The notes below the pieces were generated by a model, which did no database searches, was not told the origin of the DNA, and saw only the letters and a list, made by a program, of their open reading frames with translations. A DNA stretch of 64,000 bases from Halostagnicola kamekurae (GTDB lineage: Archaea; Halobacteriota; Halobacteria; Halobacteriales; Natrialbaceae): NCBI RefSeq assembly GCF_900116205.1, contig NZ_FOZS01000003.1, forward strand, positions 62,001 through 126,000, written 5' to 3'. Of this stretch, positions 1 through 64,000 are shown piece by piece. Position 1 is the first letter of the stretch, and each line of letters starts with the position of its first letter. A program made the position numbers and the translations under genes.

Positions 1-683
1 GCGGCGCTGCCGTGTCGACCAGTCGTAGCTGTTTCGTACTCGAGAATCGTTCCGGACCATGTTTTTGTCTGCCACGCAGAGCGTATTAACGGGGTTGCAC
101 TTTCGATATGATAAGAAGGGAGCATCCGTTTCCGCCCGATTATGCAGGCATGAGACTGCGTCAGACCCGTCGAACACATGATCCAGTGGACGGTTATCGA
201 CCCAATCGTCGTCCGTCGTGGCTGCGCTCTTAGAACGTGGCGGCGATGCGCTTGCCGGCGGGCGTCGGCCCTCCTCCGTCCATCGCGTACCTCGTAAGGA
301 TCGAACTGATTGGACTACTTTTCCCTACTTGAGCAGGAGCTACAATCAGATACTTCGAACAGAGGCGAGACCACTCGATCCGACGGAACAAGATATGTGT
401 CGTGTATCACCGAAGGATACTAGACTGTACACTTCAGGTTCGCGTTCGTAAAATAGACACTGGATTGTGAGGTCCGCAGTTGTCAAATTCACTATTGATA
501 GGGTCCTTTTTCTGCCTTCACGTCGAAACTGACAGTGATGTCTTCGTCGCTCGGTGCTTGCGGGGTCGAGGGACGGTCGAGACGATCTCGCCCTCTCTGA
601 GTCCGCCAAGATAGTGGCTGGTTCCTCGAGCGTCGGTCTTAGTTGCTAATAATTCATTGGTGCCGCTACTTTCCGTGTTCTGT
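1..683. other. No supportable gene; left-edge accessory sequence
   Basis: I see no convincing gene here. Short open frames exist on both strands (for example around 218-451 and 346-609), but their composition is not acidic as haloarchaeal proteins are, they match no family I know, and they overlap each other. The stretch is less GC-rich than the core of the window and resembles the decayed DNA that follows. It may hold unrecognisable gene remnants. Confidence 0.5.
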
Positions 684-1319
684 TTAGTCGGCGGCGTACG
701 GCGTGTCACCGTCTATGTTCTCCGGATAATACTTCTCTACTAGGTCTTTGACTTCGGCGATGGTCGGCACTTCTTCGGGATCGGGCTTTACGATCTCCGT
801 GGGAGCAATTTGGAAGATATTTTCGCCGATTAGTCGCTCATCCTCCGTGTACGGCCAGAAGATGGCGTGCCGGTTCTTTAACACGTACGTAGCATCAGGG
901 TTGTCGATTTCGACATCTTGGTAATACCATGCATCCAGATCTTCCTCGTCAAGGATTCGCTGGCCGGTCTTGATTTCGATCTCAGTTGCGAACTCGGCGA
1001 GTCCGTTGTCGTTGACGAATAATTCGTGGTTGCCTTCGTCGATGAAGAGGAGATTCTCGTCTATGAGACCTTTATAGAAGCCCTTAACGTCTTCCGTGCC
1101 GTCGAGCCTCAGCACCTCGTTGCCATCGCGGATCTGGTACTGAGGGTTGTCGATAATCATTTCGGGATCGAAGATGCGTTCCCAGTCCTTGCCAGTCTCG
1201 AATGCGCCGTGGTGCACGTAGTTCCAGAGGATCTTACTCCGGTGTGGGTCCGTTTCTGCTTCCGCTGCTCGCTTGATGTTTCCAAGGTGGTTGTCAAGCT
1301 GCTCGAGGTAGAGTTTCAT
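684..1319 (-). CDS. NTF2/SnoaL-like domain protein
   Basis: The predicted 211-residue protein looks like a member of the nuclear transport factor 2 (SnoaL-like) fold, a cone-shaped alpha+beta barrel used by small-molecule isomerases, dehydratases and non-catalytic binders. The support is the pattern 'HRSKILWNYVHHGAFE' then 'IFDPEMIIDNPQYQIRDG' in the first half, with repeated 'ENP/DNP' segments and tryptophan/tyrosine-rich strands later. The ATG at 1319 is preferred over an in-frame ATG at 1343 because an AT-rich box (AGATATTTAG on the minus strand) lies about 30 bases upstream of 1319, as expected for a leaderless haloarchaeal transcript, and too close to 1343. There is no operon partner. 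No substrate can be proposed. Fold assignment is by pattern only. Confidence 0.6.
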   Translation of the reverse strand: MKLYLEQLDNHLGNIKRAAEAETDPHRSKILWNYVHHGAFETGKDWERIFDPEMIIDNPQYQIRDGNEVLRLDGTEDVKGFYKGLIDENLLFIDEGNHELFVNDNGLAEFATEIEIKTGQRILDEEDLDAWYYQDVEIDNPDATYVLKNRHAIFWPYTEDERLIGENIFQIAPTEIVKPDPEEVPTIAEVKDLVEKYYPENIDGDTPYAAD

Positions 1320-1513
1320 CCGTATTGCTTTTCTATTCTTCATTCTAAATATCTTATTGCCGCTTCAATCATGATTCGTTGGATATAGCTGGCGGAGTTT
1401 GATGCGAGCTTCGTCAGTCGTGAACTACCAGTCAATCGTGGATTCGTTCCTGTTGCGTTCCCACGCAGCGAACTCCGATCGTCGATTTCGGTCTCCCCCC
1501 AACCATCAACGAG

Positions 1514-1826
1514 ATGAGCGTTGACGATGCTCGAGGAACGCTCGAGGGGATTTTTCGTGACACCCATTACGACGATCCAAGTGAGGAATTTGTCGAAGGG
1601 ATGCTCGCGCCCTGGGACTCCCAGGCGGCAATCATTTCGCTTTCGTGCAACGCCATCGGTACCAACACCAGTCATACGACTGAGACCGATACGAGCGAGG
1701 TTACGACTCGAAGACGACATCCCTGACGCCGAACTCGTCGAGTTAGACGAGGCGAGTCACTGGGTCATTGCCGACCGACCCGACGCCTATGGTGATCGAC
1801 TCCGCGGATTTCTCGAAACGCCCTAA
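1514..1826 (+). pseudogene. Broken alpha/beta hydrolase, C-terminal part
   Basis: Two frames together resemble the C-terminal half of an alpha/beta-hydrolase. Frame 2 reads 'DPSEEFVEGMLAPWDSQAA' up to about 1702. Frame 3 then reads 'DDIPDAELVELDEASHWVIA', which contains the typical late-strand region with the catalytic histidine (ASHW) and ends in 'RLRGFLETP' before a stop at 1824-1826. The central segment that normally carries the catalytic acid ('LLLWGEDD'-type) is missing. An internal deletion therefore joined the two frames near 1700-1712. The N-terminal half with the nucleophile elbow is also absent. The gene cannot encode a working hydrolase. Confidence 0.7.
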
Positions 1827-1986
1827 TGGGAGTTCACCGTCCCTCTTTCTCACAAATCTTTCTAAATCCGCGTCATAGCGCTCGCTAGGTGAATTTGCAA
1901 GCATCTTCGGAACTCAGCGACTTGCTCGGTCCTCAAACTGGCTCAACTAGGTAGCGCCTGCTGATTCAAAAGAGCTGATGTAGACG

Positions 1987-2002
1987 CTGTAAATATCACT
2001 TC
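1987..2002. repeat. 16-bp motif also present at 18048-18063
   Basis: The 16 bases CTGTAAATATCACTTC occur here and again, identically, at 18048-18063. Both copies lie in non-coding DNA next to decayed sequence. They may be ends of related insertion elements that have otherwise eroded, or a shared regulatory site; the sequence alone does not decide. Confidence 0.5.
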
Positions 2003-2064
2003 TGGAGCCCGCCCATGCACTTGCAGCCCAAGCATTAGTCCCTGTTGTTATAGCAGCCTGTTGT

Positions 2065-2868
2065 ATGGAAGCGCACAACCTCGATGATTCGACTGCTATT
2101 GTTACCGGCGCAGTGGGTGATATTGGCGGAGGTATTACGCGTGAACTAGCAAAAGCTGGCTGTAATATCACTATCGCGGACATTGGTATTTCAGAGCAAG
2201 CGGCCAACAGTGATTCCAAACCCGATAATCGACAACACGCACGTGAGCTCGCAGACGATCTCGAATCGTTAGGCGCGGAAACACTGCTTGTTGAGTGTGA
2301 CGTTACCAACGCAGAGCAAGTCGAGGAGATGGTCGAAACAACAGTTGATGAGCTTGGAACTCTCGATATCCTCGCGAGCAATGCCGGAATTATCACCTAC
2401 TCACCCGTAGAGGAGATGGACGAGGATGCATGGGACTCCGTCATGGACGTCAATGCGAAGGGAATCTTCCTCTGTGCGCGTGCAGCGATCCCTCATCTCA
2501 AAGACGGCGGCGCGATTATCAACACCGCCTCAATTGCGGGTGAAATTGGATCGGAAGGGATTGGACACTACTCAGCGTCAAAACACGCTGTGATTGGGCT
2601 CACGAAGACGCTTGCTCTCGAGTTAGCAGAGGACGATGTGACAGTCAATGCGCTGTGTCCCGGTATCGTCGACACGCCAATGTGGCGTGACGTGCTCACG
2701 CCCGCCAGTGAGGAAGCTTACGAGGACACCATTCAACGGTCCATACCACTTCACCGAGATCAAAAGCCAGAGGATATGGGACGTTTGGTAGTCTTTCTCG
2801 CCCAGAATCGCAATATTACTGGAGAAGCGATTAAAGTCGATGGTGGTATCACTCAGGACGTGCTCTAA
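2065..2868 (+). CDS. Short-chain dehydrogenase/reductase (SDR)
   Basis: Classical SDR oxidoreductase of 267 residues, about the usual family length. The cofactor motif TGAVGDIG is at residues 14-21, the structural NAG motif at 106-108, the catalytic serine in INTAS (S156), and the catalytic YSASK at Y169-K173. The C-terminus 'VDGGITQDVL' fits the fabG-like group. An insertion around residues 44-60 (ISEQAANSDSKPDNRQHA) lengthens the segment after beta-strand 2. The acidic residue after strand 2 ('IADIG') suggests NAD rather than NADP. It would oxidise or reduce a hydroxyl/keto substrate in the cytoplasm; the substrate is unknown. It stands alone, flanked by decayed DNA, and its codons are less GC-biased than those of the core genes. 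Confidence 0.85.
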   Translation: MEAHNLDDSTAIVTGAVGDIGGGITRELAKAGCNITIADIGISEQAANSDSKPDNRQHARELADDLESLGAETLLVECDVTNAEQVEEMVETTVDELGTLDILASNAGIITYSPVEEMDEDAWDSVMDVNAKGIFLCARAAIPHLKDGGAIINTASIAGEIGSEGIGHYSASKHAVIGLTKTLALELAEDDVTVNALCPGIVDTPMWRDVLTPASEEAYEDTIQRSIPLHRDQKPEDMGRLVVFLAQNRNITGEAIKVDGGITQDVL

Positions 2869-3361
2869 GACAGTTGACTATCCTGATGTGAGATTGATTT
2901 ATAGGCGGTTCAGACGACAACCCCTGTACCCTTCTCAAGGATCAACGACAGTTCCTTATCGAGACTGTTGGCGACAAAAGCAAGCAGGTACACTTCTTTT
3001 AGTTCGTTGTCTGCTGGGCATGGTTGCACACCTTCACCAACAAATACTTGTCCTAATCCGAGGAGATCGCCTAAACATTGACCAATGGTTCAAATCATCG
3101 AGAAATAAATGCCGTTTCCTGTCTATCTCTCCCCTTTCCAGTGATCCACCACTGACAACCGGACCAACACTTCCCACGATAGGCAGTCTTTGATGGCCAT
3201 GACGGTCATTGTTCGTTGTGGCGATACCGGTACACAAGTTCAGACCAGAAGTTGTCGAAACAATGGATTGAGAGACCGAACTCGGTCGTCATTGTCCGTA
3301 ATACCTGTGCGTACTCAGAAACCTCGATGTCAGCGAGGTCCGCACCTGCTCGAGCGCTTAC
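2869..3361. other. Decayed non-coding stretch
   Basis: No intact gene is visible. Fragments in several frames look formerly coding, for example 'LKDQRQFLIETVGDKSKQ' on the plus strand near 2930-2990, but stops and frame changes interrupt them. The stretch fits eroded insertion-sequence or gene DNA; I could not name the element. Confidence 0.45.
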
Positions 3362-3560
3362 TCAGAGATCAGGTGAGCCGACCTGATAGCCACACGGCGA
3401 GCAGATATGCTCCGTTGGCCCGCGACTTGTGACTCGAGTAACCGGTGTGTCACATCACGGACAGCGTGGGAGTGACGAGACCTCGTACTCGTCTGTATCC
3501 GGTGGCTGGTCGCTCCTTGGTCCCTCCAGTGCAGCTTTTTGGGAGCGCCGGCTAGTTGAT
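3362..3560 (-). pseudogene. Small zinc-ribbon protein with internal stop
   Basis: On the minus strand one frame reads through 'DTDEYEVSSLPRCP', a TGA stop (3455-3457), then 'CDTPVTRV' and 'HICSPCGYQVGSPDL' to a second stop at 3362-3364. The arrangement CPxC followed about 20 residues later by CxxC is a four-cysteine zinc ribbon like the small CPxCG zinc-finger proteins common in haloarchaea. The internal stop falls on the variable x of CPxC. No start codon is visible in frame upstream, although a TATA-like box (GAGATATAAACG) lies near 3590. I read it as a dead copy of a roughly 65-residue protein. Confidence 0.55.
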
Positions 3561-3729
3561 AGCGGTACGGCTGTCGTGCGAGACGTTTATATCTCGGTAT
3601 AAGCAACGCAAATATAGTTTTCTAGCCGCATCGCTGCTACACATCAGCAGATTCAGTATAGAAAGGTGCAAAGGCAAGAAACTAGATAGAATTCATACTA
3701 TTATAGTAAAATATGATGGGGTAGATGCT
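3561..3729. other. AT-rich intergenic stretch
   Basis: Strongly AT-rich sequence downstream of the ClC gene, including ACTATTATAGTAAAATATGA near 3697-3716. It contains no gene I can support. T-rich tracts on the minus strand could act as the terminator of the ClC gene. Confidence 0.4.
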
Positions 3730-4980
3730 TTAATTGTCCTCAGATATGTGGAAATCTGGAGGTTCAGAACGTGGTGCTGCTTCCGTAAGGAACCCGATCG
3801 AGGGACTCGCTACAAATGCAATGAGGGATGCAAGAAATATGGGTGTGATGCTTGCACCGTCAGTTAAGGCGATCGCTATCAGGGCTGATGATAGCGGTGT
3901 TCCAGTCACCACGGAATTGAATGCGGCCATCCCTGCGAGCATCGCCAACATCGGTGGTAGACCGGGAACAATTAATGCTGCAACTTGACCAACAAGTGCG
4001 CCCATAAACATATGTGGAATGATTAGTCCTCCAATCCAGTTTCCGTGAATCGTCACTGCCGCAGCAACCATAACTGCACCAAGGGTTAGCAGGAGTGTTG
4101 GCACTGAAAAGCTGCCCTCCAGTAGAGTATTCATCTTTGTTCCCCCGTAGAAATACGAGAGTGGGACAAGCCATCCAAGGATCCCAATAATAGTACCTGC
4201 AATCGTTGTGCGAATATATATTGCCACAGATAGATTTCGAAATGTCGTTCCGATTTTAGAGAATAAACGTGAATACACAAGTCCAAACGGGATGCAGACA
4301 ACTCCAATACCGATCGCCCAGCTTAATTTTCCAAGTGTAGGGGGAACGAGTGAACTTGTATTCCATGCTGGAAATAACTCCATTCCTCCAATCGTTGCTT
4401 CAGTTAGATAACCTGCAAAAGATGCAACAAATGTTGGGATGATTGCTTCATAATATTCTAGCCCACGCTTATGGGGAAGTTCCAACCATAGAAGTGCGCC
4501 GCCAATTGGCGCTCCTAAGATGGCCCCAAACCCTGCACCCATGCCCGCTAAAGTGAGTAGCTTTGTTGAGTTCTCGAATCCGAATAGCTCTGAAACGTAC
4601 GTTCCAAACGAGCCACCGACAACTGACATTACACCTTCTGGTCCAGCATTTTGCCCTGAAACCAAGCCGATTAGGCCAACAGGGAGTATGGGTATGTTCT
4701 CTTCGAGTTCAACACGCCCTTCACTGTGAAATTGCTGGACAAGTGCAGAGAGAGCGCCTGGATAGAACGTTGAGTAGAGTATTATACCGATGAGTATTCC
4801 TGCGCCAATACTAACTGGGACACGCCAATACGTCGCAGTCAATGTCATCCAAAGATGATGCTTGATAAATAGCCAAGTGACACGAAATGCGGTTGCCACG
4901 AGACCAACACCGATTCCCAAGATAGCGGCAACCACTAGCATATGCTGGAATCGCTGCTCTGTCAAACGGGGATGTTCCAT
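3730..4980 (-). CDS. ClC-family chloride channel/antiporter
   Basis: A 416-residue polytopic membrane protein of the ClC family, which conducts or exchanges chloride and other anions. The family features visible are 'SGQNAGPEGVMSVVGG' (residues about 108-123, counterpart of the GxEGP filter segment), 'GAPIGGALLWLELP' and the late 'GGLIIPHMFMGALVG' (counterpart of GxFxP). The early GSGIP motif that supplies the chloride-binding serine is not recognisable; the corresponding area reads 'FYPGALSALVQQFHSEG'. No CBS domains follow. It is somewhat short for the family. The gene is clearly less GC-rich than the core, suggesting transfer. A UspA gene lies 108 bases upstream on the same strand and may be co-transcribed, a pairing plausible for stress-linked regulation. 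Confidence 0.8.
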   Translation of the reverse strand: MEHPRLTEQRFQHMLVVAAILGIGVGLVATAFRVTWLFIKHHLWMTLTATYWRVPVSIGAGILIGIILYSTFYPGALSALVQQFHSEGRVELEENIPILPVGLIGLVSGQNAGPEGVMSVVGGSFGTYVSELFGFENSTKLLTLAGMGAGFGAILGAPIGGALLWLELPHKRGLEYYEAIIPTFVASFAGYLTEATIGGMELFPAWNTSSLVPPTLGKLSWAIGIGVVCIPFGLVYSRLFSKIGTTFRNLSVAIYIRTTIAGTIIGILGWLVPLSYFYGGTKMNTLLEGSFSVPTLLLTLGAVMVAAAVTIHGNWIGGLIIPHMFMGALVGQVAALIVPGLPPMLAMLAGMAAFNSVVTGTPLSSALIAIALTDGASITPIFLASLIAFVASPSIGFLTEAAPRSEPPDFHISEDN

Positions 4981-5088
4981 TATGTGGAGATAGGAATAGG
5001 GACAAGGCGTGATTTGCGTTTTCTTCTATACTCTCCGAACCATTGTGATGTTTTATATGACACTATCTACTAGATTGTTCTAAGGATA

Positions 5089-5511
5089 TCATCGTTGAAT
5101 AGCAAGAACGGGGATTTCTCCGCCTCGAATCACCTGTTCTGTGATACTGCCCATGAGGAATCGACCAACACCTGAGCGACCGTGTGTGCTCATTATAATC
5201 ATATCGACATTGTGCTCGTCGGCATAATCGAGAATTACCTTATCTGGGTCACCGACCTTCACAGCACCGACTGTTTCAATATCCCGCGAGAGGCCCTCTT
5301 TAATGATTTTTTGAGTTGCCTCTGTGCCATCTTCTTGGAGTGTTTCAAGTTTCTCATCACCTTGGCCAACGATAGACGCACTTTCACTATGCTCAACGAC
5401 GGCTAAAACGTGGACAGTTGCATCGTAGCGCTCACCGAGACTATAGGCGTGCTTGGCCGCATCCATCGCAGCCTCGCTGCCATCAGTTGGGACAAGAAGG
5501 GTATCGTACAT
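5089..5511 (-). CDS. Universal stress protein, UspA family
   Basis: A 140-residue UspA-domain protein, normal length. It begins 'MYDTLLVPTDGSEAAMDAA' and carries the ATP-binding signature G-x2-G-x9-G-S/T as 'HGRSGVGRFLMGSIT' near residues 110-124, so it is likely of the nucleotide-binding type. The family acts in the cytoplasm as small dimeric nucleotide-binding regulators during stress. It lies just upstream of the ClC gene on the same strand. Codon use resembles the ClC gene (AT-richer than the core), so the two probably arrived or are kept together. Confidence 0.88.
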   Translation of the reverse strand: MYDTLLVPTDGSEAAMDAAKHAYSLGERYDATVHVLAVVEHSESASIVGQGDEKLETLQEDGTEATQKIIKEGLSRDIETVGAVKVGDPDKVILDYADEHNVDMIIMSTHGRSGVGRFLMGSITEQVIRGGEIPVLAIQR

Positions 5512-5566
5512 AGTTTATATTCCCATGGGTGGGAACTAATAGACTGCTACAGAGAATCGGTTCATT

Positions 5567-5760
5567 TCAGGGAGGAACTCCGTTGCTCCACCCACCAATA
5601 TCTTGAAGGATTGCATGGAGGCCTGTGAGTAATGCGACGCCGACAATAAGCGCCCCAATTGCTGGTAGAGAGGGGAAGGTGTCAAGATAGCGATTGCTGC
5701 TGTAACATAGGCAGTTACGACTTGAGAAGTAAATCGAACGAGAACGATTGCTGTTAACCG
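5567..5760 (-). pseudogene. Frameshifted small membrane protein remnant
   Basis: Two minus-strand frames together give a membrane protein end. One frame reads 'IVLVRFTSQVVTAYVTAAIA' (5690-5752). After a shift the other reads 'FPSLPAIGALIVGVALLTG' and ends 'QDIGGWSNGVPP' at a stop at 5567-5569. Both halves are hydrophobic and coding-like, and neither has a start codon in its own frame. The best reading is a C-terminal remnant of a two- or three-helix membrane protein disrupted near 5690. I do not recognise the family. Confidence 0.5.
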
Positions 5761-5820
5761 TTAGCGAAAGTCATCTCGCAATAACGCGGAGTGATTCGAT
5801 AGACTGAGGGGTAACAGTCG

Positions 5821-6140
5821 TTGGCCCAACCCCTTGGGCAAGTAGTAGATAGCGTTCTCCTCTGTCTCAAAGTTCGAACGGACACAACGTATCGAACACT
5901 CCTCGACGAACTCATCGCAATTCCCTGTATTCGGAACGCTACCAATCTCACTGAACTGTCTGCTCCATCAACACTGTGCAAAGCGTTCGATAGACTCGAT
6001 ATGGCTATCTGGCGAGTGCTGTTCAATCTCTCTGTTTGACTGCTCCCGACCAACGGCTTTGCGGGGATTGATGCTCGAGATTCGACCTCTCTCGAGGATT
6101 CCAACCTCGGACAGCGGTGGGAGACTACAAACCCTAATAT
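5821..6140 (+). mobile_element. Transposase remnant (IS4/IS5-like)
   Basis: The plus strand encodes 'LAQVVDSVLLCLKV'-like sequence and then 'LSAPSTLCKAFDRLDMAIWR' (frame closed at 6037-6039), followed in another frame by 'LPTNGFAGIDASRFD'. The pair 'STLCKAFDRLDMAxWR' and 'GIDASxF' resembles the start of the catalytic region of haloarchaeal DDE transposases (IS4/IS5 type), where the D of 'GIDA' is the first catalytic aspartate. The frameshift near 6040 and the loss of everything after about 6140 make it a dead fragment. Terminal inverted repeats were not found. Confidence 0.6.
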
Positions 6141-6180
6141 CCCAAACGTGGTCGGGACCTCCGCCTTCAGATGGAGGACG

Positions 6181-7359
6181 TCAATCACAGTTCGTTCGTA
6201 GAGTCACCGTATTCCCTGACGTGTAAAGCAGACCACGACTGACAGGAACAGACCTCGTCGCAGATGTCTCAGACAGAGCCCACAGCTCGCTACCGTCCTC
6301 GATACTCAACCCCATAATCCGGTCGGTCGTCGGAACGACGACCGACTCCCCGACGACTAATGGCGAGCCGTCGACCTCGAGAGTCCGCTCCCAGTGGACA
6401 TCACCATCCTCCACGGCAAGTGCAGACACAGTTTCCTCATCCGCGCTGAAGACACGGCTATGCCCGATTGCCGGTGAGAACAGACCACCATCGGACATCG
6501 CTCTCGACCACTGTCGGTCTCCACTGGCAGCATCGAACGCCGCGAGTTCGTAGCGGTCGTAGCTCGCGAGGACGACGTCCTCCGTGCGGACGAGCGGTTC
6601 CGGGATGTTTGGCCCCGTAATTTCCCACTGTGTCTCACCGGTCTCGCGGTCCAGCGCATAGATTCCCTGCGCGGCAGAGCCATCTGCCGTGATGTACACG
6701 GCGTCGTCGTCGACGGCTGGCGGTGCAGGGATGCTTGCACGCTGGTGATCGTCACCAAACGTCCGCGTCCACTGCGTGTCGCCGGTGGATGCCTCGAGAG
6801 CGGTTACATCTCCCTGATCGCCCGTGGCGACGAGGAGGTCGTCGGCGATAGTCGGTGGGTTGGGCCGGCCAGCTGTATCATGTGTCCAGGTGGTTGTCCA
6901 GCTAGCGGTGTCGAGTGCGACGAGCGCGCCGCTCGAGGGCTCGGTATACTCCCCGAGTACGGGCGTAACAGCGACCGAACCTGCGAGGGCTGGCGGCCCA
7001 GTTGGACGGCGAGTGAGTTCGTGGGTCGTATCGGAGGACCCGTCGTCGAGTTGGACGGTGGTCAGGATGCCAGTGTGCTCGCCGGACGTGCGGCCGACGA
7101 CGACAGCCATATCGGTTGTGGCAACGAGTCCAGTGATGTCGATATCGTCGGCAAGGGTACTCGTCCAGTAGTCACCGCCAGCTGTGAGCGTCGGCTGATC
7201 GGGAACGGCGTTCGTATTTTGCGGCGAGGCACGTGTCTGTGACCACTGTGCCACGCCAGGATCTGTCGGCGTACACGAGTTGATCTGGCAGCCTGAAGTT
7301 GTCACGAGAGCCGTCGCAGCCGAGGCCGCAAGGTATTCGCGGCGAGAGAGGGAGGGCAT
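6181..7359 (-). CDS. PQQ-like beta-propeller lipoprotein
   Basis: A 392-residue exported protein made of PQQ-type beta-propeller blades. The start at 7359 is chosen because it gives a twin-arginine signal with lipobox: '[20 protein letters not shown]'. In-frame sequence further upstream is not protein-like. The mature part repeats '[14 protein letters not shown]', '[16 protein letters not shown]', '[15 protein letters not shown]', '[15 protein letters not shown]', '[15 protein letters not shown]', each a Trp-containing blade closure. Such proteins sit on the outer membrane surface and act as scaffolds or as quinoprotein-like enzymes. No catalytic residue set for a PQQ dehydrogenase is evident, so a binding role is as likely. 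Monocistronic; downstream lies the transposase remnant. Confidence 0.8.
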
Positions 7360-7480
7360 CCCATCGAAACGTCGGATACGGAACCCATAGGAATTTCGGA
7401 GGTCTATCGATGGCCGATTTACTCGGAGACAGCTGCTGTTTTTAGGGAAGAAATGGGTGAGCACGGCCATAGGCTCGTGA

Positions 7481-7588
7481 TCCGATGACCACACACACAA
7501 CGACGATCCGTTTCCCGACCGCGAGTTGAATCCCGATGCGATCCTCGAGACCGCGTTCGAAGACCTCCTGTTCACCGACGACACGTAA
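7481..7588 (+). pseudogene. Possible 3' end fragment of a lost gene
   Basis: An open plus-strand frame without start codon follows a stop at 7478-7480 and reads '[20 protein letters not shown]' then 'LLFTDDT' to TAA at 7586-7588. The acidic composition and codon use are typical of a haloarchaeal C-terminus. Nothing upstream in frame continues it. It probably is the tail of a deleted gene; the remainder of 7360-7669 shows no gene. Confidence 0.35.
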
Positions 7589-7669
7589 CGACCCGGGAAG
7601 GGTACAGACCGAGTGCGTATCTCGTGGTGTCGAACGAACTCGAAAAAGCCGTCGACAGCAGGATCGAGG

Positions 7670-8302
7670 TCAGAACAGGTTCCGCAGGGTCATGACGAAA
7701 AAGAGCCCGATCACGGCCTCGGAGACGAGCCACGAGTTGTCGTTCATCCAGTCGCGAATCCGGGGAAGCACGGCTTCCGCGCGCTCGCCGAGTGCGAAAA
7801 CGGCGAGGGCCGGAAGCGCCAGAACGAGAAGCGTGAGCAGGACGAACCCCGCCGCGTCGGTCACCGGGTCGTCGTTCGCCGCGAGGTAGGTGCCGACGCT
7901 GACCGACGTGACCACGTCGGTCGGAAAAAATCCCAGCAAGAGAAATCCCAGACGGAACGAGAACCGGGGCGTCGCACTCGTCAACGTCCCCATCCACTTC
8001 GGGGGTTTGGATACGTCGCGCGTTCGGTAGGTGTGGACCGCCGCGTAGACGAGGAGGACGAGAACGAGGACGTAGAGTAGCTGGTGTGCGCTCGAGCCGA
8101 GCAGACCGCCACCACCGCCACCGACACTACTGCCGAGAAAGTAGACGATACTGACGACGAGACTAATAGAGAGGGCCGCGCCGAAGACGTAGGCCGCCGA
8201 GTTCGCCCGCCAGCGCTCGCTCGTGGCCAGGAAGATCGTGGAGAGTAACTGCGGTCCCGCGACCATCACGACGACCAGCGGAAGCACTTCGAGGAAACTC
8301 AT
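7670..8302 (-). CDS. GAP-family (SfLAP-like) membrane protein
   Basis: A 210-residue protein with six predicted membrane helices, matching in layout the GAP/Sap family (Pfam SfLAP), related to LysE-type exporters. It starts '[20 protein letters not shown]', has a glycine stretch (GGGGGG) in a loop after helix 2, a conserved-looking '[19 protein letters not shown]' in the middle, and ends with a hydrophobic helix '[15 protein letters not shown]'. Family members are implicated in moving lipids or small solutes; no substrate can be assigned here. It appears to be transcribed alone; the next minus-strand gene upstream ends at 8639. Confidence 0.65.
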
Positions 8303-8638
8303 CGGTCGTATCCGGTCGAAACGGATCCGCCAAACCGCTCGAGAGCCAGATTTTGGAACGCGCCAGCGGTATCGGATACCATCGTGATTTCGTTTCGAAT
8401 AGTAGTAGGAAGCCTAACACAATGAAAGCTACATCAGTCGAAGGAGAACGTCTCACAATTCGACGGGTACGGGTGCTATCGACGTTCGCCGTCTGACCGT
8501 TCGTGGTTGGGAGCCCAGCAGTTCGAAACCGGCTCGGACCACCGAGTCAAATCACTCGCCGTCGATCCACGGCGTTCAGCTCGGACGCGGGCATACCCAA
8601 ATCGGCCGCTTGCCCACCCAACTCGGACGCGAGACGGG
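8303..8638. other. Intergenic, no gene seen
   Basis: This stretch separates the end of the formate dehydrogenase operon from the GAP-family gene. Open frames here are extensions or antisense reflections of neighbours. It must hold the promoter of the GAP-family gene (near 8310-8400 on the minus strand) and the terminator of the FDH operon, but no clear motif was found. Confidence 0.4.
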
Positions 8639-10576
8639 TCACGCCGGGTCGACCGAGACAGTGGTTACGTCGCGGCGAAGGAACGGATCGGCGACCGCCG
8701 CGGGAACGTACAGCGTCCCCGCTCGAACGCTCTCGGCGAGCCGCGCGGTGACGCGGATCGAAACGTCGCCGCTCGAGACGACGACGGTCTCGTCGGCGTC
8801 GACCCCGATTTCGCGGGCGTCGGCCGGATTGATGCGGAGTTCACTCGATGTCTCCGCGTCGTGCGAGCCACTCGAGCGGCCGCCGGTCACCAACCAGAAC
8901 CCGTCCGTCGAACCTCGCACAATCGGCGGCTGGGCCGATCCGAACTGGGCCCGTCCGTCCGGGGTCTCGAAGGTCTCGCGGTAGAGCGCGCCGGGGCTAC
9001 CCGCCGGCCACCGCTCGCCCTCGAGTCCGAGGTCGTCGTAGCGAAGGCCGGCGTACGGCGGTGCGATTCGGCGGAGTTCGCCGAACGCCTCCGATACGTC
9101 TTCGTACTCGAACGCGCTCGGATTCTGTGTCAACTGACCGCCCAGTTCGGCGAGTATCCTGAAGTCCGACCGCGCTCGCGCTGGCGGCGTGGCGATGGGT
9201 GAGAGCCGCTGGACGCGCCGCTCGAGGTTCGTGAACGTCCCTGCCTTTTCGATGCCAGCGGCGGCCGGAAGCACGACGTCCGCGTGCTCGGTCGTCTCGT
9301 TGGCGGCCAGTTCGACGACGACGAGCGTCTCGAGCGCCCCCAGCCGTTCGCGAACCCACTCCGGGTCGCGCTTGGAAACGCCGGGGTTCTCGCCGACCAC
9401 GAGCGCCCCGCGAACGTCGTTGCCGAACGACTCGAGGAGTTCCGTCGCCGTCTTTCCCGGCGTTGACGGCGGCTCGACGCCCCACTCCGAGGCGATTCGA
9501 GCGCGGGCTCGCGAATCGGTCACCGGTTGGTGACCGGGGAGCCGGTCGGGAACGCACCCGGCGTCCGTCGCCCCCTGTTCGTTGGCGAGCCCGCGCAGGA
9601 CGTATAGACCGGCACCTCGACGCCCGAGGTTCCCCGTGAGCAAGAGCAGGTTGAGGAGCGCCCCAGAGGCGTTCGTCTCGCCGGCCGAGTTCTCGATACC
9701 GGTTCCGACGAGTCCGGCGACCCGGTCTGCAGCCGTTATCCGATCCGCGATCTCCTCGAGCGCACTCGACTCGACGCCCGCGGCCAGACGCGTTTCGTCG
9801 CGCTCGAGGTCGGTGATAGACGCTTCGAACTGTTCGAATCCCCGCGTCCGATTCTCGACGAACTCCCGGTCGATTCCCGCCCCGTCGTCGACGATTCGCG
9901 CGCTCAACAGATCGAATACCAGCGCGTCAGTCCCCGGTCGAGGAGTTAGATGGATATCGGCGAGTCGCGTCGTCCGGTTCCCGACGGGATCGACGTGAAC
10001 GAGCGTCGCTCCGTCGGTGACCGCCGGCCTAACGAAGCTGTTGAACGCGATCGGCTGTCGTTCGGCGGGGTTGGCACCCGCGACGACGATCACGTCGGCG
10101 TCGGTGAGGTCCTCGAGACCGTTCGTCGTCGCCGGCCAGCCGACCCGCTCTGAGAGCGCTCGAGTGGTCGAGACGTGACAGAGCCGCGAGCGGTTATCGA
10201 CGTTGTTCGTCCCGAGGATCCTCGCGAGTTTCTGGAGGAGGTAGTTCTCCTCGTTCGTACAGTGGGGCGCACCGAGAAACGCCAGCGCGTCGGGGCCGCG
10301 AGCCGCCAGTATCTCCTCGAACGATTCGGCGATCCGCTCGTAGGCGGTCGGCCACGAAACCGGCTGCAAGTCGCCGTTCTGGCGAATCAGCGGGTCCTCG
10401 AGTCGATCGTCCGGTGTCTCGAGTGCGCCGATTCCCTTCCGGCAGAGCCGACCGTTCGGATTGGCCGGCCCGACGACGCCGTTTGCGCGCACGCCGTTGG
10501 GCCCGGCTTGCAACCGACAGCCAACGCCACAGCGCGGACAGACGGTGTTCGGTTCGTTCGATTGGTGGTCGGGCAC
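8639..10576 (-). CDS. Second formate-dehydrogenase-like molybdoprotein
   Basis: A 645-residue molybdopterin oxidoreductase of the DMSO-reductase superfamily, closest in pattern to FdhA. An N-terminal [4Fe-4S] site is formed by C13, C16, C20 and C45. The molybdenum ligand cysteine and its neighbour histidine are kept (C133-H134 in 'RLCHVST'), and an arginine equivalent to the formate-binding one is present in 'YVLRGLANEQGATDAG'. The C-terminal molydopterin-dinucleotide domain starts near residue 540. It is about 110 residues shorter than the FdhA encoded upstream in the same operon (11323-13593), lacking that protein's N-terminal extension. Start is GTG at 10576, 7 bases after the DUF1641 gene. 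It could be a second formate oxidoreductase or a paralogue with another substrate. Confidence 0.82.
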   Translation of the reverse strand: MPDHQSNEPNTVCPRCGVGCRLQAGPNGVRANGVVGPANPNGRLCRKGIGALETPDDRLEDPLIRQNGDLQPVSWPTAYERIAESFEEILAARGPDALAFLGAPHCTNEENYLLQKLARILGTNNVDNRSRLCHVSTTRALSERVGWPATTNGLEDLTDADVIVVAGANPAERQPIAFNSFVRPAVTDGATLVHVDPVGNRTTRLADIHLTPRPGTDALVFDLLSARIVDDGAGIDREFVENRTRGFEQFEASITDLERDETRLAAGVESSALEEIADRITAADRVAGLVGTGIENSAGETNASGALLNLLLLTGNLGRRGAGLYVLRGLANEQGATDAGCVPDRLPGHQPVTDSRARARIASEWGVEPPSTPGKTATELLESFGNDVRGALVVGENPGVSKRDPEWVRERLGALETLVVVELAANETTEHADVVLPAAAGIEKAGTFTNLERRVQRLSPIATPPARARSDFRILAELGGQLTQNPSAFEYEDVSEAFGELRRIAPPYAGLRYDDLGLEGERWPAGSPGALYRETFETPDGRAQFGSAQPPIVRGSTDGFWLVTGGRSSGSHDAETSSELRINPADAREIGVDADETVVVSSGDVSIRVTARLAESVRAGTLYVPAAVADPFLRRDVTTVSVDPA

Positions 10577-10583
10577 GGTGTTG

Positions 10584-11321
10584 CTATCGTCTTCGAAGGC
10601 GGCGCCCTTGTGCCTTCAAGATCGCGACGACGTACCCGAGTCCGGCGCGGACGTCTCGGTTCGTGAGCTGTTTCAAAAACTCGAGAACGCCCACGGGCTT
10701 TGCGTTTCGCTCCGCCTCACCGACGGCTCCGAGAAGGCTGTTCAGCCCCCTCGCGGTGTCGTCGTCGATCTCGAGGGTCGAGAGGGTCTCCCCGAGGGCG
10801 ACGAGGTCCTCGAGGTGGCCGTCCCGCTGGAGGGCGAGAACGACATCCAGTGCCTCGACGATGTCGCTGCCGTCCGCCTCGAGCGTCGACGAGAGTTCCT
10901 CGACCTCCGCCGCGGAGAGCGAGTCGCCGAACCCGGTCGCGATCGTCGCGAAGTCCTCGAGGTGGCCCCCTCGCTGGAGGGCGAGGACGGTCTCGAGGGC
11001 GGCCGAGAGGTCGTCGGCGTTCTCGCCGAGATCCGTCGCCAGTTCGGCCGCCTCGTCGGTCGAGAGGCCGTCCGCAGCTTCGATGAGGTTCGCCGTCGAA
11101 GACGTTATCCGGTCGAGTTCGGCGTCGTCGGCGCTCGCGGCGATCAAAATTGCGGTCGTGAGCGCGTCGTCGAGTTCGTCGGTCCCCTCGACGAGTTCGG
11201 CGAGGTTCCCACCGTGGGCCTCGAGCGCCTCCTGCAGCGCCGCTTCTCCGCCGGTGTCGGGTTCCTCTTTGCGTGCAGCGTTCGTCGCCGAGTCGGGGTA
11301 GGAAGACTGTGGCTTTGCCAT
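10584..11321 (-). CDS. DUF1641 domain protein of FDH operon
   Basis: A 245-residue soluble, very acidic helical protein. Its C-terminus 'FLKQLTNRDVRAGLGYVVAI' matches the DUF1641 signature found beside formate dehydrogenase genes in many bacteria and archaea. The middle contains repeated amphipathic units such as 'ALETVLALQRGGHLEDFATI' and 'ALDVVLALQRDGHLEDLVAL', an internal duplication about 54 residues apart. The ATG at 11321 is preferred over an upstream GTG at 11333 because it sits one base after the fdhA stop (11323-11325). Its role in FDH function is unknown; position between two catalytic subunits suggests an assembly or bridging subunit. Confidence 0.75.
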   Translation of the reverse strand: MAKPQSSYPDSATNAARKEEPDTGGEAALQEALEAHGGNLAELVEGTDELDDALTTAILIAASADDAELDRITSSTANLIEAADGLSTDEAAELATDLGENADDLSAALETVLALQRGGHLEDFATIATGFGDSLSAAEVEELSSTLEADGSDIVEALDVVLALQRDGHLEDLVALGETLSTLEIDDDTARGLNSLLGAVGEAERNAKPVGVLEFLKQLTNRDVRAGLGYVVAILKAQGRRLRRR

Positions 11322-11322
11322 C

Positions 11323-13593
11323 TCAGTCGTCACCCGTGCTGGCTTCGAAGTCGGGGGTTCGAATCGGTTCGGACTCTCCCTCGTATGGGCTGATGTTGAC
11401 GGCCGAGACTTTGAACTCCGGCGTCGCTGCGGCGGGGTCTAAGTGCTCCTCGTCGGTGAGCTGGTTCACAGCGCTCTCGGCGAAGTGGATCGGAACGAAG
11501 ACGTTCTCCGGGCCGACCCGGTCGGTCACCTGCGCCGGCACGACGATCTCGCCGCGCCTGGATTCGACGGTCACCATGTCGCCGCCTTCGATGCCGTAGT
11601 TCGCGGCCGTGTCGGGGTGAATCTCGATGAAGTCACTCGGCATGTACTGCATGATTCCCTCCTCGCGGTGGGTCATCGTCCCCGTGTGGTACTGGTAGAG
11701 GACTCGGCCGGTGGTAAGCGTGAACGGATACTCGTCGTCGGGCGTTTCGGCCGGTTCGCTGTAGCCGATCCCCTGCAGGTTCGCCTTTCCGTCGTCGGTG
11801 TTGAACTCCTCCTCGTAGAGGCGTTCGGTGCCGGGGTGGTCCTCGTCCCAGCAGGGCCACTGGAGTCCGCCCTCGGCCTCGACGCGCTCGTGGGTCACGC
11901 CGCCGTACAGCGGCGTCAGGGAGTTTACCTCCTCCATGATCTCGGCCGTCGAGTCGTAGTTCCAGTCTCGCCCCATCCGGTTTGCAAGGTCCTGCAGGAT
12001 CTTCCAGTCGGGACGGGAGTCGCCCTTGGGCTCCATCACTTGCTTGACCATCTGGACGGTGCGGTCCGTGTTCGTGAACGTCCCTGTCTTCTCGACGAAC
12101 GAACACGCGGGGAGGACCACGTCTGCGTACTGGGCGGTCTCGTTGACGAAGAGGTCCTGAACGACGAGGAAGTCGAGATTCTCGAGGACCTCCTCGGCGT
12201 GATTGACGCCGGGTTCCGACACCGCCGCGTTCTCGCCGACGATGTACATCCCGCGGACGTCGTCGTCGTCGGCCGCGAGGAACATCTGGGTCGTGTAGTA
12301 GCCGTACTCCGGGGATATCTCGCAGTCCCAGGCGTCCTCGAACTTCGCGCGGATCTCGTCGTCGGCGATGTCCTGATAGCCGGGGAAGTTGTCCGGGAGC
12401 GGGCCCATGTCGCCGCCGCCGCCCTGGACGTTGTTCTGGCCGCGGAACGGCGAGACGCCCGCGCCGGGTTTGCCGAGGTTGCCGGTGATGGCGGCCAGGT
12501 TCCCCATCGCGATGACGTTCTCGGTCCCGTGGGAGTGTTCGGTGAGGCCGAGCGTCCAGCCGAAGACGCAACTGTCGGCCTCGGCGATGGTCTCCGCCGC
12601 GGAGACGATCTCCTCGTGGGGGACGCCGGTGACCTCCTCGACGCGCTCGGGCGTGAACTCCTGGACGGCCTCTCTGACGTCCTCGAAGCCCGTCGTTCGG
12701 TTCGCGACGAACTCCTCGTCGTAGAGGTCGTTTTCGATGATGTACCGGGTGATGCCGTTGATCCAGACAGCGTCGTAACCCGGTTTGACGCGGCTGTACT
12801 GAGTAGCGTACTCGGCGATCTGGACCTCTCGCGGGTCGAACACGACCAGATCGGCCCCGTCTCGGACGTTCTGTTTGATCCGGGTCGCGAGGACCGGATG
12901 CGCCTCCGTCGTGTTCGAGCCCGTGAGCAGGATGCAGTCTGCGAGCTCGAGGTCCTCGGTGCTGATCGACGCCGCGCCGTAGCCGTAGGTCTGGGCGAGC
13001 CCCGCCACCGTCGAGGAGTGACAGAGGCGGTTGCAGTTGTCGATGCTGTTCGTCTCGAGGACCTGCCGGGCGAACTTGCCCATCAGGTAGTTGTCCTCGT
13101 TGGTCGCCTTCGAGGAGGCGATCATCGACAGCGCCTCGCCGCCGTGTTCGTCCTTGATCGAGCCGAGTCCCTCGACCACCCGCGAGAGCGCCTCGTCCCA
13201 CGTAGCTTCACGGAACTCGCCGTTCGCGTCGCGAACCAGCGGCGTCGTCAGCCGGTCGTCGGAGTTGATGAAGTCGTAGCCGAACTTGCCTTTCACGCAC
13301 GTCGAGATGCCGTTGACCGGCGCGTCCTCCTCGTCGGTCGGGCGCGCAGCGAGGATCTCCTCGCCGTCGGAGTAGAGGTCGAACCGGCAGCCGACGGCGC
13401 AGTAGCCACAGGTCGTGTCGGCGACGTTCAGTTCCTCGAGTCGCTTGTCGCCGATCGACTGGGCGATCTCGAACAGCTTCCCCTCCGGGAGCGTTTCGGC
13501 GGCGACCCCCTCGGCGACGTGTTCGACGTTCTCGAGCGCCTGAGATTTCGCGCGTTCCATGTAGCCGGCGACGCCGTCTAAGTCGTCGCTCAT
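11323..13593 (-). CDS. fdhF: Formate dehydrogenase catalytic (alpha) subunit
   Basis: A 756-residue molybdenum/tungsten bis-MGD enzyme subunit that oxidises formate to CO2 in the cytoplasm (no signal peptide). The [4Fe-4S] ligands are C62, C65, C69 and C99, followed by the electron-relay lysine in 'CVKGKFG'. The metal ligand is C191 with H192 ('NRLCHSS'), and the formate-binding arginine lies in 'SPFRGQNNVQGGGGDMG'. The C-terminal pterin-binding domain starts near 'FTLTTGRVLYQYHTGTMTH'. A cysteine, not selenocysteine, is used. The ATG at 13593 overlaps the upstream stop as ATGA, arguing for translational coupling; an in-frame TTG two codons earlier is less likely. A short N-terminal helical extension precedes the Fe-S domain. 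Confidence 0.93.
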   Translation of the reverse strand: MSDDLDGVAGYMERAKSQALENVEHVAEGVAAETLPEGKLFEIAQSIGDKRLEELNVADTTCGYCAVGCRFDLYSDGEEILAARPTDEEDAPVNGISTCVKGKFGYDFINSDDRLTTPLVRDANGEFREATWDEALSRVVEGLGSIKDEHGGEALSMIASSKATNEDNYLMGKFARQVLETNSIDNCNRLCHSSTVAGLAQTYGYGAASISTEDLELADCILLTGSNTTEAHPVLATRIKQNVRDGADLVVFDPREVQIAEYATQYSRVKPGYDAVWINGITRYIIENDLYDEEFVANRTTGFEDVREAVQEFTPERVEEVTGVPHEEIVSAAETIAEADSCVFGWTLGLTEHSHGTENVIAMGNLAAITGNLGKPGAGVSPFRGQNNVQGGGGDMGPLPDNFPGYQDIADDEIRAKFEDAWDCEISPEYGYYTTQMFLAADDDDVRGMYIVGENAAVSEPGVNHAEEVLENLDFLVVQDLFVNETAQYADVVLPACSFVEKTGTFTNTDRTVQMVKQVMEPKGDSRPDWKILQDLANRMGRDWNYDSTAEIMEEVNSLTPLYGGVTHERVEAEGGLQWPCWDEDHPGTERLYEEEFNTDDGKANLQGIGYSEPAETPDDEYPFTLTTGRVLYQYHTGTMTHREEGIMQYMPSDFIEIHPDTAANYGIEGGDMVTVESRRGEIVVPAQVTDRVGPENVFVPIHFAESAVNQLTDEEHLDPAAATPEFKVSAVNISPYEGESEPIRTPDFEASTGDD

Positions 13594-14558
13594 GGCCAAT
13601 CACCGTCGCGGTCGAACGCCCAGTCATCTGTGTCGTCGGTCCCGCGTGTGTCGTCGGCCCCACTCTCTGCGGAGGAAGCCGATTCACCGTTGGTCGTCTC
13701 TTCGGTCCGTTTTTTCGGGGTCATCGGCCCCTTGATCGCGCCGGAGTTCTCGTAGCTCTTGCCGACGCTGTTTTTCTGCGTGAAGCCGGGGAGGGGAATC
13801 GTCGTCGCGTCTTCGATCCCCTTCTCGACGAGCGAACCGGTCGGGCAGACGGTCGCACAGTGACCGCAGGAGACGCAGGTCGAGTCTTCCATCGTTTCGG
13901 CTCCGTTCTGGAAGCCGATGCGCGTGTCCTGGCCCGATCCCTCCATTCGAAGCACGCCTTCGACCTGCACGTCGTTGCAGGCCTCGACACAGCGGTTACA
14001 GAGGATGCACTTGTTGCGGTCGATCTGAATGAACGACGAGGAGTCGTCGAGCGGTTCGTACTCCTCGCGGTCGTCGAGGACGCCGTAGCGCGGTTCCTCG
14101 ACCTCCTGTTCGATCGCGGCGTCCTGTAGCTCACAGCGGCCGTTCTTCCCGCAGGTCGTACACCGCAGGTTGTGATCCGACAGCACCAGATCGAGGTTGA
14201 CATCGCGCGCCTGTGAGGCGTCCTCCGCGTCGGTTCGTATCGTAAGGCCGTCCTCGGCGGGGAAGCTACAGGCCGGAACGGTGCCGTGTTCGTCGGTTTC
14301 GACCATGCAGGTTCGACACTCGCTTCGCGGACCGATCCCCTCTCGCCCGTAGTGACAGAGCGCGGGGACGTACTCGTCGGTCTCGACCGCTTCGACGGCA
14401 TCGATCAGCGTCGCCCCCGAGTCGACCGACACCTCGGTGCCGTCGACAGTGACCGTCGCGGGCGCGTCGCCGCCGACCGACGGATCGGTCGCGGTTCCCG
14501 GTGCGATTTCCTCTGTGAGCGGCGGTACGTCGACTGTTTCCTGGCGTTCTGAACTCAT
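13590..14558 (-). CDS. NuoG/HoxU-like iron-sulfur subunit of FDH
   Basis: A 322-residue electron-transfer subunit. It begins with a disordered leader, then a [2Fe-2S] ferredoxin-like domain ('ALCHYGREGIGPRSECRTCM'), a NuoG-type His/Cys Fe-S segment ('DHNLRCTTCGKNGRCELQ'), and a double [4Fe-4S] ferredoxin domain ('CILCNRCVEAC' and 'CVSCGHCATVCPTG'). This order is that of the N-terminal part of NuoG and of the beta/gamma subunits of soluble FDHs. It would pass electrons between the catalytic subunit and the NuoF-like subunit. A Ser/Thr/Asp-rich tail of about 60 residues follows the last cluster. It overlaps the next gene by four bases and follows the NuoF-like gene after four bases. Confidence 0.9.
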   Translation of the reverse strand: MSSERQETVDVPPLTEEIAPGTATDPSVGGDAPATVTVDGTEVSVDSGATLIDAVEAVETDEYVPALCHYGREGIGPRSECRTCMVETDEHGTVPACSFPAEDGLTIRTDAEDASQARDVNLDLVLSDHNLRCTTCGKNGRCELQDAAIEQEVEEPRYGVLDDREEYEPLDDSSSFIQIDRNKCILCNRCVEACNDVQVEGVLRMEGSGQDTRIGFQNGAETMEDSTCVSCGHCATVCPTGSLVEKGIEDATTIPLPGFTQKNSVGKSYENSGAIKGPMTPKKRTEETTNGESASSAESGADDTRGTDDTDDWAFDRDGDWP

Positions 14559-14562
14559 GTGA

Positions 14563-16050
14563 TCATCCCTCCACGGGGTCGAGACAGCTGCCGGCCGGAC
14601 ACTGTCCCTCGGCGTGCGCTTCGAACTCCGATTCGAACTCCTCGAGTGCCGTCCGGGCCGGCCGGCCCGCCTGCACGCCGAACGAGCAGAGACTCGAGGT
14701 CGTCAGTACGTCGGTCAGTTCCTCGATTCCATCCGTATCGTACTCGCCTTCGTACACGTCTCGCAGGAGCCCGACGAGTTGTGTCGTGCCCTCGCGACAC
14801 GGGACGCACCGTCCGCAGTTTTCCTCGGCGGCATACTGCGTTCGCTGACCGACGAACTCGACGACACAGTGGTCGTCGGTGAGCAAGTGAACGACTCCCT
14901 CGGTGCCGAGGTCGGCGGCCGACAGCGCGTCCGGTCCGACGCCCACGTCCAGATCGCTCGTAATGCCGCCGAACGTCCCGCCCACGGCGGCCGCCTTGAA
15001 CGTCCCAGAAACGTCGACGGCGTCGACGGCGGTCTCGAGCGTCTCCGTCTCCGGAACTTCGACCGTCGCGGTGGGCGTATCGTCGCTCGTCACTGTCACT
15101 AGGCGCGTTTGCGGGACGGATCCCGTCCTGAGTGCCACCGCGAGGTGGGCGACCGTTCGCGGGGTGTGAACGAGCGTCGGCTGGCCGAAGAGTCCGACCT
15201 CGTCGAGGCCCGGCGGTCGAATCCGAGCCTCGAGTCGGTGGTTGCCTTCGATCGCTTCGATCGCCATCGACGGCTCGGCCGCCCGGTACGCTGCGGGACC
15301 TGTAGCGACGTCGATATCGATCGGCGCGTCCGGATAGTTTTCGATCGCCTCGCGAACCCCCTCCACGGCGCGGTCGTCGTCGGCGGACGCGTAGACGACG
15401 ATCCGTTCGGCGTCGACGGTGCGAGCGAGCGCAACAGCCCCCTCGAGCACGTCGAAGGGGGCGCTCGAGAGCAGGAGGGCGTCCGCGGGGTTCCCGTGGG
15501 CGTTGACGACCACGGCTTTGTCGCCGTCGCCGGACCGGACGGACCGCCACGTCTCGCCCACCGGGTCGTCGTGACAGATGTCGCCCCAGCCTCGCCCGCG
15601 GAGGGTCGCTCCCGTCTCCAGTACCGTCTCCGGACTCGAGTCGACGAACCCTCCCGCAGCCTCGTGGTCGGCCGGGTCGGTCGGCCGACGCCAGCCGCAG
15701 GCACCGAGGACCTCCCGGTCGCCAGCACGAAGGCCCGGTAGCTGCGCGGTCGGCAGACTCGAGGGATTCTGCTCGTGCTCGACCACGGCGTCCGGTTCCG
15801 CCGACACGACGTCGCCGGTTTCGTCGACGCTCGAGACGACCGCCTCGAGCCGTTCGACCGAACACTGTTCGTAGAAGGCAGTGGTTCCCGCACGCGTAGC
15901 CACAAGGAGAGGTTCCAGAGCCGCTATCCCCGTCGATCCGACGCTCACGACTGTACTGTCGGTTTCTGAAACCGAACGCAAAAGATCCTGATCCGGGTCA
16001 GAACCGGAAATCCGAATTACCGGTCCGTTACCTGATATGATAGCAGTCAT
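14563..16050 (-). CDS. NuoF-like subunit with degenerate FMN/NAD motifs
   Basis: A 495-residue protein related to NuoF/HoxF, the first gene of the FDH operon. The C-terminal SLBB and [4Fe-4S] region is well kept: 'ENCGRCVPCREGTTQL' with the fourth cysteine in 'SLCSFGVQAG'. In contrast, the flavin/NADH region is altered: the usual GRGGAGFPxG reads 'GRGWGDICHDDPVG', the NADEGEPG segment reads 'VVNAHGNPADALLL', and the glycine-rich AYICGEETAL reads 'AYRAAEPSMAIEAIEG'. 'EVGLFGQPTLVHTPRTVAHL' still marks the family. The protein may no longer bind FMN or NAD. The ATG at 16050 is chosen because upstream in-frame residues are basic and not protein-like. A TATA-like AATTTATGATAATG lies about 35-47 bases upstream. 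Confidence 0.85.
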   Translation of the reverse strand: MTAIISGNGPVIRISGSDPDQDLLRSVSETDSTVVSVGSTGIAALEPLLVATRAGTTAFYEQCSVERLEAVVSSVDETGDVVSAEPDAVVEHEQNPSSLPTAQLPGLRAGDREVLGACGWRRPTDPADHEAAGGFVDSSPETVLETGATLRGRGWGDICHDDPVGETWRSVRSGDGDKAVVVNAHGNPADALLLSSAPFDVLEGAVALARTVDAERIVVYASADDDRAVEGVREAIENYPDAPIDIDVATGPAAYRAAEPSMAIEAIEGNHRLEARIRPPGLDEVGLFGQPTLVHTPRTVAHLAVALRTGSVPQTRLVTVTSDDTPTATVEVPETETLETAVDAVDVSGTFKAAAVGGTFGGITSDLDVGVGPDALSAADLGTEGVVHLLTDDHCVVEFVGQRTQYAAEENCGRCVPCREGTTQLVGLLRDVYEGEYDTDGIEELTDVLTTSSLCSFGVQAGRPARTALEEFESEFEAHAEGQCPAGSCLDPVEG

Positions 16051-16118
16051 TTGATGCCGTCTTTTTGAGTAACGGCGACGCATTATCATAAATTAATGGG
16101 GTAGGACACATCTGCAAT

Positions 16119-16175
16119 AACTGAAGCTATACTGGTAATATCACTTACAACTGAAGCTATATTAGTAATATCACT
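16119..16175. repeat. Two direct repeats 30 bp apart (operator candidate)
   Basis: A 27-base unit beginning AACTGAAGCTATA and ending GTAATATCACT occurs twice, at 16119-16145 and 16149-16175, with two or three differences. The 30-base spacing is about three helical turns, so two regulators would sit on the same face. The repeats lie between the divergent FDH operon and the oxalate/formate-type MFS gene and could control either. Confidence 0.55.
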
Positions 16176-16386
16176 GTCTAGTTGAGCCAGTGTGAGGAAC
16201 GAGCAGGTTATTGAACTCCTTATTTAAAAATGTTGCCAGACCTGCTTAGCGATGGAATGACGCCGATCGAGGAGGTGCAGAACTAGACAGTGTGCTGGTA
16301 ATAGCCGGTACAAATGAAGTTTTGGGAATAGGGTATTTGTGCAATGGATGGTGTCATTTATTCTACCTCGTTTTCCATAATGATTG

Positions 16387-17673
16387 ATGACACCAATAAC
16401 AGCCAACAAGAATCGATGGCTGATCGCAGCGTCCGCGATCGCGATCCACCTGTCGATCGGGAGCATATACGCGTACAGCATCTATCAAAACCCGCTGAAC
16501 GAGACGCAGGGCTGGAGCACCTCGAGCGTGACGCTCGCGTTCTCGATCGCGATCTTCGTGCTCGGGCTGACCGCCGCCTTCCTCGGTAAATACGTCGAGA
16601 AGTACGGGCCTCGAGCGGCCGGATTGGCGGCGGCAGTCCTGTACGGTCTCGGAATGATCGGCTCGGGGCTCAGCATACGGCTCGGGAGCCTCCCTCTGTT
16701 CCTTTTCACCTTCGGCGTCGTCGGCGGGATGGGACTGGGGATCGGATACATCTCCCCCATCGGGACGCTCGTCGAGTGGTTCCCGGATCGGCGCGGAATG
16801 GCGACCGGACTCGCGGTCATGGGCTTCGGGGCGGGTGCGCTGGTGACCGGCCCGCTCGGGAATTTTCTGATACAGAACGCCGGCGTCGCGACGACGTTTT
16901 TCGTCCTGGGCGGGCTGTACTTCGTCCTGATGTCGCTCGGCGCGAGCTACCTCGCCAAACCGCCGGACGGGTGGCTTCCCGAGGGGATGGAAGACGAGGA
17001 GAACGCACACGAGAAGGCAAAGAGCGCGCTCTCGGGTCTCGACAGTCTCACAGCAGCGCAGGCGCGAACGACGCCGCGCTTCTGGATGGTGTGGCTCATC
17101 GTCTTCATCAACGTCTCCGCGGGGATCATGCTGCTGGCCTACGCGTCGCCGATGCTCCAGCAGATCGGCGGCGCGACCGCAACGACCGCCGCGTTCATCA
17201 CCGGCTACATCGGGATCTTCAACGGCGGCGGTCGGATCGCCTGGTCGACGCTCTCCGACTACATCGGTCGGACGAACACCTACGGCGCGTTCATGGTCAT
17301 CCAGATAGCGGCTTTCTTCGCCATGCCCCAGCTTACGGGCGTCTGGATGCTTGCGGTGACCATCTTCGTCGTCATCACGTGTTACGGCGGCGGGTTCGCC
17401 TGCCTCCCGGCGTACCTCAGCGACCTCTTCGGAACGGCGGAGGTGAGCGCGATCCACGGCTACGCCCTCACCGCGTGGGGCGTCGCGGGCGTCGTCGGCC
17501 CACAGGTCGCCTCGCTCGTCCTCGAGTCGACCGGCACCTACACGAACGCGCTCTACGTCATGAACGGGGCGCTCGTCGTCGGATTGATCACGGTCCTTGC
17601 CCTTCGGTGGCGGATCGGACGGCTCAAAGAGAGCAGCGATGCCTCCGTCGGTGCCACTGCGTCGACTGACTGA
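16387..17673 (+). CDS. MFS transporter, oxalate/formate antiporter (OFA) family
   Basis: A 428-residue twelve-helix major facilitator. The OFA-type start 'IAIHLSIGSIYAYSIYQNPL' and 'GMGLGIGYISPIGTLVEWF' followed by 'PDRRGMATGLAVMGFGAGAL' is the family hallmark. Helices 7-12 follow a cytoplasmic loop with charged residues near 200-220. OFA carriers exchange carboxylates such as oxalate and formate across the membrane. Divergent placement from the FDH operon suggests formate or a related acid as substrate, which is inference. The ATG at 16387 is taken; a TTG one codon earlier is an unlikely start. Repeats at 16119-16175 lie upstream. Confidence 0.85.
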   Translation: MTPITANKNRWLIAASAIAIHLSIGSIYAYSIYQNPLNETQGWSTSSVTLAFSIAIFVLGLTAAFLGKYVEKYGPRAAGLAAAVLYGLGMIGSGLSIRLGSLPLFLFTFGVVGGMGLGIGYISPIGTLVEWFPDRRGMATGLAVMGFGAGALVTGPLGNFLIQNAGVATTFFVLGGLYFVLMSLGASYLAKPPDGWLPEGMEDEENAHEKAKSALSGLDSLTAAQARTTPRFWMVWLIVFINVSAGIMLLAYASPMLQQIGGATATTAAFITGYIGIFNGGGRIAWSTLSDYIGRTNTYGAFMVIQIAAFFAMPQLTGVWMLAVTIFVVITCYGGGFACLPAYLSDLFGTAEVSAIHGYALTAWGVAGVVGPQVASLVLESTGTYTNALYVMNGALVVGLITVLALRWRIGRLKESSDASVGATASTD

Positions 17674-18047
17674 CGGCGATTGCCACCTGGGGAAGCGGAT
17701 CGGCCTCGAGTCGTGTTCGAAAACAGCGTGCCGGCGAGGCCGCACACACTGTCGATTCGCGATCGCGCTGGTGATCGCGTACGGCCGCGATCTTCGGTCC
17801 GGTGATCCCGACGACCGCGAGAAGCCGGAGGAACGCCCCCCGCCAGCTACCTGATGGGTTCTGGACAGCTCGATATACTTCACTCCCGGCTCGAATCGCC
17901 AGTGTGGCCCGGACAATGAGTCAGCGGTGCCGTTCGCCGCATCTTGACTGTCTATAGCCCGTCTTCTCGATGTGTGCGTCCCACAACATCAAGCAATCTC
18001 TGAACCCGTGAAATCAAGCTACGTCTAGCGATTCACCACGGCTGTTC

Positions 18048-18063
18048 CTGTAAATATCACTTC
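18048..18063. repeat. Second copy of the 16-bp motif
   Basis: Identical to 1987-2002 (CTGTAAATATCACTTC), 16 kb away. See that entry for interpretation. Confidence 0.5.
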
Positions 18064-18082
18064 GTGTGGTGTCCAAAGTCAA

Positions 18083-18099
18083 GCAAAGCGAAGCTTTGC
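18083..18099. terminator. Hairpin between convergent genes
   Basis: Perfect inverted repeat GCAAAGC-GAA-GCTTTGC located 27 bases beyond the end of the CNNM gene and in the convergent gap after the MFS gene. It could help end either transcript. No long T-run follows, so the assignment is tentative. Confidence 0.35.
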
Positions 18100-18125
18100 G
18101 TACATCGTGGGATCGGAGATCCTGC

Positions 18126-19457
18126 TCAATCCACCGCTGGATCATCGGGATCCTTTTCATGGACCCATACCGTCGAAATTCGGGTTCCCTCGACGCTCGT
18201 CACTTCAATGACGTGACCGTCGACCTCGACGCGGTCGCCAGGTTCTGGCGCGCGGTTGAGTTGCCCGAGCACTAGTCCACCGATCGTTTCGACCTCCTCG
18301 CTTTCGAAGTTCCCAGCCAAAGCATCGGTAACGTTCGACAATTGGACTCCTCCGTCAATGTCGTACCCCTCATCGTCACGCTGGCGTATCGAGGGTTCGC
18401 GCTCATCGAGATCGAACCCGTCCCGCAGGTCTCCGACGAGAGCCTCGACGATATCTTCAACTGTCGCAATCCCCTCGAGTGCTCCCCACTCGTCGATGAC
18501 TGCGGCCATCTGCTGGCGATCCTCCCTGAATTGTATCAGGAGATCGCTAATTGCCATCGTCTCCGGGACGACGGCAATCTCACGGGTAATGTCACCGACT
18601 GTCTCGGCATCCCCACTGTCCACCTCTGCTCGCAACACATCCTTTACATCTACGAATCCAATCACTTGGTCACCGTCGTTCGCATCAAGAACCGGATAGC
18701 GCGTGTGTCCGGCCTCTAAGACGATCGAATGAAGCTCGGATAGTGTGGCATCCGCTGGAACGCTCACAACGTCCGGTCGTGGGACCATGACCTCCCGCAC
18801 CACGGTGTCGTCAAGATCGAAGACGCGCTCGATCATCGTCACTTCTGCCACGTCAATGTCTCCGCCCTCGCCGGATCGGGTTAGTACCCGAAGGAGCTCC
18901 CGCTCACCGAGCGTCTCATCCGTTTCGGAAGCGGGTGGCACACCGAGCGATCGCGTGAAGGCGTTGGCCGCCCCGTTGAAGACGACGATTCCCGGATAGA
19001 GTATGTAATAGAAGGCCTTCATGGGCGGGGCGAGGAACAGCGAGAGTCGCTCGGTCTTGGCAATTGCGAGGGTCTTCGGTGCGAGTTCACCGAAGACGAC
19101 GTGGAGAAACGTGATGATACTAAATCCGATTGCGAACGCGACGAGATGGATGATATTCGGAGGAAGAGCCGGTTCCAGTATGGGCTCGATGAGCGCTGCC
19201 ACTGCGGGTTCGCCGACCCATCCCAATCCGAGTGAGGCGATGGTGATACCGAGTTGCGTCGTGGCGAGATAGTTGTCGAGATTCGTCATCACTTCCTGGA
19301 GCGTCCCCGAGCCGGGCCGTCCCTCCTCTGCGAGCTGATCGACCGACGTCCCGCGAATTCGAACGAAGGCGAACTCCGCAGCGACAAAAAAGCCGTTTAA
19401 TACCACGAGAATCAGCGCTAAGACGAGTTGTGCCACCGAGAGCGCAACGTCTACCAT
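18126..19457 (-). CDS. CNNM/CorC (HlyC) family membrane transporter
   Basis: A 443-residue protein with the order DUF21 membrane domain, tandem CBS domains, and a C-terminal CorC/HlyC domain. The membrane part starts 'MVDVALSVAQLVLALILVVL' and contains 'GFFVAAEFAFVRIR' and 'FGELAPKTLAI' typical of DUF21. The CBS pair begins near 'VREVMVPRPDVVSVPADATL'. The CorC part includes 'VIDEWGALEGIATVEDIVEA'. Family members are linked to magnesium or cobalt efflux. The ATG at 19457 is chosen because it begins right before helix 1; 49 upstream in-frame residues are not protein-like. It is monocistronic. Confidence 0.85.
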   Translation of the reverse strand: MVDVALSVAQLVLALILVVLNGFFVAAEFAFVRIRGTSVDQLAEEGRPGSGTLQEVMTNLDNYLATTQLGITIASLGLGWVGEPAVAALIEPILEPALPPNIIHLVAFAIGFSIITFLHVVFGELAPKTLAIAKTERLSLFLAPPMKAFYYILYPGIVVFNGAANAFTRSLGVPPASETDETLGERELLRVLTRSGEGGDIDVAEVTMIERVFDLDDTVVREVMVPRPDVVSVPADATLSELHSIVLEAGHTRYPVLDANDGDQVIGFVDVKDVLRAEVDSGDAETVGDITREIAVVPETMAISDLLIQFREDRQQMAAVIDEWGALEGIATVEDIVEALVGDLRDGFDLDEREPSIRQRDDEGYDIDGGVQLSNVTDALAGNFESEEVETIGGLVLGQLNRAPEPGDRVEVDGHVIEVTSVEGTRISTVWVHEKDPDDPAVD

Positions 19458-19703
19458 CGGCGCTCCCGCAAAGTACCAGCGTTCGATTGGAGTGTGTCCA
19501 TATCTACACATCTCGTCCCGTTCACTAAAACCCTCTAACGAGAGGATTCCAACAGGACCTCCGCAATCAACTTTTGTACTGGTATCCGTTCCTCGTCCCG
19601 CCACTAGGGTTTATTATGTAAGCGGTCCCATCTTTGTTCACAGTAGGATGGTAACATTTGCCACGTTAATAAGAGCCACTAGCCGGATCGGGGTGCACTG
19701 ATC

Positions 19704-20306
19704 GTGGAGTTCGACGGGACGTTCACCATCGAGGACGTGTCGATGGAGGAGGTGTGGCTGGCGCTCTCGGACCCGGTACTGATCAAGCAGTGCCTTCCGG
19801 GGTGTCAGTTCATGACTCGAGTCGAAGACCCGGACGACGTCGACTTCGAGGCGCGTCGGGAGAGCGAACCCGACGACGATCCGGCGACGCTGCCGGAGGC
19901 CGACCTCGAGGACATCTCGGAACGAGCCTTCGAGGAGGGGGCCCACTACGCGGCGTTGCTCCAGCTCAGCGTCGGGAGCGTCAAACCGAGCTTCCAGACG
20001 GTCGTCACGATCGACGAACGCGAGTTCCCGGTGATGAACGCCTCGGGCGAGGGGAGCGCGAGCGACTCCTCGTTCGAGATGGCCTCGGGGATGACCCTCG
20101 TCGAGACCGACGAGGGCGTCGACATCGAGTGGCACGCCGAAGCCGACGTGTTCGGCACGATCGCACAGATGGGACAGCGCGTCATCAGTCCGGTCGCGAA
20201 CAGAGTCGTCAACCGGTTCTTCAGCAACGTCGAGGATCGGCTGACTGAAGTCGCCGACGAAAACGACGGCGGCGGTATTCGCGACCGAATTCAGGATCTA
20301 CTATAG
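19704..20306 (+). CDS. coxG: CoxG-like SRPBCC protein
   Basis: A 200-residue SRPBCC-fold protein of the CO-dehydrogenase subunit G family. It begins 'MEFDGTFTIEDVSMEEVWLA' and has the signature 'PVLIKQCLPGCQ' near residues 29-40 (usual form LxxCxPG). An acidic insertion around residues 45-80 is unlike bacterial CoxG, probably halophilic adaptation. CoxG proteins help recruit or mature the molybdenum hydroxylase at the membrane. Translation starts at GTG 19704; the TATA-like TTAATAAG lies about 37 bases upstream. It is the first gene of a collinear coxG-S-L-M-D-E cluster. Confidence 0.85.
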   Translation: MEFDGTFTIEDVSMEEVWLALSDPVLIKQCLPGCQFMTRVEDPDDVDFEARRESEPDDDPATLPEADLEDISERAFEEGAHYAALLQLSVGSVKPSFQTVVTIDEREFPVMNASGEGSASDSSFEMASGMTLVETDEGVDIEWHAEADVFGTIAQMGQRVISPVANRVVNRFFSNVEDRLTEVADENDGGGIRDRIQDLL

Positions 20307-20405
20307 CACCATGAACACGCCAGACTCGCACAGCCCGGCCGTCCGGCCGAAACACCGACTCCGTCGCTTCTCGCCGACTCGTCGCCACACCGGTCACACC
20401 CAGGT

Positions 20406-20900
20406 ATGGCAGCACACGACATCACACTCACGGTAAACGGGACAGAACACGAACTCACAGTACAGTCGCGGGAGTTGCTGGTCCACGCACTCCGGGACCA
20501 ACTCGAGTACACCGGCCCGAACGTCGGCTGCGAGAGCACCACGTGCGGGGCCTGTACCGTCCACATCGACGGCAAAGCCGCCAAATCCTGTACGGTCCTG
20601 GCGGTTCAGGCCGACGAACAGGAGATCACGACCGTCGAGGGGCTCGCCGAGGACGGCGAGTTCCACCCCATTCAGGAGGGGTTTCAGGAGGAACACGGCC
20701 TGCAGTGTGGCTACTGCACGCCCGGTATGATGATGACCGCCACCCAGTTGCTCGCGGAGAACCCCGATCCCGACGAGGACGAGATCCGCGAGGCGCTCGA
20801 AGGGAACCTCTGTCGGTGCACCGGCTACCAGAACATCGTCAACGCGGTCGAAAACGCCGCGGAGCAGATGGACGGCGCGACCGCGCGGGGGGACGATTGA
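20406..20900 (+). CDS. coxS: CODH-like small subunit, two [2Fe-2S] clusters
   Basis: A 164-residue molybdenum-hydroxylase small subunit, normal length. The plant-type [2Fe-2S] cluster uses '[21 protein letters not shown]'-type spacing (residues about 41-61), and the second cluster '[10 protein letters not shown]' and 'CRCTGYQNI' (about 102-142). It transfers electrons from the molybdenum site to FAD in the medium subunit. It ends one base before the large-subunit ATG, consistent with co-translation. Confidence 0.93.
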
Positions 20901-20901
20901 G

Positions 20902-23280
20902 ATGAGCGTCGAATCCGTCGATCCCGACGAGGTCGACGCCGCCGACATCCTCGGCTCGGCCATCGAGCGCCGCGAGGACCCCGCCCTACTGACCGGCGAC
21001 GCGGAGTACACCGACGACATTCAGCTGCCGCAGATGGCCCACATGGTGGTCAAGCGGAGCCAACACGCCCACGCTGCTATCAACGACGTCGATACCGCCG
21101 CCGCCGAGGAGATGGACGAGGTCGTCGCGGTCTTCACCGCCGAGGACATCGACGTCCCCGGGAACCTCCCGGTCGGGTGGCTGCTCGACACCCTAGAGCA
21201 GGTCGACCACCCGATTCTCGCGCGGGATCGAGTTCGCTATCAGGGCGACGCCATCGCCGTCGTCGTCGCCGAGGAGCGCTACGCCGCCCACGACGCCGTC
21301 GACGCCATCGACGTCGACTACGAGCGCCGCGAGGCGGTTACCAGTCCTCGAGCGGCCCTGAACGGCGCGGCCGACCTCCACGACGACGCGCCGGGAAACA
21401 CCGCCTTCGAGTGGGAAATCGGCGACGAAACGAAGACGGAGCAGGCCTTCGCCGACGCGAGTCACACCGCGAGCGTCGACCTCGAGAATCAGCTGTTGAT
21501 TCCGAACGCGATGGAGCCACGCGGTGCCGTCGCGGACTACAACCCGTCGACAGAGGAACTCGAGGTCGCGATGACCACCCAGAATCCACACTTACACCGC
21601 CTGCTCATGTCGGGGGTCATCGACCACCCCGAACACAAACTGCAGATCCGCGCGCCGGACGTCGGCGGCGGGTTCGGGAGCAAGATCCACCACTACGCGG
21701 ACGAGGCGCTGGCGGCGTGGACGGCGAAGCAACTCGAGCGCCCGGTGAAGTGGATCGCGACGCGCTCGGAGACCTACCTGACCGACGCACAGGGTCGGGG
21801 CCACGAAACGCACGGCGAGATCGCGATGGACGACGACGGGGACATCGTCGGGCTGAAAATCGAGACGGACGCGAACCTCGGCGCGTACCTGTCGACGTTC
21901 GCCCCGGCGGTTCCGACCTACCTCTACGGTACCCTCCTGTCGGGCCAGTACGACATCCCGGCGATCCACTGCGAGGTCACTGGCGCGTTCACGAACGTCC
22001 CGCCGGTCGACGCCTACCGCGGCGCGGGACGGCCCGAGGCGTCCTACGTCGTCGAACGGCTGATCGACCTCGCCGCAAGCGAGATGGAGATGGACCCGGC
22101 CGAGTTCCGACGACAGAACTTCGTCCCCGACGACGCGTTTCCCTACGAGACGCAGGTCGCGGTCGTCTACGACAGCGGCGACTACGAGAAGACACTCGAT
22201 CGGGCCCTCGAGATGCTCGACTACGAGGACTTCCGCGAACGCCAGGCCGAGGCTCGCGAGGACGGCAAGTATCTCGGCGTCGGCTTCTCGGCGTACATCG
22301 AGGCCTGCGGGCTCGCACCGTCGGAACTGGCCGGCCAACTCGGCGCGCAGGCGGGCCTGTGGGAATCGTCGCTGGTGCGCTTTCACCCGTCCGGAACCGT
22401 CACCGCGTTCTGTGGCACGTCGGGCCACGGCCAGGGCCACGACACCACCTACGCGCAGATCGTCGCCAACGAACTCGGCATCGAGTACGACGACGTGGAC
22501 GTCGTCGAGGGCGACACCGACGAGATTCCACACGGCATGGGAACCTACGGCTCCCGGTCGGCCGCGGTCGGCGGGAGTTCGCTCGTCAAGAGCGCCCGGA
22601 AGGTCGTCGAGAAGGCGAAATCCATCGCTGCTCACCAGCTCGAGGCCGACGAGGACGACCTCGAGTTCGAAGCCGGTGAGTTCCGCGTCGCCGGGGCGCC
22701 CGACCGATCCATGCACATTCAGGAGATCGCCCAGCAGGCCTACCTCGCCCACGACATGCCCGGAGAGATGGAGCCGGGGCTCGAGGCGACCAGCTTCTAC
22801 GACCCCGACAACTTCGTGTTCCCGTTCGGGATGCACGCCGCTGTCGTCGAAGTCGATCCGGACACCGGCGAGCTCGAGTTCGAGCGGTACGTCGCCGTCG
22901 ACGACGTGGGCAATCAGATCAACCCGAAGATCGTCGAGGGACAGATCCACGGCGGCGTCGCTCAGGGTATCGGGCAGGCCCTCTATGAGGGTGCGGAGTA
23001 CGACGACAACGGGCAGCTGCTGACCGGTTCGATGCAGGACTACGCCGTTCCGAAAGCCGAGCACATCCCGGAGATGGAGACCGATTCCACGGTGACGCCG
23101 TCGCCGCACAATCCGCTGGGCGTCAAAGGCGTCGGCGAGGCCGGCACGATCGCCGCACCCCAGGCCGTCGTCAACGCCGTCGTCGACGCGCTGGAACCGT
23201 TCGGCGTCGATCACATCGACATGCCGTTGAAAGACGAGAAGATCTGGCGGGCCGTCCACGAAAACGGAGGTGAGGAGTGA
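20902..23280 (+). CDS. coxL: CODH-like large subunit, form II motif
   Basis: A 792-residue xanthine-oxidase-family molybdenum subunit. It holds the cofactor-binding 'GGGFGSKIHHYADEALAAW' segment, the active-site loop A371-Y372-R373-G374-A375-G376-R377, and a late 'GVKGVGEAGTIAAPQAVVNA' with the catalytic glutamate near residue 755. True CO-oxidising form I enzymes carry AYRCSFR with the Cu-binding cysteine; here the loop is AYRGAGR, form II, so CO may not be the physiological substrate. Its stop overlaps the medium subunit start as TGATG. Surface composition is very acidic. Confidence 0.92.
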   Translation: MSVESVDPDEVDAADILGSAIERREDPALLTGDAEYTDDIQLPQMAHMVVKRSQHAHAAINDVDTAAAEEMDEVVAVFTAEDIDVPGNLPVGWLLDTLEQVDHPILARDRVRYQGDAIAVVVAEERYAAHDAVDAIDVDYERREAVTSPRAALNGAADLHDDAPGNTAFEWEIGDETKTEQAFADASHTASVDLENQLLIPNAMEPRGAVADYNPSTEELEVAMTTQNPHLHRLLMSGVIDHPEHKLQIRAPDVGGGFGSKIHHYADEALAAWTAKQLERPVKWIATRSETYLTDAQGRGHETHGEIAMDDDGDIVGLKIETDANLGAYLSTFAPAVPTYLYGTLLSGQYDIPAIHCEVTGAFTNVPPVDAYRGAGRPEASYVVERLIDLAASEMEMDPAEFRRQNFVPDDAFPYETQVAVVYDSGDYEKTLDRALEMLDYEDFRERQAEAREDGKYLGVGFSAYIEACGLAPSELAGQLGAQAGLWESSLVRFHPSGTVTAFCGTSGHGQGHDTTYAQIVANELGIEYDDVDVVEGDTDEIPHGMGTYGSRSAAVGGSSLVKSARKVVEKAKSIAAHQLEADEDDLEFEAGEFRVAGAPDRSMHIQEIAQQAYLAHDMPGEMEPGLEATSFYDPDNFVFPFGMHAAVVEVDPDTGELEFERYVAVDDVGNQINPKIVEGQIHGGVAQGIGQALYEGAEYDDNGQLLTGSMQDYAVPKAEHIPEMETDSTVTPSPHNPLGVKGVGEAGTIAAPQAVVNAVVDALEPFGVDHIDMPLKDEKIWRAVHENGGEE

Positions 23281-24164
23281 TGTTCCCGGACGAGTTCGAC
23301 TACCACCGCGCGGAGAGCGTCGACGACGCGCTTGATCTGCTGGCGGAGTACCCCGACGCGGAGGTCCTCGCGGGCGGTCACAGCCTGCTCCCGACGATGA
23401 AAAACGGGCTCGCGAAGCCCGACGTCGTCGTCGACATCGGCCACATCGAGTCAATGCAGGGAATCGACAGAAACGGCGATGCGACGAGCATCGGCGCGTT
23501 GACGACCTACGCCGAGATCGACGACGACGAGGAGCTCTGGGCGGACGCGACGGTGCTAACGGAGGCCGCGAGCGAGATCGGCGACACGCAGGTCCGCAAC
23601 CGCGGGACGATCGGCGGCAACCTCGCCCACTCGGACCCGGCGTCAGATCTGCCGGGCGCGGCCATCGCGAGCGACCTGACGCTAGTCGTCGAGGGGCCAG
23701 ACGGGGAGCGCCGGATCGACGCCGACGAGTTCTTCGTCGCGATGTACATGACCGACCTCGCGGAGGACGAACTCCTCACCCGAATCGAGGTGCCCCGTGG
23801 CGACGGCGCGACGAGCGGCGCGTACGTGAAAAAGCCCAGTCCGTCGTCGGGGTACGCGCTCGTCGGCGTCGCCGCCCAGGTGCAGGTCGACGACGGGACG
23901 GTCACGACCGCCCGCATCGGTGCCAACGGGGTGATGGACCACGCAGTCCGCCTCGAGCCCGTCGAAGACGCGATCGAGGGCGAGCGCCTGAGCGACGACG
24001 CCGTCTCGGCGGCGGCCGAACGCGCCGCCGACGATCTCGAGGAAGCGATGATGATGGACGACCTTCAGGCGTCGTCGGAGTTCCGCTCGCACCTCCTCGA
24101 AACGTACACGAAGCGGGCGCTCGAGCGGGCCGCAGAGCGCGCCGACGCGACCGTCACAGCGTGA
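23280..24164 (+). CDS. coxM: CODH-like medium subunit, FAD-binding
   Basis: A 294-residue FAD-binding subunit of the PCMH type. The flavin motifs are 'LAGGHSLLPTMKNGLAKP' (residues about 35-52) and 'GTIGGNLAHSDPASDLPG' (about 109-126), matching AGGHS and TIGGN. The C-terminal CO_deh_flav_C region follows. The ATG at 23280 overlaps the large-subunit stop by one base; a GTG one codon earlier is less likely. It accepts electrons from the small subunit and passes them to an external acceptor, probably quinone. Confidence 0.92.
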   Translation: MFPDEFDYHRAESVDDALDLLAEYPDAEVLAGGHSLLPTMKNGLAKPDVVVDIGHIESMQGIDRNGDATSIGALTTYAEIDDDEELWADATVLTEAASEIGDTQVRNRGTIGGNLAHSDPASDLPGAAIASDLTLVVEGPDGERRIDADEFFVAMYMTDLAEDELLTRIEVPRGDGATSGAYVKKPSPSSGYALVGVAAQVQVDDGTVTTARIGANGVMDHAVRLEPVEDAIEGERLSDDAVSAAAERAADDLEEAMMMDDLQASSEFRSHLLETYTKRALERAAERADATVTA

Positions 24165-24300
24165 TCCCCAGCGCGCGGTTCGGAGGGGTGGTCCGTTCGA
24201 AACCGTCGGAAGGGGCGCCAGATCCGGAGGCTGCGGCGGATCGGCGCTTTCGCCACCAGCCTCGACATCGGCGTGAGCGGTCGCACGAGAGGTGGGAGAC

Positions 24301-25248
24301 GTGAGCGACGATACTGGTTTCGAAGCGGAGAGCGACAGCGACGGCTTCGGCGACGTGACCGAGGCCGAGCTTCGAGCGGCCTTCGAATCGACGGAGTACG
24401 TCGCCGAAGACGACATCGTGACGACGGTCCTGCTTTCGCTCCGACTCGGTCGCCCGCTGCTCGTCGAGGGCGATCCCGGCGCGGGCAAGACCGAACTCGC
24501 GAAAGTGCTCGCGGACGGGTTCCACACCGACCTCATACGGCTGCAGTGTTACGAGGGCCTAGCCGCTGAGAACGCGCTCTACGAGTGGAACTACACGAAG
24601 CAGTTACTCGCTGTGCAGGCCGACGAGGCCGGCGTCGACGGGAGTTCGTCGGTGTTCACCGAGGAGTACCTGTTGGAACGCCCGCTGTTACAGGCGCTCT
24701 CGAGCGAGGGCGAGCGTCCCCCGGTCTTGCTCATCGACGAGGTCGACAGAGCCGACGAGGAGTTCGAAGCGCTGTTGCTCGAGGTGCTGTCTGACTTTCA
24801 GGTGTCGATCCCCGAACTGGGGACCGTACAGGCGACGACGCCGCCTATCGTCGTCATCACCTCGAACCGCACGCGGGGGTTGAGCGACGCGCTGAAACGG
24901 CGCTGTCTGTACCTGCACCTCGAGCCGCCGGACTTCGAGAAGGAGCGGGCGATCGTCGAGCGGAAAGTCCCCGAACTGGACGGCGCCGTCGCGACGGAGC
25001 TGTGTGCGATTACCCAGCGACTTCGGGAGGAGCCGTTCCGCAAACAGCCGGGCGTCGCGGAGACGCTCGACTGGGCGCGGGCGGTCGCGCAACTACGGGC
25101 CGAAGACGGTGACGAACCGCTCTCGACGGTCGACATCGAGCGGACGATCGGCTGCCTGCTGAAAGAGGTCGCGGATGTTCAGCGGGTCGACGAAGGGTTG
25201 CTCGAGGCGCTCGCCGAGGCTGCCCGAACTGCGCGGGCCGAAGAGTGA
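24301..25248 (+). CDS. coxD: MoxR-type AAA ATPase, CoxD-like
   Basis: A 315-residue AAA+ ATPase of the MoxR group. Walker A is 'GDPGAGKTE', Walker B 'VLLIDEVDRAD', and sensor 1 'VVITSNRTRGLSDAL'. In bacterial cox clusters CoxD partners CoxE to mature the Cu/Mo active site of the hydroxylase. Two in-frame GTG starts (24292 and 24301) are possible; 24301 has GAGGTGGGAG just upstream as ribosome-binding sequence. The 136-base gap after coxM and the following overlap with the VWA gene place it in the same cluster. Confidence 0.85.
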   Translation: MSDDTGFEAESDSDGFGDVTEAELRAAFESTEYVAEDDIVTTVLLSLRLGRPLLVEGDPGAGKTELAKVLADGFHTDLIRLQCYEGLAAENALYEWNYTKQLLAVQADEAGVDGSSSVFTEEYLLERPLLQALSSEGERPPVLLIDEVDRADEEFEALLLEVLSDFQVSIPELGTVQATTPPIVVITSNRTRGLSDALKRRCLYLHLEPPDFEKERAIVERKVPELDGAVATELCAITQRLREEPFRKQPGVAETLDWARAVAQLRAEDGDEPLSTVDIERTIGCLLKEVADVQRVDEGLLEALAEAARTARAEE

Positions 25249-25250
25249 CT

Positions 25251-26570
25251 ATGTATGAGAACGGCGATCACGACAACATCCCGGACATCGCCGGCGTTCG
25301 AGACGAAGTGGTAGACGCGCTCGTGACGTTCGCCCGCACGCTCAGGCGAGCGGGCGTCGAGGTCTCCGCGAACGCCGCCGTGGTCGGCGCGCGGGCGCTG
25401 GTCACCGTCGGCTTCGACGACGAGGCCCGGGCCCGCGCGGCGCTTCGAGCGGCGATCGTCACCCGCCAGGGCGACGTCGAGACCTTCGATCGCATGTTCT
25501 CGGAGTTCTGGCGGCGGCTCGACGCGTCGCTGCAGACCGACGAGGGTGGGGCGGGCGGCGCGAGGGGAATCGACGACGATCTCGACGGCGCGCTCGCCCC
25601 GCTCGCCGAAGCGAGCGGGACGCCGGCCGAGATCGAACTCGAGGACGAAACGGAATCGTCGGACGAGCGGGCGAGCGGGAGAGACACCGCGCTCGTCTCG
25701 AGCGCGCTCGCCGCCGGTCCGGCCGACGAGGGGAACGGCGAGGCGGCGGCGGCGACCTACAGCCCCGCCGGGCGGCCGGAGACGGTGACGGTCGAGGGGA
25801 GCGGACTCCGCGAGGAAGATTCGACGCTCGAGGACGCCGTCGACCGACTGGTGGGAGCGCTCGCGACCCTGCGCGGTCGACGGTGGGAGCGAGGCCAGCG
25901 GGGTCGGCGTCCGGACGCGCGACGCGCCCTCCGTCGGAGCGTCGCGACCGGCGGGGCGATCGCCTCGATGCCCGGGCGAACGCGCCGGGAGCGGGGAGTG
26001 CGCGTGCTCGCCCTCGTCGACGTCTCCCGATCGGTGTTGGACGCGGTCGACCGGGCGTTCCTCCTGCGATTCCTCCGGACGCTCGCGTCGCGGGTCCGGC
26101 AGGACCGGGTGTTCTTCTTCGACAGCGAGATCCGCGACGTGACGGCCGCGTTCGACGCGCCGACGGTCGCCGACGCCCTCGCCGAACTCGAGCGCTCCGA
26201 AACCAGTTGGGGTGGCGGGACCCGCATCGGCCACGCCGTGGGAACGATACGGACCGATCACCGCGACGCCGTCGATCGGCGGACGGTCGTGTTCGTCGTG
26301 AGCGACGGCCTCGAGACGGGCGACGTGGGCGACCTCGAGCGCGACGCGGCGTGGCTCTCGGCCCAGGCTCGAGCGGTCCTGTGGCTGAACCCGCTGGCTG
26401 CCAGCCCGGCCTACGAGCCGGCGGCGGCGGGAATGGCGGCTGCGCTTCCGTTCGTCGACGGCCTCTTCGCGTTCACCGACGCGGACGACGTCGCGGAACT
26501 GGCGCGACAACTCGATCAGTACGACGCTGGGAGCCCCATCGGGTACAGATACGATCCGCGGCGGCCGTGA
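25251..26570 (+). CDS. coxE: VWA-domain protein, CoxE-like
   Basis: A 439-residue VWA-containing CoxE-type protein. The N-terminal half is helical with acidic low-complexity linkers (residues about 95-190). The C-terminal VWA domain has the metal-ion-dependent adhesion motif as 'LVDVSRSV' (DxSxS) near residues 255-265, and later 'FVVSDGLETGD'. It would act with the preceding MoxR ATPase as a chaperone for the molybdenum hydroxylase. ATG 25251 lies two bases after the coxD stop; an upstream in-frame GTG overlaps it. No further cox accessory gene follows. Confidence 0.85.
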   Translation: MYENGDHDNIPDIAGVRDEVVDALVTFARTLRRAGVEVSANAAVVGARALVTVGFDDEARARAALRAAIVTRQGDVETFDRMFSEFWRRLDASLQTDEGGAGGARGIDDDLDGALAPLAEASGTPAEIELEDETESSDERASGRDTALVSSALAAGPADEGNGEAAAATYSPAGRPETVTVEGSGLREEDSTLEDAVDRLVGALATLRGRRWERGQRGRRPDARRALRRSVATGGAIASMPGRTRRERGVRVLALVDVSRSVLDAVDRAFLLRFLRTLASRVRQDRVFFFDSEIRDVTAAFDAPTVADALAELERSETSWGGGTRIGHAVGTIRTDHRDAVDRRTVVFVVSDGLETGDVGDLERDAAWLSAQARAVLWLNPLAASPAYEPAAAGMAAALPFVDGLFAFTDADDVAELARQLDQYDAGSPIGYRYDPRRP

Positions 26571-26694
26571 TTCCGGTGAAGACGAGCGATCACTCGAGCG
26601 CCTCGAGGCGACGCTGTCACGCTCCAGGCAGCCGTCCTTCGAGTCATACCCCCAACAACTATCAACAATCACGTGGATGCAGGGAGTACGACGG

Positions 26695-27546
26695 ATGGCA
26701 GTACTTGACATGACCCTCCTCACCGTGTTAGCAGTTCTGATCGGATTAGTGACGACCTGTCTCGCCTGTCTGGAACGCACACAGGTGCGACGGGCATGGG
26801 ATGAACTCGGGCAGCGCCTTCGAGGTGTGGCCCCCTACCTCGGTGTCGCCGCGCTGTTTTTCGTCCTCAAGCGTTGGACACACGAACAGAGCGTGCAAAT
26901 CTCCCGCGAGCTCGACTGGGATCTCACCGCCGAAATATACGCAATCGAGGGCGAGTTCGTCGCCGTGATGCAAAACACCATCCCGGACGAAACGATCGCG
27001 TTCTTCTCCGCGATGTACATGTTCGGGTTCCCGTTCCTGCTCGTCACGGCTCCGATACTGTACCTCCTGGCATCCTCACAGCGCCGCCTGAAGGAACTGC
27101 TCATCGCGTACGTTCTCAACTACGTCATCGGAACGCTCTTTTACACGCTGTTTGTGGTGTACGGGCCGCGGAACCATCTCTCGAGCGTCAGCGGGCTGAT
27201 GTACGACTTCTACCCGCAGACGCAGGATCTGACCGCGGCCGTCTCGTCGAACACGAACGTGTTCCCGTCGCTGCACACGTCGCTCGCGATCGTCGTGTTG
27301 ATGCTGGCCTGGCGGAGTCGTCGGGAGTACCCCCGATGGCTCGGGATCTCGGGCTTCGTGGTCTCGTGCGTCGTTATCTCGACGATGTACCTCGGCATTC
27401 ACTGGGTGGTCGACGTCGTCGCCGGCGTCGTCCTCGGCGTCGGGAGCGTCTACATGGCTGACTGGATCGTCGACCGTATGGAGCGGGGACTCGGGCAGTC
27501 GTCGGGACTCGAGGAAGAAAGCGTGTCCTCGGAGGTGAGCGACTGA
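26695..27546 (+). CDS. PAP2-family membrane phosphatase
   Basis: A 283-residue membrane protein with about six helices. The phosphatase signature appears as 'YGPRNHL' (first motif, arginine), 'FPSLHTSLAI' (second, PSxH) and 'STMYLGIHWVVDVVAG' (third, HxxxD). The second motif has L in place of G, as in inositol-phosphorylceramide-synthase-like PAP2 proteins. It would act on lipid phosphates or transfer a head group at the membrane. Two ATGs are in frame (26677, 26695); 26695 has GGGAG 10 bases upstream. Separated from coxE by 124 bases, so probably an independent transcript. Confidence 0.8.
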   Translation: MAVLDMTLLTVLAVLIGLVTTCLACLERTQVRRAWDELGQRLRGVAPYLGVAALFFVLKRWTHEQSVQISRELDWDLTAEIYAIEGEFVAVMQNTIPDETIAFFSAMYMFGFPFLLVTAPILYLLASSQRRLKELLIAYVLNYVIGTLFYTLFVVYGPRNHLSSVSGLMYDFYPQTQDLTAAVSSNTNVFPSLHTSLAIVVLMLAWRSRREYPRWLGISGFVVSCVVISTMYLGIHWVVDVVAGVVLGVGSVYMADWIVDRMERGLGQSSGLEEESVSSEVSD

Positions 27547-27695
27547 GCGGCGACGCTCGAGTCTCCGCCCGTTCTCAGGAACTATCGCCGCTCGCGAGTC
27601 GCGGCCCGAGGACGGAAGTGATTGTGCAGAACTCAGCGAGCCGTCAGAAAGTTCGATCCGCTCGGTACGCGAACAATGCGGTGTGGGCTGATCGA

Positions 27696-28685
27696 TTACG
27701 AATCGACGTCTTCTGGCTCGTCCTTTCCGAAGACCATCTCTCGCGCAGAGAGTTGGTAATTCTGTTCCTGATACGTGCGCTCGACGGCCTGGAAGTAGTT
27801 GACGACCGTGACGAGCACGACGCCGCCCACGGTGTTTCCGAGGAGGACGGGGAGAACGAACTCCGTCGCGCCCGTGAGAAGCACTTCTTTACCTCGGAAG
27901 ACCAGAAACATGAGTTCGGTCGAGGAGACGACGACGTGATAGAGATTGCCGAGCGGGATCGCGAGGAACGCGATGTACACCATCACGAGCCGAGAGATGG
28001 TGTCCTGTGAGGCGTAATCGATCCAGACGACGCCCGCCACGATCAGGCCGGCAAAGGCCCCCTTGAAAAACAGCGACCAGCTACCCGTTTGGATACCGGT
28101 TTCAGAAATAGCGACCGCGGTCTTCATCACGTCATTCGAAAAGACGCCCGTCGTCGCGAGGACGAGCGCACCGAGGCTTCCGCCGAGAAGGTTCCCGACG
28201 AACACGACCGACCAGATGCCAAACAACGCCGGAATACTTGCCAATCGCTCGAGGACGAGCGCGACCGGCGGGAGCGTGTTCTCGGTATAGAGTTGGTAAT
28301 CCCCGAGAATAATGTAGATGAACCCGAGCGGATACAAAAGCGCCCCGACGATCGGTGCGCCCTCGCTCGCGTGAGTCACCGACACGTACAGCATGAACGT
28401 CACCGTGATCGCGAATCCGGCGGCCAGCGCGCTGAAAAACAGCTCTCGAGTGCCGGTCGAGATCTCCTCGTCCGCGGCGGCGACGATTCGGTGAAAGATT
28501 TCATCGGCGGAGAACCGATCGCGAACGACCGCGCCCGCCGCGGGCGCACCGCTTCGAGACTGTTCGACGACGTCACGAACCGACTCGTCCCCGGGCGGTC
28601 CCTCGCTCTGTACGTCGCCATTTCCGGTCTCGTCGGTCGACTCGCCGTGAGTCGACTCGGTCGAGACCGGTTCGCTCGAGTTCAT
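27696..28685 (-). CDS. Formate/nitrite transporter (FNT) channel
   Basis: A 329-residue FNT-family protein with an acidic N-terminal extension of about 65 residues, then six membrane helices beginning 'FFSALAAGFAITVTFMLYVS'. 'LGNLYHVVVSSTEL' in helix 5 contains the central-pore histidine of the family. FNT pentamers pass formate, nitrite or hydrosulfide. The ATG at 28685 is chosen because the 67 upstream in-frame residues are basic and lie over the intergenic region. It sits 10 kb from a formate dehydrogenase operon, which makes formate a plausible substrate, but nitrite cannot be excluded. Confidence 0.82.
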   Translation of the reverse strand: MNSSEPVSTESTHGESTDETGNGDVQSEGPPGDESVRDVVEQSRSGAPAAGAVVRDRFSADEIFHRIVAAADEEISTGTRELFFSALAAGFAITVTFMLYVSVTHASEGAPIVGALLYPLGFIYIILGDYQLYTENTLPPVALVLERLASIPALFGIWSVVFVGNLLGGSLGALVLATTGVFSNDVMKTAVAISETGIQTGSWSLFFKGAFAGLIVAGVVWIDYASQDTISRLVMVYIAFLAIPLGNLYHVVVSSTELMFLVFRGKEVLLTGATEFVLPVLLGNTVGGVVLVTVVNYFQAVERTYQEQNYQLSAREMVFGKDEPEDVDS

Positions 28686-28921
28686 GGTGGCGAATTCGAG
28701 AAGGGGCGAATAAAAGCATCGGCATCTGTCGACCGTAGCGTACAGCGTGTGATTTCTGATGCCAAGCGAAACCTTTGGTGCGAAGCGAAACGGTTTGGAC
28801 CAGTTGAGTGGAAGTCCATGGTTCGAACATCGGATCGGTCGATCATTCGAGGACTGGCGGCTCAGTGAATCCGATTCGTGAGACATAGATTCAGCTAAGT
28901 CGGTCTCGTCGAGGCTCTATC

Positions 28922-28975
28922 TACGTACCCTAGCTAAATATAGATATATAGCTATCATAGTAGGGTACTTATTTA
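28922..28975 (+). promoter_or_regulatory. pst operon promoter with putative phosphate elements
   Basis: The AT-rich region upstream of pstS contains TACGTACCC (28922-28930) and GGTACTTATTTA (28964-28975). The second ends 21 bases before the pstS ATG, as expected of a TATA box for a leaderless transcript. Both sequences also occur upstream of the AbrB-PhoU gene at 49604-50599 (50749-50757 and, in the same orientation relative to the gene, 50626-50637). I infer a shared phosphate-responsive control. Confidence 0.55.
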
Positions 28976-28996
28976 GCAACTAGCGATGATTCAGTG

Positions 28997-29968
28997 ATGT
29001 CGAAAGACACCACTGGGACGTCGTTCGGAATCGAACGGCGAAAATTTTTGGCCGGTGCAAGTCTCGCGGGCGTAACGGGGCTGTCCGGTTGTATTGGAAC
29101 GTTTGCTGGCGCGGCAAAGGAGGTGAGAATTGCTGGAAGTTCGACCGTGTTCCCGATTACCTCGGTGATTTCGTCATCGTTTACCGAGGATCGAAACGAC
29201 GTGTCCGTCTCGATTAGTATGACGGGAACAGGGGGTGGGTTCTCGAACTTCTTTTGTCCCAATATGACGGACATCAACAATGCAAGCCGCCAAATCGCCG
29301 AGGCAGATATAGAACAATGCTCCGAAAACAGCGTCGATCCGGTCGAGTTCACGGTCGCGACGGACGCGTTGACGGTGGTTGTCCACCCCGAAGCCGACTG
29401 GATCGACTGCGTGACCGTCGAAGAACTCCGCGAACTCTGGCGTGACGGCGGTGCCCAGCGCTGGAGCGACGTTCGCGATGAATGGCCCGACGAAGAGATC
29501 GAGTTCTTCGGCTCCTCGACGACATCAGGGACGCACGAATACTTCGTCGAAGCGATTCTCGGTGAGGACGACACCCACCGGACGGACTACAGGGGTACTG
29601 AGCGCGACCGTTCGATCGTCCAGGGTGTGCGGGGTAGCAAATTTTCCATCGGATACTTCGGATTTGCTTACTACAGCGAAAACCCCGACCAGATCAAAGC
29701 ACTCGGCATCGATGACGGCGATGGCTGTACCAAGCCGTCACTCGAGAACGCAAAGAATGGCAGCTACAAACCGCTTGCGCGAAATCTCTACATCTACGTT
29801 GCGAAAGAATCGCTCAAACGGCCCGAAGTCCAAGATTTCGTTCGATATTACCTAGAGCGCTCGTCGACGGATCTCGTCACCGAGGTCGGATACGTCCCGG
29901 TCACGGAGGACGTTCGCGACGATAACCTGGCGAAACTCGAAGACGCCATCGACGAGGTGACTGCCTAA
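28997..29968 (+). CDS. pstS: Phosphate ABC transporter binding protein PstS
   Basis: A 323-residue phosphate-binding lipoprotein. The N-terminus has a twin-arginine lipoprotein signal: 'ERRKFLAGASLAGVTGLSGC'. The binding fold starts 'VRIAGSSTVFPITSVISSSF' and includes 'VTVEELRELWRDGG' and 'FFGSSTTSGTHEYFVEAIL', where SGT binds phosphate. It captures phosphate outside the membrane for PstCAB. ATG 28997 is preferred over a GTG one codon earlier. Its stop overlaps pstC as TAATG. The promoter element GGTACTTATTTA lies just upstream. Confidence 0.93.
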   Translation: MSKDTTGTSFGIERRKFLAGASLAGVTGLSGCIGTFAGAAKEVRIAGSSTVFPITSVISSSFTEDRNDVSVSISMTGTGGGFSNFFCPNMTDINNASRQIAEADIEQCSENSVDPVEFTVATDALTVVVHPEADWIDCVTVEELRELWRDGGAQRWSDVRDEWPDEEIEFFGSSTTSGTHEYFVEAILGEDDTHRTDYRGTERDRSIVQGVRGSKFSIGYFGFAYYSENPDQIKALGIDDGDGCTKPSLENAKNGSYKPLARNLYIYVAKESLKRPEVQDFVRYYLERSSTDLVTEVGYVPVTEDVRDDNLAKLEDAIDEVTA

Positions 29969-30885
29969 TGAGCGCACAAGACATCGTTCAAGAGGATACT
30001 CGTTCGATTCGCGGAATCGCGTTCAAATACGTCTTCGCAGTGTGTGCGTTCCTCTCGATTCTGACTACCATCGCGATCGTCATCACGCTGCTGATCGACG
30101 CCGTGGACTTCTTTGCGGCCGTTCCGCCCCTCGAATTCTTCACGGAGACGGAATGGATACCCGCAGAGGGTACCTACGGCATCTGGCCACTAATTTCCGG
30201 AACGATTACGATCACGATCGGCTCGGCATTAATCGCGCTCCCGATCGGGCTACTCACGGCTATTTATCTCAGTGAGTACGCCTCTGATCGCCGTCGAGCA
30301 TACCTCAAACCCGCACTCGAGGTACTTGCAGGTGTCCCGACGGTCGTCTACGGCTATTTCGCGTTGGTGTATATCACACCCGTGTTTGACCGATTCCTCC
30401 CGATCGGGACGTTCAATGCGCTGTCGGCATCGATTATGGTCGGTATCATGATTATCCCGATGGTCTCCTCGATCAGCGAGGACGCAATGAGTTCGGTTCC
30501 CGACTCGTTGCGGCAGGCGAGTTACGGCCTCGGGGCGACGAAGTTCACCGTTTCGACATCAGTCGTCGTTCCGGCGGCACTCTCGGGGATTCTTTCGTCG
30601 TACATTTTAGCGCTCTCTCGAGCTATCGGCGAAACGATGATTGTGGCGGTCGCCGCGGGTCAGACGCCACGAATGGCCGATCTGACCAATCCAGCCGGTA
30701 TGTTCCTCGAGTCGGTACAGACGATGACAGCAGCAATGGTTCAGATCGGGGCCAGCGACGTTGTCGGCCAGTCGACTGAGTACAAGAGCCTCTTCGCGAT
30801 CGGATTGACGCTGTTCGTCATCACGTTTGCGATGAATGTCTTTAGCGAGTGGGTTTCCTCTCGCTATAGGGAGGTGTATCGCTAA
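29968..30885 (+). CDS. pstC: Phosphate ABC transporter permease PstC
   Basis: A 305-residue permease with six helices. The binding-protein-dependent transport signature loop is '[19 protein letters not shown]' and '[20 protein letters not shown]' is typical of PstC. A periplasm-like loop ('[20 protein letters not shown]') follows helix 1. It pairs with PstA to form the membrane channel. Start and stop overlap the neighbours by one base (TAATG on both sides), implying tight translational coupling. Confidence 0.92.
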
Positions 30886-31784
30886 TGTCGACTGACACCG
30901 ACCACACCGACTCCGGCCACTCTGGATTCGGTCGCGTCAGTCGGACGAAAGACGTGGCATTCCGATGGCTCACGTTCGGAGCGGCGCTCTTCGGTATCCT
31001 CGCACTCGCAGTGTTACTGGCGAACGTCGCCGTCGATGCCGTTGGTTGGTTAGACTGGGGCTTCCTCACCGGGATGCCGAGCTTCAGTAACCCGTATCAG
31101 GCTGGCTTCTTCCCAGCTATCATCGGTTCGATTGCACTGATGGTCCTGATTGCAGTGATCACGTTCCCGCTCGGCGTCGGCGCGGCGATCTACCTCGAGG
31201 AGTACGCGAGCGACGGGTACCTGACACAGTTCATTCAGCTAAACATTTCCAATCTGGCTGGCGTTCCATCGGTCGTCTACGGGCTGCTCGGACTCGGTCT
31301 GTTCGTCGGCCTCTTGAACATCGGATTCGGGACATTGCTCGTCGCGGGCTTTACCGTTTCCTTGCTCATCCTGCCGATCGTCATCATCTCAGCACAGGAG
31401 GCCATCCGATCGGTTCCGGATTCCCAGCGCCAGGCCAGCTACGGAATGGGAGCCACGAAGTGGCAGACGATCCGTAACGTCGTCTTGCCACGAGCAATAC
31501 CCGGGATTCTCACGGGGACGATCCTCGCGCTCGGCCGAGCGATCGGCGAGACAGCACCGCTCATCATGATCGGTGCACCGACGGCCGTCTTCGGCATGCC
31601 GAACAGCCTCCTCAGCAAGATCAGCGCGATGCCCATGCAGATCTACACGTGGGCTGACCAGCCCGAAATGGAGTTCCAGTACGGCGTCGTCGCAGCGGGC
31701 GTGGTGACGCTGTTAGTGATCCTCCTTTCGATCAACTCGATCGCAATTCTCATTCGAAACCGATACCAACAGAGGGATTCATAA
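30885..31784 (+). CDS. pstA: Phosphate ABC transporter permease PstA
   Basis: A 299-residue permease. An N-terminal hydrophilic leader (about 25 residues) precedes six helices. The coupling loop reads '[20 protein letters not shown]', followed by '[19 protein letters not shown]', the PstA hallmark. It partners PstC. It overlaps pstC and pstB by one base each (TAATG). Confidence 0.92.
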
Positions 31785-32662
31785 TGACACAAGATTCAAC
31801 CACTTCCACGGAAAACGAACAGCTCGACGGTCAGCAAGCCACACCAACGCCGGGAACCGATGGTCTCGGCGAGGAAGCGGACGAGCCGAGTCAGGGGACC
31901 GACACCGAACGAGTACTCCTCGAGGCACGCGACCTCGACGTCTACTACGGCGACGATCAGGCGTTGCAAAGCGTCGACCTGCCGATTCCGGAAAAGCAGG
32001 TAACCGCGCTGATCGGTCCGTCGGGATGTGGCAAGTCGACGTTCCTGCGGTCGGTCAACCGAATGAACGACCTAATCGACATCTGTCGAGTCGAGGGCGA
32101 CCTCGAGTTCGACGGCAAGAACGTCTACGACGACGACGTCGATCCGGTCGCGCTCCGGCGGAAGATCGGCATGGTGTTCCAACAGCCCAACCCCTTCCCC
32201 AAATCGATCTACGACAACGTCGCCTACGGCCTCCGAGTGCAGGGCGAAGACGACGGCGACGTAGACGAGCAGGTCCAAAACGCACTCGAGCAAGCGGCAC
32301 TCTGGGACGAGGTGAAAGACCAGCTCGACTCGTCGGGGCTCGATCTCTCTGGCGGGCAACAACAGCGCCTCTGTATCGCTCGTGCGATCGCCCCTGACCC
32401 GGAGGTTATTCTGATGGACGAGCCCGCGAGCGCGCTCGACCCGGTCGCGACCTCGAAGATCGAGGACCTCATCAGCGATCTCGCAGAGGACTACACCGTC
32501 GTCATCGTCACCCACAACATGCAACAAGCCGCGCGGATCTCCGATCGGACGGCGGTCTTCCTGACGGGCGGGAACCTCGTCGAGTTCGACGAGACCGCGA
32601 AAATCTTCGAGAACCCCGAGAGCGACCGCGTCGAGGATTACATCACCGGCAAGTTCGGCTAG
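31784..32662 (+). CDS. pstB: Phosphate ABC transporter ATPase PstB
   Basis: A 292-residue ATPase with an extra acidic N-terminus of about 45 residues. Walker A is 'GPSGCGKST' (near residue 78), the signature 'LSGGQQQRL' (near 190), Walker B '[13 protein letters not shown]' and the switch histidine '[11 protein letters not shown]'. It powers phosphate import through PstCA. It is the last gene of pstSCAB; no phoU follows directly, but an AbrB-PhoU gene with a similar promoter is at 49604-50599. Confidence 0.94.
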
Positions 32663-32756
32663 TCGCGTCGAAGAGTGCTCGAAGGGAATCCCGACTCACT
32701 GGCGGGAGACTGGTCACAAAATACTAGTGTGGGACACGGAATCATAGGGTGAGCCG

Positions 32757-33212
32757 ATGGAATCACCCGAACTCGCCGCGGTAACCGTCTTTACCGTCGG
32801 CACGCTCGTCGCCTGGTCACCGCTTCTGAGCATCGAACGCCTCCGTGCGCTGTTTTCCGCTCCGACTGCGTATTTCCCGCTCAACTACGCTATTGTCGGC
32901 TGTGGCCTCTGCGTGATCCAGTGTATCTCCTATCTCGGTGTCCTCGTTCTCACCGTGGGAACCGACATGGTCACCGGCAGCGACGTCGCGACGATACTCG
33001 GCGGCGTTTTCGCGGTGAACCTCCTGGTTCCAACCGTCGGAGCGCTCGTCGCGGTCTCTGTGCTGTCCCCTCGGGGGCACTGGTCACCCGACGGAACCGG
33101 GATAGGCGGACGAATCGCGCTCGCGCTCGGCGTACTCTGGTACGCGGTCGTCACCTCCGCGCTCTTCGTTCTGATCGGATTCGCTGTCGTGGTCACGAAC
33201 CTCCCGACGTGA
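32757..33212 (+). CDS. Hypothetical four-helix membrane protein
   Basis: A 151-residue protein with four hydrophobic segments at about residues 7-25, 40-65, 78-103 and 119-148. It has a short charged loop 'SPRGHWSPDGTGIGGR' between helices 3 and 4. I do not recognise the family. It starts 95 bases after pstB on the same strand with its own TATA-like sequence (ACAAAATACTAG, 32716-32727), so it may be transcribed separately. Confidence 0.6.
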   Translation: MESPELAAVTVFTVGTLVAWSPLLSIERLRALFSAPTAYFPLNYAIVGCGLCVIQCISYLGVLVLTVGTDMVTGSDVATILGGVFAVNLLVPTVGALVAVSVLSPRGHWSPDGTGIGGRIALALGVLWYAVVTSALFVLIGFAVVVTNLPT

Positions 33213-33287
33213 TACAGAGCGGGTGAAACTCCTCGCGGCTGGGAACGTGACCATCATTTATGTGTATTTCTCGAGGATATAGAGACG

Positions 33288-33740
33288 ATGTACGATCGAG
33301 TTTTACTCCCGACCGACATGAGCCCCGGCGTCGACCGAGCGATCGAGCACGCAATCGACGCCGCAGAGCGGTACGACGCCGAGTTGCACGTGCTGTACGT
33401 CGTCGACGCCGACGCCTACAGTTCCTATCCGGACGACGAGTACGTCCACGAGTTCGAAGGCCTCGAGCACGCGCTCGAGCAGGCCGGTCGCGACGCGGTC
33501 GAGTCGATACTCGACCGGGCGTCCGCCGCTGGGATCGAGACCGAAAGTGCGATCCGACACGGGATTCCACACGAGGAGATCCTCGAGTACGCAGACGAGG
33601 GCGGAACTGACCTCACGATCGTCGGGACCAAGAACCGATCGGGAGACTACCGCCGACTGCTCGGCAGCGTCGCCGAACGCGTGACTCGACTCTCGGACGA
33701 CCCCGTTACCATCGTGAAGACGCCCGTCGACGAGAAGTGA
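33288..33740 (+). CDS. Universal stress protein, UspA family
   Basis: A 150-residue UspA protein starting 'MYDRVLLPTDMSPGVDRAIE'. The nucleotide-binding signature is reduced: 'VGTKNRSGDYRRLLGSVAER' has only part of G-x2-G-x9-G-S/T, so ATP binding is less certain than for the UspA at 5089-5511. A TATA-like TTTATGTG lies about 30 bases upstream of the ATG. It stands between a membrane protein and a zinc-ribbon gene. Confidence 0.85.
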   Translation: MYDRVLLPTDMSPGVDRAIEHAIDAAERYDAELHVLYVVDADAYSSYPDDEYVHEFEGLEHALEQAGRDAVESILDRASAAGIETESAIRHGIPHEEILEYADEGGTDLTIVGTKNRSGDYRRLLGSVAERVTRLSDDPVTIVKTPVDEK

Positions 33741-33815
33741 CTAGCGCGACGATCTCGAGATCGATACGTCAGAGTGGACAAAATATTTATCAGTTCCCGA
33801 GAGACTCGAGCGTGT

Positions 33816-33989
33816 ATGGTACACTGCCCTGAATGCGAGAACGAGATCACCGACGAATCGGACGTCGAGTTCAACGACCTGGATTCGAAGATGGAGGGAC
33901 TCTTTCGGTCTTCCAAGCGCTTCTACGTGGTCGGCTGTAACAACTGCGGTGCGGCGATCGGCAGCGGCGTCGCCGGTGGCGGCGGCTAA
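33816..33989 (+). CDS. Small zinc-ribbon protein
   Basis: A 57-residue protein with two cysteine pairs, 'CPECENEI' and 'CNNCGAAIG', about 40 residues apart, forming a probable zinc ribbon, and a glycine-rich end 'GSGVAGGGG'. The ATG at 33816 is chosen over an upstream in-frame ATG at 33774 because AAATATTTAT (33781-33790) is a TATA-like box about 26 bases before it. Small CPxCG-type zinc-finger proteins are common in haloarchaea; their partners are mostly unknown. Confidence 0.75.
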   Translation: MVHCPECENEITDESDVEFNDLDSKMEGLFRSSKRFYVVGCNNCGAAIGSGVAGGGG

Positions 33990-34207
33990 TACGGACGCCT
34001 CGAGCGAGCGAACCAGAATCGTCTGCGGTCTCGAGGATTGATCTGACGAGTTGCTACGAGTACGTGCTCAACTCTGTCACATGCCACTGTGGTCCGCTAT
34101 CCCTCCTACTGGAACCGTAGGACACCGAGTGGCCCCGACGGTGTCATAGAACGGTCCGCATACCTTCTTCGCGACTACCCGACGAACCAGAATCGTCGCT
34201 GGTACCC

Positions 34208-34531
34208 TCAGTGGCCCCCGGAAACGAGATGGAGGCCGACGATACCGACGAGGATCACGCTGATAAAGCCGACTCGAGCGAGCGTCGCAGGTTCGTCGAA
34301 CAGGACGATCCCGAGCGACGCGGTCCCGACGGCACCGATACCGGTCCAGACGGCGTACGCCGTGCCGATAGGGAGGTCCTTGACGGCCTGTGCGAGCAGG
34401 ACCATACTGATAACGAGGGCGGCGACGGTGCCGAGCGTCGGCACCGGCTTCGAGAGTCCGTCCGAATACTCGAGTCCGATCGCCCATCCGATCTCGAACA
34501 GGCCGGCCAATAGCAGAAGATACCACGACAT
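34208..34531 (-). CDS. SMR-family exporter, SugE/Gdx type
   Basis: A 107-residue four-helix small multidrug resistance protein. The essential membrane glutamate is in 'LFEIGWAIGLEYSDGL', and 'IGTAYAVWTGIGAVGTA' is the SMR core. The sequence is closer to the SugE/Gdx subgroup (guanidinium exporters) than to EmrE because of the GWAxGLxYS-G pattern. It works as an antiparallel dimer exchanging cation for protons. It appears to be monocistronic. Confidence 0.87.
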   Translation of the reverse strand: MSWYLLLLAGLFEIGWAIGLEYSDGLSKPVPTLGTVAALVISMVLLAQAVKDLPIGTAYAVWTGIGAVGTASLGIVLFDEPATLARVGFISVILVGIVGLHLVSGGH

Positions 34532-34766
34532 CCTGGCTCTCGGCTACTCGTTCACCCGAACTATAGCTTCTGTTATCGACCGACTCGTGGAAGTCGTTGA
34601 TCGAACCCAGTGGTAGTCGCTCTTTCGGTGTCGGTCTGCACTGGCAACCGAGAGTGTCGAATCGACCGCAAGCAACGGACTTCGACGGGGCTCGAAACCT
34701 GAGATCGATACGAACCGTCCACAGCAGGCCTCGTCGTTTTTATGACTGGGGGACTTCTCGAGACAC

Positions 34767-35633
34767 ATGGCATCCGAGAGTTTCAACGAGAGCACCACGT
34801 TCGAGATCGGTGGCGACCTCACGATCAATCGATTGGGATTCGGAGCGATGCGGATTACAGGCGATGAGATCATCGGTCCCCCCGAGGACGAGCAGGCGGC
34901 GAAAGAGGTCGTCCGCCGCGCCACCGAGATCGGGGTTGATTTCTTCGACACCGCAGACTCCTACGGCCCGGGGGTCAGCGAGCGACTCCTCGGCGAGGCA
35001 CTCGAGAGCGGCGACGACGTGGTCGTCGCGTCGAAAGCCGGGTTGCTCCGACACCGCAACGGAGACTGGCTTCCCCACGGAGACCCGGACTACCTGAAAA
35101 ATCAGGTTCTGTGTAGTCTCGACAGGCTCCAGACCGATTCGATCGACCTGTACCAGTATCACCGACCGGACCCCGAGACCGACTTCGAGGCGTCGGTCCA
35201 CGCGTTCGCCGAGATGAAAGACGCGGGTCAAATCGACCACGTCGGCCTGTCGAACGTCTCCGTGGAGCAACTCGAAACCGCGATGGACATCGTCGACATC
35301 GCGACGGTCCAGAACGAGTACAACGTCGGTAACCGGGACGACGAGGACGTTCTTCAGGCGTGCGAGGAGAACGGGATCGGGTTCATCCCCTGGGGGCCGA
35401 TGTACGCGATCGACGAGGACGACGTCGCCGACGTGCTCGAGGACGTCGCCGAGACCCGCGACGCAACTTCCCGCCAGGTCGCGCTTGCCTGGTTGCTCCA
35501 CCACTCGGACGTGACACTGCCGATCCCCGGCACCTCGAGCGTCGAGCACCTCGAATCGAACGTCGCCGCCTCGCAGCTATCGCTGACCGACGACGATCTA
35601 GCCGCCCTGAACGATATCGACCCACAGAACTGA
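34767..35633 (+). CDS. Aldo/keto reductase
   Basis: A 288-residue TIM-barrel oxidoreductase. The catalytic tetrad is visible as D and Y in 'FFDTADSYGPGVSERLLGEA', K in 'VVVASKAG', and H in 'LYQYHRPDP'. The C-terminal NADPH-binding part includes 'LPIPGTSSVEHLESNV'. It would reduce a carbonyl substrate in the cytoplasm. Start ATG 34767 follows a TATA-like GTTTTTATGAC about 30 bases upstream. It is monocistronic. Confidence 0.9.
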   Translation: MASESFNESTTFEIGGDLTINRLGFGAMRITGDEIIGPPEDEQAAKEVVRRATEIGVDFFDTADSYGPGVSERLLGEALESGDDVVVASKAGLLRHRNGDWLPHGDPDYLKNQVLCSLDRLQTDSIDLYQYHRPDPETDFEASVHAFAEMKDAGQIDHVGLSNVSVEQLETAMDIVDIATVQNEYNVGNRDDEDVLQACEENGIGFIPWGPMYAIDEDDVADVLEDVAETRDATSRQVALAWLLHHSDVTLPIPGTSSVEHLESNVAASQLSLTDDDLAALNDIDPQN

Positions 35634-35936
35634 CCTGCAGTACAGTCGCGGACGGACTCGAGCGTTCTCGTTCAAGTCGTTCTTGTCTACGCTATACCAA
35701 AATCACTCAAGCTACTGTTGTATAGCGATCCACCAAAGCCCTCGAGAAAATCTCCGTCCAACTCTCTCGCCCTGGGCGTCTTCGCTCTCGAGTCCGATCG
35801 GATCGATGCACGATACAGGGCCGGGCCCGTATCCGGCCATAATCGGCACCTGACTCGAGTAGAGGACATACCATCAGTAATACTAACATTATTGTTGGGA
35901 GACGTATTAGAACTATCAAAGGTGGGTGAAGAGAAG
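35634..35936. other. Intergenic region, promoter of next gene
   Basis: No gene is supported. The right part is AT-rich (AGTAATACTAACATTATTG near 35876-35894, and GTATTAG near 35904) and probably holds the promoter of the gene starting at 35937. Long open frames on both strands over this area do not look like haloarchaeal proteins. Confidence 0.4.
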
Positions 35937-36335
35937 ATGGGGAGCGAAGACACATACAAAACAGTACACGGGGCGTTGAATCGACTCGATGAATTAACCG
36001 ATCCAATCCGGTTAGATCGGGATAAGCACGAAATCGATGCGTATCTGTTCGCCATAGAAAGTATGGCTAAAACCGCCATGAAGAAAGACGACCTCCGAGA
36101 AGCGCATCGGCTGCTCGACCTCCGAGACAGCATCGACGTTTCCGACGAGGAGGGACAGATCGTCGAGGTTCCTCGGTCCGATGCTCTCCGGCTGTCGGTG
36201 ACGCTCCATTCGTACCGCGAGAAGCTTCTGGACGACGGTGATGAGGTCAGTGCGTCGGACGTGGAGCAATCGGCCGCCATCATCGATCGGAAGCTCGAGC
36301 AGAAGTCCGGCGAGACGGAGAGAGAAGAGCAATAG
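35937..36335 (+). CDS. Hypothetical acidic helical protein
   Basis: A 132-residue soluble, mostly helical protein starting 'MGSEDTYKTVHGALNRLDEL' and ending with a charged tail 'EQKSGETEREEQ'. The upstream in-frame 73 residues are basic and AT-rich and are not included. A GGTGGG sequence 11 bases before the ATG may serve as ribosome-binding site. I do not recognise the family. It sits at the left edge of an AT-rich stretch. Confidence 0.6.
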   Translation: MGSEDTYKTVHGALNRLDELTDPIRLDRDKHEIDAYLFAIESMAKTAMKKDDLREAHRLLDLRDSIDVSDEEGQIVEVPRSDALRLSVTLHSYREKLLDDGDEVSASDVEQSAAIIDRKLEQKSGETEREEQ

Positions 36336-36779
36336 GACATCCTTACAGTTGGTAGATCGTCGAGTGAACTGACTCACACATCGCTCGCTGCCGGTATCGA
36401 GGGCCATCGATTACGCATATAACGCGCGGATCGATGGGTCGAAACCCCTAGTGCTTGATCAGTGATCGTACACTCTCTTCGCAGAGTTTTCGCGAAATTT
36501 CAGCCAGTCATAGCCTTTCTCGCCAGCCGAGCTGTGTGTCGTGGCGTTTCTCGGTCGTACTTCCAATTCCCTATTCTGACGGTCGAAGCCGACGCTATCC
36601 AGCAGTTCACCAAGATCCTGATTTCTATAATCGGTTGCTTTTGCTCTGTGTATAGTCCTCTCAAGGGAGTGAGTACGGGTTGTGCATTCAGAAAATCCGA
36701 TCGCACTGGTCTTGATAGAGAGCCAACACGACCCAAAAACATCAAAGTCATACTGCTTGGATCTCAAAAATGTCACCCA
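36336..36779. other. AT-rich decayed stretch
   Basis: No intact gene. Both strands carry interrupted coding-like runs, such as 'YRNQDLGELLDSVGFDRQ' on the minus strand near 36590-36650 and 'SYFQFPILTVEADAIQQF' on the plus strand near 36550-36610. They overlap each other, so at most one is a former gene. Insertion-element decay is a likely cause. Confidence 0.4.
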
Positions 36780-37022
36780 GTGAGATCTTCATTGCTGAAA
36801 ATAGCCGTGATTGCTATGGGAATGTTGCTATTAGTATTCGCTTACAGTTATGGAATAACCACTTGTACAGCAGTTAGTAGTGGTGGAGAAATAGCCCAGC
36901 AACAGTGTACCACGAACCAGCTACATCAGTTAGGAGCTGGAGTTCTTCTTGCTGGAGGGGTGGGGCTCATCATGTTTGGGGCTTGGAACGAGATAAAGAC
37001 CGTCTACCGGGCTCTTAATTAG
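36780..37022 (+). CDS. Small two-helix membrane protein, start uncertain
   Basis: An 80-residue protein with two hydrophobic segments ('IAVIAMGMLLLVFAYSYG' and 'LGAGVLLAGGVGLIMFGAW') separated by a Cys- and Gln-containing loop with two cysteines ('TTCTAVSSGG', 'QQQCTTNQLH'). The GTG at 36780 gives a basic N-terminus before helix 1; ATG 36816 is the alternative. AT-rich codons set it apart from the core. I know no family. Possibly accessory. Confidence 0.45.
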   Translation: MRSSLLKIAVIAMGMLLLVFAYSYGITTCTAVSSGGEIAQQQCTTNQLHQLGAGVLLAGGVGLIMFGAWNEIKTVYRALN

Positions 37023-37233
37023 TAAAGGAAATTGGCAGATTGGGACGCTATATCCCCGTTCATCAGTGAGAAGAGCCGCGGTCGCGACAGCGAACCGTGA
37101 CTCTTGCAGTTATCAGTGGATAGTAGCGCGATTTCTTCATTCAGATATGTGATTGAATATAAACCAGGTAATTCGGCAACTACGTGTACGTACTTATCGA
37201 AAATAATTACATAGAAACGGCTAATGTTATGCT

Positions 37234-37416
37234 ATGGACGATACTCGGATTATTCAGGTGGCAACTCTCTGGTTTGTTGTCCTCATCTACATACAGACAG
37301 GCTCTGGTGGCGGTGGCGCAATTAATATGGCCATCGGGTTCATTGCTCTTCTCCTCATGTATATTCTTCCGCTCACTCTCGTTATTTTTGTCATCCTACA
37401 ACTCATCGATAGATAG
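37234..37416 (+). CDS. Small two-helix membrane protein
   Basis: A 60-residue protein starting 'MDDTRIIQVATLWFVVLIYI' with a glycine-rich turn 'TGSGGGGAINMAIG' and a second helix 'ALLLMYILPLTLVIFVILQL'. A TATA-like CTTATCG/AAATAATTAC lies 30-40 bases upstream. The family is unknown. Together with the protein at 36780-37022 it forms an AT-rich pair of orphan membrane microproteins. Confidence 0.5.
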   Translation: MDDTRIIQVATLWFVVLIYIQTGSGGGGAINMAIGFIALLLMYILPLTLVIFVILQLIDR

Positions 37417-37630
37417 ACCACCTCTACTTACCGTGATTTTCACGCCTAACTCTGAATAAAGAAACCGTATTACCAACTACTGTTATTGATGTGGGTAGTC
37501 ACTTCGGAATCGAACACCACGCTCGTTCACTCGAGTGGACCGTCCATTGATACCGCTCGATCACACGACCGTCTCACCATCGGTGTCAGTTCCCGGCCGA
37601 GTGCAGAAAACGAGGAGAGGCCGTCGAGCG

Positions 37631-38152
37631 CTACCAGGGACTTTCGACCAGGGTCACGGAATCCGTTCCGGACAGGCCGTGTTCGCCCGAGTCGTCGCGC
37701 TCCCACTCGAGGCGACCGCTCGATTCGTCGCCGTCGAAGCCGGTGTCCTCGACTGGGAATTTTAGCACCAGATCGTCGGTTCCGTCGCCCGTGACGTCGC
37801 ACTCGAACCCGTCGTTCAGCGGGCGCGCGCCGTCGCCGTCGCGAACCACATCCGGCGCACCGAACCGATACCGAACCGGTTCGTCCGTCGGATCGAACGA
37901 CGACGTTGCTTCGACCGCGACCAGCACCACTCCGCAGTCGTCGTACTCGATTTCGTTTTTATCACACCACGGTTGAATCTGGATCTCCAGACCCGATTCG
38001 AAGTGGGCCGCCGCCTGACCGGTCAAGGTCGGTACGGCGACCGCACCGGCGGCCGCACCGAGCGCGATACGGCCGAACGTTCGTCGGGAGGTCGTCGCAC
38101 CGTCGTCGTTTGCGTCTTCTGTCGCCGCCTCGAAGTAAGTTTTAGGAGGCAT
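37631..38152 (-). CDS. Tat-exported hypothetical protein
   Basis: A 173-residue exported protein. A twin-arginine signal 'SRRTFGRIALGAAAGAVAVP' follows a 20-residue charged leader, with a likely cleavage after 'TGQAAA'. The mature part, about 125 residues, has two cysteines near its start ('PWCDKNEIEYDDCG') and a beta-rich acidic body. No lipobox is seen, so it is probably secreted or bound to the cell wall. I do not recognise the family. Confidence 0.7.
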   Translation of the reverse strand: MPPKTYFEAATEDANDDGATTSRRTFGRIALGAAAGAVAVPTLTGQAAAHFESGLEIQIQPWCDKNEIEYDDCGVVLVAVEATSSFDPTDEPVRYRFGAPDVVRDGDGARPLNDGFECDVTGDGTDDLVLKFPVEDTGFDGDESSGRLEWERDDSGEHGLSGTDSVTLVESPW

Positions 38153-38248
38153 GCAATTAATTCGTTCTCGGTGGAAACTATAGGTCGTTCTGGTGCGACT
38201 ATCGAACCGCCAGTCAGAAGACGCACCGTTCCGGCCAGTTCCCCGCGA

Positions 38249-39607
38249 TCAGTGAGTGGCGAGGACCGTGGCGACGACGTAGGTGCTCCCGGCCATCAGT
38301 GCGAAATGCGGGGCAAACGCCTTCAGCGCCAGTTCCTTCGATTCGGTCATCGTGCGCGCGACTTGCCACGCGATCACCGCACTCCAGAGAACCGCGAGCC
38401 AGAGCCAGCCGGTGACGAAGAACGCGTCCCACGCCGCAACGATCTCGGGACTCGCGCCGGCGGGAAGGTCGAGGGGGATACCGAGTCCGCCCGCGAACAC
38501 GTTCAGCGTCTGGCCGCCCGACTCGAGCAACCCGCCGATGGCGTGGCTCCCGAACGTGAACATGATCCCCAGCGGCGCGTAGGCGAGCCCGAACTTCGTG
38601 AACGACATCGTCCAGTCGATCCCACTCCAACTACTCGCGAGTCGATTGACGGCGGTAAACGCCAGAATCGTCGCGATGATGCTCACGGCGTAGGCGGCGG
38701 TCGGGGCGAGGACGCCGGGGAGGCTTCCGACGAGTGCGGTCTCCTCGACAGGGCCGCCGAGGACGTGATCGATCGGGAAGACGGCCCAGATCACGAGCGC
38801 GACGAGCGCCTCGTCGACGAGCGGGATGCGTTCGGTCAGCACCTTCGCGCCCGGCCAGCGGAATCGAAGCTCCACGTCCTCGTCTGGGTTTTCGGTCGTA
38901 CACTTCATGCAGGCGGTACACCGGCGGTCGGTACTGAGAAAGTCGCTCTTGTACTCGAGGGTCGCACACTGAACGCCGGTGTCCGTGTTCTGGGCGACCT
39001 CGAGCGGCGAGAACTTCGAGGTGACGCTCATGACGCCCGTCGCTGGGCAGACGTATCGACAGAACGCCTGTCGCTGGTAGACGAGACTGACGGCGACCGC
39101 GACGCCGAGGATGACGAGCCAGTAAATCGGAATGAGACGCGGCGAATAGGCGACGCCGACCTTGTACATTGGCCACCGCGCCATGGCGAACGACAGGGCT
39201 GTAAGCGATAGGACGGATATCGGGAGGCCCAACACGACCCACTTTCGCGTATACATCGGGAAGTGACGTTGTAGGCCGAACCGCTGGGTAAACCGAACGA
39301 TCGCACCCATCGGGCAGAAGTAACACCAGATTCGACCGAGAAAGACGAGGCTGAGAATCATGACCGGCGCCCACCAGAAGCCGAAGAACGCGACGTTCCC
39401 GAAGTTGGTCGCCGAATCCGTCGGACCGACTGCGGCCCGGTAAATCGCGTAGAAGAAGATCGCGACGGTGAGCAAGTTCACTGCATGTTGGACGTTCTTG
39501 TTCGTGAACAGAAACCGCATCACGCGGTTGTTCGTCAGTGTGATACTAGCACTCGAGTTCTGTTGCTCGGCGGTGGTTCGGTTCGACCGTTTCTCTTCAG
39601 TTGCCAT
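38249..39607 (-). CDS. Membrane polyferredoxin, NapH/NosR/CcoG-like
   Basis: A 452-residue membrane iron-sulfur protein with about ten helices. Cysteine motifs are 'GRIWCYFCPMGAIVRF' (CxxC), 'CRYVCPATGVMSV' (CxxxC), and a ferredoxin-like 'CTACMKCTTENPDEDVEL', where the fourth cysteine of a standard [4Fe-4S] motif is missing after the third. This layout is shared by NapH, NosR and the CcoG/RdxA cupric reductases. The ATG at 39607 is chosen; upstream residues are basic and not protein-like. It lies next to cytochrome c oxidase genes and 6.5 kb from a FixI-like copper ATPase, so a role in delivering electrons or copper during oxidase assembly is plausible but inferred. It may instead serve another respiratory chain. 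Confidence 0.75.
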   Translation of the reverse strand: MATEEKRSNRTTAEQQNSSASITLTNNRVMRFLFTNKNVQHAVNLLTVAIFFYAIYRAAVGPTDSATNFGNVAFFGFWWAPVMILSLVFLGRIWCYFCPMGAIVRFTQRFGLQRHFPMYTRKWVVLGLPISVLSLTALSFAMARWPMYKVGVAYSPRLIPIYWLVILGVAVAVSLVYQRQAFCRYVCPATGVMSVTSKFSPLEVAQNTDTGVQCATLEYKSDFLSTDRRCTACMKCTTENPDEDVELRFRWPGAKVLTERIPLVDEALVALVIWAVFPIDHVLGGPVEETALVGSLPGVLAPTAAYAVSIIATILAFTAVNRLASSWSGIDWTMSFTKFGLAYAPLGIMFTFGSHAIGGLLESGGQTLNVFAGGLGIPLDLPAGASPEIVAAWDAFFVTGWLWLAVLWSAVIAWQVARTMTESKELALKAFAPHFALMAGSTYVVATVLATH

Positions 39608-39749
39608 CACCCCACGTTTCCGGCACCGTATTGTGATTATTCTGGTGCATAAGTCGAAAAAACGAACGCCACGTCTCCCGCGAAGGATCGACCCCATTCG
39701 AAATCGCGACCAATGAGGTCACGGTCAGTGGACGACCACGCCGAGGGAG

Positions 39750-39878
39750 TCACGGGAGGCTCGCGCCGGTGAACGCCAGCAGGTAGACGACGATGGCGAC
39801 GAGCGTGAGTCCGAGGACGATCATCACGAACCGGAAGGCTCCCTCTGGAGTGTAGATGGACGATATTTGGAGATCCAT
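39750..39878 (-). CDS. 42-residue membrane microprotein of oxidase locus
   Basis: A short gene reading 'MDLQISSIYTPEGAFRFVMI' followed by a single membrane helix 'VLGLTLVAIVVYLLAFTG' and ending 'ASLP'. Codon bias is that of core genes, and ATG and stop are clean. It lies between the polyferredoxin and the oxidase subunit II genes. Small one-helix subunits are frequent in aa3-type oxidases, so it may be an accessory oxidase subunit. Confidence 0.6.
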   Translation of the reverse strand: MDLQISSIYTPEGAFRFVMIVLGLTLVAIVVYLLAFTGASLP

Positions 39879-40014
39879 CCGCGTTACTACGTCGACCACG
39901 TACAAAAACATCGGGCGAGATTCTGTCTCGCGGCCCCTGTAGACAGCCGCCTCGAGTGGTCCAGAAGGTGACGACCTCGGACGATTCCGGGTGATAACCG
40001 CCTCAGGCGGCCCC

Positions 40015-40086
40015 GATAGACGACCGGCTCAACGGACCGGGCGACGCTACGATCGACGACCGTCTCAACGGTCCGGGCGACGCTAC
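40015..40086. repeat. 36-bp tandem repeat, two copies
   Basis: Two copies of a 36-base unit (40015-40050 and 40051-40086) differ at three positions; each ends GGGCGACGCTAC, and a partial third start (GATCGAC) follows. It overlaps the last codon and stop of the small membrane protein gene at 40083-40310 and probably arose by local duplication downstream of it. Confidence 0.8.
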
Positions 40087-40310
40087 GATCGACTCGCGTC
40101 CCGTTCGATCAGTCGCGCGGCGAGATAGGTCACGAACGCGAGCAGAATCAGCGGGAAGATCGTCAGCGCGTGGGTCATGACGACGGGGAGCAGCTCGAAC
40201 TCCCACGGCGAGACGAGCTCGAAAAGTATCACGAAGTACGCGAGGATCGCCACCGGAGCGAGGTTGATCGAGGCGTCGATCGCCGTTTCTCGGGAGAGCC
40301 ACTCCAGCAT
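40083..40310 (-). CDS. Small two-helix membrane protein (DUF6684-like)
   Basis: A 75-residue protein with two membrane helices ('LAPVAILAYFVILFELVS' and 'ALTIFPLILLAFVTYLAARL') and an N-terminus 'MLEWLSRETAIDASINL'. From memory it matches haloarchaeal DUF6684, often found beside oxidase genes. It is divergent from oxidase subunit II (40429), with a 118-base shared promoter region. A 36-bp tandem repeat begins at its stop codon. Confidence 0.6.
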   Translation of the reverse strand: MLEWLSRETAIDASINLAPVAILAYFVILFELVSPWEFELLPVVMTHALTIFPLILLAFVTYLAARLIERDASRS

Positions 40311-40428
40311 AGCCGCGTGTTCGGTCCCGAATCAGATAAACCGTGTTCATCGTTCTCCGGAGTCGAACCGATCGCGGTCTCGTTTCGGACAAACGCTTAT
40401 AGGGGGCGTTGATGAAGGGGGCTGATGG

Positions 40429-41187
40429 ATGCGGAGCCTACAGCGTGCCCTCCTCGCTGCGACGCTTTTCCTGCTCTCGGTAGCCGCGATTCCGACCGCG
40501 TCCGCTGCGAATTCGGTCACGAACGAGTTTATCAGCAACCTCAACGAGCAGTTGCTCTACCTCGCCGTTCCGATCGCCGTGCTGGTCGAAGGCATCCTGA
40601 TCTACACCGTCTGGCGGTTTCGTGCGAACGGTGACGACGACGGGACGGAACCGGAGCCGACCCGGGAGAACCGACAACTCGAGATCACCTGGACGGTCGC
40701 GACCGCGCTCGTGTTGCTGTTCGTCGGAACGGCCTCGTTCACCACGCTGGCACAGCCGAGCGTGTCGTCGATCATCGACGATCCCCAGAGCGACGACGGG
40801 CCGCCCGACGCACCAGCGGACGCCGTCGACGTCGACATCGTCGCCGAACAGTGGGAGTTTACGTTCGAGTATCCGGACGAGAACGTGACGACCAGCGACG
40901 CGCTGGTGCTCCCCGAGAACCAATCCGTGTACATGTACGTGACGTCGACGGACGTGATCCACTCCGTCCACGTGCCAGCACTGGGGCTCAAGCAGGACGC
41001 GATCCCCGGCGAGACACATCTCCTCCGAACCACGGCGACGGAACAAGGGGAGTATCGACTGTACTGCGCCGAACTGTGCGGGCAGGGCCATCCCGAGATG
41101 TTGTCCACGGTCCGGGTCGTCGACGAAGACGAGTACGAATCGTGGCTCGAGGAACAACGATCGGAATCCAGTGATGATGGGAACTGA
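40429..41187 (+). CDS. coxB: Cytochrome c oxidase subunit II
   Basis: A 252-residue subunit II. A signal peptide ('MRSLQRALLAATLFLLSVAA') is followed by two membrane helices ('LLYLAVPIAVLVEGILIY' and 'ITWTVATALVLLFVGTAS'), then an outward-facing cupredoxin domain. The binuclear CuA ligands are in 'HSVHVPALGLKQDAIPG' and 'CAELCGQGHPEM', all present. It receives electrons from a blue-copper protein or cytochrome. TATA-like CTTATAG lies about 30 bases upstream. Its end overlaps the next gene. Confidence 0.93.
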   Translation: MRSLQRALLAATLFLLSVAAIPTASAANSVTNEFISNLNEQLLYLAVPIAVLVEGILIYTVWRFRANGDDDGTEPEPTRENRQLEITWTVATALVLLFVGTASFTTLAQPSVSSIIDDPQSDDGPPDAPADAVDVDIVAEQWEFTFEYPDENVTTSDALVLPENQSVYMYVTSTDVIHSVHVPALGLKQDAIPGETHLLRTTATEQGEYRLYCAELCGQGHPEMLSTVRVVDEDEYESWLEEQRSESSDDGN

Positions 41188-41629
41188 ACGAATCGGCGAC
41201 TCGAACCGATCGATGAATCGGTTCGGGCACGTGATCGCCGCCGGCGTTTCGGCGACCGCGGTCATGTCGTTGTTGCTCTTGCTTTTGGAGGTCCAGACCC
41301 GCTCGGAGATGAACCTCTTTTCGGTGATCGCACGGTTCATCGGGACGCCGAACGATCCGACCGTCGGTTTCGTGCTGTTCGCCGTCGCCGGCTCGGTCGG
41401 CTGGCCGCTTTTGTTCCTCGCGCTCGAGCCCTACCTCCCTTTCGGGCCTGATCCCGCCGCCCGCGGCGTCGTGTTCGCCTCGATCCTGTGGATCCCCTTC
41501 GTCGTCGCGGGACGCGGGAACGTCGACGGGCCGCTGCTCGTCCTGTTCGGGGCCTACACCCTGTTCGCCCACTGGGCCTACGGGTTCACCCTCGGGGCGG
41601 TGTACGCGCGCCTCTCGAGTCGACCCTGA
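41177..41629 (+). CDS. Oxidase-locus membrane protein (DUF6789-like), copy 1
   Basis: A 150-residue four-helix protein beginning 'MGTERIGDSNRSMNRFGHVI'. Core segments include 'GSVGWPLLFLALEPYLPFG' and 'AHWAYGFTLGAVYARL'. It is paralogous to the protein at 43636-44181, which shares the 'PLLF...LP', 'FA-IMW-FV' and 'HWxYGxxLG' pattern. Start codons 41171, 41174 and 41177 are all in frame; its beginning overlaps coxB by 11 bases, showing co-transcription. Function unknown; a role in heme-copper oxidase assembly or structure is inferred from position. Confidence 0.7.
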   Translation: MGTERIGDSNRSMNRFGHVIAAGVSATAVMSLLLLLLEVQTRSEMNLFSVIARFIGTPNDPTVGFVLFAVAGSVGWPLLFLALEPYLPFGPDPAARGVVFASILWIPFVVAGRGNVDGPLLVLFGAYTLFAHWAYGFTLGAVYARLSSRP

Positions 41630-41798
41630 TCGCGAACTCCCGGACGAGTGGGTCCTGGTCTCGAATCCTCAGTCGAATCGGCTCTAATCGCGAACCCACG
41701 GTCGAACGGCACAAACCTTTATTCGCCGTTCGTTGAAGGCGCACATAGCCGCCGGGTACGGACGGCGCTCGAACCGTCTCGCCCGGCGCGAACAAACG

Positions 41799-43604
41799 AT
41801 GTTAGATACGATCCCCGGAATCGCGTTCGCCGCGATCATCTTGACGGCGCTGGCAGGGTACTATCGGTTTCGTAGTGATCGCCCGCCCAGATCGTTCGCC
41901 GACGGCGGGGTCGCGTCCCCCACGATTGGCTTGACGGGCACGGCGAAACCGACCGGGCTGACGCGCTGGTTCACGACCGTCGATCACAAGGACATCGGAT
42001 TATTGTACATCCTCTTTGGAACCGTGGCGGCGCTGTGGGGGATGACGGACGCGATGATGATGCGCAGCGAACTGCTGGTGCCCGAAAGCGCCATCTGGAA
42101 CGTCGAGACGTACAACGCGGTGTTTACGACACATGGCCTCACGATGCTGTTTTTCTTCGTGACGCCGGTGTTCACCGGGATCGCCAACTACGTGTTACCG
42201 CTGTTGCTCGGAGCGGACGACCTCGCGTTCCCGCGAATCAACGCGATCGCGTTCTGGTTGCTCCCGCCGTCGCTGCTCATGGTTCGGGGCGGGCTAATCA
42301 CCGATATTATAGGCATGGTGCTCGGCGTGTTGCCGGTCGACGTGACCGTCTTCGAGGCGCTCGAGCCGGTCGCGATGGGCTGGACCATGTACACGCCGCT
42401 GTCGGTAGAGATGGCCAACCCGCAGATCAGCGTCGCGGTGCTCGGCCTGCATCTGAGCGGCATCGCCACGACGATGGCGGCGATCAATTTCATCGTTACC
42501 ATCTTCACGGAGCGGCCGGACGACCTGGGCTGGGACAGACTGGATATCTTCTCGTGGAACATCCTCGTCACAAGCGGGCTCATCTTGCTCGCGTTTCCGC
42601 TGCTCGGTAGCACGCTGATCATGCTGTTGCTCGATCGCAACTTCGGGACGACGTTCTTCGCGGTCGAAGGGGGTGGTCCGATGCTCTGGCAGCACCTGTT
42701 CTGGTTCTTCGGTCACCCGGAGGTGTACATCCTCGTGTTGCCCGCGTTCGGACTGGTCAGTCTCATACTGCCGAAGTTCTGCGGTCGCCGGCTGTTCGGC
42801 TTTCGCTTTATCGTCTACTCGACGCTCGCGATCGGGATCCTCTCGTTCGGCGTCTGGGCCCACCACATGTTCGCGACCGGAATGGACCCCAGACTGCGCT
42901 CGAGTTTCATGGCCGTCTCGTTGGCCATCGCGATACCGAGCGCGATCAAGGAGTTCAACTGGATCGCGACGATGTGGAACGGGAAGATAAATCTCACCGC
43001 GCCGATGATCTGTATCCTCGGCGGCATGAGTACGTTCGTCGTCGGTGGGATTACGGGCGTCTTCCTCGCGGCGGTCCCCGTCGACCTCGTGCTCCACGAC
43101 ACACATTACGTCGTCGGCCACTTCCACCTCATCGTCGTCGGCATCATCCCCCTCGCGATGATGGCGGCGAGTTACTACTGGTACCCGCTGATCACGGGCC
43201 GGATGTACAACCAGCGACTCGCGCGGATACAGTCTGCGCTCCTGATCGTCGGCTCCTTTATCACGTTCATCCCGCTTTTGATTCTGGGATACATGGGAAT
43301 GCCGCGCCGGTACGCCGTCTATCCCGTCGAGTTCATCACGCTCAACCAGATCGCGTCCATCGGTGCGTTCGTCCTCGGCGCCAGCGTGATCCTCTGGGTG
43401 ATAAACATGATCCAGTCGCTTCGCACCGGGAAGATCGTCCGGGACGCAGACGTCTGGAACCTCAAAGCAACCGGCCAGTTCACCCGCGAGTGGCAGTGGT
43501 TCGAGGACCGACTCGAGCAACGCGACGAGCCGGCGGTCTCGGTCGATGAGGGCAACGAGAGCGACGGGGGCAACGAGGGCGATGGGACGCCCGACGGCGG
43601 ATGA
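41799..43604 (+). CDS. coxA: Cytochrome c oxidase subunit I
   Basis: A 601-residue heme-copper oxidase core with 12-14 helices. Heme a ligand histidine is in 'TTHGLTMLFFFVTP', CuB and cross-linked Tyr in 'FFGHPEVYILVLPAFG', CuB histidines in 'GVWAHHMFATGMD', and the heme a3/heme a pair in 'HDTHYVVGHFHLI'. The glutamate of GHPEVY marks an A-type (D-channel) enzyme. The K-channel lysine is in 'AIPSAIKEFNWIATMW'. It reduces O2 to water and pumps protons. ATG 41799 is chosen over 41733, whose extra 22 residues are basic. The acidic Gly/Asp/Asn tail is an unusual C-terminal extension. Confidence 0.95.
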   Translation: MLDTIPGIAFAAIILTALAGYYRFRSDRPPRSFADGGVASPTIGLTGTAKPTGLTRWFTTVDHKDIGLLYILFGTVAALWGMTDAMMMRSELLVPESAIWNVETYNAVFTTHGLTMLFFFVTPVFTGIANYVLPLLLGADDLAFPRINAIAFWLLPPSLLMVRGGLITDIIGMVLGVLPVDVTVFEALEPVAMGWTMYTPLSVEMANPQISVAVLGLHLSGIATTMAAINFIVTIFTERPDDLGWDRLDIFSWNILVTSGLILLAFPLLGSTLIMLLLDRNFGTTFFAVEGGGPMLWQHLFWFFGHPEVYILVLPAFGLVSLILPKFCGRRLFGFRFIVYSTLAIGILSFGVWAHHMFATGMDPRLRSSFMAVSLAIAIPSAIKEFNWIATMWNGKINLTAPMICILGGMSTFVVGGITGVFLAAVPVDLVLHDTHYVVGHFHLIVVGIIPLAMMAASYYWYPLITGRMYNQRLARIQSALLIVGSFITFIPLLILGYMGMPRRYAVYPVEFITLNQIASIGAFVLGASVILWVINMIQSLRTGKIVRDADVWNLKATGQFTREWQWFEDRLEQRDEPAVSVDEGNESDGGNEGDGTPDGG

Positions 43605-43635
43605 CTCAGTACCGGCGACTCGGAGGGGAGGTTCC

Positions 43636-44181
43636 TCACACCGAGTGCTGGGGGATGTGTGCGAATCGCTGCATCACGTGTCCGAGAACGTAGCCGTAGA
43701 CCCAGTGAGCCGCGAGCGAGAGCCCGAGGAACAACACGCCCGCGTACTCGCCGGGCCAGAAGGCGATCACGAATCCGGTCCACATGATGGTCGCGAAGGT
43801 GATCGCGCGAGTGGCTCGGGGCTCTCGAGGCGGTAAGAACGCCCCGGCGACGACGAAAAGCAGCGGCAACGCGATCGTTCCGCCGGCGACGAAGACGAGG
43901 GTTCCGAGAAAGAGGTTCGGCTCGAGGCCGACCGTCTGGCCGAGTTGGGCGATGTCGACCAGCGACTCCGCCTCGAAGAGGTCGAGAAACGCCGGCGGGA
44001 CGAAGAGGATCGGCATCATCGCGAGCAGGCCGATGGCCCCGCCGGCGAACGCGGCGAGAATGACGCGGGGGGTGATGTCGAGTTCGGCGTCGAGGTCGTC
44101 CGCTCGATCCACAGGCGCTCCAGAGACCGCCTGTGCTTGCTCCGGAGTCGCGTTCGACGACGATTCGTCGCGGTCGGTCAT
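43636..44181 (-). CDS. Oxidase-locus membrane protein (DUF6789-like), copy 2
   Basis: A 181-residue protein with an acidic leader of about 35 residues and four membrane helices. 'GGTIALPLLFVVAGAFLPP' and 'AHWVYGYVLGHVMQRF' align with the corresponding parts of the protein at 41177-41629. The two paralogues flank coxA on opposite strands. ATG 44181 is used; an in-frame ATG at 44253 adds non-protein-like residues. Function unknown. Confidence 0.7.
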   Translation of the reverse strand: MTDRDESSSNATPEQAQAVSGAPVDRADDLDAELDITPRVILAAFAGGAIGLLAMMPILFVPPAFLDLFEAESLVDIAQLGQTVGLEPNLFLGTLVFVAGGTIALPLLFVVAGAFLPPREPRATRAITFATIMWTGFVIAFWPGEYAGVLFLGLSLAAHWVYGYVLGHVMQRFAHIPQHSV

Positions 44182-44303
44182 CTCCAGTGAGGACACACGA
44201 CGATGCGGGTAATAACTGTCGGGCACCGACGTCCGGACGATGCTTACGGACACCGGGTTCCATTCGGCGGTTGGTTTTAGTTCACCGGCGTCGGACGACG
44301 CGT

Positions 44304-44390
44304 ATGCCCCGAAAAGAAACGATCGGACTGCTGTTGGTGGCTGTAACGATCGGCGTGTTCGTCAGCGGGATCCTCTCGGCCGTTCTCTAA
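44304..44390 (+). CDS. 28-residue membrane microprotein
   Basis: A very short gene 'MPRKETIGLLLVAVTIGVFV' ending 'SGILSAVL'. A basic start followed by one hydrophobic helix is typical of small subunits of respiratory complexes. Codon use is core-like and the stop (TAA) is clean. It lies in the oxidase cluster between the DUF6789-like and the next membrane genes. Translation is not proven. Confidence 0.5.
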   Translation: MPRKETIGLLLVAVTIGVFVSGILSAVL

Positions 44391-44496
44391 ACGAATAGGG
44401 ACTGCCGCCTCGAGACGAGAGCGACTGCACCTCGAGACGGGCTGGGACTACCCGCCTCGAGACGGAAACGGGCGTCTCGGCGACCCGACGGTCGTT

Positions 44497-44910
44497 TCAG
44501 AACTCGATATCGGATCCGTCGGAGACGCGCTCTCTCATTACGATCGGACCGACGGAACCCGCGAGAACCAGCACCACCGCGCCCGCGAGGACGATGGCCG
44601 CGCGAACGGCGATCCCGTCGGTCGCCGTGGCATCGACCATCGTCGCGGGCGAGATCGTCCCGGCGACGGCGATCCAGACCGCCGCGGCGAGGCCCGCGAT
44701 AACCGCGCCGATGATCCGTAACGGTCGCCACCGATCCGTGGTGTAACCAGCCTCGTAGACCATTCCCGCGCCGCTCGCGCCGACGGCCAGAACGCCGGCG
44801 ATGGCGATCGCGACGAGTCCGAACAGCACGCCGGCTTCCGTCGCCACGATTCCGAACGCCGCAACGATCGGCCACGGGCTCGAGCGCCGCTGGTCGGTCG
44901 GCTGGTCCAT
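44497..44910 (-). CDS. Four-helix membrane protein of oxidase locus
   Basis: A 137-residue protein with four hydrophobic segments, starting 'MDQPTDQRRSSPWPIVAAFG' and ending with a charged 'RERVSDGSDIEF'. Between helices 2 and 3 is 'YEAGYTTDRWRPLRIIG'. It lies between coxA and coxC and is divergent from coxC. I associate it with a haloarchaeal cox-cluster DUF family, but the number is uncertain. Function unknown. Confidence 0.65.
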   Translation of the reverse strand: MDQPTDQRRSSPWPIVAAFGIVATEAGVLFGLVAIAIAGVLAVGASGAGMVYEAGYTTDRWRPLRIIGAVIAGLAAAVWIAVAGTISPATMVDATATDGIAVRAAIVLAGAVVLVLAGSVGPIVMRERVSDGSDIEF

Positions 44911-45022
44911 GGGCCGAGTATGACTCGAAGCGATATGAAAATACTCCCTCGGGCGGTCGTCTCACGACCGTTTCGGCGTTACTGGGCGGGTCTTTTTGAG
45001 AAGAGATCTCGTATGTACCGGC

Positions 45023-45892
45023 ATGGTGTCCGCCGTCGACGGCGACCGAGGCGAGGGAACTGACGACGAGCACGGACACGTACCGCCGGCAGAAGACGAC
45101 TGGCCGCGGGGCTTCGGCGAAGCGAGCTGGTGGCCGCTCGTGACGGCGGTGGGAATCGCCGGTCTCTACTTCGGCGCCGCCTTCCTCTTGCTCTCACGCG
45201 GGGCCGAACCGCTCGTCGGGCCCGCGCTCGGCGGAGTCGTCCTCGTCGGCGGGGTCGCTATCTTCCTCGGCGGGCTGTACGGGTGGACATACCACGGGTT
45301 CGTCCGGACGTACTGGACGCGGCCCTCGAGGCCGGAAGCGGGCGGCGTCGACCTCCGGTGGGGAATGGTGCTCTTTCTCGCCACGGACGTCATGACGTTC
45401 AGCGCCGGCTTCGTCTACTACTTTTTCATCCGAACGGGCCCGTGGCCGCCGGGCGAGCTCCCGTCGCTCGTCTCGTCGATCGTCCTCGCGAACACGGCCA
45501 TCCTGGTCGCCAGTAGCGTGACGTTACACGTCGCCCACGAGGCGATCCGTGAGGGGAATCGCCGTCGGTTCCTCGGCCTGCTCGCCGTCACGGTACTGCT
45601 CGGTCTCGTCTTCGTCGGCGGCCAGGCGTTCGAGTACTACGAGCTACTGGTCGTCGACGGCATCGGTGTCACCGACGTCTTCGGCAGCAGTTTCTTCGCC
45701 CTGACGGGACTCCACGGCCTCCACGTCGCGCTGGGCGTGATACTGCTCGGCATCGTCCTCGTCCGGGCGGTTACCGGCCAGTTCTCCGCCGACCGCCATA
45801 CCGCCGTCTCGACGGTCTCAATGTACTGGCACTTCGTCGACCTCGTCTGGATCATCCTCGTCGTGACCCTCTACGTCGGGTCGGTGGCGTAA
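45023..45892 (+). CDS. coxC: Cytochrome c oxidase subunit III
   Basis: A 289-residue subunit III with seven helices after an acidic leader. 'GMVLFLATDVMTFSAGFVYY' and 'SSFFALTGLHGLHVALGVIL' are the family hallmarks, and 'MYWHFVDLVWIILVVTLY' is the conserved last helix (WHFVDxVW). The Glu of helix 3 often seen in mitochondrial versions is not obvious. ATG 45023 is used instead of an in-frame ATG-like start at 44996. It completes coxB-A-C. Confidence 0.92.
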   Translation: MVSAVDGDRGEGTDDEHGHVPPAEDDWPRGFGEASWWPLVTAVGIAGLYFGAAFLLLSRGAEPLVGPALGGVVLVGGVAIFLGGLYGWTYHGFVRTYWTRPSRPEAGGVDLRWGMVLFLATDVMTFSAGFVYYFFIRTGPWPPGELPSLVSSIVLANTAILVASSVTLHVAHEAIREGNRRRFLGLLAVTVLLGLVFVGGQAFEYYELLVVDGIGVTDVFGSSFFALTGLHGLHVALGVILLGIVLVRAVTGQFSADRHTAVSTVSMYWHFVDLVWIILVVTLYVGSVA

Positions 45893-46078
45893 ATCGTCGC
45901 TCGAGGACGACCATCACCACTCGACAGCGGAACACAACAACCCGACGGAATCACCGCTAACCGACGTGCGAACCACCGCAACTCGGCAGTAACACCGCCA
46001 ACCGACCGCCGAAACGAACGCCGACCGAGGCGGGCTTTCTATACGGCCGAGGTCGTACGGTAGGTCACGGTATCTCTC

Positions 46079-48721
46079 ATGACGGCCTGCACGCTCTGTG
46101 GACTCCCCACCGGCGCTCGAGCGGTTCGCGAGGCCGACGTCGAGGGGGAGTTTTGCTGTCGCGGGTGTCTCGAGGTCCACCGCGCCGTCGGCGATATGTC
46201 GACGAGCGACGAGGCGGAATCGATCGCCTCGAGAGAGCCAGTCAGCGACATCGGGGCGACAGCGTCGCACGCAGAGCAGAGTCCGGCGAACGGGACCGAT
46301 CAGGGCGAAACGTTCGGTCAGCGCGGCCTGATCGGCCAGCCGGATCAGACCACCGCGACACTGGCCGCCTCGAGCGATGCCGGTAGCGATGGCGCGCTCG
46401 AGTACGAGACACGCGAGGTCGAAGCGTCCGAATCCGGTCCCGACTCCCCCGAGGACGGATACGAAACGGCCTTTCTGTCCCTCGACGGGATGCACTGTTC
46501 GACGTGCGAGCAGTACCTCGAGAGCGTCGCGACGGGGACCGACGGGATTCTCGAGGCGAGCGCGAGTTACGCGACCGAACTGATTCAGGTGCGGTACGAT
46601 CCGACCGTCATCGACCGCGACGAACTGGCGGCCGCGATCAGCGGCGTCGGCTACCGCGCGAGCCATCCCGACGAGGAACGCGACGACGACGGGTTCGACC
46701 TCGGCAAGTATCGGACGGCACTCGCCGTGCTTCTCGCGATGCCGGTGATGGCCCCGTACGTGTTGTTTATCTACCCGACCTATCTGGGCCTGTATCCCGA
46801 GTCGTTTCTCTACGGTTCGACGATCCAGACGATGGTCTTCGCTCCACTGGCGCTCTGGAGCACGCTCATCGTCATCGTCCTCGGCTATCCGATCTTCAGG
46901 AGCGGCTACGTCAGCCTCGTCGTCGGACGGCCGACGGTCGACGTGCTCCTCTCGGTCGCCGTCCTCGCCGCGTACGCCTACTCGTTCGGGGCACTCGCGA
47001 TCGGGTCGCGGCACGTCTACTTCGACGTGGCGGTGATGGTGTTGGTCGTCGTCACCGTCGGCAACCGCGTCGAAGGGAAGCTCAAACGCCGCGCGCTCGG
47101 CACGAACATGTCCCTCGCGACGACGCGCGAACCGACCGTCGACGTGCTCGCGGACGACGGATCGACCCACGAAGTCGACCGCGACGCCTGTGATCCCGGC
47201 GACCGGGTCATCGTCACGGCCGGCGACCGAATCCCGTTCGACGGAACGGTCGTCGACGGGACCGGCACAGTCGACGAGGCGTTCATGACGGGCGAATCGA
47301 TGCCGCGGGCAACGTCGACCGGCGACTCGGTCGTCGGCGGGTCGATCCTCACCGACGGCACGCTCGTCGTCGAGATCGATGACACCGTCCGCACCCTGGA
47401 TCGGCTCGTCGAACTAACTTGGAACGTCCAGAGCTCCGAACGCGGTGTCCAGCGCCTCGTCAACACGTTCGCCGTGATATTCGTCCCGCTGGTCGTGGCG
47501 ATCGCGGCGGTCGCCACCGCGTTCTGGCTAGCGACCGGACAATCGGCCAGCGAGGCGCTGCTCATCGGTTTGTCCGTACTCGTCGTCTCCTGTCCGTGTT
47601 CGCTCGGGATCGCCACGCCGCTGGCACTCGCGGCGGGAAGCGCTCGAGCGGCCGAGCACAACGCGGCGGTGCTCTCGACGACGGTCCTCGAACGGATCTC
47701 GGACGCCGAAATCGTCGTGTTCGACAAGACAGGGACGCTCACCACCGGCGAGATGAGCGTCGAGTCCGTCGTCGCGGACGACCCAGAAGCAGTTCTCGAG
47801 CGAGCGGCAGCCGTCGAATCGCGCTCGAACCACCCGGTCGCCGCGGCGATCGTCGACGCCGCGCCGGCGGTCGATTCGTCGGTCGACTCGTACGCCAGCG
47901 GGCCGCGGTGGGTCGGGGCGACCGTCGACGGAGAGCGCGTCGCAGTCGGGCATCCGTCTGCGTTCGACTCCGAAACCGAACGCGGTCCGGGCCTGGGTTC
48001 GGAATCGGATTCGGGATCGGGTTCAGATTCGGAATCGGCGGGGCCGGATTCAGGTTCGGATTCGGAACCGAGTTCGGGTTCGTGGGACGTTCCGGATCGC
48101 CTCGCCGACGCGGTGGCGTCCGCGCGCGAGAACGGATTCCGGCCCGTCGTCGTCGGCTGGGACGGCGTCGCTCGTGGCGTCGTTTCCATTCGAGACCAAC
48201 CTCGAGAAAACTGGCGGTCAGTCGTCAGCACGCTCGCGGCCGACGACCGGCGGATCGTGGTCCTCACCGGCGACGACGAGCGCGCGACGGGGTGGCTTCG
48301 CTCCCACCCGGATATCGACGACGTGTTCGCCGGCGTGCGCCCGGAATCGAAGGAAGCGATCCTCCGCAGGCTCCGCGAGGGGGGCACGACGGCCATGATC
48401 GGCGACGGCACGAACGACGCGCCGGCGCTCGCGTGTGCCGACATGGGCATCGCTCTCGAGGAGGGGACCGACATCGCGGTCGACGCAGCGGACGTGGTCG
48501 TCCGGGATGCCGACCTCGAGGCGATTCCAACGATCCTCGAGATATCGCGCGGGACCCGTCGACGGGTCCGCCAGAACCTCGGCTGGGCCGCCGGGTATAA
48601 CCTCATCGCGATTCCGCTCGCGGTGACCGGGCTGATCAATCCGCTCATCGCCGCGCTGATGATGGCCGTCAGTAGCCTCATCGTCGTTTTCAACTCCGGA
48701 CGCGGATCGGTTCGTAACTGA
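46079..48721 (+). CDS. FixI/CcoI-like copper-transporting P-type ATPase
   Basis: An 880-residue P1B ATPase. Near the N-terminus is a cysteine domain ('CTLCGLPTG' then 'EFCCRGCLEVHR') of the CcoI/FixI type, followed by an acidic linker and an HMA domain with 'GMHCSTCEQYLESV' (about residue 137). Transport motif CPC is C505-P-C507, phosphorylation 'DKTGTLTTG' at D549, 'SNHPVAAA', and 'GDGTNDAPAL'. 'GYNLIAIPLAV' and 'MAVSSLIVVF' (MxxSS) indicate Cu(I). A Ser/Gly/Asp/Glu repeat sits inside the nucleotide-binding domain (residues about 636-671). FixI-type pumps supply copper for oxidase assembly, which fits the adjacent cox genes; detoxification is the alternative. Confidence 0.9.
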   Translation: MTACTLCGLPTGARAVREADVEGEFCCRGCLEVHRAVGDMSTSDEAESIASREPVSDIGATASHAEQSPANGTDQGETFGQRGLIGQPDQTTATLAASSDAGSDGALEYETREVEASESGPDSPEDGYETAFLSLDGMHCSTCEQYLESVATGTDGILEASASYATELIQVRYDPTVIDRDELAAAISGVGYRASHPDEERDDDGFDLGKYRTALAVLLAMPVMAPYVLFIYPTYLGLYPESFLYGSTIQTMVFAPLALWSTLIVIVLGYPIFRSGYVSLVVGRPTVDVLLSVAVLAAYAYSFGALAIGSRHVYFDVAVMVLVVVTVGNRVEGKLKRRALGTNMSLATTREPTVDVLADDGSTHEVDRDACDPGDRVIVTAGDRIPFDGTVVDGTGTVDEAFMTGESMPRATSTGDSVVGGSILTDGTLVVEIDDTVRTLDRLVELTWNVQSSERGVQRLVNTFAVIFVPLVVAIAAVATAFWLATGQSASEALLIGLSVLVVSCPCSLGIATPLALAAGSARAAEHNAAVLSTTVLERISDAEIVVFDKTGTLTTGEMSVESVVADDPEAVLERAAAVESRSNHPVAAAIVDAAPAVDSSVDSYASGPRWVGATVDGERVAVGHPSAFDSETERGPGLGSESDSGSGSDSESAGPDSGSDSEPSSGSWDVPDRLADAVASARENGFRPVVVGWDGVARGVVSIRDQPRENWRSVVSTLAADDRRIVVLTGDDERATGWLRSHPDIDDVFAGVRPESKEAILRRLREGGTTAMIGDGTNDAPALACADMGIALEEGTDIAVDAADVVVRDADLEAIPTILEISRGTRRRVRQNLGWAAGYNLIAIPLAVTGLINPLIAALMMAVSSLIVVFNSGRGSVRN

Positions 48722-48833
48722 AACGGTTCGTCGACGACCCGTTCGGAATCCCGACGACGACTGTGGACGGGTCACGTCGACGCTCGATTTCGTTCCATCC
48801 AGTTTAATAGTCAGAAGTTTTGATTATTTCTCA

Positions 48834-49493
48834 ATGCCCTCTCCGACTAGTACCGACCAACAACAGGAACAACAGGAGGTGCTCTCGATCGTAAACCGGT
48901 ACTACAGACGCGAGCGTATCAGTAATGTGCTCATGGCCGTGGCCGTCGCCTCACTGTACCTCGGCGTGTACTCTCTCACGTCACTGCTTCCAGCGGCCGC
49001 CACGGCAGCCCTCTTGGTCGTCGTCGCACGCGCACCGATTCTGCAGTCGCGCGGCAGGTTTCGACTGAAAACCGACGACAGTCAGGAGACCATCGTCGAT
49101 GCGTTCACCGGCCCGAAACCGCCGGTACTCGCATTTCTGTGGGGCCTTGCAGACGAGGTAACCTCCAACGGGAACACGGTGAAATATAAAACATACTACC
49201 TTTTCGGCCTGCGCTCCGTCGAAATGGTTGTGCAGAGACAAACCGAAACCACACCGGACGGCAACAAACGTATCACGTTGGACGTTACAGCAAACGGAAA
49301 GCCGTGGGCGACCTACACGTCGATACTCCACGAGCAACCCGATCACACCGCCATCGATGTCGAGTACACGTCGAACCGACGCTTCGACCTGCGGGATCTC
49401 CCCAAGCAGTTATTGGCCCGACGATATCGCGATGCGACACTCGAGGCTCAGGGATACACGGTCGAGACGCGTGAGTCACATTTCGGTCTGTAG
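48834..49493 (+). CDS. Hypothetical membrane-anchored protein
   Basis: A 219-residue protein. The N-terminus is Gln-rich and acidic ('TDQQQEQQEVLS'), followed by two adjacent hydrophobic helices (about residues 33-67), then a soluble beta-rich domain of about 150 residues ('VDAFTGPKPPVLAFLWGLA', 'VTANGKPWATYTSILHEQPD'). I do not recognise the family; it resembles hypotheticals known only from haloarchaea. TATA-like GTTTAATAG lies about 27 bases before the ATG. Confidence 0.65.
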   Translation: MPSPTSTDQQQEQQEVLSIVNRYYRRERISNVLMAVAVASLYLGVYSLTSLLPAAATAALLVVVARAPILQSRGRFRLKTDDSQETIVDAFTGPKPPVLAFLWGLADEVTSNGNTVKYKTYYLFGLRSVEMVVQRQTETTPDGNKRITLDVTANGKPWATYTSILHEQPDHTAIDVEYTSNRRFDLRDLPKQLLARRYRDATLEAQGYTVETRESHFGL

Positions 49494-49603
49494 CCTCGCT
49501 TAAGCTCCCGCCCTGTCCGCACGCGGCCCCAGAGTTAAAACCGGAGTCGCATTCCTCCCCGTAAAAATAGCGGGTTGATACGAAGCTCGAGACTACGGGC
49601 CCT

Positions 49604-50599
49604 TCAGGGCTTGGGCGAGGCTTTCTGTAACGACGTTTCGGCGATGTTTTCGCCGTAGTCGGCACAGCGCGACAGCGAATCGAGGACGAGACCGACGGAC
49701 TGGGCTCGAACGGGGTCGACGTCGCGAAGCATTTCGTCGATCTGGCGGTTGTGTTCGTCGATATCGAGGACGGATCCGAGCGCATCGTGGCCGAGGGTGG
49801 TCGCCTTGGACTCGTCGTCGGTCAACAACGCGTCCATCGACTTTTCGATGATATCGGCTGCGTCCCGATACAGTTCGAGGAACCCGTCCGCGATTTGGTC
49901 CGGGAGGTCCCCGAGTTTGAGCGCGAGTTCGCTGATCTTGACCGCGTGGTCGGCGATTCGCTCGAGTTGGCGCGAACTCGAGTGGTAATCGAAGCAATCC
50001 TCCCGCGGAACGCCGAGTTCTTCGGCTGCTCGAGGCGAGCGAAGCGTCGCGCGGAAGATCCGAGAGACGGTGAGCCAGAGTCGATCGATGTCGTCGTCGC
50101 GTTCGATCACGTCTCGCGCGACGTCGTCGTCGTTCTCGACGAGCGCGGTGACCGCGTCCTCGAGCATCGACGTGGCGATCAGTCGCATGCGCGTGACCGC
50201 ATCGAGTATTGACAGCTCGGCCGAATCGAGGAGGTCCTGTACGACGACCGCATCCGACTGTTCCTGCACGACTTCGACGCCGATCAGCCCCTGAATCGCG
50301 TTGCGAATCGATCGGCGCTGTTCGGTCGAGATCTGACCCGCCTCGAGCCGGATGATATCGAAGCCACTGACGTACATCGTCAACACGGCTCGAACGAGTC
50401 GTTCGCCCTCGAGACTCGAGATGTCGAGCGACCCCTCGTCGTGATCGACATCGGTCTGGGGTGTGACGATCAAGGTATCGTCCTGGGCGTAGATCTCGAC
50501 GGTCATCCCACTGGTGACCTCGTTTTCGGTCGCCCAGGTTTTCGGAAGCGAAACAGTGTAGGTCGATCCACCAGTCACCTGAATCTTCCGCGTCTCCAT
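49604..50599 (-). CDS. AbrB-PhoU phosphate regulator
   Basis: A 331-residue protein with an N-terminal SpoVT/AbrB DNA-binding domain ('KIQVTGGSTYTVSLPKTWA', residues about 4-45) fused to tandem PhoU helical repeats. 'VLDIDEHNRQIDEML' and 'DYHSSSRQLERIADHAVKIS' carry the E/DxxxD metal-binding pattern of PhoU. It probably senses Pst activity and binds DNA. The ATG at 50599 is preferred to an in-frame start at 50626, which would use the TATA box as coding sequence. Its upstream region shares GGTACTTATTTA and the GTAC-containing 9-mer with the pst promoter, arguing for joint control with pstSCAB at 28997-32662. Confidence 0.88.
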   Translation of the reverse strand: METRKIQVTGGSTYTVSLPKTWATENEVTSGMTVEIYAQDDTLIVTPQTDVDHDEGSLDISSLEGERLVRAVLTMYVSGFDIIRLEAGQISTEQRRSIRNAIQGLIGVEVVQEQSDAVVVQDLLDSAELSILDAVTRMRLIATSMLEDAVTALVENDDDVARDVIERDDDIDRLWLTVSRIFRATLRSPRAAEELGVPREDCFDYHSSSRQLERIADHAVKISELALKLGDLPDQIADGFLELYRDAADIIEKSMDALLTDDESKATTLGHDALGSVLDIDEHNRQIDEMLRDVDPVRAQSVGLVLDSLSRCADYGENIAETSLQKASPKP

Positions 50600-50625
50600 G
50601 TAAGTGACGGTGGACGGACAGAACA

Positions 50626-50757
50626 TAAATAAGTACCTATCTATAGAATGGGAAAATACGGAGTATACGTCTTCTAACGTATTATTACCCCATAGAGAGC
50701 AATATCATATGGGTCGGGAACGGTGAGGAATATTGTTATATATAGAGATACGTACCC
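50626..50757 (-). promoter_or_regulatory. phoU promoter region with pst-like elements
   Basis: On the minus strand, GGTACTTATTTA (50626-50637) lies 27 bases upstream of the phoU ATG and matches the element upstream of pstS in the same orientation. Further upstream, TACGTACCC (50749-50757, plus strand) matches the pst upstream element. The rest of 50600-50940 is AT-rich, and no gene is visible in it. Confidence 0.55.
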
Positions 50758-50940
50758 GACTGTTGGATTGCCAATTCGATAGAAACGGCCGACTGTCACA
50801 GCCAGTGGGTACCGTTTTCACTGTTCGTTACGTTCGCCTCTGTTCGGGACACTATCGAAGGGGGAAACTGTATTCTCTGGACATGGCTATACAGAACTCC
50901 TAGAAAGGGAATTGTAGCGCGTCGGCGTATTCCGCGGTGG

Positions 50941-51186
50941 ATGACACCCGATACCCCCGATACCGGCTCGCTCCACACCACCGGCGCAGAGACTATCGCA
51001 GCGACGCCGTCGGAGGAAAGCCACCTCGCGGAACTCCGCCGCGATCACGACCGACCGTACTCCTGTCCGCTGTGTGCGTTCGTCGACGACTCGCGCCAAA
51101 CCGTCTACGAACACCTGTTGAGTAGTCATCGAAAGCGCGCGATCACTACTGCGCTTTTCGAGAACCACCTCGATCCACAACGATAA
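50941..51186 (+). CDS. Small C2H2 zinc-finger protein
   Basis: An 81-residue protein. The C-terminal half has a C2H2-like finger: 'YSCPLCAFVDDSRQTVYEHL' with the second histidine in 'LLSSH' (spacing C-x2-C-x12-H-x4-H). The N-terminal half is acidic and disordered. Such fingers are common in haloarchaea and are usually protein- or DNA-binding. No partner gene is obvious; it is divergent from phoU. Confidence 0.7.
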   Translation: MTPDTPDTGSLHTTGAETIAATPSEESHLAELRRDHDRPYSCPLCAFVDDSRQTVYEHLLSSHRKRAITTALFENHLDPQR

Positions 51187-51357
51187 CGCGCTTGCCGTCA
51201 GGAACACTATTGGTCGGCTATCGCTTACCGGTAAGCGCCCTAATTCGTCAAACTCACCAAATACGTCGCATTCAGAACTGGTCCATACTGCTCAATAGAG
51301 CAACTAGAAGCGGCTATGTACCGGTCGAGTGTCTTCTCGAGTACGCAGGTCCCAACC

Positions 51358-51585
51358 ATGAACGAATCCTCGAGCGAGTACCACACCGACAGCGTCCGCG
51401 AGCGACTGAGCATGGCCTCTGGATACTCGACCCGGTCGATCGACCTCGACGCGATCGTCGTCCGGTACGAGACCCAGGCCGATCGGTGTACGATAACACC
51501 CAGAGAGTGTCCCGAGCGGGATCGTCTCACCACGTGGCTCTCTGCGGACGTCGACGCGTTCGTCGATCTCGCGGACGCCCGATGA
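51358..51585 (+). CDS. Small acidic protein, DUF7511-like
   Basis: A 75-residue protein beginning 'MNESSSEYHTDSVRERLSMA'. The C-terminal 'LDAIVVRYETQADRCTITP' and 'DRLTTWLSADVDAFVDL' match, from memory, a haloarchaeal family (DUF7511) defined by a VVRY...DxCTxxP...LTTWxxA pattern. The ATG at 51358 is used because the 14 upstream in-frame residues lie in non-coding-looking sequence. Function unknown. Confidence 0.6.
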   Translation: MNESSSEYHTDSVRERLSMASGYSTRSIDLDAIVVRYETQADRCTITPRECPERDRLTTWLSADVDAFVDLADAR

Positions 51586-51765
51586 CGGAGAGATGACCGG
51601 TTTCGGGCGGTAATTCGAGAGAAAACAGCGGACACGACGGTGTCGAAGACGGATCTTTAGGGGATTGTTTCGAGAGACGGAGCCACTATGCAAAACGAGC
51701 GTCGGAACTAAATCCGGCTACCGTAAACACTATGGCCCATTTGAGATTACATAGTAATACGAACC

Positions 51766-52998
51766 ATGGGCAACAACGAGAACGACAAGCCGGTGCTGAT
51801 CGCGGGGGCCGGACCGGTCGGCATGAGCGCCGCGCTCGCGCTGCACGCACGAGGTATCGAGACGGCCATTCTCGAGGCCGAATCGGCGGACCGGGACCGA
51901 GACGGGAGCCGCGCAATCTACGTCCACGGATCCACCCTTCGAACGCTCGAGCGCGTCCACCCCGGACTCGGGACCGATCTGGTCGATGAAGGACTCGTCT
52001 GGCCGACTCGGCGGACCCTCTATCGCGGCGACGAAGTCTTCAATCGCACCTACGACTCGCCCGGCGGCAGCGGCGACATCCCGCACTTCACGAGCGTTCC
52101 GCAGGTCGTCACCGAGGCCTACATGCACGACGCCCTCGAGGAGATCGGTGTCGAGATCCACTGGGATTCGGCGGTCGAAACCGTCGAGACGTCGTCCGAC
52201 GGCGTTCGTATCGAGACGGCCGACGGCAGCGAGTGGCAGACCGAGTACCTGATCGGTGCCGACGGCGGCGGCTCGACCGTTCGCAAGGAAATCGGCGCGA
52301 ACTTCGAGGGCGACCAGTCCGAAAACGCCTTCCTCATTGCCGATATCGAAGAGGAAGGCGGCCACGACGAGGCCGAACTCGAGCGACTGTTCCACTACGA
52401 CGCACCCGAAACCGACGGCCGAAACGTCTTGCTGGTGCCGTTTTCCGGCGGCTGGCGACTCGATATCCAGTGTCTCGGAGACGACGACCCCGAAGAGCTC
52501 AAAAGCGACGAGCGGATGCAGGAGTTCATCCGCGACGTCATGGGCGAGGAGTACGTCGACAACCTCCAGTGGGTCTCGACGTACTACTTCCTCCAAGTGA
52601 TGGCCGACACCTTCGTCGACGACCACCGTCGCGTGTTGCTGGCCGGCGAAGCCGCCCACCTGCTCGCGCCGTTCGGTGCGCGGGGCATGAACTCCGGCGT
52701 CGCCGACGCCGACGAAGCCGCCTCGGCCATTGCCGTCGCCCTCGGCGCCCAGACGGAGGCCGTCGCTCGCGACGAAATCGAACTCTACGCGGCACGACGC
52801 GAGAAAGCCGCCGAATTCAATCTCAACGCAGCCGGCCAGGCCCTCGAATATCTCCAGGGCGAAGATCCAGTCACCGTGTTGCGCAAAGAAGCGGCCGCCT
52901 CGCTCGCGGATCACTTCGAATCCGCGGGCGAGTGGCTCGACGACGCCCCCTACGGCCCCCACGGCTCGCCGCCGATCGTCTCGACCGGCAACTACTGA
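51766..52998 (+). CDS. FAD-dependent monooxygenase (PheA/TfdB-like)
   Basis: A 410-residue class A flavin monooxygenase. The Rossmann motif is 'IAGAGPVGMSAALALHARG' (residues about 12-30), the DG motif 'GADGGGSTVRK' and the GD-type motif 'LLAGEAAHLLAPFGARGMNS' (here GE in place of GD). It hydroxylates an aromatic or related substrate with NAD(P)H and O2. The C-terminal thioredoxin-like domain of PheA is absent. No ring-cleavage genes are nearby, so the substrate is open. It is monocistronic. Confidence 0.85.
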   Translation: MGNNENDKPVLIAGAGPVGMSAALALHARGIETAILEAESADRDRDGSRAIYVHGSTLRTLERVHPGLGTDLVDEGLVWPTRRTLYRGDEVFNRTYDSPGGSGDIPHFTSVPQVVTEAYMHDALEEIGVEIHWDSAVETVETSSDGVRIETADGSEWQTEYLIGADGGGSTVRKEIGANFEGDQSENAFLIADIEEEGGHDEAELERLFHYDAPETDGRNVLLVPFSGGWRLDIQCLGDDDPEELKSDERMQEFIRDVMGEEYVDNLQWVSTYYFLQVMADTFVDDHRRVLLAGEAAHLLAPFGARGMNSGVADADEAASAIAVALGAQTEAVARDEIELYAARREKAAEFNLNAAGQALEYLQGEDPVTVLRKEAAASLADHFESAGEWLDDAPYGPHGSPPIVSTGNY

Positions 52999-53211
52999 TC
53001 CCGAACTACCGGGGCGAACTCGTCCGCTCGAGGATTCAACGGGCTGCGATAGGCGGACAGTACGCGAAAGACGCTGCCCGTTCCAAACACCGACATCAGC
53101 GTACCGAGAGAAAGCGCCTCCAGTATCTGCAGCTATTTTCATGTAGTGCGAAAACACAGAGACGGCGATGGGAAGTTTTATGCGCAATTGCTTTCCCGGT
53201 TTAGAGGCACG

Positions 53212-53781
53212 ATGGTAAATCGTCGAACCTTTCTCACGTTCACAGGCGCCAGTGCGACGGCTGGACTCGCCGGTTGCTCCGGACTCGACTCCATGACCCA
53301 GCAGGGGGAGAACGGAGCGAGCGGACCGGTTACGATTCAGATCCAGCCCGACCAGGAAGAGTACGCGACGCTCCAAGAGGAATTGCAGTCCGAAATGGAA
53401 GCGGGCGAAATATCAGAGAGCGAGGCCCGGGAAGAACTCGAGACGCGGCAGGCCGAACTGACCGAACGAGCGGTGTCGAACTTCGAGGGAACGGCCTCGA
53501 ATCACGAGTCGGTTTCGGTCGAAGACGCCGACGCCGAGTACGGTATCCTCCGGGTCACTGCGCCGCCGGAGACGCTCATCGAGCAACTCCAGAGCGGAAC
53601 GCTCGGCGGGATCTTGCCTGAAGCGTACTACGACCAATACTTAGAGCAACAGAAGCGACGCGAGCAACAACAGCGGCTCCAGGAACAGATCGCAGAACAA
53701 CAGGAAAGCGCCAACGAAACGAACGAGTCCGCCGACTCGACGAACGAATCGACCGACTCGGCGAACGAATCGGCCGAATAA
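53212..53781 (+). CDS. Tat lipoprotein, hypothetical
   Basis: A 189-residue exported lipoprotein. The start at 53212 gives 'MVNRRTFLTFTGASATAGLA' and a lipobox 'LAGC'. The mature part is highly helical and Glu/Gln-rich ('EEYATLQEELQSEMEAGEIS'), probably coiled-coil, with a tail of NES/DSxNES repeats ('NESADSTNESTDSANESAE'). A beta segment 'GILRVTAPPETLIEQLQSG' sits in the middle. Family unknown. A TATA-like GTTTTATGC lies 33 bases upstream. Confidence 0.7.
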   Translation: MVNRRTFLTFTGASATAGLAGCSGLDSMTQQGENGASGPVTIQIQPDQEEYATLQEELQSEMEAGEISESEAREELETRQAELTERAVSNFEGTASNHESVSVEDADAEYGILRVTAPPETLIEQLQSGTLGGILPEAYYDQYLEQQKRREQQQRLQEQIAEQQESANETNESADSTNESTDSANESAE

Positions 53782-53900
53782 TCGGACGCCGTCGCGGCGT
53801 GAGGAAGGGTGCTGTGGACTATTCTCGAGTTTTCTCCGAGGGGGTCGTCGGCAACCGCATTTCAGATAGTTTTAGTAACCGGTGATAGCTACGTACTGAC

Positions 53901-54482
53901 ATGGCCCCCGCACAGCAGTACGACATCAGCGGAATCGAACTCACCGACGACCGCTACTCGGTCGAACAGAACCTCATCCGGAACAAGTACAAAGCGTTCG
54001 ACGACGGTGGGAACACCGTTCTCCGGGGGAAACAGAAGATGTTCAAGCTGAAAGAGGAGTTCCCCTTCGTCGACGGTCAGGGGAACGACGTCTTCACCGT
54101 CAAAGCGGCCGGTATCATCGACGTCGCGGGCGATTACCTCCTCTCGGACACACAGACCGACGAGGACATCGTTATCCTCGACAACGACTTCTCGATCTTT
54201 CAGGACACGTGGACGATCCGGGATGCAGACACCGGAACCGAGCTCGCGACGATCGATTCCCGCGGTGCTGCGATAACGCTCGCCCGTAACATGCTCCCGT
54301 TCGGAAACTGGATTCCGCACAAATACGAGATTACCGACAGCGACGGCGGACACGTCGGCTCCATCGAGGGCCACGTTTCGTTCCGCGACAAGTACGATAT
54401 CACCATCGACGACGCGAGTTCGGTACCGAAAGAACCCATCGTCGCCGCTGCGATGGTTATCGACGCGATTCAAGAACAATAG
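53901..54482 (+). CDS. LURP-one-related (scramblase-fold) protein
   Basis: A 193-residue soluble protein of the LURP-one/Tubby-like beta-barrel family. Typical strands are 'YSVEQNLIRNKYKAFDDGGN', 'KMFKLKEEFPFVDGQGNDVF' and 'HKYEITDSDGGHVGSIEGH'. This fold binds membranes or lipids, but the biological role in archaea is unknown. The start ATG at 53901 follows a TATA-like GTTTTAGTAAC about 30 bases upstream. It is convergent with DoxX. Confidence 0.75.
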   Translation: MAPAQQYDISGIELTDDRYSVEQNLIRNKYKAFDDGGNTVLRGKQKMFKLKEEFPFVDGQGNDVFTVKAAGIIDVAGDYLLSDTQTDEDIVILDNDFSIFQDTWTIRDADTGTELATIDSRGAAITLARNMLPFGNWIPHKYEITDSDGGHVGSIEGHVSFRDKYDITIDDASSVPKEPIVAAAMVIDAIQEQ

Positions 54483-54516
54483 TTCGGCAACTCGCTCGAG
54501 CGAAGGTGAAGCGTCG

Positions 54517-54909
54517 TTAGTCGCGGTTCGCGCGAGCGAAGAACGCAATCGCGGCGCCGAGCAGCGTGACGTTCTGGAGGAACGAGGTGAGCTCTTCCCC
54601 GCGTGACTCCTCGTCGACCGCCCAGAAGTCGTGCATGAGCGGCGTGACGCCGACGAAGAACGCGGCGACGCTGCTCGCCGAAAGTCGCGGCAGTTTCCAG
54701 AGTCCGATGCCGAGACCGCCACCGAGGAGGAGCCCGCTCGAGGCCGGAACGAGCGTCTCCGCGTTCGGCACGCCTTTCGCATCCGCGTAGGCGATACGCC
54801 CGTCCAGATTGGTCAGGTTACGGATAGCCAGTACTACGAGTCCGCTCGCAAAGAGGAGACGACCGAACCGCGACGGCGGTCGTTCGTCCGACGTCTCTGT
54901 TTCAGACAT
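54517..54909 (-). CDS. DoxX-family membrane protein
   Basis: A 130-residue protein with four membrane helices, DoxX-like ('RLLFASGLVVLAIRNLTNLD', 'PLMHDFWAVDEESRGEELTS', 'FLQNVTLLGAAIAFFARAN'). The order of helices and the 'HDFW' segment are typical of the family. DoxX proteins are linked to quinol oxidation or redox stress; none is assigned here. Two ATGs are adjacent (54912, 54909). Confidence 0.75.
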   Translation of the reverse strand: MSETETSDERPPSRFGRLLFASGLVVLAIRNLTNLDGRIAYADAKGVPNAETLVPASSGLLLGGGLGIGLWKLPRLSASSVAAFFVGVTPLMHDFWAVDEESRGEELTSFLQNVTLLGAAIAFFARANRD

Positions 54910-55028
54910 CATCGAGATACAACGGCTCGACGGAGTTAATTGGCACTTTTTCCGACGGGCATGCCGCTACTTCGGACGGCTGTCCCACTCACGAGCGACG
55001 GGGACCCGTCGGCGAGCGCGATCCGCGC

Positions 55029-55352
55029 CTAGGCCAGATCGAGTCGTTTCGCGACCCAGTGATCTCGGCCGGCCATCACGAACTCGTCGCCGTCCGCGAA
55101 GTCGGTCGTCTCGGCCACGAACTCGTCCCACTCGCCGTAACCGACGGTCTCGAGGGCGTCGGCGCTGTCGGCGTCGCTGGGACTTGCGGCGACGAGGTCG
55201 TCGAACGTATCGAACTGAGTCCGAGCGGCGACGAACGCGTCGTCGAAGACCTCGGCGAGCGGGATCGATTCGTCCGTGTCGTACACCTCATCCGCTGCGG
55301 GAAGATCGTCGCGTTTCGCTGCGGCGTCTTCGAGACCGATTTCGAGTACCAT
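55029..55352 (-). CDS. Hypothetical small acidic protein
   Basis: A 107-residue soluble, very acidic, helical protein beginning 'MVLEIGLEDAAAKRDDLPAA' and ending 'AGRDHWVAKRLDLA'. The C-terminal 'GDEFVMAGRDHWVAKRL' is a likely conserved patch. I do not recognise the family. It stands alone, next to the integrase gene. Confidence 0.6.
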   Translation of the reverse strand: MVLEIGLEDAAAKRDDLPAADEVYDTDESIPLAEVFDDAFVAARTQFDTFDDLVAASPSDADSADALETVGYGEWDEFVAETTDFADGDEFVMAGRDHWVAKRLDLA

Positions 55353-55456
55353 ATATCCTCGTTAGCGTGCGATAATGTAAATCCACCTCATTCAGTCAGC
55401 CGAAACCCGAACTACACCGTCTTTCGTAATCTCTCTTCAATCTCTGTCGAACGATG

Positions 55457-56578
55457 TCATTCCATAACGTCGTCGATCCGTTCCGCGACGTCTTCCGGCT
55501 GGATATCGCTGTACGCCTCATGGGTCGTCTCGATGGACTTGTGTCGCAGCGCCGACTGTGCGAGTTCCGAATTGCCGCTCGCGTAGAGTTCGTGACCCAA
55601 GCCTCGGCGACCGCCGTGAGGTTTGAGGTACTCGCCGTCGATCTCGAGATTGGCGGTCTCACAGAGTCGCTGCATCAGATTTCGCGCCCCGTTTTTCGAG
55701 ATCGACGGCGGCGGAACCTCGAACTCGCGCAGGGCCTCGTCGATCGTCCGATCGGACAGGATCGCGTCGGCGCGATCCGACGAGAACTCGACTTCGAGCG
55801 CGCGCCGTTTCGAGGGGTAATGGCCCGTCGGGAACACGGGCCAGTCCTCGGTCGGCGGCTCGAGGACGGTTCGGTGGCGTTCGAGTGCATCTTTCGCGCG
55901 CGTGGGGAGTCCGACGCGTTCGTACTGACGGGACTTTCCGAGCACCGTCACCCGCCCGCGGTCGTCGTTCAGTTCGACGTCCTCCCAGGTGAGTCCGTCG
56001 CGGCGGTCGTCGTGTGGATCCGCGAACGCCTCGGCCCCGCGAAGCCCCGCGAGGGCGAGCAACGTCACGAGCGCGCGATCTCGGTAGGCCCGCTCGAGGT
56101 CGATATCGTCCTCGTCGTAGGCCCGGTCGACGCGCGAGTGGACGAACGAAAGTAGCGCCTCTCGCGTGTCTTCGTCCCAGAACTGGCGGTCGCGCTTACC
56201 GGTGTCCTCCGGTAAGAACTCCCGCGCGGCGTCCGTCGCCGCGGGGTTCGTCTCGAGCAGTTGGTCCCGAACGCAAAACGAGAGGAACGCCCGGGTGTAC
56301 ATGTAGTAGTTGTGTGCGGTCGACGCGGCGATCTCGTCCTGGGCGGTTCGGGTTCGAAGTTCCATCCCCCAGTCGCGACAGCACGCGATGTCGATCTCCT
56401 CGACGCGTTCGATGCCGTTGTCGGCGAGATAGGACCGAAACGACTGCTCGCCGGTCCGAAGAACCCACTCGAGCGTGTTCCGAGAGCCGCCCGCAGAGAG
56501 GCTGGTGAGATACCGCTCGAGGGCGTCGTCGACGGGCGTTTCTCCCGTGGAACCGCCGGTTCCGGTTGCAGGAGCCAT
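55457..56578 (-). CDS. Tyrosine recombinase (XerC/phage-integrase type)
   Basis: A 373-residue tyrosine recombinase. The N-terminal SAM-like core-binding domain (residues about 15-110) precedes the catalytic domain. Catalytic arginine I is in 'LALAGLRGAEAFADP', the HxxR box in 'KPHGGRRGLGHELY', and the second histidine with tyrosine in 'ALRHKSIETTHEAYSDI'. It makes staggered cuts and rejoins DNA at specific sites. No other phage genes surround it. ATG 56578 is used; a start further up would run into the palindromic upstream region at 56617-56645. Confidence 0.88.
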   Translation of the reverse strand: MAPATGTGGSTGETPVDDALERYLTSLSAGGSRNTLEWVLRTGEQSFRSYLADNGIERVEEIDIACCRDWGMELRTRTAQDEIAASTAHNYYMYTRAFLSFCVRDQLLETNPAATDAAREFLPEDTGKRDRQFWDEDTREALLSFVHSRVDRAYDEDDIDLERAYRDRALVTLLALAGLRGAEAFADPHDDRRDGLTWEDVELNDDRGRVTVLGKSRQYERVGLPTRAKDALERHRTVLEPPTEDWPVFPTGHYPSKRRALEVEFSSDRADAILSDRTIDEALREFEVPPPSISKNGARNLMQRLCETANLEIDGEYLKPHGGRRGLGHELYASGNSELAQSALRHKSIETTHEAYSDIQPEDVAERIDDVME

Positions 56579-56616
56579 TCGTATGCGGGGGAGGGCGGCC
56601 ACCCACCTAAATCTAC

Positions 56617-56645
56617 TGCACTAAACTGTTCTTTAGTCCAGTGCA
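56617..56645. promoter_or_regulatory. Nested inverted repeat upstream of recombinase
   Basis: The sequence contains ACTAAA-CTGTTC-TTTAGT (56620-56637) within TGCACT...AGTGCA arms (56617-56622 and 56640-56645). It ends 39 bases upstream of the recombinase ATG and could be its operator or a recombination site. The palindrome is imperfect because of three extra bases in the right arm. Confidence 0.4.
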
Positions 56646-57110
56646 AGGAATTAGAGCTGCATCGTCGTTTTTTCGGCACTTCAGAGCTTCGAACGGTGTA
56701 ATTGCGAATTCATAAATCATATAATGCGATAGCAAATAGCCGCCGAACGGTAGAGTGAACGGTGTGACTACGGGGGAGTTCGAGCGATGTACCGTGGGAT
56801 TTCGCGGGAATACGGAAATGAGCTGCATGCAATCGATTCCGAAATCAGAACGGGACCCGTCCGACGCCGAGCTATCTCGATCGGACAGCGCGATTCTACC
56901 GTCTCGACTCTTAGATGCCTACTGAGGGCGGCGTTCGATCGAGATACGACGCGTCGAGAACCGCTCGCTCGCGGGGGTGGTCCGTTGCTTCTCGATCGGC
57001 TCGACTGATAGACGATCCTAAACTCCGGCACAAAACTCGTCGGCGATCAGACTCATCAATAGTTGAGTTACAGAACTTTTGGCCAGCCTAAACCGTAGCG
57101 GTTATATTGT
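56646..57110. other. Intergenic stretch, no gene seen
   Basis: Between the recombinase and the binding-protein gene, no protein-like frame is visible. It is AT-rich at both ends (ATAAATCATATAATGCG near 56711-56727). The right end has a TATA-like GTTATATTG (57101-57109) that should drive the binding-protein gene. Confidence 0.45.
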
Positions 57111-57126
57111 TTTAGGGTAGCCTAAT
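57111..57126 (+). promoter_or_regulatory. DtxR-like iron operator
   Basis: TTTAGGGTAGCCTAAT contains the inverted arms TTAGG and CCTAA spaced by four bases, very similar to the bacterial DtxR/IdeR consensus core TTAGG-TTAG-CCTAA. It lies between the TATA-like box (57101-57109) and the ATG at 57131, where a repressor would block transcription. A half-site CCTAAA is nearby at 57087-57092. I infer iron-dependent repression. Confidence 0.6.
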
Positions 57127-57130
57127 CCAT

Positions 57131-58282
57131 ATGTCGAAAGACGATACGACACCCGTAAAACCGACGCGTCGTGACTACATGCGATATGGAGGAACGGTCG
57201 CTACCGGAGGACTACTCGCCGGTTGTATTAGCGACGAGGAAGGACCCGGAACGGAGTCGAACGGTACCGAAACCTACACGGTGTCGATGGAACCGGTCGG
57301 TGACGTCTCATTCGAAGGGGTCCCGGAACGGTGGGTGGCGTACGACGGCGGCTACTGTGACATGGCGGTCGCGCTGGGGCAGGCCGACGGACTGGTCGGC
57401 GTCGGGGGCGCAGACCGCTACTATACGTACGTCTACGACGAACTACCGGGCGTCGAGATCGACGAGAACACCATCGAGACGAACTCGGACGTACAGAAGA
57501 GAGAACAGTTCTACGAACTCGGGGCGGACATTCACCTGTACGATCCGGAGATGCTCATCCACTGGTTCGACTGGGATCAGAGCGACGTCGACGAAATCGC
57601 CCGACACGTCGCGCCGTTCTACGGGAATCTGATCTTCCGCAGATCGGACGACTGGCACGATTACGAGTACTATACGCTGTATGAAGCCTTCGAGAAGGTC
57701 GCAGCGGCGTTCCAGCAAACCGATCGATTCGAAGCGTTCAAACGACTCCACGACGAGTTCATCGATTCGATCACGTCTCGGCTTCCACCCGCAGAAGATC
57801 GACCCGACGTGTTCCTTACGTTCGAAGGCACCGACGAACCCGAGACGTTCTCGCCGTACCGTCTCGAGGACAAGGGAACCAGTAAGAAACAGTGGCGCGA
57901 CCTGAAGGCGAACGACGCCCTCGAGGGCACGGATATCGACAATCTCAGTACGACGAATCGCGGCGAGCTAGATTACGAAAACCTCCTCCATATCGATCCG
58001 GACGTCATCCTCGTTCGGGGCCACGAACGAAAGTCCCCCGCGGAATTCCGCGAGACGGTGCTCGCATACATGAAAGACCATCCCGTCGGGAGTGAACTCA
58101 CCGCCGTCGAGAACGGTCGCGTCTATCGCGGCGGTTACCTCCACCAGGGACCGATCCACAATCTGTTCTTGACTGAAAGGGGCGCAAAGCAACTCTATCC
58201 CGACGAGTTCGGCGACGTAACCGACGACAGAGAACTCTTCGACCGACAGCGGGTCGCGGACATCGTGAACGGGGACAGCTAA
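57131..58282 (+). CDS. Iron/siderophore-type ABC substrate-binding lipoprotein
   Basis: A 383-residue binding protein of the PF01497 (FepB/BtuF-like) family. A twin-arginine lipoprotein signal ('RRDYMRYGGTVATGGLLAGC') is followed by the two-lobed binding fold. 'VPERWVAYDGGYCDMAVALG' and 'DVILVRGHERKSPAEFRETV' are recognisable lobe elements. It would capture an iron-siderophore or related chelate. No permease or ATPase gene lies beside it, so it is an orphan or serves a distant transporter. The operator at 57111-57126 suggests induction when iron is low. Confidence 0.82.
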   Translation: MSKDDTTPVKPTRRDYMRYGGTVATGGLLAGCISDEEGPGTESNGTETYTVSMEPVGDVSFEGVPERWVAYDGGYCDMAVALGQADGLVGVGGADRYYTYVYDELPGVEIDENTIETNSDVQKREQFYELGADIHLYDPEMLIHWFDWDQSDVDEIARHVAPFYGNLIFRRSDDWHDYEYYTLYEAFEKVAAAFQQTDRFEAFKRLHDEFIDSITSRLPPAEDRPDVFLTFEGTDEPETFSPYRLEDKGTSKKQWRDLKANDALEGTDIDNLSTTNRGELDYENLLHIDPDVILVRGHERKSPAEFRETVLAYMKDHPVGSELTAVENGRVYRGGYLHQGPIHNLFLTERGAKQLYPDEFGDVTDDRELFDRQRVADIVNGDS

Positions 58283-58296
58283 CCGCGTCTGAACGG

Positions 58297-58316
58297 ACGG
58301 AAACGGTTTCGTTTTT
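58297..58316 (+). terminator. Short hairpin and T-run after binding protein gene
   Basis: GAAACGGTTTC (58300-58310) forms a short near-palindrome followed by TTTTT (58312-58316), 15-34 bases after the stop codon. This fits a factor-independent archaeal terminator. Confidence 0.4.
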
Positions 58317-58402
58317 CTCGCCGACCATCGGATCGACGGGAAAGAGGGCTTCTGCTGGCAACCTATCGTACGAGAAGGGGTCGAGCAAATCGACTTCCGT
58401 AG

Positions 58403-58936
58403 TCAGGACTCGCTATGTGCCGCGTCTATCCGCTCGATGAGCGTCTCGGGTGATTTCCGACCCGCTCCCGACCACGCGACGTCGTTGCGTTCGTCGAGAA
58501 CGACCGCCGTCGGAATTTCGACGATTTCGAGGGCGTCAGTGAGTTCGTAGTCGGCGTCCAATCCGACCGTCCAGTTTCCGTCGTGTTCGCTCCACCACTG
58601 GACGACGTCCTCTCGAGTGGTCGTCTGGCCGATAGGCTCGTTCGTGACCGAAACGAACTGCACGTCGTCGTCGACCGTCGACTGGACTCGAGAGAGCGGT
58701 TCCATCATGGACTCGCAGACCCCACACCAGGTCGCGAAGAACTCGATGAACGTCGTGGTTCCGCGTTTCGGGGCGGTTATAGTCCCGGCGTCGCTCCCCG
58801 GGGCATCGAGGGTCTCGATGGAAACGGAAGCCACTCCGGTTTGGCCGCCCATGAAACTGCGATCGCTGACGAGCAGGCCGGCACCGCCGACGAGACCGAG
58901 ACTGCCCGCCCCAACGAGGAGGTCGCGTCGCCTCAC
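58403..58936 (-). CDS. TlpA-like thioredoxin-fold protein
   Basis: A 177-residue exported thioredoxin-fold protein. A short N-terminal signal/anchor with twin arginines ('MRRRDLLVGAGSLGLVGGAG') precedes the fold. The redox motif is 'FATWCGVCESMMEP' (WCGVC), and the cis-proline loop 'EIVEIPTAVVLDE' is present. TlpA-type proteins keep cysteines of cytochrome-oxidase copper sites or cytochrome c reduced. The GTG start overlaps the SCO gene's stop (GTGA), so the pair is co-transcribed and jointly points to oxidase CuA maturation. Confidence 0.85.
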   Translation of the reverse strand: MRRRDLLVGAGSLGLVGGAGLLVSDRSFMGGQTGVASVSIETLDAPGSDAGTITAPKRGTTTFIEFFATWCGVCESMMEPLSRVQSTVDDDVQFVSVTNEPIGQTTTREDVVQWWSEHDGNWTVGLDADYELTDALEIVEIPTAVVLDERNDVAWSGAGRKSPETLIERIDAAHSES

Positions 58937-59730
58937 AAGAACCCTCCGTCGCCTCCCTCGCGGACGGTTTCGAGGTCGTCGATAATCGTGCTCACCCCCG
59001 GCATGGTTTGGCTACTATAGGCTCGTTCGACGTAGCCGTCTTTGTTGGCGAGGATGATGAGCGTCACGTGGGTAAACATGTCTTGCATCTCCCCATCACC
59101 GGACTGACTCGACTGGGTGTCCGTCGACTGGTTCGTCTGCTCGTCCGTGGATTGATTCGACCCGTGCCCTTCCGTCCCTTCTGTGTACGTCTCCGTCTTT
59201 TCGAACCCGATTCCGAACGTGTCGTTGACGACCTCCTGTGCCGCCTCGTGGGACTCGGGGCGAAGGAACTGCCAGTTCTCGGCGTCCGGATCCGCACCGC
59301 GCTCCGCCGAAAAGGTGCGCAGTTGTTCGGCGGTATCATAGGCTGGATCGAACGTCACCGGCATGAACATGACCTCCGACTCGTAGCCGTTCTCCGCCGC
59401 GTCGGCCTGAACGTGTGCGAGCCTCGACGCGAGACGGGGACACGGACCGTGACACCGGGTGAAGACGAACGTCATCATGACGTGTCGGTCGCCCTCGAAC
59501 TCGGTCGTGGTCACCTCGCGGTCGTGAAGCGGAGAGGGGACCGTCACTTCCGGCAACTCCTGTCCGTAGGCTGGGTAGGCGTAGTTTTCGCTCTCGCCTG
59601 GCCTGTCGGGCGGTCCGAGTACGGTGTCGGGACTGCCAGCTTCGGCACCCAAAATGCCACCGTTTAGACAACCAGCGGCGAGGGCGGCCCCTGTCGCACT
59701 AACGGAGGCTAGATACGTGCGTCGTCTCAT
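58933..59730 (-). CDS. SCO-family copper chaperone
   Basis: A 265-residue SCO1/SenC-type protein. The signal 'MRRRTYLASVSATGAALAAG' with following C gives a Tat lipoprotein. The copper-binding CxxxCP is 'CHGPCP' in 'VFTRCHGPCPRLASRL'; a distal histidine lies in 'MFTHVTLIILANKDG'. A Ser/Gln/Thr-rich insertion ('NQSTDEQTNQSTDTQSSQS') occurs before that histidine and is unusual for the family. SCO proteins load the CuA site of oxidase subunit II. ATG 59730 is used rather than 59757. It overlaps the TlpA-like gene by four bases. Confidence 0.87.
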   Translation of the reverse strand: MRRRTYLASVSATGAALAAGCLNGGILGAEAGSPDTVLGPPDRPGESENYAYPAYGQELPEVTVPSPLHDREVTTTEFEGDRHVMMTFVFTRCHGPCPRLASRLAHVQADAAENGYESEVMFMPVTFDPAYDTAEQLRTFSAERGADPDAENWQFLRPESHEAAQEVVNDTFGIGFEKTETYTEGTEGHGSNQSTDEQTNQSTDTQSSQSGDGEMQDMFTHVTLIILANKDGYVERAYSSQTMPGVSTIIDDLETVREGGDGGFL

Positions 59731-60036
59731 AGTCGGATGGAGGGAGAGAACGCCCATAAGGTGACTGGTTCACTGCTCGAACGCTGAATTTCTAATCGTA
59801 CGCAGAACTTCGACGGTCGCTGCTCCCGCGCGGGCCAGTTGTCCGAATCCGAACGTTGTACTGACTTTGCCTTCAGTGACTCACAGCTGAACAATCGTCG
59901 AAACGAATCCCCGCCTCGAGCATCTGATCGGCGTCGATCGAATCGATGGTCCGGAGCAAAACACTAATATCGTGCTTGAAGAACGAGGGACAATGGAGTC
60001 CCAAACGGTGTGCCGTCATCCGGTGGTGACCGTTTC

Positions 60037-61467
60037 GTGACAGAGTCGTCGCCCACGTCCCCGGCCGACGTTCGCTCGATTGTCTCGCGCAACCGCGTCC
60101 GAATCGTGTTTGTGGCCCTGATATTGCTCTCCGCCGGCGTCGTCGTCAACGGCGCGACCGAAGACGGAATCTCGACGGCGTCACAATCCGCGGTTCCCGA
60201 AGCGCCCGCGACCGAGAATCACACGGTCGTCACCGAGTCCGGCCGCGCGGGAACGATTACCGTCTACTCGCCCGATGGCGAGGTCGAGTACTACAACAAC
60301 TCGAGGACGAAGTACTTCGACGTGGATCCAATCGAGGGCGAGCCGATGACGATCGAGTACACGGCGACCGATACGATCCACTCGGAAGGGCCGACCTGTG
60401 GCGAGCCGCCGTGTGCGCGAAACGTCATCGAGCGCCTCGACTTGACCGAGGAAGACCCCACGCCCGAAGTGATCTACAAGCGCTACGATTACAAAGAGAG
60501 CGCCGGCGAGTGGCACGATTCGACGCGGATCAACGAGACCCACGTCGCCATCGCGGACATCGTCGCCGATCAGGTCTTCATCGTGAACACGGAGACGGAG
60601 GTCGTCGAATGGCTCTGGGATGCTCAGAGTGACTACCCGATCGACGAGGGCGGATCGTATCCGGGAGACTGGGCTCACATCAACGACGTCGAATACATCG
60701 ACGAGGGACAACACGAGGGACGTTTGATGGTCAGCCTTCGTAACCAGGACCAGGTAGTCTTCCTCGATCGAGATGAGGGGCTCGTCGAGGACTGGACGCT
60801 CGGTGAGGAGGACAATTACGATATTCAGTACGAACAGCACAACCCGGATTACATTCCCGAATCACAGGGAGGTCCCGCGGTCATCGTCGCTGACTCAGAA
60901 AACGGGCGTATTCAGGAGTTCCAGCGCGAAGACGGCGAGTGGAATCGGAGCTGGGAGTGGCAAGACGATCGGATCCAGTGGCCCAGAGACGCCGACAGAC
61001 TCCCCAACGGGAACACGCTGATCGCAGACAGCCACGGCAACCGCGTCTTCGAAGTGAACGAGTCAGGAGATATCGTCTGGGAAGTCCCGTCGACGCTCCC
61101 CTACGAAGCTGAACGCCTCGAGACGGGCGCAGAAAGCGAAGGGGGCCAGAGCGCGGCCGAACTCGGCCTCGAGTCCCGAACGGAAGAAGACGAGGGAGGG
61201 GGCGGCGGTGGCGACTCGGGCGGTGGCGGTTTGAGCATCGACTTCAACCCGATCGAGTACCTCGGAAACGTCCTCGAGAGCGTGCTCCCACACCGTATTT
61301 ACAACGGGATGCTGTACGCCTCGCCGATCTGGATGGGGTCGACTGAATTCGCCGCGATCGGACTGGGTCTCCTGACCGGAATGATCTGGGTCGGAACGGA
61401 GATCAGGTGGCAACTTCGGGACGCCGGCGTCCGATTCCGAGTCCCCGTCTATCGACGAGACGAGTGA
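60037..61467 (+). CDS. Arylsulfotransferase-like propeller protein
   Basis: A 476-residue protein (485 from the earlier GTG at 60010). An N-terminal helix (about residues 20-40) anchors it, followed by a six-bladed propeller with 'HINDVEYIDEGQHEGRLMVS' and 'RDADRLPNGNTLIADSHGNR', typical of the arylsulfotransferase (ASST) family. The C-terminus has a Gly/Glu-rich linker and a membrane helix ('FAAIGLGLLTGMIWVG'). ASST enzymes transfer sulfate between phenols; archaeal members may instead be binding proteins. A TATA-like ACTAATATC (59968-59976) lies about 35 bases before the first GTG. Confidence 0.75.
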   Translation: MTESSPTSPADVRSIVSRNRVRIVFVALILLSAGVVVNGATEDGISTASQSAVPEAPATENHTVVTESGRAGTITVYSPDGEVEYYNNSRTKYFDVDPIEGEPMTIEYTATDTIHSEGPTCGEPPCARNVIERLDLTEEDPTPEVIYKRYDYKESAGEWHDSTRINETHVAIADIVADQVFIVNTETEVVEWLWDAQSDYPIDEGGSYPGDWAHINDVEYIDEGQHEGRLMVSLRNQDQVVFLDRDEGLVEDWTLGEEDNYDIQYEQHNPDYIPESQGGPAVIVADSENGRIQEFQREDGEWNRSWEWQDDRIQWPRDADRLPNGNTLIADSHGNRVFEVNESGDIVWEVPSTLPYEAERLETGAESEGGQSAAELGLESRTEEDEGGGGGGDSGGGGLSIDFNPIEYLGNVLESVLPHRIYNGMLYASPIWMGSTEFAAIGLGLLTGMIWVGTEIRWQLRDAGVRFRVPVYRRDE

Positions 61468-61478
61468 TCCCAACTGCC

Positions 61479-61484
61479 TTTTTT
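61479..61484 (+). terminator. T6 run after the arylsulfotransferase-like gene
   Basis: TTTTTT begins 12 bases after the stop codon, the simple T-rich signal that ends many archaeal transcripts. The 26-base palindrome at 61533-61558 lies further on. Confidence 0.45.
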
Positions 61485-61532
61485 ACACCTCTCTAACGCG
61501 CGGAGACTCGAAAGACGTCCGACGACTACTCG

Positions 61533-61558
61533 GAACCCCGAAACCGGTTTCGGGGTTC
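61533..61558. repeat. 26-bp perfect palindrome between convergent genes
   Basis: Arms of 13 bases (GAACCCCGAAACC and its exact complement) meet without a spacer. It lies in the gap between the convergent arylsulfotransferase-like and DedA genes. It could fold into a cruciform or RNA hairpin and act as a bidirectional terminator. No such perfect palindrome was noticed elsewhere in the window. Confidence 0.85.
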
Positions 61559-61593
61559 AGGAAGGGATATCGATGGATCGGCAGACGGTTCAT

Positions 61594-62118
61594 TTAAAAG
61601 GTCAACAGGTAGCCACCCAGCAGGTAGAGACCGGCGAGGATCGACTGAAAGAAGAGTGATCCGAGTGATGAGAGGACGGCGAACGTTCGGCCGTCCATCT
61701 CCGAGAGGCCGGCAGGAACGGTGAGCAGTCCCCTGACGACCAGCATCGTGTTACTGACGACGACGGCGATCCTGCCCCAGCGATCGAACCAGTGGTCGAA
61801 GCGCTCGAGTCGCGACTCCGTCAACGGAAACCATCGCTTCTGAATGACGTACTCCCGTCCGGCGCGACGGGCGAGGCGGAACAACAGGAACTGTCCGATC
61901 GTCGTGCCGACGACCGCGAGAGCGACGATCGCGATCGTCTCCGGGATCGACGACCCGATCAGCGCAAGCGCGGACGGGACGACGAGTTCACTCGGCATGA
62001 ATCGCAGCATCATCGCGCCCTCGAGGATACAGATGGCGAACAAGACTGCGAACGCGAACTCCGACGCGAAAAGCGACTCGAGCCAGTTCGGCAACCCCTC
62101 GAGTTGCAGCGGGACCAT
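61594..62118 (-). CDS. DedA-family membrane protein
   Basis: A 174-residue DedA (VTT-domain) protein with four to five helices. Visible features are 'RFMPSELVVPSALALIG', 'GTTIGQFLLFRLARRAGREY' and 'VVSNTMLVVRGLLTVPAGLS', where the conserved R-x2-P-type helix breaks lie. DedA proteins are lipid scramblase-like transporters (polyprenyl phosphate or phosphatidylethanolamine). The start codon ATG at 62118 is clear. A minus-strand T-run (CTTTTAAATG) lies just after the stop. Confidence 0.85.
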   Translation of the reverse strand: MVPLQLEGLPNWLESLFASEFAFAVLFAICILEGAMMLRFMPSELVVPSALALIGSSIPETIAIVALAVVGTTIGQFLLFRLARRAGREYVIQKRWFPLTESRLERFDHWFDRWGRIAVVVSNTMLVVRGLLTVPAGLSEMDGRTFAVLSSLGSLFFQSILAGLYLLGGYLLTF

Positions 62119-62305
62119 ACCCCCCTCCTATTCCGTCCCGGATGTAAGCGTTATTGGTCGCTAAGATGTCACTTTCAGCACGGCACACGGGGGAGTGAGG
62201 CGATGGAATCCGAGGTGGATGCGGCCCTCGGTCGGTGCGATGGATCGTCCTCGAGAATCAATGAATCCCAAACGTTGTTGGGGGGACCGCCTGAATGCTA
62301 CGTCA

Positions 62306-62830
62306 ATGGACGCGATGCGAATCGTGTTTCTCGCGAGCGCGTTCGCCACCCACGCGGTCGTCGGCTACGCTCTCGTCAACGCGTTCACCGATGCCGATCC
62401 GCGGCTCGGCATCGTACTGGGGCTCCTCCCTGACGCGGACTTCCTATTTCCCGCGGCGTGGGGGTGGCCGCTGGTCCACCGCGGACTCACACACACGCCG
62501 CTGTTCGCGGCCGTCGTCGTCGCCGTTGCGTACGGGATCCGGCGAGATCGGACCGTCGCGACCGCTGTCGGACTGGGGATCGGGTCGCACCTCGCGATCG
62601 ACTCCCTGTCGGCGAAGGGGATCGACTGGCTGTATCCGTTCGCGGCGAGCGCGGGACCGGGGGTATCGGTTCACGGACCGGTGGCGACGGCACTACTCTG
62701 GGCGGCATCGATCTGCGTCATCGAGTGGCGGACGGAGGGGTTCCTCGGTGGGTCGATACCGGACGACCGATCGGCTCATCGGAGCGACGGCCCCGACCCG
62801 TCCGATCGGCAGACCGAGAAAAGCGAGTAG
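62306..62830 (+). CDS. DUF457/YdjM-type membrane metal hydrolase
   Basis: A 174-residue membrane protein of the metal-dependent hydrolase (DUF457/YdjM) family. The motifs are 'LGLLPDADFLFP' (LxPDxD), 'HRGLTHTPLFA' (HRxxTHS-like) and 'GIGSHLAIDSLSAKGIDWLY' (GxxxHxxxD). They probably bind a metal at the membrane. Members often act in lipid or cell-wall metabolism, and the YdjM relatives are linked to the LexA regulon. The ATG at 62306 is preferred over an upstream GTG at 62195, because the intervening sequence is not protein-like; ATG 62315 is also possible. Confidence 0.78.
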   Translation: MDAMRIVFLASAFATHAVVGYALVNAFTDADPRLGIVLGLLPDADFLFPAAWGWPLVHRGLTHTPLFAAVVVAVAYGIRRDRTVATAVGLGIGSHLAIDSLSAKGIDWLYPFAASAGPGVSVHGPVATALLWAASICVIEWRTEGFLGGSIPDDRSAHRSDGPDPSDRQTEKSE

Positions 62831-62890
62831 CGCAGTCGATCCGAGCAGCACGAACGCTCATTGACCCGGCCGTTCGAAGTCGAGCCAGAG

Positions 62891-62959
62891 TCATGACGTG
62901 AGACACACCACGACGCATGCAAACAGTCCCAGGAGGAGACCGAACCAGATCGTGTGCAT
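62891..62959 (-). CDS. Possible 22-residue hydrophobic peptide
   Basis: A short frame reads 'MHTIWFGLLLGLFACVVVCL' and then TS. A basic-free single hydrophobic segment with two cysteines is possible for a membrane microprotein. There is no strong promoter evidence. It may be chance. Confidence 0.25.
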   Translation of the reverse strand: MHTIWFGLLLGLFACVVVCLTS

Positions 62960-63049
62960 CGAGGATGGATCCGCGTCAGGGGTCGATCGATATGCGAACG
63001 CGTTGCCGGTCCGACGACGAGCGACAGTCGTCCAGTCCCCGCCCGGGAG

Positions 63050-64000
63050 TCACTCGAGCGCTTTGACGCCGAACGCGGAGACCGATATACCGCCGATCAG
63101 GACCGGCATCCAGTAGACCGCTCCGCGGAAGATGAGCACGGCCGCGGTGATAACCGACGCCGCGATGCCGGTGGTCGGGACGAGTAGCGTGACGAACGCG
63201 GCCTCGATACCGCCGAGTCCGCCGGGAAGCGGGGCGGCACCCGCGAGGTTCGCGAGCGGGATGACGAACAGCAGCACGTACGGCGAGACCGGTTCGCCAA
63301 GCGCCGCGAACGCGGCCGTGAGCGCCGCCGTCTGGAAGAGCCAGCCGGTCAGCGAGAGACCGATGACGGCCGAAAGACGCCAGCGGTCCGTCGAGACGCG
63401 CTCGATGTTCTCGAAGAAGCGGCCCATCCGATCGGTCAGGTCAGCCTCGAGCGTCTCGCTTTCGAAGCGAGCGATCCCGAGCCGACCGAGACGGGGAGCG
63501 ATAGCGGCCGGAAGGCGGTCGATGATCGCGTGTCGATACTTCCAGATGAGGATCATGACAAGGACGACTGCGGCGATCAGTACGACCGCCGAGCCGACGG
63601 CCGTTCCGAGGCGCTCGCCGATCGCCGCGGTCGTCGCGTAGTAGCCGACGCCGACGAGAATCAACGAGATCGAGGGAACGACGTTGAGCACGTCGACGCT
63701 GGCGATTCCGGCTAGCCCCGTCTCGTAGCGCGTGTCGGAGATCTTCGAGATGAGCAGCGCCGCGACTGGTTCCCCGCCTGCCTGACCGAACGGCGTGACG
63801 TTGTTGGCGAAGACGGCACCTGCGTAGACGAAAAACGCTTTGACAACCGGCAACTCGACGTCAAGAGAGATCAAAACAGTCCGAAGCATGAGGCTCCACG
63901 CGGCCAGCCAGCACAGCGCGAAGGCGAACGTCGTGACGATGAGCGAGGGTTTCGCCGAGAGCAGCGTGGCGATAACCTCACGCGTGCCGACGGCGAAGAA
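63050..64000 (-). CDS. Flippase-like/LPG-synthase TM family protein, 5' truncated by window edge
   Basis: The gene continues past the right edge; at least 316 codons are present. It is a polytopic protein of the lysylphosphatidylglycerol-synthase transmembrane (UPF0104) group, with 'FANNVTPFGQAGGEPVAALL' (family hallmark NxxPxxxGG-P) and 'PLPGGLGGIEAAFVTLLVPT'. These proteins translocate or modify glycolipids; archaeal ones often sit near glycosyltransferases. The open frame reads through to base 64000 without a start that must be the true one; an internal ATG at 63889 is in frame but too late. Confidence 0.82.
   Translation of the reverse strand, partial: FFAVGTREVIATLLSAKPSLIVTTFAFALCWLAAWSLMLRTVLISLDVELPVVKAFFVYAGAVFANNVTPFGQAGGEPVAALLISKISDTRYETGLAGIASVDVLNVVPSISLILVGVGYYATTAAIGERLGTAVGSAVVLIAAVVLVMILIWKYRHAIIDRLPAAIAPRLGRLGIARFESETLEADLTDRMGRFFENIERVSTDRWRLSAVIGLSLTGWLFQTAALTAAFAALGEPVSPYVLLFVIPLANLAGAAPLPGGLGGIEAAFVTLLVPTTGIAASVITAAVLIFRGAVYWMPVLIGGISVSAFGVKALE

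Follow-up and report, generated by a model that had tools for sequence, protein, structure and literature searches.

A haloarchaeal formate dehydrogenase, probably menaquinone-linked, with a cofactor-poor NuoF-like subunit

The 64,000-nucleotide stretch of Halostagnicola kamekurae DNA analysed here (the window) carries a formate dehydrogenase (FDH) operon led by a gene whose product is automatically annotated as an NADH-ubiquinone oxidoreductase F-type protein. An earlier note had pointed out that three signatures for FMN and NADH binding are replaced in this NuoF-like protein, and had proposed that the FDH is not NAD-dependent, instead passing electrons to another acceptor such as a ferredoxin or using the subunit as a scaffold. 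The locus thus raises the question of whether the enzyme uses NAD and, if it does not, where the electrons from formate go. We found no paper describing this NuoF-like subunit, in a literature search that covered subscription journals poorly.

The five-gene operon and the fold of its first product

The NuoF-like gene is the first of a tight run of five, with junctions of a few bases or overlapping (Table 1), confirming the position that the earlier note gave it. The catalytic subunit FdhA scored 831 bits against TIGR01591 (cut-off 666) and has the [4Fe-4S] site and, at the Mo site, the Cys/Sec-His and Arg of a metal-dependent formate dehydrogenase alpha subunit. In the second FdhA-like protein, RGLANEQG stands where RGQNNVQG is expected in the active-site loop, and in some of its relatives (e.g. 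L065, L066, L071) a pattern search found no RLCH motif of the Mo-ligand cysteine; this protein may be a non-catalytic paralogue. The operon contains neither a ferredoxin gene nor a gene for a NuoE/FdsG-type [2Fe-2S] subunit, and the one PF01257 match in the genome is partial and falls in a frame of 417 residues remote from the FDH locus. A second PF01512 protein of the genome, with a GAGGAGFP loop, is encoded on another contig and was rejected as part of the FDH system. The divergent transporter gene upstream encodes a relative of the oxalate/formate family. Near the operon lies a cluster resembling CO-dehydrogenase/xanthine-dehydrogenase-like molybdenum hydroxylases, in which Pfam recognised CoxG; the small, large and FAD subunits were named by eye, and an AAA ATPase follows.

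Table 1 Features of the FDH locus, in window positions
Feature	Position	Strand	Residues	Evidence or detail
NuoF-like subunit (P0001)	14563..16050	minus		PF10589 and PF01512 above cut-off; AlphaFold2; Foldseek to NfnB/HydB/FdsB
N-terminal thioredoxin-like region	15820..15954	minus	about 46-90	HydB GCxGxC replaced by GSTGIA (alignment)
Loop 1	15547..15597	minus	165-181	GRGGAGFPTGxKW replaced by GRGWGDICHDDPVGETW
Loop 2	15466..15513	minus	193-208	NADEGEPG replaced by NAHGNPAD; 4-residue deletion
Loop 3	15223..15294	minus	266-289	CGEETAL replaced by AAEPSMA, then conserved EAIEGNHRLEAR
Loop 4	15154..15180	minus	304-312	VNNVET replaced by VHTPRT
N3 [4Fe-4S] ligands	14686..14817	minus	C425, C428, C431, C468	all four kept
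NuoG N-terminal-like Fe-S subunit (P0002)	13590..14558	minus		one [2Fe-2S] and three [4Fe-4S] ligand sets complete
FdhA, catalytic Mo/W-bisPGD formate dehydrogenase subunit (P0003)	11323..13599	minus		C193-H194, R386-G-Q388
DUF1641 (ForE family) protein (P0004)	10584..11333	minus		PF07849, 39.9 bits (cut-off 21)
Second FdhA-like subunit (P0005)	8639..10576	minus		active-site loop RGLANEQG
MFS carboxylate transporter (P0006), divergent	16384..17673	plus		NF049980 L-lactate MFS, 416.9 bits (cut-off 320)
Molybdenum hydroxylase cluster	19704-25245	plus		

The longest open reading frame of the NuoF-like gene runs from 16089 to 14563 on the minus strand; a start at Met14 (base 16050) is likely, since homologues begin near the equivalent of this residue and the model is of very low confidence over residues 2-15. 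By both sequence and fold the protein is related to the NuoF/HydB family (Complex1_51K and NADH_4Fe-4S). Profile searches gave 73 bits for PF10589, the N3 [4Fe-4S] domain, 44.1 bits for PF01512, the Nuo51 FMN domain (cut-off 31.2), and just 94 against the 559 of the NuoF equivalog TIGR01959. Its nearest named relative, from Halostagnicola sp. A56, matches it at 90% over 419 residues. An AlphaFold2 model built with 63 relatives in the alignment reached a pLDDT of 92.7 and a pTM of 0.92, and Foldseek matched it to chains of NfnB, a bifurcating tungsten aldehyde oxidoreductase subunit, HydB and FdsB with TM scores of 0.78–0.84 over the query. The model predicts that the NuoF/HydB fold is kept, N-terminal domain included. 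As for the SLBB region, which the earlier note had considered retained, there is no separate Pfam match in the protein, and that claim holds insofar as this stretch can be aligned with HydB/NuoF and is confidently modelled.

HydB and NfnB of electron-bifurcating complexes are the closest solved proteins in both fold (TM about 0.83) and sequence, sharing the N-terminal Trx-like domain and the C-terminal CPxGxC. Unlike these, the haloarchaeal protein is shorter, ending just after CPxGxC, has lost the FMN pocket and the N-terminal [2Fe-2S] cysteines, and has no FeFe or NiFe hydrogenase partner.

Loss of the FMN and NADH motifs across a haloarchaeal clade

Residue changes were read from an alignment to E. 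coli NuoF. In loop 1, G64, A65, G66 and F67 are replaced by W168, G169, D170 and I171, followed by a four-residue insertion, and K72 corresponds to T180. Loop 2 has H198 in place of D92 and lacks E93-M94-E95-P96, and in loop 3 G181 and E183 become A271 and P273, with E182 kept as E272. These replacements agree with what the earlier note reported, which nevertheless understated the change: a fourth FMN-site motif, absent from that account, has H308, T309 and R311 for N217, N218 and E220, and the N-terminal [2Fe-2S] cysteines (HydB-type GCxGxC in the alignment) are also gone. The pocket residues that remain are GRG (165-167), W181, N196, D203, E272 and T312. The residues that contact NADH through water in Aquifex NuoF are E95, D103, E97 and E184 (PMC6560083); assuming a numbering offset of two, the loop 2 deletion would take in E95 and E97, and the retained D203 and E272 would be the counterparts of D103 and E184. 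The C-terminal [4Fe-4S] domain, by contrast, is kept as the earlier note stated, with all four N3 cysteines and the PF10589 match.

We compared 118 non-redundant haloarchaeal NuoF-like sequences, 110 of the FDH type (L021 was assigned to this type, not to the HydA-linked one) and 8 linked to a HydA-like (hydrogenase) gene. All four motifs (GRGGAGFPxGxKW, NADExEPG, CGEETAL and VNNVET) are replaced throughout the haloarchaeal FDH clade, with altered pockets in 110 of 110 proteins. The controls are intact: every motif is kept in the 8 HydA-linked proteins, as in all 15 NuoF-like sequences from other archaeal families of the same phylum, two of which adjoin fused NuoG-FdhA genes (L139, L146). In a tree obtained by a quick, short search without bootstrap, and of unsure deeper order, the 60 altered sequences included lie on one side of a branch (SH-aLRT 100, length 1.38), and a single pocket change is needed. 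The altered proteins thus form one clade on the sequences compared, and the trait is clade-wide in haloarchaea, not local decay; the earlier note had missed this, together with the DUF1641 gene in the operon and the loss of N3 in part of the clade.

Sequencing error or a pseudogene is excluded by the identical change in all haloarchaeal FDH-type relatives and by open frames in nearly all of them. The altered loops look like the product of rebuilding under selection and not of drift, because the replacement motifs are themselves conserved: R166, G167, D170, E278, R289, R311 and T312 are invariant in 64 sequences. The most degenerate copies (L041:2946-4496 and L042:7771-9360) have lost most pocket motifs, and no FdhA-like gene was found adjoining them.

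Two operon types, the Fe-S wire and DUF1641

The FDH loci fall into two types. Type A, to which the operon studied here belongs, has separate NuoF-, NuoG- and FdhA-like genes followed by DUF1641 (24 loci, most also with a second FdhA). Type B has a NuoF-like gene and one fused NuoG-FdhA of about 1100 residues, with no DUF1641 in the operon. All four N3 cysteines are kept in every type A member, whereas one or two are lost in 25 of 47 type B sequences; two are missing in 22 of these (NSGRCVPGREG), a loss that forms one subclade in the tree. Most type B loci have no conserved extra partner, a MobA-like neighbour (named by eye) being present in a few. On Haloarcula marismortui pNG700 (L151), genes for a glutathione-independent formaldehyde dehydrogenase and a protein of the creatininase family lie a few genes away from a type B FDH pair, a neighbourhood that suggests a role in C1 disposal.

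In all groups tested, no sequence lacks any of the 16 NuoG-like cluster ligands, the four cysteines of the FdhA cluster or the catalytic Cys, His and Arg. As this holds for the N3-less group too, the enzyme probably remains active, and only its NuoF-like subunit has lost cofactors. With a broken N3, this subunit cannot be a normal electron conduit and can hardly be more than a scaffold.

Among PDB entries, FdhA matches ForC1 (YjgC) of Bacillus subtilis best. ForC belongs to the menaquinone-linked formate dehydrogenases ForCE1/ForCE2 (PDB 8rqz, 8rr0, 9gzq; structure summarised in PMC13397495) and is the nearest solved relative of FdhA; its DUF1641 partner ForE is needed for menaquinone reduction (PMC8808070). 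Like ForCE, the haloarchaeal system has the same five Fe-S clusters, here across the NuoG-like protein and FdhA, a DUF1641 partner in the operon (PF07849; synteny in 24 loci) and no heme or membrane subunit gene, as befits a soluble enzyme. Unlike ForCE, it has a NuoF-like subunit and a second FdhA-like subunit, and its DUF1641 protein only weakly resembles ForE1 (E = 0.037 in a direct profile comparison with 8rqz_A); the predicted structure of this protein (pLDDT 45) was not used. We have not filed the enzyme as ForCE, because its FdhA has CH/RGQ at the active site instead of the CQ/RGH of characterised ForC (PMC8808070) and because the NuoG-like clusters, fused N-terminally to the catalytic domain in ForC, are encoded by a separate gene in type A. 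By analogy, it probably works like ForCE.

DUF1641 was found in 105 of 188 haloarchaeal genomes. Away from FDH, in other haloarchaea (L152-L163), the adjoining gene encodes a sulfide:quinone-oxidoreductase-like Pyr_redox_2 protein in all 10 loci scanned. In 4 of 4 tested, type III sulfide:quinone reductase was the best NCBIfam model, though with scores short of its strict cut-off, and one of these proteins matched solved sulfide:quinone oxidoreductases at 6e-66. DUF1641 therefore accompanies two different quinone-linked enzymes. MenB is above cut-off in the H. kamekurae genome.

Destination of the electrons

The NAD-dependent FdsABG/FdhAB enzymes of Cupriavidus, Rhodobacter and Methylorubrum likewise combine FdhA, a NuoG-like Fe-S arm and a NuoF-like beta subunit, and FdsB shares the fold of our model (TM about 0.78). 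The haloarchaeal enzyme differs in having lost the FMN/NADH motifs and N-terminal [2Fe-2S] cysteines and in lacking a NuoE/FdsG gene in the operon. From the motif loss throughout the clade, with the partners' Mo and Fe-S sites invariant, we infer that this FDH is very probably not NAD-linked. In this respect the earlier proposal is well supported; its example of ferredoxin is less so, as the DUF1641/ForE-like gene of the operon points to menaquinone instead.

We propose that a NuoF/HydB-fold subunit of a cytoplasmic Mo/W FDH lost its FMN/NADH and N-terminal [2Fe-2S] sites in one haloarchaeal clade and was retained to cap the NuoG-like Fe-S arm. Electrons from formate would pass from the Mo site through the FdhA clusters to the NuoG-like clusters and leave without a flavin. 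In this operon menaquinone is the most likely acceptor, reduced, as in Bacillus ForCE, at a site that the DUF1641 protein would organise. Assembly and shielding of the clusters would fall to the NuoF-like subunit, and possibly electron transfer through N3. On balance, the enzyme is best read, with modest confidence, as a soluble FDH that has a cofactor-poor NuoF cap and is probably linked to menaquinone. This reading is supported by the clade-wide pocket loss, the intact Fe-S/Mo wire, the DUF1641 gene, the ForC1 match, the sulfide:quinone-oxidoreductase-like neighbours of DUF1641 elsewhere and MenB; the weak ForE1 match, the CH/RGQ signature of FdhA, the DUF1641-free type B and the retained GRG, N196 and T312 speak against it.

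DUF1641 does not explain the pocket loss, since type B lost the same pocket without it and no DUF1641 match turned up anywhere in several type B genomes (e.g. G057, G117, G118, G131, G142, G143); the two are thus separate events. For type B, ferredoxin is a plausible acceptor, and the pocket loss shared by these DUF1641-free relatives makes it a serious, if rather unlikely, rival for the operon studied here too: with FMN gone, N3 would be exposed and single electrons would pass to a halophilic ferredoxin docked at the vacated site, DUF1641 being only structural. This exit is supported by the invariance of N3 in type A and by genomes such as G057, which have type B but lack DUF1641. Against it, N3 is broken in half of type B with the rest of the enzyme kept, the operon has no ferredoxin gene, and the partners of DUF1641 elsewhere are quinone-linked. 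Menaquinone through DUF1641 is thus, with modest confidence, the best single acceptor for this operon, with ferredoxin second.

The subunit itself could be read in two other ways. Its pocket may have been rebuilt, not lost, so that different residues hold a flavin or some other nucleotide such as NAD(P) or F420. The invariant R166, G167, D170, E278, R289 and R311 do suggest a constrained site, within an intact predicted fold that keeps GRG, N196, D203, E272 and T312; conserved salt bridges could equally fill it, however. Such rebuilding is improbable, given that the lysine, the GAGF turn, both VNNVET asparagines and the acidic NADE/EP segment have disappeared and that, of the two main loops, one carries an insertion and the other a deletion. 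Still less probable is a relic, in this operon as elsewhere, with no redox role and heading for loss. Stepwise disappearance of cofactors, from the FMN site and N-terminal cluster to N3 in a subclade, would fit that course, as would the L041 and L042 copies that lack an adjoining FdhA, but nearly all relatives have open frames, the altered motifs are highly conserved and the N3 ligands are invariant in type A.

The F-type annotation would encourage models in which haloarchaeal formate oxidation is NAD-linked, and the evidence argues against NAD use for the whole clade. The proteins provide a natural series of flavoprotein subunits losing their cofactors with the rest of the electron wire intact. 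More tentatively, with the balance slightly against it, they may represent an FDH class whose NuoF fold was stripped stepwise, first of the FMN site and N-terminal cluster and then of N3, and now serves as a flavin-free cap. In such a class the DUF1641 module through which electrons leave would be shared with sulfide:quinone oxidoreductase, and DUF1641 would be a general quinone-coupling module for soluble dehydrogenases. The evidence also makes DUF1641 testable as a quinone-coupling module common to FDH and sulfide:quinone oxidoreductase.
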